11,355 bases of DNA from an uncultured Collinsella sp. (lineage in GTDB: Bacteria > Actinomycetota > Coriobacteriia > Coriobacteriales > Coriobacteriaceae): contig CAAFOA010000109.1 of NCBI GenBank assembly GCA_900764415.1, forward strand, positions 1-11,355, in the 5' to 3' direction. Position numbers and translations under genes: made by a program. Under the pieces are notes generated by a model, which searched no databases, was not told the origin of the DNA, and saw only the letters and a list, made by a program, of their open reading frames with translations. This document shows positions 1 to 11,355 of this stretch, piece after piece; the first letter of the stretch is position 1, and every line of letters begins with the position of its first letter.

Positions 1-37
1 CTCTTCGTCGGCAGCGTCAGATGTGTATAAGAGACAG
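1..37 (+). other. Untrimmed Nextera read-1 adapter
   Basis: Bases 5-37 match the complete 33-base Illumina Nextera transposase read-1 adapter as I know it, ending in the mosaic-end sequence AGATGTGTATAAGAGACAG. Bases 1-4 would be the end of an i5 index. This is library sequence, not genome; biological sequence starts at 38. Confidence 0.98.
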
Positions 38-627
38 GACTTGAGCGGCGCGCGGCCCGAATGCTCGGCAACGAGCGCAAAGATCGAGTTATCGGTGAGG
101 TCCTCGTCGGCCAGCGTCTGCAGGTAGGGATGGTCGGCGAGCACAAAGGCGTTGTTCTCGAGCATAACGGGGATGCCGTCGGCCGTGCGCACGCGCTCGA
201 CCACGATGAGCTCGCAGCCGGGCTCCACGCCAAAGAACGCCGCATCCTCGCGCGTCGCCGCGACCACCGTGCGCGTCACCAGACGCGCACCCGGCGCCAT
301 GTCGTTGGCAGCACAACCCTCAGTAAAACTCTGGACGTCACCCTTCTGGCGAATCTTGCGCTTGAGTTTGGGAGCGCACACAAAGGTACCCCTCCCCTGC
401 TGGCGGTTGAGATACCCCGCGCGCGACAGCTCCTCGATGGCACGGCGCACCGTGATGCGCCCCACGCCGTAGGACTTCGCGAGCTCCATCTCGGCAGGGA
501 TGCGCGAGCCGGCTGGGTACACGCCGCGCGCGATCTCGCCCTTTAGGTCGTCCATGACCTGCTGGTACAGCGGCACGGCGGACACCTCGGCGTGCTCGGA
601 ACGTTCGGTCTTGTTGTCGGCCACCAT
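38..627 (-). CDS. GntR/HutC-family transcriptional regulator, partial (C-terminus missing)
   Basis: This reading frame starts with ATG at 627-625 and stays open for 196 codons until the adapter, so the C-terminus is lost to the fragment end, not to a mutation. Residues about 18-85 form the GntR winged helix-turn-helix (VPLYQQVMDDLKGEI, then RIPAEMELAKSYGVGRITVRRA at 42-63 and the QQGRGTFV wing). Residues from about 93 onward form a UTRA effector-binding domain (ERVRTADGIPV, NNAFVLADHPYL). HutC-type proteins are usually about 240 residues, so some 45 are missing. It starts 2 bases after the recQ stop, with a GGAG ribosome site inside the recQ 3' end, so the two are probably co-transcribed and translationally coupled. 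It is clearly a paralogue of the regulator at 2975-3694, with the same RITVRRA recognition helix. Its effector is unknown. Confidence 0.92.
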
Positions 628-629
628 CG

Positions 630-2606
630 TTACGCTCCATCCCGCGCATGCTCGGACTCAAATTCTTCAATCGCCGCCATAAACTGCTCACCAAAGGCGT
701 CGGCCTTTTTCTCGCCGATGCCGTTGACCTGGATCAGCTCGTCGCGTGTCTGCGGGCGCAGGCGGCACAGGCCGCGCAGGGCCTTGTCGGAAAAGACCAT
801 GTACGGCGCCATCTCCAGCTCCGTCGAGATTTCCTTGCGCAGGGCACGCAGGCGCTCGAACAGCTCGGCATCGTCGCCCACGCGCGGGCGCTGATCCAGC
901 TCGGCTTCCTCGCGCAGCAGATCCACCGCGCGGCGGGCGCGGGTCGAGGCCTTGCGCTTGGACGCGCGACGCTTAATGGTAAAGGCGAACGCCTCGTCCT
1001 CGATCTCGGTGGCATGCGGGCCCAGCCCCACGACCGGGTACTGCCCCTGCGAGGTGGCCAGGTAGCCGCGACCGCACAGCTGGCCGATGATGTCCTTGAT
1101 GCGCCCGACCGATTCGCTCGACAGCTCACCGTAGCCGCGGTCCTCGTCCAGACGCATCTGGCGAATTCGCTCGGTGTTGCCGCCGTGAAGCACATCGGCG
1201 ATGAGCGACTTACCAAAGCGCATGGGGCGCGTGGCCACATAGCGCACAGCGGCGCGGGCCATATCGGTAACGTCCTCGACCTCGAACTGCGTGAGGCAGT
1301 TGCTGCAGTTGCCGCAGCCCTCGGCGTCGTCTGCCGTGCCGCCCGCGGCGGCTGCCGCATGCTCGGCCGCGGCCTCGTCACCAAAGTAGCGCAGCATGTA
1401 TTCGCGCAGGCAGCCGGTGGTATTGCAGTAGCCCTCCATCTGGCTGAGCAGGCGGTATCGATTCTGGAGCGCCCACGCGCGTTGCTCGTCGTCGAGCGCC
1501 TCATCGGCAGCATCGCCGCGATCGATCAGAAAGCGGCGCATACGGAAATCGTTGCCGTTCCACAGCAAATGACAGCTGGCCGGATCGCCATCGCGGCCGG
1601 CGCGGCCCGCCTCCTGGTAGTAGGCCTCGATGCTCTCGGGCACGTTGTTATGAATCACGTAGCGCACGTTGGGCTTGTCGATGCCCATGCCAAAGGCGTT
1701 GGTGGCAACCATCACCTGAATGTCGTCGTCGATAAAGGCGCGCTGGCTCTGGCGGCGGGCGTCGTTGCCCATGCCGGCATGGTAGCGACCGACGCGAATG
1801 CCGCTGGGGCCCAGTGCCTCGGCAAGCTCCGCGGCCAGCGCGTCAACCGTCTTGCGGGTCGAGCAATACACGATGCCGCTCTCGCCCGAATGCGCGATCA
1901 CGTAGTCGCGCACCCAGGCGGTCTTGGCCTTGTCGCCCATCTCCTCGCAACCAAAGTAGAGGTTCTTGCGATCAAAACCCGTCACCACGGTCGCCGGGTT
2001 TTGCAGGCCGAGCATCTGCTGAATGTCCGCGCGCACACGCTCAGTCGCCGTGGCGGTAAAGGCCGCCACGATGGGGCGCTGCGGCAGGGAATCGATGAAC
2101 TCGCGAATCTGCAGGTAGGCGGGACGGAAATCCTGACCCCATTGGCTTACGCAGTGGGCCTCGTCAATGGCCACGAGCGGAACGCCAATGCCGCCTTCGG
2201 CCGCAGCTTCCTGCGCAAAGGCTAAAAAGCGCGACTCGAGCAGACGCTCGGGTGCCACGTACATAAGCTGATAACGGCCCTCGCGCGCCCGCTTGAGCAC
2301 GGTGTTTTGCTGGGCCGGGGTAAGGCTGGAGTTGAGATAGCTGGGGCGCGCACCCGCCGCGAGCAGCGCGCGAGTCTGGTCCTCCATAAGCGACAGCAAC
2401 GGGCTCACCACAAAGGTGATGCCGGGAAGCATGAGCGCGGGCACCTGGTAGCAAATGGACTTGCCGGCGCCCGTGGGCATAACGCCCAGCGCATCGCGGC
2501 CGGCAAGGATCGCATCCACCATGCGATCCTGTCCCGGGCGAAACGAGGTGTAGCCAAAATAGGCGCCGAGCGTGTCGAGCGCCATCTGCTGCATGCTATC
2601 GGTCAT
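630..2606 (-). CDS. recQ: ATP-dependent DNA helicase RecQ
   Basis: RecQ is a 3'-to-5' DNA helicase of recombination and replication-fork repair. The 658-residue protein has the full architecture. The N-terminal Q-motif-like segment is GYTSFRPGQ (18-26), Walker A is TGAGKS (45-50), and the DEAH box (148-151) is followed by the RecQ aromatic loop CVSQWGQDFRPAY. Motif III TAT lies at 184-186 and motif VI QEAGRAGRDG at 331-340. A zinc site uses C399, C431, C434 and C437, a winged-helix RQC region covers about 440-560, and an HRDC domain about 570-645. The zinc loop between the first and second cysteines has 31 residues and is rich in alanine; E. coli RecQ has about 16 there. The ATG at 2606 has an AGGA ribosome site 5 bases upstream, and a TATAAT box lies 32 bases upstream of the start. 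A GntR regulator follows almost without a gap. Confidence 0.97.
   Translation of the reverse strand: MTDSMQQMALDTLGAYFGYTSFRPGQDRMVDAILAGRDALGVMPTGAGKSICYQVPALMLPGITFVVSPLLSLMEDQTRALLAAGARPSYLNSSLTPAQQNTVLKRAREGRYQLMYVAPERLLESRFLAFAQEAAAEGGIGVPLVAIDEAHCVSQWGQDFRPAYLQIREFIDSLPQRPIVAAFTATATERVRADIQQMLGLQNPATVVTGFDRKNLYFGCEEMGDKAKTAWVRDYVIAHSGESGIVYCSTRKTVDALAAELAEALGPSGIRVGRYHAGMGNDARRQSQRAFIDDDIQVMVATNAFGMGIDKPNVRYVIHNNVPESIEAYYQEAGRAGRDGDPASCHLLWNGNDFRMRRFLIDRGDAADEALDDEQRAWALQNRYRLLSQMEGYCNTTGCLREYMLRYFGDEAAAEHAAAAAGGTADDAEGCGNCSNCLTQFEVEDVTDMARAAVRYVATRPMRFGKSLIADVLHGGNTERIRQMRLDEDRGYGELSSESVGRIKDIIGQLCGRGYLATSQGQYPVVGLGPHATEIEDEAFAFTIKRRASKRKASTRARRAVDLLREEAELDQRPRVGDDAELFERLRALRKEISTELEMAPYMVFSDKALRGLCRLRPQTRDELIQVNGIGEKKADAFGEQFMAAIEEFESEHARDGA
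635..638 (-). promoter_or_regulatory. Ribosome binding site of partial gntR, inside recQ
   Basis: GGAG on the minus strand lies 7 bases before the ATG at 627 and within the last codons of recQ. Terminating recQ ribosomes could therefore restart on gntR. Confidence 0.7.
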
Positions 2607-2612
2607 GGTTTC

Positions 2613-2622
2613 CTAACGTTAG
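2613..2622. promoter_or_regulatory. 10-bp palindrome overlapping the recQ ribosome site
   Basis: CTAACGTTAG is a perfect palindrome directly upstream of the recQ start, and its last bases merge with the AGGA ribosome site. It may be an operator or may be chance; no known operator consensus is recognised in it. Confidence 0.3.
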
Positions 2623-2637
2623 AATCATCTGCCGCCG

Positions 2638-2643
2638 ATTATA
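2638..2643 (-). promoter_or_regulatory. Candidate -10 box of recQ-gntR
   Basis: The minus strand reads TATAAT, a perfect -10 hexamer, 32 bases upstream of the recQ start. No good -35 hexamer is present at 16-19 bases; the GC-rich spacer gives only weak matches. Confidence 0.5.
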
Positions 2644-2696
2644 CGCCGCCACGCGGACCGGCGTCGCCCGGCTGTCAGCCACGCTCACTCTGCAGG

Positions 2697-2736
2697 TAGT
2701 CATTGGGTAGTCATTTAAGAACGTCCCCAATGACTA
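2697..2736. repeat. REP-like inverted repeat (copy 1)
   Basis: The arms TAGTCATTGGG (2697-2707) and CCCAATGACTA (2726-2736) are perfect 11-bp complements. TAGTCATT also occurs again at 2708-2715. The internal 12-mer GAACGTCCCCAA (2719-2730) is repeated exactly at 11171-11182, which marks this as a dispersed repeat rather than gene-specific structure. Confidence 0.75.
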
Positions 2737-2776
2737 ATCTCTTGACAAGCGCGGAGACGCCGCTGGTTGAGCATAA

Positions 2777-2882
2777 GTCAGCGAAAACGCCCCTAAGCGA
2801 GCAAGGTGACGTGAAAGAGGAGGGAAGCGTACTTCGGTACGCGACCGACGATTGAACGTCAGATTGCCGCTTAGGGGCGTTT
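2777..2882 (+). repeat. Structured intergenic element, copy A (possible ncRNA)
   Basis: A nested fold on the plus strand consists of these parts: a 15-bp outer stem (2785-2799 with 2868-2882); a bulged A at 2800; GCAA/TTGC (2801-2804 with 2864-2867); a GG/GA internal loop; TGACGT/ACGTCA (2807-2812 with 2856-2861); GA opposite GA (2813-2814, 2854-2855); and a terminal GCGTAC-TTCG-GTACGC hairpin (2827-2842). The C(UUCG)G tetraloop and the tandem GA pairs make sense only if the plus strand is the RNA. Copy B at 11217-11316 has the same plan with paired changes. The leader GTCAGCGA (2777-2784) is shared. I do not recognise the family. It could be a small RNA, a terminator-like repeat or a non-autonomous mobile unit. 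Confidence 0.7.
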
Positions 2883-2896
2883 GCAGCGTCGACTGG

Positions 2897-2920
2897 TCCG
2901 CCGTTCGTTAGAACGGCGGA
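2897..2920. terminator. Strong hairpin, 10-bp stem with GTTA loop
   Basis: The arms TCCGCCGTTC (2897-2906) and GAACGGCGGA (2911-2920) are perfect complements. It lies downstream of the complete gntR on the minus strand. No U-tract follows in either direction, so a terminator role is only possible. Confidence 0.45.
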
Positions 2921-2942
2921 ACCAAAGGCGCAGCATCGAGCC

Positions 2943-2969
2943 GTTGCGCGGTTTAGAAAACCGCGCAAC
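2943..2969 (-). terminator. 12-bp hairpin just after the gntR stop
   Basis: The arms GTTGCGCGGTTT (2943-2954) and AAACCGCGCAAC (2958-2969) are perfect complements with a 3-base loop, 5 bases past the stop codon of the regulator at 2975-3694. The position fits a 3'-end hairpin. No run of T follows on the minus strand, so termination may need Rho, or the hairpin may only protect the message. Confidence 0.55.
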
Positions 2970-2974
2970 TAGAG

Positions 2975-3694
2975 CTACATGACCATAACGTAGCGGCTGC
3001 CCACGTAGTACTGCTTACCCATCAGGACCGGCTCGCCATTGGGACCGGTAAAGCTGGCACGCAGGTTGAGCAGCGGATCGTGCGGAGCAATGCCCAACTC
3101 GGCCGCCTGCTCGGTATTGGCACGAACGGCCTCGACCGTGCGGTAGCCAACCGAGACAATCGGCGTTCCGCCAACACGCTCGACCTCGGCAAAAATCGAC
3201 TTGTCCTCAAGATCGGCCGTCAACAGCTCACGGTAGGCGTCAAACGGCACAAAGATGTTCTCCTCAAAGATGGGCTCGCCGTCGGCTGTACGCACGCGCT
3301 TAATATGCAGCAGCAGCGCGTCCTTTTGCAGGCCAAAGAACTCCATCTCGTTTTGACGCGCCGGCACAATCTGGCGATCGACCACATGTGCGCCCGCCTT
3401 CATGCCGTTGTCGGCACACAGCGCGGTAAACGTCTGCAGCGTCGAGGCGTGGAACTGGCGGTTGATGTGCGGCGTGGAAACAAAGGTGCCACGGCCCTGC
3501 TGCTTAACCAGGTAGCCATCGGAGCACAGCTCCTCGACGGCGCGGCGCACCGTAATGCGGCTCACGTCGTACTGCTCGGCTAGCTCAAGCTCGGACGGAA
3601 TACGCTCCTTGGGTGCATAAACACCTTTTTCGATCGCATCCTTGATCTCGTCGTAAATCTGCTGGTAAAGCGGTGCATTTTTGGGCGCAGGCAT
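2975..3694 (-). CDS. GntR/HutC-family transcriptional regulator (candidate regulator of the PTS/deglycase operon)
   Basis: This complete 239-residue one-component regulator has a GntR winged helix-turn-helix at about 6-75 (APLYQQIYDEIKDAIE, RIPSELELAEQYDVSRITVRRA at 31-52, QQGRGTFV) and a UTRA domain from about 80 to the end (IKRVRTADGEPIFEENIFVPFDAY, MGKQYYVGSRYVM). HutC-type proteins bind short palindromes and release DNA on binding a small ligand, often a sugar phosphate. The ATG at 3694 has only a weak ribosome site (AAGAG). A TA-rich palindrome at 3732-3744, 37 bases upstream, also occurs in the PTS promoter and nearly so in the permease promoter, so I infer autoregulation and control of those genes. 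The neighbouring partial paralogue has the same recognition helix and could be the real binder instead. Confidence 0.93.
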   Translation of the reverse strand: MPAPKNAPLYQQIYDEIKDAIEKGVYAPKERIPSELELAEQYDVSRITVRRAVEELCSDGYLVKQQGRGTFVSTPHINRQFHASTLQTFTALCADNGMKAGAHVVDRQIVPARQNEMEFFGLQKDALLLHIKRVRTADGEPIFEENIFVPFDAYRELLTADLEDKSIFAEVERVGGTPIVSVGYRTVEAVRANTEQAAELGIAPHDPLLNLRASFTGPNGEPVLMGKQYYVGSRYVMVM

Positions 3695-3731
3695 ATCTAA
3701 TCACTCTTATCGAAATATTGAAATAACTAAT

Positions 3732-3744
3732 ACGTATATAACGT
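3732..3744. promoter_or_regulatory. Candidate HutC operator upstream of gntR
   Basis: ACGT-ATATA-ACGT sits inside a longer imperfect dyad with AACTA and TAGTT outside it. It matches 11 of 13 positions with the site in the PTS promoter (9809-9821) and 11 of 13 with each of two sites before the permease. The placement suggests autoregulation. Confidence 0.6.
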
Positions 3745-3786
3745 CTAGTTTCATGTTACCTCATATTGATAAAACGATACACCCTC

Positions 3787-3819
3787 CCTACCAAAAAGCG
3801 ACAGCTTCATTTTGGTAGG
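3787..3819. terminator. 10-bp hairpin between yitT and gntR
   Basis: The arms CCTACCAAAA (3787-3796) and TTTTGGTAGG (3810-3819) are complementary, with a small AGC/GCT stem in the loop. TTTTAT follows on the plus strand, where no gene ends. On the minus strand it lies between yitT and the gntR promoter and may back up yitT termination. Confidence 0.4.
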
Positions 3820-3837
3820 TTTTATCTGGGCAAACGA

Positions 3838-3873
3838 GAGCCTCCCGAAAGCAGCGAGGCTTTCGGGAGGCTC
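3838..3873 (-). terminator. Terminator-like hairpin after yitT
   Basis: A perfect 15-bp stem joins 3838-3852 and 3859-3873 (GAGCCTCCCGAAAGC and its complement) with a 6-base loop, 41 bases past the yitT stop. On the minus strand it is followed by TCGTTTG, a poor U-tract, but stem strength and position fit a terminator. Confidence 0.7.
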
Positions 3874-3913
3874 AAGCGGACAGGATTGGCCAGGCCGGCA
3901 AAATGCCAAAACT

Positions 3914-4921
3914 CTACTTGCCGTCGTCCTGCTGCAGGCTGTCCTGCTCGCTGAGGCGCGCCTGCCTGCTGGCCATGCGTGCGGGCTTGTCGGGATCGGG
4001 AACGGCCGTGGGCATGGGCTCGTCGACATGACCGCCCCACCAGCCGCCCACAAAGTTGAGCGTGTGGAACACATTGATCACGGCGCCGGGATCGATGTCG
4101 CACACCAGCTTGATAATGTCCTGGCTCTCGTAGGTCGAGACAACGGCGTGCAGCAGGTACATCTTCTCGCGGCTGTATCCGCCGACGACCTCGGCGCAGC
4201 TAATGCCGTGCTGAAAATGGTCTACGTAGGCAGTCATGACCTCGTCTGCCTTGCGCGTCGTGATTTGCAGCGTCACGCGGTCGTAGCGACGATAGAAGCT
4301 GTCGATGGTCTTAGTCGAAATAAACTGGAACACGATGGAATACGCCGCCTTGTCCCAGCCAAACATAAAACCAAAGATCGCCAGGATAAAGCAGTTGAAA
4401 CCAAAGATGACGCCCCAGATGGTCTTGCCCGTGTGGTTGGAGACCCACAGCGCGATAAAGTCGGTGCCGCCGGTGGATGCGCCGGACTTAAGCGCGATGG
4501 CAGCGCCCAGGCCCGAGACCACGCCGCCAAAAATGATGAGCATGATCTTGTCGCCCAAAAACGGCGCGAAGTGAAAGACGTTGAGAAACAGCGACGAGAG
4601 CACGACCTGCATCATCGAGAAGATGACGAAGCGCTTGCTAATGCCGCTCCAGCATAGGAGCGCCACGGGGATGTTGAGTGCGAGCATGCCGAGCGAGATG
4701 TCGATATGAACGCCGCCCAGCGAGGTAACGCGATCGAGCAGGACCGCGACGCCGGTGAGACCGCTCGGAAGCAGGTCGGCGGGCTGAATGAACGCCTGGA
4801 TCAGAAACGTTTGAAGAATGGCGGATATGGTGACCGCCACAGCGGTAATGGCGCGGCGGACGATGGTGAGGCGGCCGAGCACGAGCACGCGGTCCGTGAG
4901 CTGATCGATGGCGTTCGCCAC
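3914..4921 (-). CDS. YitT-family membrane protein (DUF161/DUF2179)
   Basis: This is a 335-residue integral membrane protein of unknown transport function. The N-terminal two thirds hold about five hydrophobic segments (for example AITAVAVTISAILQTFLIQ, IDISLGMLALNIPVALLCW, IMLIIFGGVVSGLGAAIAL, IWGVIFGFNCFILAIFGFM). The family signatures QPADLLPSGLTGVA and SGASTGGTDFIA are both present. The soluble C-terminal part (about 215-295, RVTLQITTRKADEV through DIDPGAVINVFHTLNF) is the DUF2179 domain. A polar tail of about 35 residues follows. I chose the GTG at 4921 because AAAGGAG lies 5 bases upstream; a TTG seven codons further up has no such site. It is a single gene with its own promoter and terminator, not linked to the PTS operon. 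Confidence 0.9.
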   Translation of the reverse strand: MANAIDQLTDRVLVLGRLTIVRRAITAVAVTISAILQTFLIQAFIQPADLLPSGLTGVAVLLDRVTSLGGVHIDISLGMLALNIPVALLCWSGISKRFVIFSMMQVVLSSLFLNVFHFAPFLGDKIMLIIFGGVVSGLGAAIALKSGASTGGTDFIALWVSNHTGKTIWGVIFGFNCFILAIFGFMFGWDKAAYSIVFQFISTKTIDSFYRRYDRVTLQITTRKADEVMTAYVDHFQHGISCAEVVGGYSREKMYLLHAVVSTYESQDIIKLVCDIDPGAVINVFHTLNFVGGWWGGHVDEPMPTAVPDPDKPARMASRQARLSEQDSLQQDDGK

Positions 4922-4966
4922 GTAGGCTCCTTTCGAAGGCAAATCTAGTTGTGGGGCATGTCGGCG

Positions 4967-4972
4967 ATTGTA
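4967..4972 (-). promoter_or_regulatory. Candidate extended -10 box of yitT
   Basis: The minus strand reads TGCTACAAT, an extended -10 (TG-N-TACAAT), 46 bases upstream of the GTG start. The best -35 is TTGAAG at a long 19-base spacing. Confidence 0.5.
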
Positions 4973-5059
4973 GCATGGAGCGTGCGGGGCGCTTCAATTC
5001 ACCCTCCCTCGACAACCAAAGCGGGACCAGCAACTCCCACGACCAAAGGCCCAAATTAC

Positions 5060-5178
5060 AAGTGAGTAGACTTTACGCGGCCTGCAGAACACACCCAAAA
5101 CCGCCACCCCTGTGAACTGCGGTTTTACTAGAGCAGATGCACTTTGTGCTCGGCCCGCACCAAAAAGTCTACTCACTT
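5060..5178. repeat. Multi-branched inverted-repeat element (second type)
   Basis: A 15-bp perfect outer stem, AAGTGAGTAGACTTT (5060-5074) with 5164-5178, encloses further pairing. This includes GCGGCC (5077-5082) with GGCCCGC (5152-5158, one bulge), AAAACCGC/GCGGTTTT (5097-5104 with 5119-5126) and GAGCA/TGCTC (5131-5135 with 5147-5151). The 119 bases thus fold as a closing helix with two arms. They lie in the 354-bp non-coding gap between the HAD gene's 3' end and yitT. I do not recognise it. A structured RNA or a miniature mobile element are the options. Confidence 0.6.
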
Positions 5179-5224
5179 AGTCCGAATCGAAGCCAAACGG
5201 ATCCAAATAGATGACAAATTAAGC

Positions 5225-5272
5225 CAATCCGCAGCAAAAGACGCGTGAACCCGTGCTTCTCGCGGCGGATTG
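5225..5272 (-). terminator. Possible terminator of the HAD gene
   Basis: CAATCCGC (5225-5232) and GCGGATTG (5265-5272) form an 8-bp stem that begins 3 bases after the HAD stop codon. The loop is 32 bases with only partial inner pairing. On the minus strand it is followed by GCTTAATTTG. A weak but plausible 3'-end structure. Confidence 0.4.
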
Positions 5273-5275
5273 ACA

Positions 5276-5905
5276 CTACAAAGCGACCAAAATGTCGGTA
5301 AGATTATCGATAACGGCATCGGCACGCGATTGATCGAGGTTGACGCCCTCGTGCGGACGCAGCGCCAGGACGCGGGCGCCGGAGCGTTTGCCGGCCTCGA
5401 TGCCTAAAGGCGAATCCTCGATAACCAGGCACTCGGCAGGCTCCACCCCCAGCGTCTCCATGGCACGCAGGTAGATCTCGGGGTCTGGCTTAAACGCACT
5501 GCACTCGTGGCCGCTGATGGTGTAGTCCAGCACGTCGGCGATGCCGGCAATCTCCACCAGCTCGTCGATCAGTTCGCGATAGGACGAGCTCGCGATGGCA
5601 CACTTCACGCCACGCTCGTGCAGCTCGCGCATCACCGGCTCCGTCTGCTCGTTGAGCAGCTCGGCATACGGAACGGGGTGGTCCGGGCTGTAGACCTGCT
5701 TATACTCCACGCGCAGGCGCTCGCGCAGCTCAACATCGTCGGGCACCAGCGCCTCCCAAATGGCGGGCTCGTTAGACCCCGAAAGATCGGGGATCTCGTC
5801 AAAGTGGAACCCCTTCTCTTCCATAAACGCCACGCGACGACGGTTGTAGAACCACTCGGTATCGACCAGCACGCCGTCCATGTCGAACAGCACTGCCTTG
5901 ATCAT
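5276..5905 (-). CDS. HAD-superfamily hydrolase, beta-phosphoglucomutase-like
   Basis: This 209-residue cytosolic HAD enzyme of subfamily IA has all four motifs: DMDG with nucleophile D8 and acid/base D10 (VLFDMDGVLVDTE), motif II serine in AIASSS (about 106-108), motif III K139 in AFKPDPEIY, and motif IV E163/D164 in VIEDSPLGIEAGKRSG. The alpha-helical cap between 15 and 90 is as in beta-phosphoglucomutases and sugar-phosphate phosphatases. The substrate cannot be read from the sequence. Of two close ATGs, the one at 5905 fits best, because AGAGGAG ends exactly 6 bases upstream; the ATG at 5911 directly abuts it. It follows the deglycase but behind a strong terminator whose U-tract ends 20 bases before the start codon, so expression probably needs read-through. 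Confidence 0.9.
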   Translation of the reverse strand: MIKAVLFDMDGVLVDTEWFYNRRRVAFMEEKGFHFDEIPDLSGSNEPAIWEALVPDDVELRERLRVEYKQVYSPDHPVPYAELLNEQTEPVMRELHERGVKCAIASSSYRELIDELVEIAGIADVLDYTISGHECSAFKPDPEIYLRAMETLGVEPAECLVIEDSPLGIEAGKRSGARVLALRPHEGVNLDQSRADAVIDNLTDILVAL

Positions 5906-5925
5906 ACGCATCTCCTCTCAAGAAC

Positions 5926-5957
5926 AAAAAAGGGGACGGGGCACAAACCCCATCCCC
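5926..5957 (-). terminator. Rho-independent terminator of the PTS/deglycase operon
   Basis: On the minus strand GGGGATGGGG and CCCCGTCCCC form a 10-bp stem (5957-5948 with 5941-5932, one G-U pair). The loop is 6 bases and six T residues (5931-5926) follow immediately. It is the best intrinsic terminator in the window, 34 bases past the deglycase stop. Confidence 0.92.
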
Positions 5958-5991
5958 TCTCAATCAACCCGTAAGGTCTACTTACTTGTGA

Positions 5992-6975
5992 TTAGTAGGA
6001 AAGCTTCCACATGTAGCGACGCATGGTCAGCGGGTGCTGACGGGCCTCGGCGATCTGGTTGCCGTACTCACGCATAACGGCGAGGTGCAGCAGCGGGTTG
6101 AAGTAGGTGATGACGCTCGCGGGCACGGCGTCAGCCAGGCCGTAGTCCTTGGAGTCGATCAGAGCGACCTTGGCGCCCATGCGCTCAAGGAAGGTGAGGG
6201 CGCGGGCGTCCATCGGACGGGTGGCGCCATCGGACATGAAGAAGACGTAGGGCTTACCCTCGGTGGAAACCTCGAACGGGCCGTGGAAGTACTCGCCGGT
6301 GTTGTAGGCGGCGGCGTCGATCCACTGCATCTCGGTGAACAGGAAGGCGGCGTTAGAGTAAGCCATCTTCTCGGAGGCACCGGAAGCCATGAAGTAAATC
6401 ATCTTGTCGTCCTTGAAGTCCTCGGCGAACTTCTTGGCGAGCTTCTTGCAGTGCTGAGCGGCGTTCTCGCAGAGATCGAAGATGTTGGTGAGGCCGGTGA
6501 TCATGTCCTCGTAGTGGTCATAGCCCTCGGTCTGCTGAAGGATCTCGAGAGCAAGAGCGATGGCATAGCCGGGCTTCTCGCACTTGGCAGCGTAGTTGGC
6601 GTGGAAGCCGTGAACGATGACGTGGTCGGCGTCGACGGTCAGAGCGGAGCCAGCCTTGTTGGTGAGGGAGACGACCGGGCAGTTGTGCTTCTTGGCGGTC
6701 TTGTTGGCCTCGACGGTCTCGGGCGTGGAGCCACCGAGGGAGCAGGTGATCACGAAGGTGTGCTCGTTGACCCAGGAGGGCGTGTCGTAGTTGAACTCGT
6801 TAGCGGTGAAGATCTGAACGTTCAGCTTGTCCGTGTTGTTGGCCAGGAAGTACTTGGCGGGGTACAGGTCGGACATGGAAGCGCCGCAGCCGACGAAGGC
6901 GACGCTGTGGATCTCGTGGTTGGACAGGACGTCAGCGACGATCTGCTTAGGGAGGTTAAGGTCGATCTCGTACAT
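5992..6975 (-). CDS. SIS-domain sugar-amine 6-phosphate deglycase (FrlB/FraB/GfrF type)
   Basis: This 327-residue two-SIS-domain enzyme probably cleaves a 6-phosphorylated Amadori compound to hexose 6-phosphate and free amine. SIS domain 1 (about 10-160) has FVGCGASMSDLYPAKYF and the phosphate-binding CSLGGSTPETV (78-88). SIS domain 2 (about 175-327) has FMASGASEKMAYSNAAFLFTE and GEYFHGPFE. E215 and H231 are 16 apart, the same spacing as the catalytic Glu214/His230 I recall for Salmonella FraB. The C-terminus RRYMWKLSY resembles the RRYYGGLVEY of E. coli FrlB. The ATG at 6975 has AAAGGA 9 bases upstream; an ATG at 6984 abuts it. It follows a mannose-type PTS, which would supply the 6-phosphate, so no FrlD-type kinase is needed. 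The substrate could be fructoselysine, glucoselysine, fructose-asparagine or another glycated amine. An AgaS-like isomerase role is less likely. Confidence 0.88.
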   Translation of the reverse strand: MYEIDLNLPKQIVADVLSNHEIHSVAFVGCGASMSDLYPAKYFLANNTDKLNVQIFTANEFNYDTPSWVNEHTFVITCSLGGSTPETVEANKTAKKHNCPVVSLTNKAGSALTVDADHVIVHGFHANYAAKCEKPGYAIALALEILQQTEGYDHYEDMITGLTNIFDLCENAAQHCKKLAKKFAEDFKDDKMIYFMASGASEKMAYSNAAFLFTEMQWIDAAAYNTGEYFHGPFEVSTEGKPYVFFMSDGATRPMDARALTFLERMGAKVALIDSKDYGLADAVPASVITYFNPLLHLAVMREYGNQIAEARQHPLTMRRYMWKLSY

Positions 6976-7069
6976 CTGACACATTCCTTTCGATTTTTGC
7001 GGCGCCACATTGCCGGGCGCTCGCAGGGTTACCGTGGTTTGGACCGAGTCGCCGGCCCGTTGAGGATGC

Positions 7070-7092
7070 GACAAAGGAACTGTCCCTTTGTC
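7070..7092. repeat. REP-like hairpin (copy 2)
   Basis: GACAAAGG (7070-7077) and CCTTTGTC (7085-7092) pair around AACTGTC. The core GGAACTGTCCC resembles the GGAACGTCCCC core of the other two copies. It lies in the leader between the EIID and deglycase genes. Confidence 0.6.
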
Positions 7093-7109
7093 ACATTTTG
7101 GGGATGGAA

Positions 7110-7140
7110 GCCTGCCTGGGGTATGGGATGCCAGGCAGGC
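7110..7140 (-). terminator. Stable hairpin between EIID and the deglycase
   Basis: GCCTGCCTGG (7110-7119) and CCAGGCAGGC (7131-7140) are perfect 10-bp arms with an 11-base loop, 35 bases after the EIID stop. On the minus strand it is followed by TTCCATCCCC, not a U-tract. It could be a weak attenuator or a stabilising hairpin that sets different mRNA levels for PTS and enzyme. Confidence 0.5.
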
Positions 7141-7174
7141 CCCCGGGGGAAAGCGGTTAGGCGCTTAGTCGCGA

Positions 7175-8008
7175 CTAGGCCAGGATGCCGGCCGCGGAGA
7201 GGGCGATGCCGCCCACGATGGCGATCACGAGAAGCCAACCGGTGTTGACGTTCTTCTTGATGAGCCAGTACATAAGGCCGGTGAGGCCGAGGGAGATCAT
7301 CTGGGGCATCATGCCGTCCAGGATGTCCTGGATAACGACGGTACCCTCAGCGAACTGCAGCGGGGTAGTGGCGCCGATCAGCGTGGCGATCATGCCGCCC
7401 ACGGACATAAGACCCACGATGCCGCAGACATACATGAGCTTCTCCATGAGGTCGCCGCCCTGAAGCTTGCTCAGGTACTCGTGGCCGCCCTGATAGCCCA
7501 TCTTGGCTGCGAACCAAGTGATCAGCACAGAGGGGACGATGGAGATGAGCATGGCCAGGATCGGGCCCATGATGGAGCCCTGCTGAGCCAGCTGAACGCC
7601 CAGGCCAAAGGCGATAACGCGGATGGTGCCCTGGAAGAAGGAGTCACCGATGCCGGAAAGCGGACCCATGAGGGAGGTCTTGACCGCGTTGATCGAATCG
7701 GGATCGAAGTTCTCGGGATCCTTGGCGTACTCCTCCTCCATGGAGGCGGCGAGGCCCAGGATGAAAGCGCTCGTCTGCGGGGTGCAGTTGTAGAACGCCA
7801 TGTGACGGTGGTAAGCCTCTTTCTTAGCAGCGAGCTGCTTGGGGTCGGACTCATCCGGATAGAGGCGATCGAGCGTGGGAACCATGCCGTAGAGGAAGCC
7901 CATGTTCATCTGACGCTCGTAGTTCCAAGAGGCCTGGATGGCCCAGGAGCGCCAGAAGAACTGGCTGACCTTCTTGTTCAGGGACACGTCCTTGGTTGCG
8001 GTTGCCAT
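7175..8008 (-). CDS. PTS mannose-family transporter subunit IID
   Basis: EIID is a membrane subunit that, with EIIC, forms the sugar channel of mannose-family phosphotransferase systems. The 277-residue protein shows the family pattern. A soluble N-terminus holds FWRSWAIQASWNYERQMNMGFLYGMVP and later HMAFYNCTPQTSAFILGLAASMEEE. The conserved SLMGPLSGIGDSFFQGT segment (about 125-141) follows. Hydrophobic stretches come next, with a C-terminal helix WLLVIAIVGGIALSAAGIL. I start at the ATG at 8008 because TAAGGAGG lies 8 bases upstream; the frame extends further up but lacks a site there. The EIIC stop codon TAA is part of this ribosome site, so the two genes are tightly coupled. Length is typical for the family. 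Confidence 0.95.
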   Translation of the reverse strand: MATATKDVSLNKKVSQFFWRSWAIQASWNYERQMNMGFLYGMVPTLDRLYPDESDPKQLAAKKEAYHRHMAFYNCTPQTSAFILGLAASMEEEYAKDPENFDPDSINAVKTSLMGPLSGIGDSFFQGTIRVIAFGLGVQLAQQGSIMGPILAMLISIVPSVLITWFAAKMGYQGGHEYLSKLQGGDLMEKLMYVCGIVGLMSVGGMIATLIGATTPLQFAEGTVVIQDILDGMMPQMISLGLTGLMYWLIKKNVNTGWLLVIAIVGGIALSAAGILA

Positions 8009-8021
8009 AGTGTGTTCCTCC

Positions 8022-8816
8022 TTAGTCTTCGTCGTCTTCGAGCGGATCGTAGTCGGAATCGACACCGGCGGCTGCATGGGAACCGTTGAACTTGAAGCCC
8101 ATGAAGACGACAGCCAGGCACACACCGATCAGAGCGACCGCGATGACGGACAGGTTGAGGTAAGCGGCGAGCAGGAAACCGATGAACAGGAACGGAGTCA
8201 TGCCCTTCTTGATCATCATGGTGAGCAGCAGGGCCAAGCCGTAGGCGGTCATGATCTTGGTCGAAACGTTAAGACCAGTGGACAGCCACTCGGGAACCAT
8301 GTTGACGATGGCCTGGACCAGGTCGGTGCCAACAAAGACGGCGAGGAAGATCGGCAGGAAGTACATGACGGCGTACAGACCGGAGCCGGCGCAGATGTGC
8401 ATACGGTAGGCGGTCTTGAACTTTCCGTTATCGATCGCGTTATCTGCCACATGGGTGAGGGCGGCGATGATGGAGCGGAACACGATGCCGAGGAGCTGAC
8501 CCAGGACGGCGACCGGGATGGCGATCGTCATGGCGGTCTCGGCGGAAGCATCGGTCAGGCACGCAAAGGCAGCGGCCACGATGCCGCCCAGGACCATATC
8601 GGGCGGAACGGCGGCGCCGACCTGCACCAGGCCCATGGACACGAGCTCGACGGCGGCACCGACGGCAAGGCCGGTGGGCACATCGCCCAGCAGCAGACCG
8701 ACGAGCGTAGCGCCAACGAGGGGCTGCTCGAAGTTAAGACGACCGAGCAGGCGGGAGTCCCACATGCAGAACACGCCGACGAGGCCGACGAGCACCGCAC
8801 TGATGAACGTATTCAT
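8022..8816 (-). CDS. PTS mannose/sorbose-family transporter subunit IIC
   Basis: EIIC is the integral membrane permease subunit of the mannose-type PTS. The 264-residue protein has many hydrophobic segments and the family motifs: RLLGRLNFEQPLVGATLVGLLLGD near the N-terminus, then AVGAAVELVSMGLVQVGAAVPPD (about 52-74) and FLFIGFLLAAYLNLS near the end. It finishes with a short acidic tail (DSDYDPLEDDED), probably cytoplasmic. AAAGGAG lies 6 bases before the ATG at 8816. It begins 36 bases after the EIIAB stop, with a small CAGGC-AAAA-GCCTG hairpin (8834-8847) between them, and runs into the EIID ribosome site. Sugar specificity cannot be read from this subunit. The deglycase downstream is the best clue. 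Confidence 0.95.
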   Translation of the reverse strand: MNTFISAVLVGLVGVFCMWDSRLLGRLNFEQPLVGATLVGLLLGDVPTGLAVGAAVELVSMGLVQVGAAVPPDMVLGGIVAAAFACLTDASAETAMTIAIPVAVLGQLLGIVFRSIIAALTHVADNAIDNGKFKTAYRMHICAGSGLYAVMYFLPIFLAVFVGTDLVQAIVNMVPEWLSTGLNVSTKIMTAYGLALLLTMMIKKGMTPFLFIGFLLAAYLNLSVIAVALIGVCLAVVFMGFKFNGSHAAAGVDSDYDPLEDDED

Positions 8817-8852
8817 ACCCTTCTCCTTTCAGTCAGGCAAAAGCCTGGTTGA

Positions 8853-9776
8853 TTACAGCTTGGCGTCGATGTCGACGCTCTGATACGTAGGGGTCTGCTG
8901 GACGTAGAGCTTAATGCCCATGTCGAGCAGCTGGTTGACGTCGGCCTTCTGGGTGGCGTCGAGGAAGACGGAGCTGTCCTTGCCGCCGACCTGATCGGCA
9001 CCGTCGTGGTTGGCGGTGGCGCCCAGGTTGATGGCGTCGAGCTTGTAGCCCTGGCAGAACTGCAGCATCTCGGCAGTGTTGCCAAAGACGAACATGACGC
9101 GCTCGCCGAGGGTGTTGAGCTTGTCCATCTTGGCGAGGGCACGCTCGACGGTGAAGACGTTCAGGCGCACGCCCTGGGGCTTGGCCAGCTTAAGAGCGCC
9201 CTTCTTGATGTCATCGTTGGCGGCAGCGTTGTCGACGACGATGATGCGCTCGGCCTGAACCTTGGTGGTCCAGGTAAAGACGACCTGGCCGTGCAGCAGA
9301 CGGTAGTCAAGACGTGCGAGGACGATCTTGGCGGGACCGGAGCTGTGACGGGACGCCTTGGCCTTCTTGGCGGGAGCCGCGGCGGCCTCGACCGGTGCGT
9401 TGGGGTTGGTCAGACCGGTGCGGGCCTCGTTGATGAGGGCCGCGAGCTCGGCGCCCTTGACGGGGACGGGGCTCATAGCGAGCGTGAGCGCCAGCGGGAT
9501 GTTGAAACCGCTGACAACCGTGAACTTCGTGCCGTTCTTGGAAAGCTCGACCATGTTGTTGTTGACCGAGCTGCCGAGCATATCGGTCAGCACATAGACG
9601 CTGTCGTCCGCGTTGAACGTGGCGATCATGGCGTCCACCTTATTGGTGATGGGCTCCTTGTCGTCACGAGCAAGCGACACGACGTGGACGTTCGACACGT
9701 CGCCGAGAACCATCTCGAGCGTGTCTTTGGCGCCTGCGGCCAGGCCGCCATGAGATGCGAGAATGATCTGATTCAT
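8853..9776 (-). CDS. PTS mannose-family EIIA-EIIB fusion (EIIAB)
   Basis: This cytoplasmic phosphorelay protein passes phosphate from HPr to the incoming sugar. The 307-residue protein is a fusion. EIIA covers about 1-120 and has its phosphoryl histidine H9 in LASHGGLA and the TDMLGSSVNNN loop at 64-74. An Ala/Pro/Lys-rich hinge runs from about 122 to 147. EIIB covers about 148-307, with phosphoryl histidine H162 in RLDYRLLHGQV and the VDNAAANDDIKKGALKLA segment. This layout matches ManX-type EIIAB (about 320 residues). GGAGGAGG precedes the ATG at 9776 by 4 bases. It is the first gene of the operon, and its promoter carries the candidate HutC site at 9809-9821. The strict conservation of both histidines argues for an active transporter. 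Confidence 0.95.
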   Translation of the reverse strand: MNQIILASHGGLAAGAKDTLEMVLGDVSNVHVVSLARDDKEPITNKVDAMIATFNADDSVYVLTDMLGSSVNNNMVELSKNGTKFTVVSGFNIPLALTLAMSPVPVKGAELAALINEARTGLTNPNAPVEAAAAPAKKAKASRHSSGPAKIVLARLDYRLLHGQVVFTWTTKVQAERIIVVDNAAANDDIKKGALKLAKPQGVRLNVFTVERALAKMDKLNTLGERVMFVFGNTAEMLQFCQGYKLDAINLGATANHDGADQVGGKDSSVFLDATQKADVNQLLDMGIKLYVQQTPTYQSVDIDAKL

Positions 9777-9802
9777 CTTGCCTCCTCCTTTTCGTTATGG
9801 TC

Positions 9803-9808
9803 ATTATA
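9803..9808 (-). promoter_or_regulatory. Candidate -10 box of the PTS/deglycase operon
   Basis: The minus strand reads TATAAT directly next to the operator at 9809-9821, which would occupy the -10/-35 spacer. No good -35 is found at 17 bases, so the promoter may need an activator. Confidence 0.6.
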
Positions 9809-9821
9809 ACGTCTTATACGT
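9809..9821. promoter_or_regulatory. Candidate HutC operator in the PTS promoter
   Basis: ACGT-CTTAT-ACGT (minus: ACGT-ATAAG-ACGT) matches the site upstream of gntR at 11 of 13 positions. On the minus strand the 10-mer AGACGTTATA is shared exactly by both regions. Its position between -10 and -35 is ideal for repression. Confidence 0.65.
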
Positions 9822-9846
9822 TGCTTATATTGCTAATTAGTATAAA

Positions 9847-9881
9847 GACCGTTCGCGGGTGAAAATCGACCGTTGACGGGT
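9847..9881 (-). promoter_or_regulatory. Tandem direct repeat upstream of the PTS promoter
   Basis: GACCGTTCGCGGGT (9847-9860) and GACCGTTGACGGGT (9868-9881) agree at 12 of 14 positions and are 21 bp apart, two helical turns. They lie just upstream of the weak -35 region, where an activator dimer would bind. No known activator consensus is recognised. Confidence 0.45.
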
Positions 9882-9958
9882 TTAACGCAATCGAAACGTT
9901 GGTGCAGGGTAGGTCGGCGCTGTCTTGGCGACGCCCGATCAGACGCCTCGCCAATCCC

Positions 9959-11041
9959 CTATCGCACGAAGTACCAGGGGCTTTCCTGCACGGTGGGCTC
10001 CAGCGCGATGCCAGTGCGTTCCTTAAACAGATCCATGTCCTGCGATTTCTCCGTCCACCACGCGTTGGGCTTAAAGGTCATGCTCTCAACGACATGACCG
10101 ACAAACACACTGTTGCGCAGCTTGGAGAAGTCGGTGTTCATAATCAGGATGGACGCGAGCACCAGCACAATGCCCAGGACCTTGATCGCGCCGGCGGGCT
10201 CGGCATAGACACCAATGCCCACCAGTACGGTGACGACCGTCTCGAAAGACATTACGACGGGAACCTTCGATGTCTCGAGTCCCATGGACAGACCCTGCAT
10301 ATATAGGATGTAGGCCACGGCTGTGGGGATGAGTCCAAAACCAAGGAACAGCAGCAGCAACTGTGGCGACATTGCCGCGGCGACATCCGGCCACGGAGCC
10401 GCGATAGCTGCCATAACCGCACCGCCAAAAACAAAGCCCCAAAACGTGACAGCCAGCGGGTGGACCGTCTTGGTTGCTATCCGGCTAAACACCGCGAGTG
10501 ACGCACCACAAAGGCCTGCAATCACGCCCGACGTGACGCCCCAAACCGAAAAATGAAAACCGGAAAGGTCGCCATTGGTCACTGCAAGCACGCAGCCAAC
10601 GATGTTAAAGACAATGGCAACGAGCTTGTTGGGGGTCACGTCCTCGCGATAAAGCACGCGGCCGAGCATGACGCCAAACACCGGCGAGGTGTAGAGCAGC
10701 ACCGAGGCCGTGGACATGCCCACCTCGCCCATGCACTCGTAATAGCAGGTGTTGGCGGCGGCCAAACCGACGATACCGACAAGCGCGCAGGGAACGAGCT
10801 CTTTAGGACTTGCCTTGAACAGAGCCAGCGGACCCTGAGCCACGGTAGACCCCTCACCCGGACGGCAGCCCATAAACATCAGGACCGGCGCCAAGATAAG
10901 CGCTCCGACCAACAAGCGAAAGGCAGCCATGCTCTGGGACGAAACGCCCATGGCCGAGATGCCGTTTACAAAGATTCCGATGCTGCCCCACATAAGCGCG
11001 GCGATCAGCACCAGCACATAGCCCAGATTGCTTTTCTTCAA
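9959..11041 (-). CDS. EamA/DMT-superfamily permease with long C-terminal tail
   Basis: This is a 360-residue drug/metabolite transporter-type membrane protein. Ten hydrophobic segments are visible in two EamA repeats, from YVLVLIAALMWGSIGIFV at the N-terminus to IKVLGIVLVLASILIMN. The usual helix 4 motif ASVLLYTSPVFGVMLGRVLY is present. Family members export or import amino acids and other small metabolites. The TTG at 11041 is chosen because GAGGAGG lies 5 bases upstream; a GTG at 11077 in frame would add 12 polar residues but has no ribosome site and nearly touches the operator. After the last helix comes an unusual soluble tail of about 58 residues (KPNAWWTEKSQDMDLF, ending PWYFVR). Its promoter has two near-copies of the HutC-type site. 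The substrate is unknown; export of the amine released by the deglycase is my guess. Confidence 0.9.
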   Translation of the reverse strand: MKKSNLGYVLVLIAALMWGSIGIFVNGISAMGVSSQSMAAFRLLVGALILAPVLMFMGCRPGEGSTVAQGPLALFKASPKELVPCALVGIVGLAAANTCYYECMGEVGMSTASVLLYTSPVFGVMLGRVLYREDVTPNKLVAIVFNIVGCVLAVTNGDLSGFHFSVWGVTSGVIAGLCGASLAVFSRIATKTVHPLAVTFWGFVFGGAVMAAIAAPWPDVAAAMSPQLLLLFLGFGLIPTAVAYILYMQGLSMGLETSKVPVVMSFETVVTVLVGIGVYAEPAGAIKVLGIVLVLASILIMNTDFSKLRNSVFVGHVVESMTFKPNAWWTEKSQDMDLFKERTGIALEPTVQESPWYFVR

Positions 11042-11046
11042 CGCAG

Positions 11047-11053
11047 CCTCCTC
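11047..11053 (-). promoter_or_regulatory. Ribosome binding site that decides the permease start
   Basis: GAGGAGG on the minus strand, 5 bases before the TTG at 11041. It supports TTG over the longer GTG start at 11077. Confidence 0.85.
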
Positions 11054-11080
11054 GGTATTGTTTCCAATATGTTTCACACT

Positions 11081-11102
11081 ACGTTATAGTCGTTATATAC
11101 AT
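11081..11102. promoter_or_regulatory. Two overlapping near-copies of the HutC operator before the permease
   Basis: ACGT-TATAG-TCGT (11081-11093) and TCGT-TATAT-ACAT (11090-11102) overlap by 4 bases. Each matches the gntR-upstream site at 11 of 13 positions. The 10-mer CGTTATATAC is shared exactly with the gntR upstream region. Confidence 0.5.
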
Positions 11103-11109
11103 TTTTCAA
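11083..11109 (-). promoter_or_regulatory. Candidate permease promoter
   Basis: On the minus strand TTGAAA (11109-11104) and TATAAC (11088-11083) are separated by 15 bases, shorter than ideal. The operator copies fill the spacer and -10, which fits repression. Confidence 0.45.
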
Positions 11110-11147
11110 GACACAAATCGGTGAACGAGGAAATGATTCCCAGGAGT

Positions 11148-11187
11148 GTCCCCAAGTGCCGGCACAAAAGGAACGTCCCCAAGTGCC
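11148..11187. repeat. REP-like repeat (copy 3)
   Basis: GTCCCCAAGTGCC occurs twice (11148-11160 and 11175-11187). GTGCCGGCAC (11156-11165) is a perfect palindrome, and GGCAC/GTGCC can pair across the unit. It contains GAACGTCCCCAA (11171-11182), identical to 2719-2730. Confidence 0.7.
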
Positions 11188-11216
11188 AACCACGGCAACG
11201 CCGACGTTTTGGCAAT

Positions 11217-11316
11217 GTCAGCGAGCGCCCGTCATTTGAGCCAAGGTGCCGTGAAATGAAAAGGCGCTGAACTTCTGGTCGCGCCTTTGAAATTGAACGG
11301 CAGATTGGCCAAATGC
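11217..11316 (+). repeat. Structured intergenic element, copy B (cut by adapter)
   Basis: It has the same plan as copy A: leader GTCAGCGA (11217-11224); outer CATTTG/CAAATG (11233-11238 with 11310-11315); bulged A at 11239; GCCAA/TTGGC (11240-11244 with 11305-11309); GG/GA loop; TGCCGT/ACGGCA (11247-11252 with 11297-11302); GA/GA; AAT/ATT; and an 8-bp inner stem AAAGGCGC/GCGCCTTT (11260-11267 with 11281-11288). Sequence differences from copy A fall on both sides of the helices. The 3' end is lost to the adapter. Confidence 0.65.
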
Positions 11317-11355
11317 CTGTCTCTTATACACATCTCCGAGCCCACGAGACTACGC
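11317..11355 (+). other. Untrimmed Nextera read-2 adapter
   Basis: Bases 11317-11350 match the reverse complement of the 34-base Nextera read-2 transposase adapter (beginning CTGTCTCTTATACACATCT). Bases 11351-11355 are probably the start of an i7 index. Not genomic. Confidence 0.98.

Follow-up and report, generated by a model that had tools for sequence, protein, structure and literature searches.

Gene-end rods: structured extragenic repeats of an apparently unrecorded family in the Coriobacteriales

Two structured elements, copies A and B, located in a stretch of 11,355 nt from an uncultured Collinsella sp. (the window, i.e., the whole stretch of DNA analyzed) were found to be members of one family, apparently unrecorded, whose plus-strand fold is kept by paired base changes. 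This repeat family extends over several families of one bacterial order and combines strong covariation with the lack of an Rfam match. The name 'gene-end rods' is offered for these structured extragenic repeats of the Coriobacteriales. About even weight is given to the reading that they represent a dispersed repeat that is REP/MITE-like and non-autonomous; a putative trans-acting factor would recognize its plus strand when folded.

Copies A and B within the window

The initial annotation had described two elements sharing one fold, and both were recovered together with the base changes and unpaired features quoted for them when the sequence was re-read and folded. Copy A (2777) and copy B (11217) start with the same GTCAGCGA. 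A folding energy of -64.6 kcal/mol was obtained for copy A (z -9.5; equalled by 0 of 200 shuffles) and of -43.5 kcal/mol for copy B (z -3.7; equalled by 2 of 200 shuffles). The features considered here are the following:

2765–2776, plus strand: left tail of copy A (GGTTGAGCATAA), common to some near-identical copies elsewhere
2777–2890, plus strand: rod hairpin of copy A, class 1 (GTCAGCGA ... GCAGCGTC); model core 2799–2869, 92.9 bits
2891–2924, plus strand: second hairpin, first unit (GGTCCGCCGTTC-GTTA-GAACGGCGGAACC)
2930–2969, plus strand: second unit of linker and hairpin (GCAGCATCGA followed by GTTGCGCGGTTT-AGA-AAACCGCGCAAC); hairpin 2943–2969
2975–3694, minus strand: GntR-type regulator gene (name read from the translation), its 3' end abutted by the copy A unit
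11217–11316, plus strand: rod hairpin of copy B, cut at the adapter (11317); model core 11239–11310, 61.8 bits

Both copies lie at the places given, but some details required correction. Copy A had been closed at 2882, but continues past this position, since GCAGCGTC (2883–2890) pairs imperfectly with GTCAGCGA and closes the stem. Copy B is not complete; it is followed from 11317 by an adapter and therefore lacks the outer right arm and the second hairpin. This adapter sequence, which we take to be of the Nextera type, is present at window positions 19–37 and 11317–11335, marking the contig as an untrimmed assembly product. Behind the rod of copy A, two short hairpins extend as far as the GntR-type gene, which is convergent and has its reversed stop codon at 2975–2977, the second linker and hairpin unit ending 5 nt short of that codon. 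The left tails of class 1 copies follow the weak consensus cAGGTY-N8-AAGTCAGCGA. Copy A features the GG/GA loop, the tandem GA/GA loops, the bulged A, and a UUCG loop. The C(UUCG)G tetraloop, already pointed out for copy A, did not hold as a trait of the family, TTCG being found in 8 of 100 copies by a simple script.

Other intergenic repeats adjoin both rods (2697–2736 and 11142–11187), consisting of TAGTCATTGGG..CCCAATGACTA arms and AGGAACGTCCCCAAGTGCC units, and these are present at the same locus in relatives. Between two genes, at 5060–5178, lies an inverted repeat that has AAGTGAGTAGACTTT ends and whose 34-nt arms match imperfectly (76% complementary).

Fold, covariation, and folding strand

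The rod is a hairpin of approximately 110 nt, to which class 1 adds a second short hairpin after a linker; near-identical units comprise approximately 150 nt. From the loop outward, a variable inner hairpin is followed by a tandem G-A, a G-C pair, a tandem G-A, A-U/A-U, and a further tandem G-A. Next comes a six-pair helix that is changed wholesale among copies (UGACGU/ACGUCA, UGCCGU/ACGGCA, UGGCGU/ACGCCA, and UGCCUU/AAGGCA), then a G-G/G-A loop, which also occurs in mirror image, and finally a long outer arm carrying either a bulged A or a tandem U-G/G-U wobble. Outermost, CAGCGA/GCAGCG is found in class 1 and nothing comparable in class 2. The class 1 linker, as deduced from a profile of 55 flanks, contains CGTC (GCAGCGTCG) and is missing from class 2.

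The proposal of conserved loops with covarying helices was borne out, covariation being strong against shuffle and slide controls, which took the place of R-scape. Two-sided changes were detected in all 18 modelled pairs and in 481 of 1899 cells (111 aligned copies, 107 distinct rows), and the covariation score amounted to 0.667 compared to 0.169 for shuffled and at most 0.081 for slid partners; the alignment of 107 distinct rows (A5) was made to the model and hence leans toward it, and the shuffle and sign tests count related copies as independent. In the set of 22 rows, two-sided changes affected 15 of the 18 pairs. The outer arm, which lies outside the model, pairs as well in the copy-finder set, with pairing percentages that are inflated, since the finder accepted a copy only if no fewer than 11 of the 22 outer-arm pairs and 5 of the 6 inner pairs were formed.

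The earlier choice of the plus strand as the folding strand was likewise supported, both by an excess of G-U over A-C and by stronger plus-strand folds. Among 184 distinct copies, 156 G-U compared to 67 A-C oppositions were counted in arm columns 1–28 outside the conserved loop and wobble columns; 86 copies were richer in G-U, 30 in A-C, and 68 were tied. In the tandem wobble columns of class 2 (50 copies), G-U accounted for 66–68% and A-C for 0%. Since all mismatches are scored alike by the finder, this asymmetry is not built in, and the excess on the arms indicates that selection for folding acts on the plus strand of the element. This strand also gave the better fold in 179 of the 184 copies with RNA parameters and in 168 with DNA parameters. 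As judged from the wobbles, RNA would be somewhat favoured over single-stranded DNA as the folding form.

Distribution, placement, and dispersal

Searching the window against Rfam 15 yielded no match at gathering score and five matches at E ≤ 10, none of which overlapped the copies; for six related loci, only tRNAs were matched. Support was therefore not obtained from the window for an already named motif such as Collinsella-1 (RF01700), which was presumably included in the library searched. The earlier suggestion of a possible undescribed RNA or mobile repeat of Coriobacteria stands in view of many further copies, strong covariation, and no Rfam match at gathering score. Likewise, no description of the family was found in the open-licence PMC literature.

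A nucleotide search with copy A recovered matches in 29 of 39 relatives at E ≤ 1, those outside the genus (E 0.09–0.72) being likely due to chance. A covariance model (R1) was built from 22 copies, complemented by a broader model (R2), and the search of relatives that had been recommended in the initial annotation returned further copies far above chance. Of 1017 candidates in the near-complete relative G015, 150 were scored, giving at least 47 R1 matches at E ≤ 0.1, of which 45 reached E ≤ 1e-4. Within the class, R1 matches at E ≤ 0.01 occurred in 87 of 246 genomes and 31 of 110 genera, several of the weakest among these 87 being doubtful and that of G205 not confirmed. At least 20 R1 matches were found in 22 of the 33 matching genus genomes listed. 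On rescoring, matches were kept by 8 genomes of the same family outside the genus and by 14 genomes of other families that had been picked for having matches; these other families are probably Eggerthellaceae and Atopobiaceae. In a phylum-wide draw, R2 matched 15 of 346 genomes at E ≤ 1e-4, 14 of the 15 belonging to the same order, and the exact 23-nt core was found in 63 stretches of named records, Collinsella in every case. The family also provides a covariance model with which these genomes can be annotated. Three loci in f13 genomes of the class (L307, L308, and L313) show related-looking rods beside tRNA genes with a similar inner GAGGAGCGAAGCG...GAGCGACGA module, and are possible distant relatives of the family.

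Neither a phage origin nor carriage by plasmids was retained. One exact 20-nt core had no match in viral contigs, nor had copy A in phage records. The sole plasmid record matched, NZ_OY725717.1 (899 kb; C. aerofaciens, labelled 'plasmid 6'), is probably a chromosomal piece, as rho, argS, and trpS are located on it.

The copies lie directly downstream of stop codons. In total, 95 copies were classified, 70 of them being antisense to both co-directional neighbouring genes, 16 convergent, 9 sense, and 0 divergent, in a sample of 111 copies from 100 chosen sources (the window and 99 loci, near-duplicate loci left out) for which genes were called with a home-made caller with known errors (e.g., L058 and L072, by stop codons). 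The 16 unclassified copies comprise 9 without a called neighbour, 5 duplicates, and 2 with a gene called across. For background, 400 kb of G015 contain 246 co-directional, 31 convergent, and 32 divergent gene pairs. An annotated record was examined over 150 kb, and all six copies found there, placed by eye, were antisense to the gene whose stop codon they adjoin. The distance from model end to stop codon is mostly approximately 14–31 nt in class 2 and approximately 52–61 nt in class 1, where the second hairpin lies between. At least one of the nine sense copies (L072) looks like a gene-call error, while a sense-oriented locus upstream of a small gene resembling a metal-binding domain is kept in three genomes (L077, L301, and L318). 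An orientation set by replication was rejected, since four copies of G015 (170394, 186564, 1655356, and 1664868), inspected by eye in a spot check, adjoin genes that run against the local gene majority, and all four follow the gene.

Regarding the genes concerned, whose names were read from translations except in the annotated record, copies were found in the rplK-rplA gap of two families (L310 and L321), after genes resembling cysS, sufB, and purC, and in the gap separating an ammonium transporter from a P-II gene. Some are placed inside operons (pheS-pheT and rplK-rplA), where relatives may lack them. A rod between pheS and pheT (read from translations) is present at nine loci of two families, and in G088, belonging to a third family, one lies 75 nt after pheS by coordinates. 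Among the best 30 of 55 pheS loci from 60 genomes, all covered by the model search and 26 with a parsed pheS end, 5 carry a rod beside pheS and close relatives are empty. One of the five has two rods in tandem (L343), and a half copy was also observed (L348). The far arm is able to pair with the stop codon and last codons of pheS at L181/L183, and at L194/L304, where the stop is TGA, it is altered to match; this pairing was either selected for, as an extension of the stem, or is left over from the way in which copies form. In G006, the pheS-pheT gap (L342) holds a different palindrome between AAGAGGTTT direct repeats at the same intercistronic site.

At the GntR locus, rod types differ among near relatives, 19 of 21 of which were readable (not L113 and L123), with L111 and L126 ending at contig ends. 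Halves (L116, L125, and L127), a chimera (L128), and nested remains (L129 and L130) were encountered. In L115 and L129, the repeats clustered 3' of the GntR gene adjoin the end of an apparent IS110-type transposase gene (read from DNA).

The copies L053 and L054 of G015 are 100% identical over 160 nt but differ in their flanks; L052 has just the rod in common with these two and carries a different second hairpin. Among 30 copies, 9 of 435 pairs reached at least 95% identity over at least 100 nt, so that near-identical copies at unrelated sites with sharp ends, as in MITEs, were observed. Eight filled/empty alignments showed no clean target duplication, and no parent transposon was found; in these alignments the right end lies at or near the stop codon and the left side is replaced as well. 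At the orthologous place in L161, the rod is replaced by what we read as a terminator-like hairpin.

Interpretation and relation to known systems

The dispersed-repeat reading is supported by the near-identical copies at unrelated loci, together with the covariation, the number of copies, the strand asymmetry, the orientation, the gain and loss beside pheS, and the chimeric, halved, and nested copies at the GntR locus. Regarding the earlier alternative of an RNA or a mobile repeat, the near-identical copies sustain the repeat half, whereas for the RNA half the plus strand turned out to be mostly antisense to its neighbours. A putative trans-acting factor would recognize the plus strand in its folded form, be it RNA or single-stranded DNA, and copies would persist where the strong fold lies opposite the mRNA, because the coding transcript would then be little disturbed. 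Persisting copies may provide the mRNA 3' end with a hairpin boundary, and the rod and second hairpin may be separate modules exchanged by recombination. Against the repeat reading speak the failure to find an enzyme, the lack of a clean target duplication in the eight alignments, and the lack of viral or phage matches. Moreover, same-site rods beside pheS in two families (in a third by coordinates) could reflect function at the site and not parasitism, and a function exerted by the antisense strand could explain the orientation bias. This raises the question of whether the antisense strands of gene ends are functional or merely tolerant landing sites.

Orientation and placement are best accounted for by a tentative alternative of low overall probability, which relies on putative transcription: plus RNA would arise from antisense or divergent transcription downstream, and the rod would stop it before the gene by pausing, cleavage, or protein binding. 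It would thereby serve as a one-way valve at gene ends, the weaker fold of the mRNA strand letting sense transcription pass. The antisense position of 70 of the 79 co-directional copies and the absence of all 95 classified copies from divergent gene pairs argue for it, as do the unit ending at or near the stop codon, a plus-strand fold stronger than the mRNA-strand fold at 9 of 9 pheS-pheT copies, the G-U preference and tandem U-G wobbles, which suit RNA, and the occurrence within operons. However, the information profile of the sequences preceding 52 class 1 copies showed no promoter-like motif, a U-tract follows the plus side in 1 of 183 copies, nine copies are sense, three of them at one conserved locus, and a copy is often absent in close relatives. 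That the family is an order-wide class of structured RNAs antisense to gene 3' ends, acting as one-way transcription valves, appears unlikely to us; if true, the elements, being stable chiefly in antisense RNA, would halt antisense transcription at the stop codon and let sense transcription through, even in ribosomal-protein and tRNA-synthetase operons.

A hairpin serving the mRNA 3' end on the gene strand, as a terminator or exonuclease block with the plus-strand bias as a by-product, is distinctly doubtful. It would agree with the position directly 3' of stop codons, with the terminator-like hairpin in place of the rod at L161, and with the mean T content of the eight positions after the stem on the gene-sense side (2.48 compared to 1.54 at random). 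Yet at least five T in these eight were counted for only 16 of 183 copies on the gene-sense side (plus side 1 of 183, random 4 of 183), leaving 167 without a U-tract; intrinsic terminators were rejected on this count. In addition, wobble selection acts on the opposite strand, and some copies lie inside operons, where termination would be harmful. An independent small-RNA gene family with many paralogues, to which the RNA-like motifs and the succession of rod and short hairpin in class 1 might point, is highly improbable given no shared promoter motif in 52 left flanks, no U-tract, and copies inside operons of housekeeping genes.

Among known systems, attC sites are placed at the 3' ends of cassette genes and bear the end boxes RYYYAAC ... 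GTTRRRY. It is the bottom strand of integron attC sites that folds, with structure conserved above sequence (PMC2727003). The family resembles them in having a folded strand whose structure is kept above sequence, and an attC-like site, where a tyrosine recombinase acts on single-stranded DNA that is folded at gene 3' ends, would suit the 3'-of-gene position, the antisense-strand fold with extrahelical bases, the tandem arrays, and the chimeras. This reading is nevertheless scarcely credible: the end boxes were present in 0 of 100 copies (shuffled mean 0.2), the integron integrase (TIGR02249) exceeded the cut-off in 0 of 14 genomes (sub-threshold in 14 of 14, as in 14 of 14 controls, none of which passes), and the element is gained and lost without an accompanying gene, no gene cassettes being seen.

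Candidate structured RNAs of the human microbiome found computationally include 250 palindromic ones out of 3161 (PMC8040213); the examples named there are wholly or mostly from Bacteroidetes, and the set could include this family. The Collinsella-1 RNA (RF01700) is listed for Actinobacteria of the human gut in PMC2864571; the window has no Rfam match at gathering score.

REP elements, as characterized in PMC3733652, are extragenic, palindromic, multi-copy sequences of 20–40 bp downstream of coding regions, those tagged with CGTC having no known transposase. Of 183 copies of the family, 12 have GTAG/CTAC no more than 10 nt from an end and 17 have CGTC at the rod end, with the end roughly placed by the script; CGTC also appears in the class 1 linker profile. 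The Y1 transposase domain (PF01797, Y1_Tnp) was detected in 14 of 24 genomes and not in the copy-bearing G235, G206, G224, and G103, so that dependence on RAYT, as for GTAG-type REPs, was discarded; RAYT is not needed by the family. The likeness to REPs lies in many extragenic palindromic copies 3' of genes, with 0 of 95 between divergent genes. In contrast to the 20–40 bp of REPs, the family consists of rods of approximately 110 nt with strand-specific covariation and antisense orientation, to which class 1 adds a second hairpin, and in our judgement such a strand-specific fold, combined with a strong antisense orientation at stop codons, seems unusual for repeats of the REP/MITE type.
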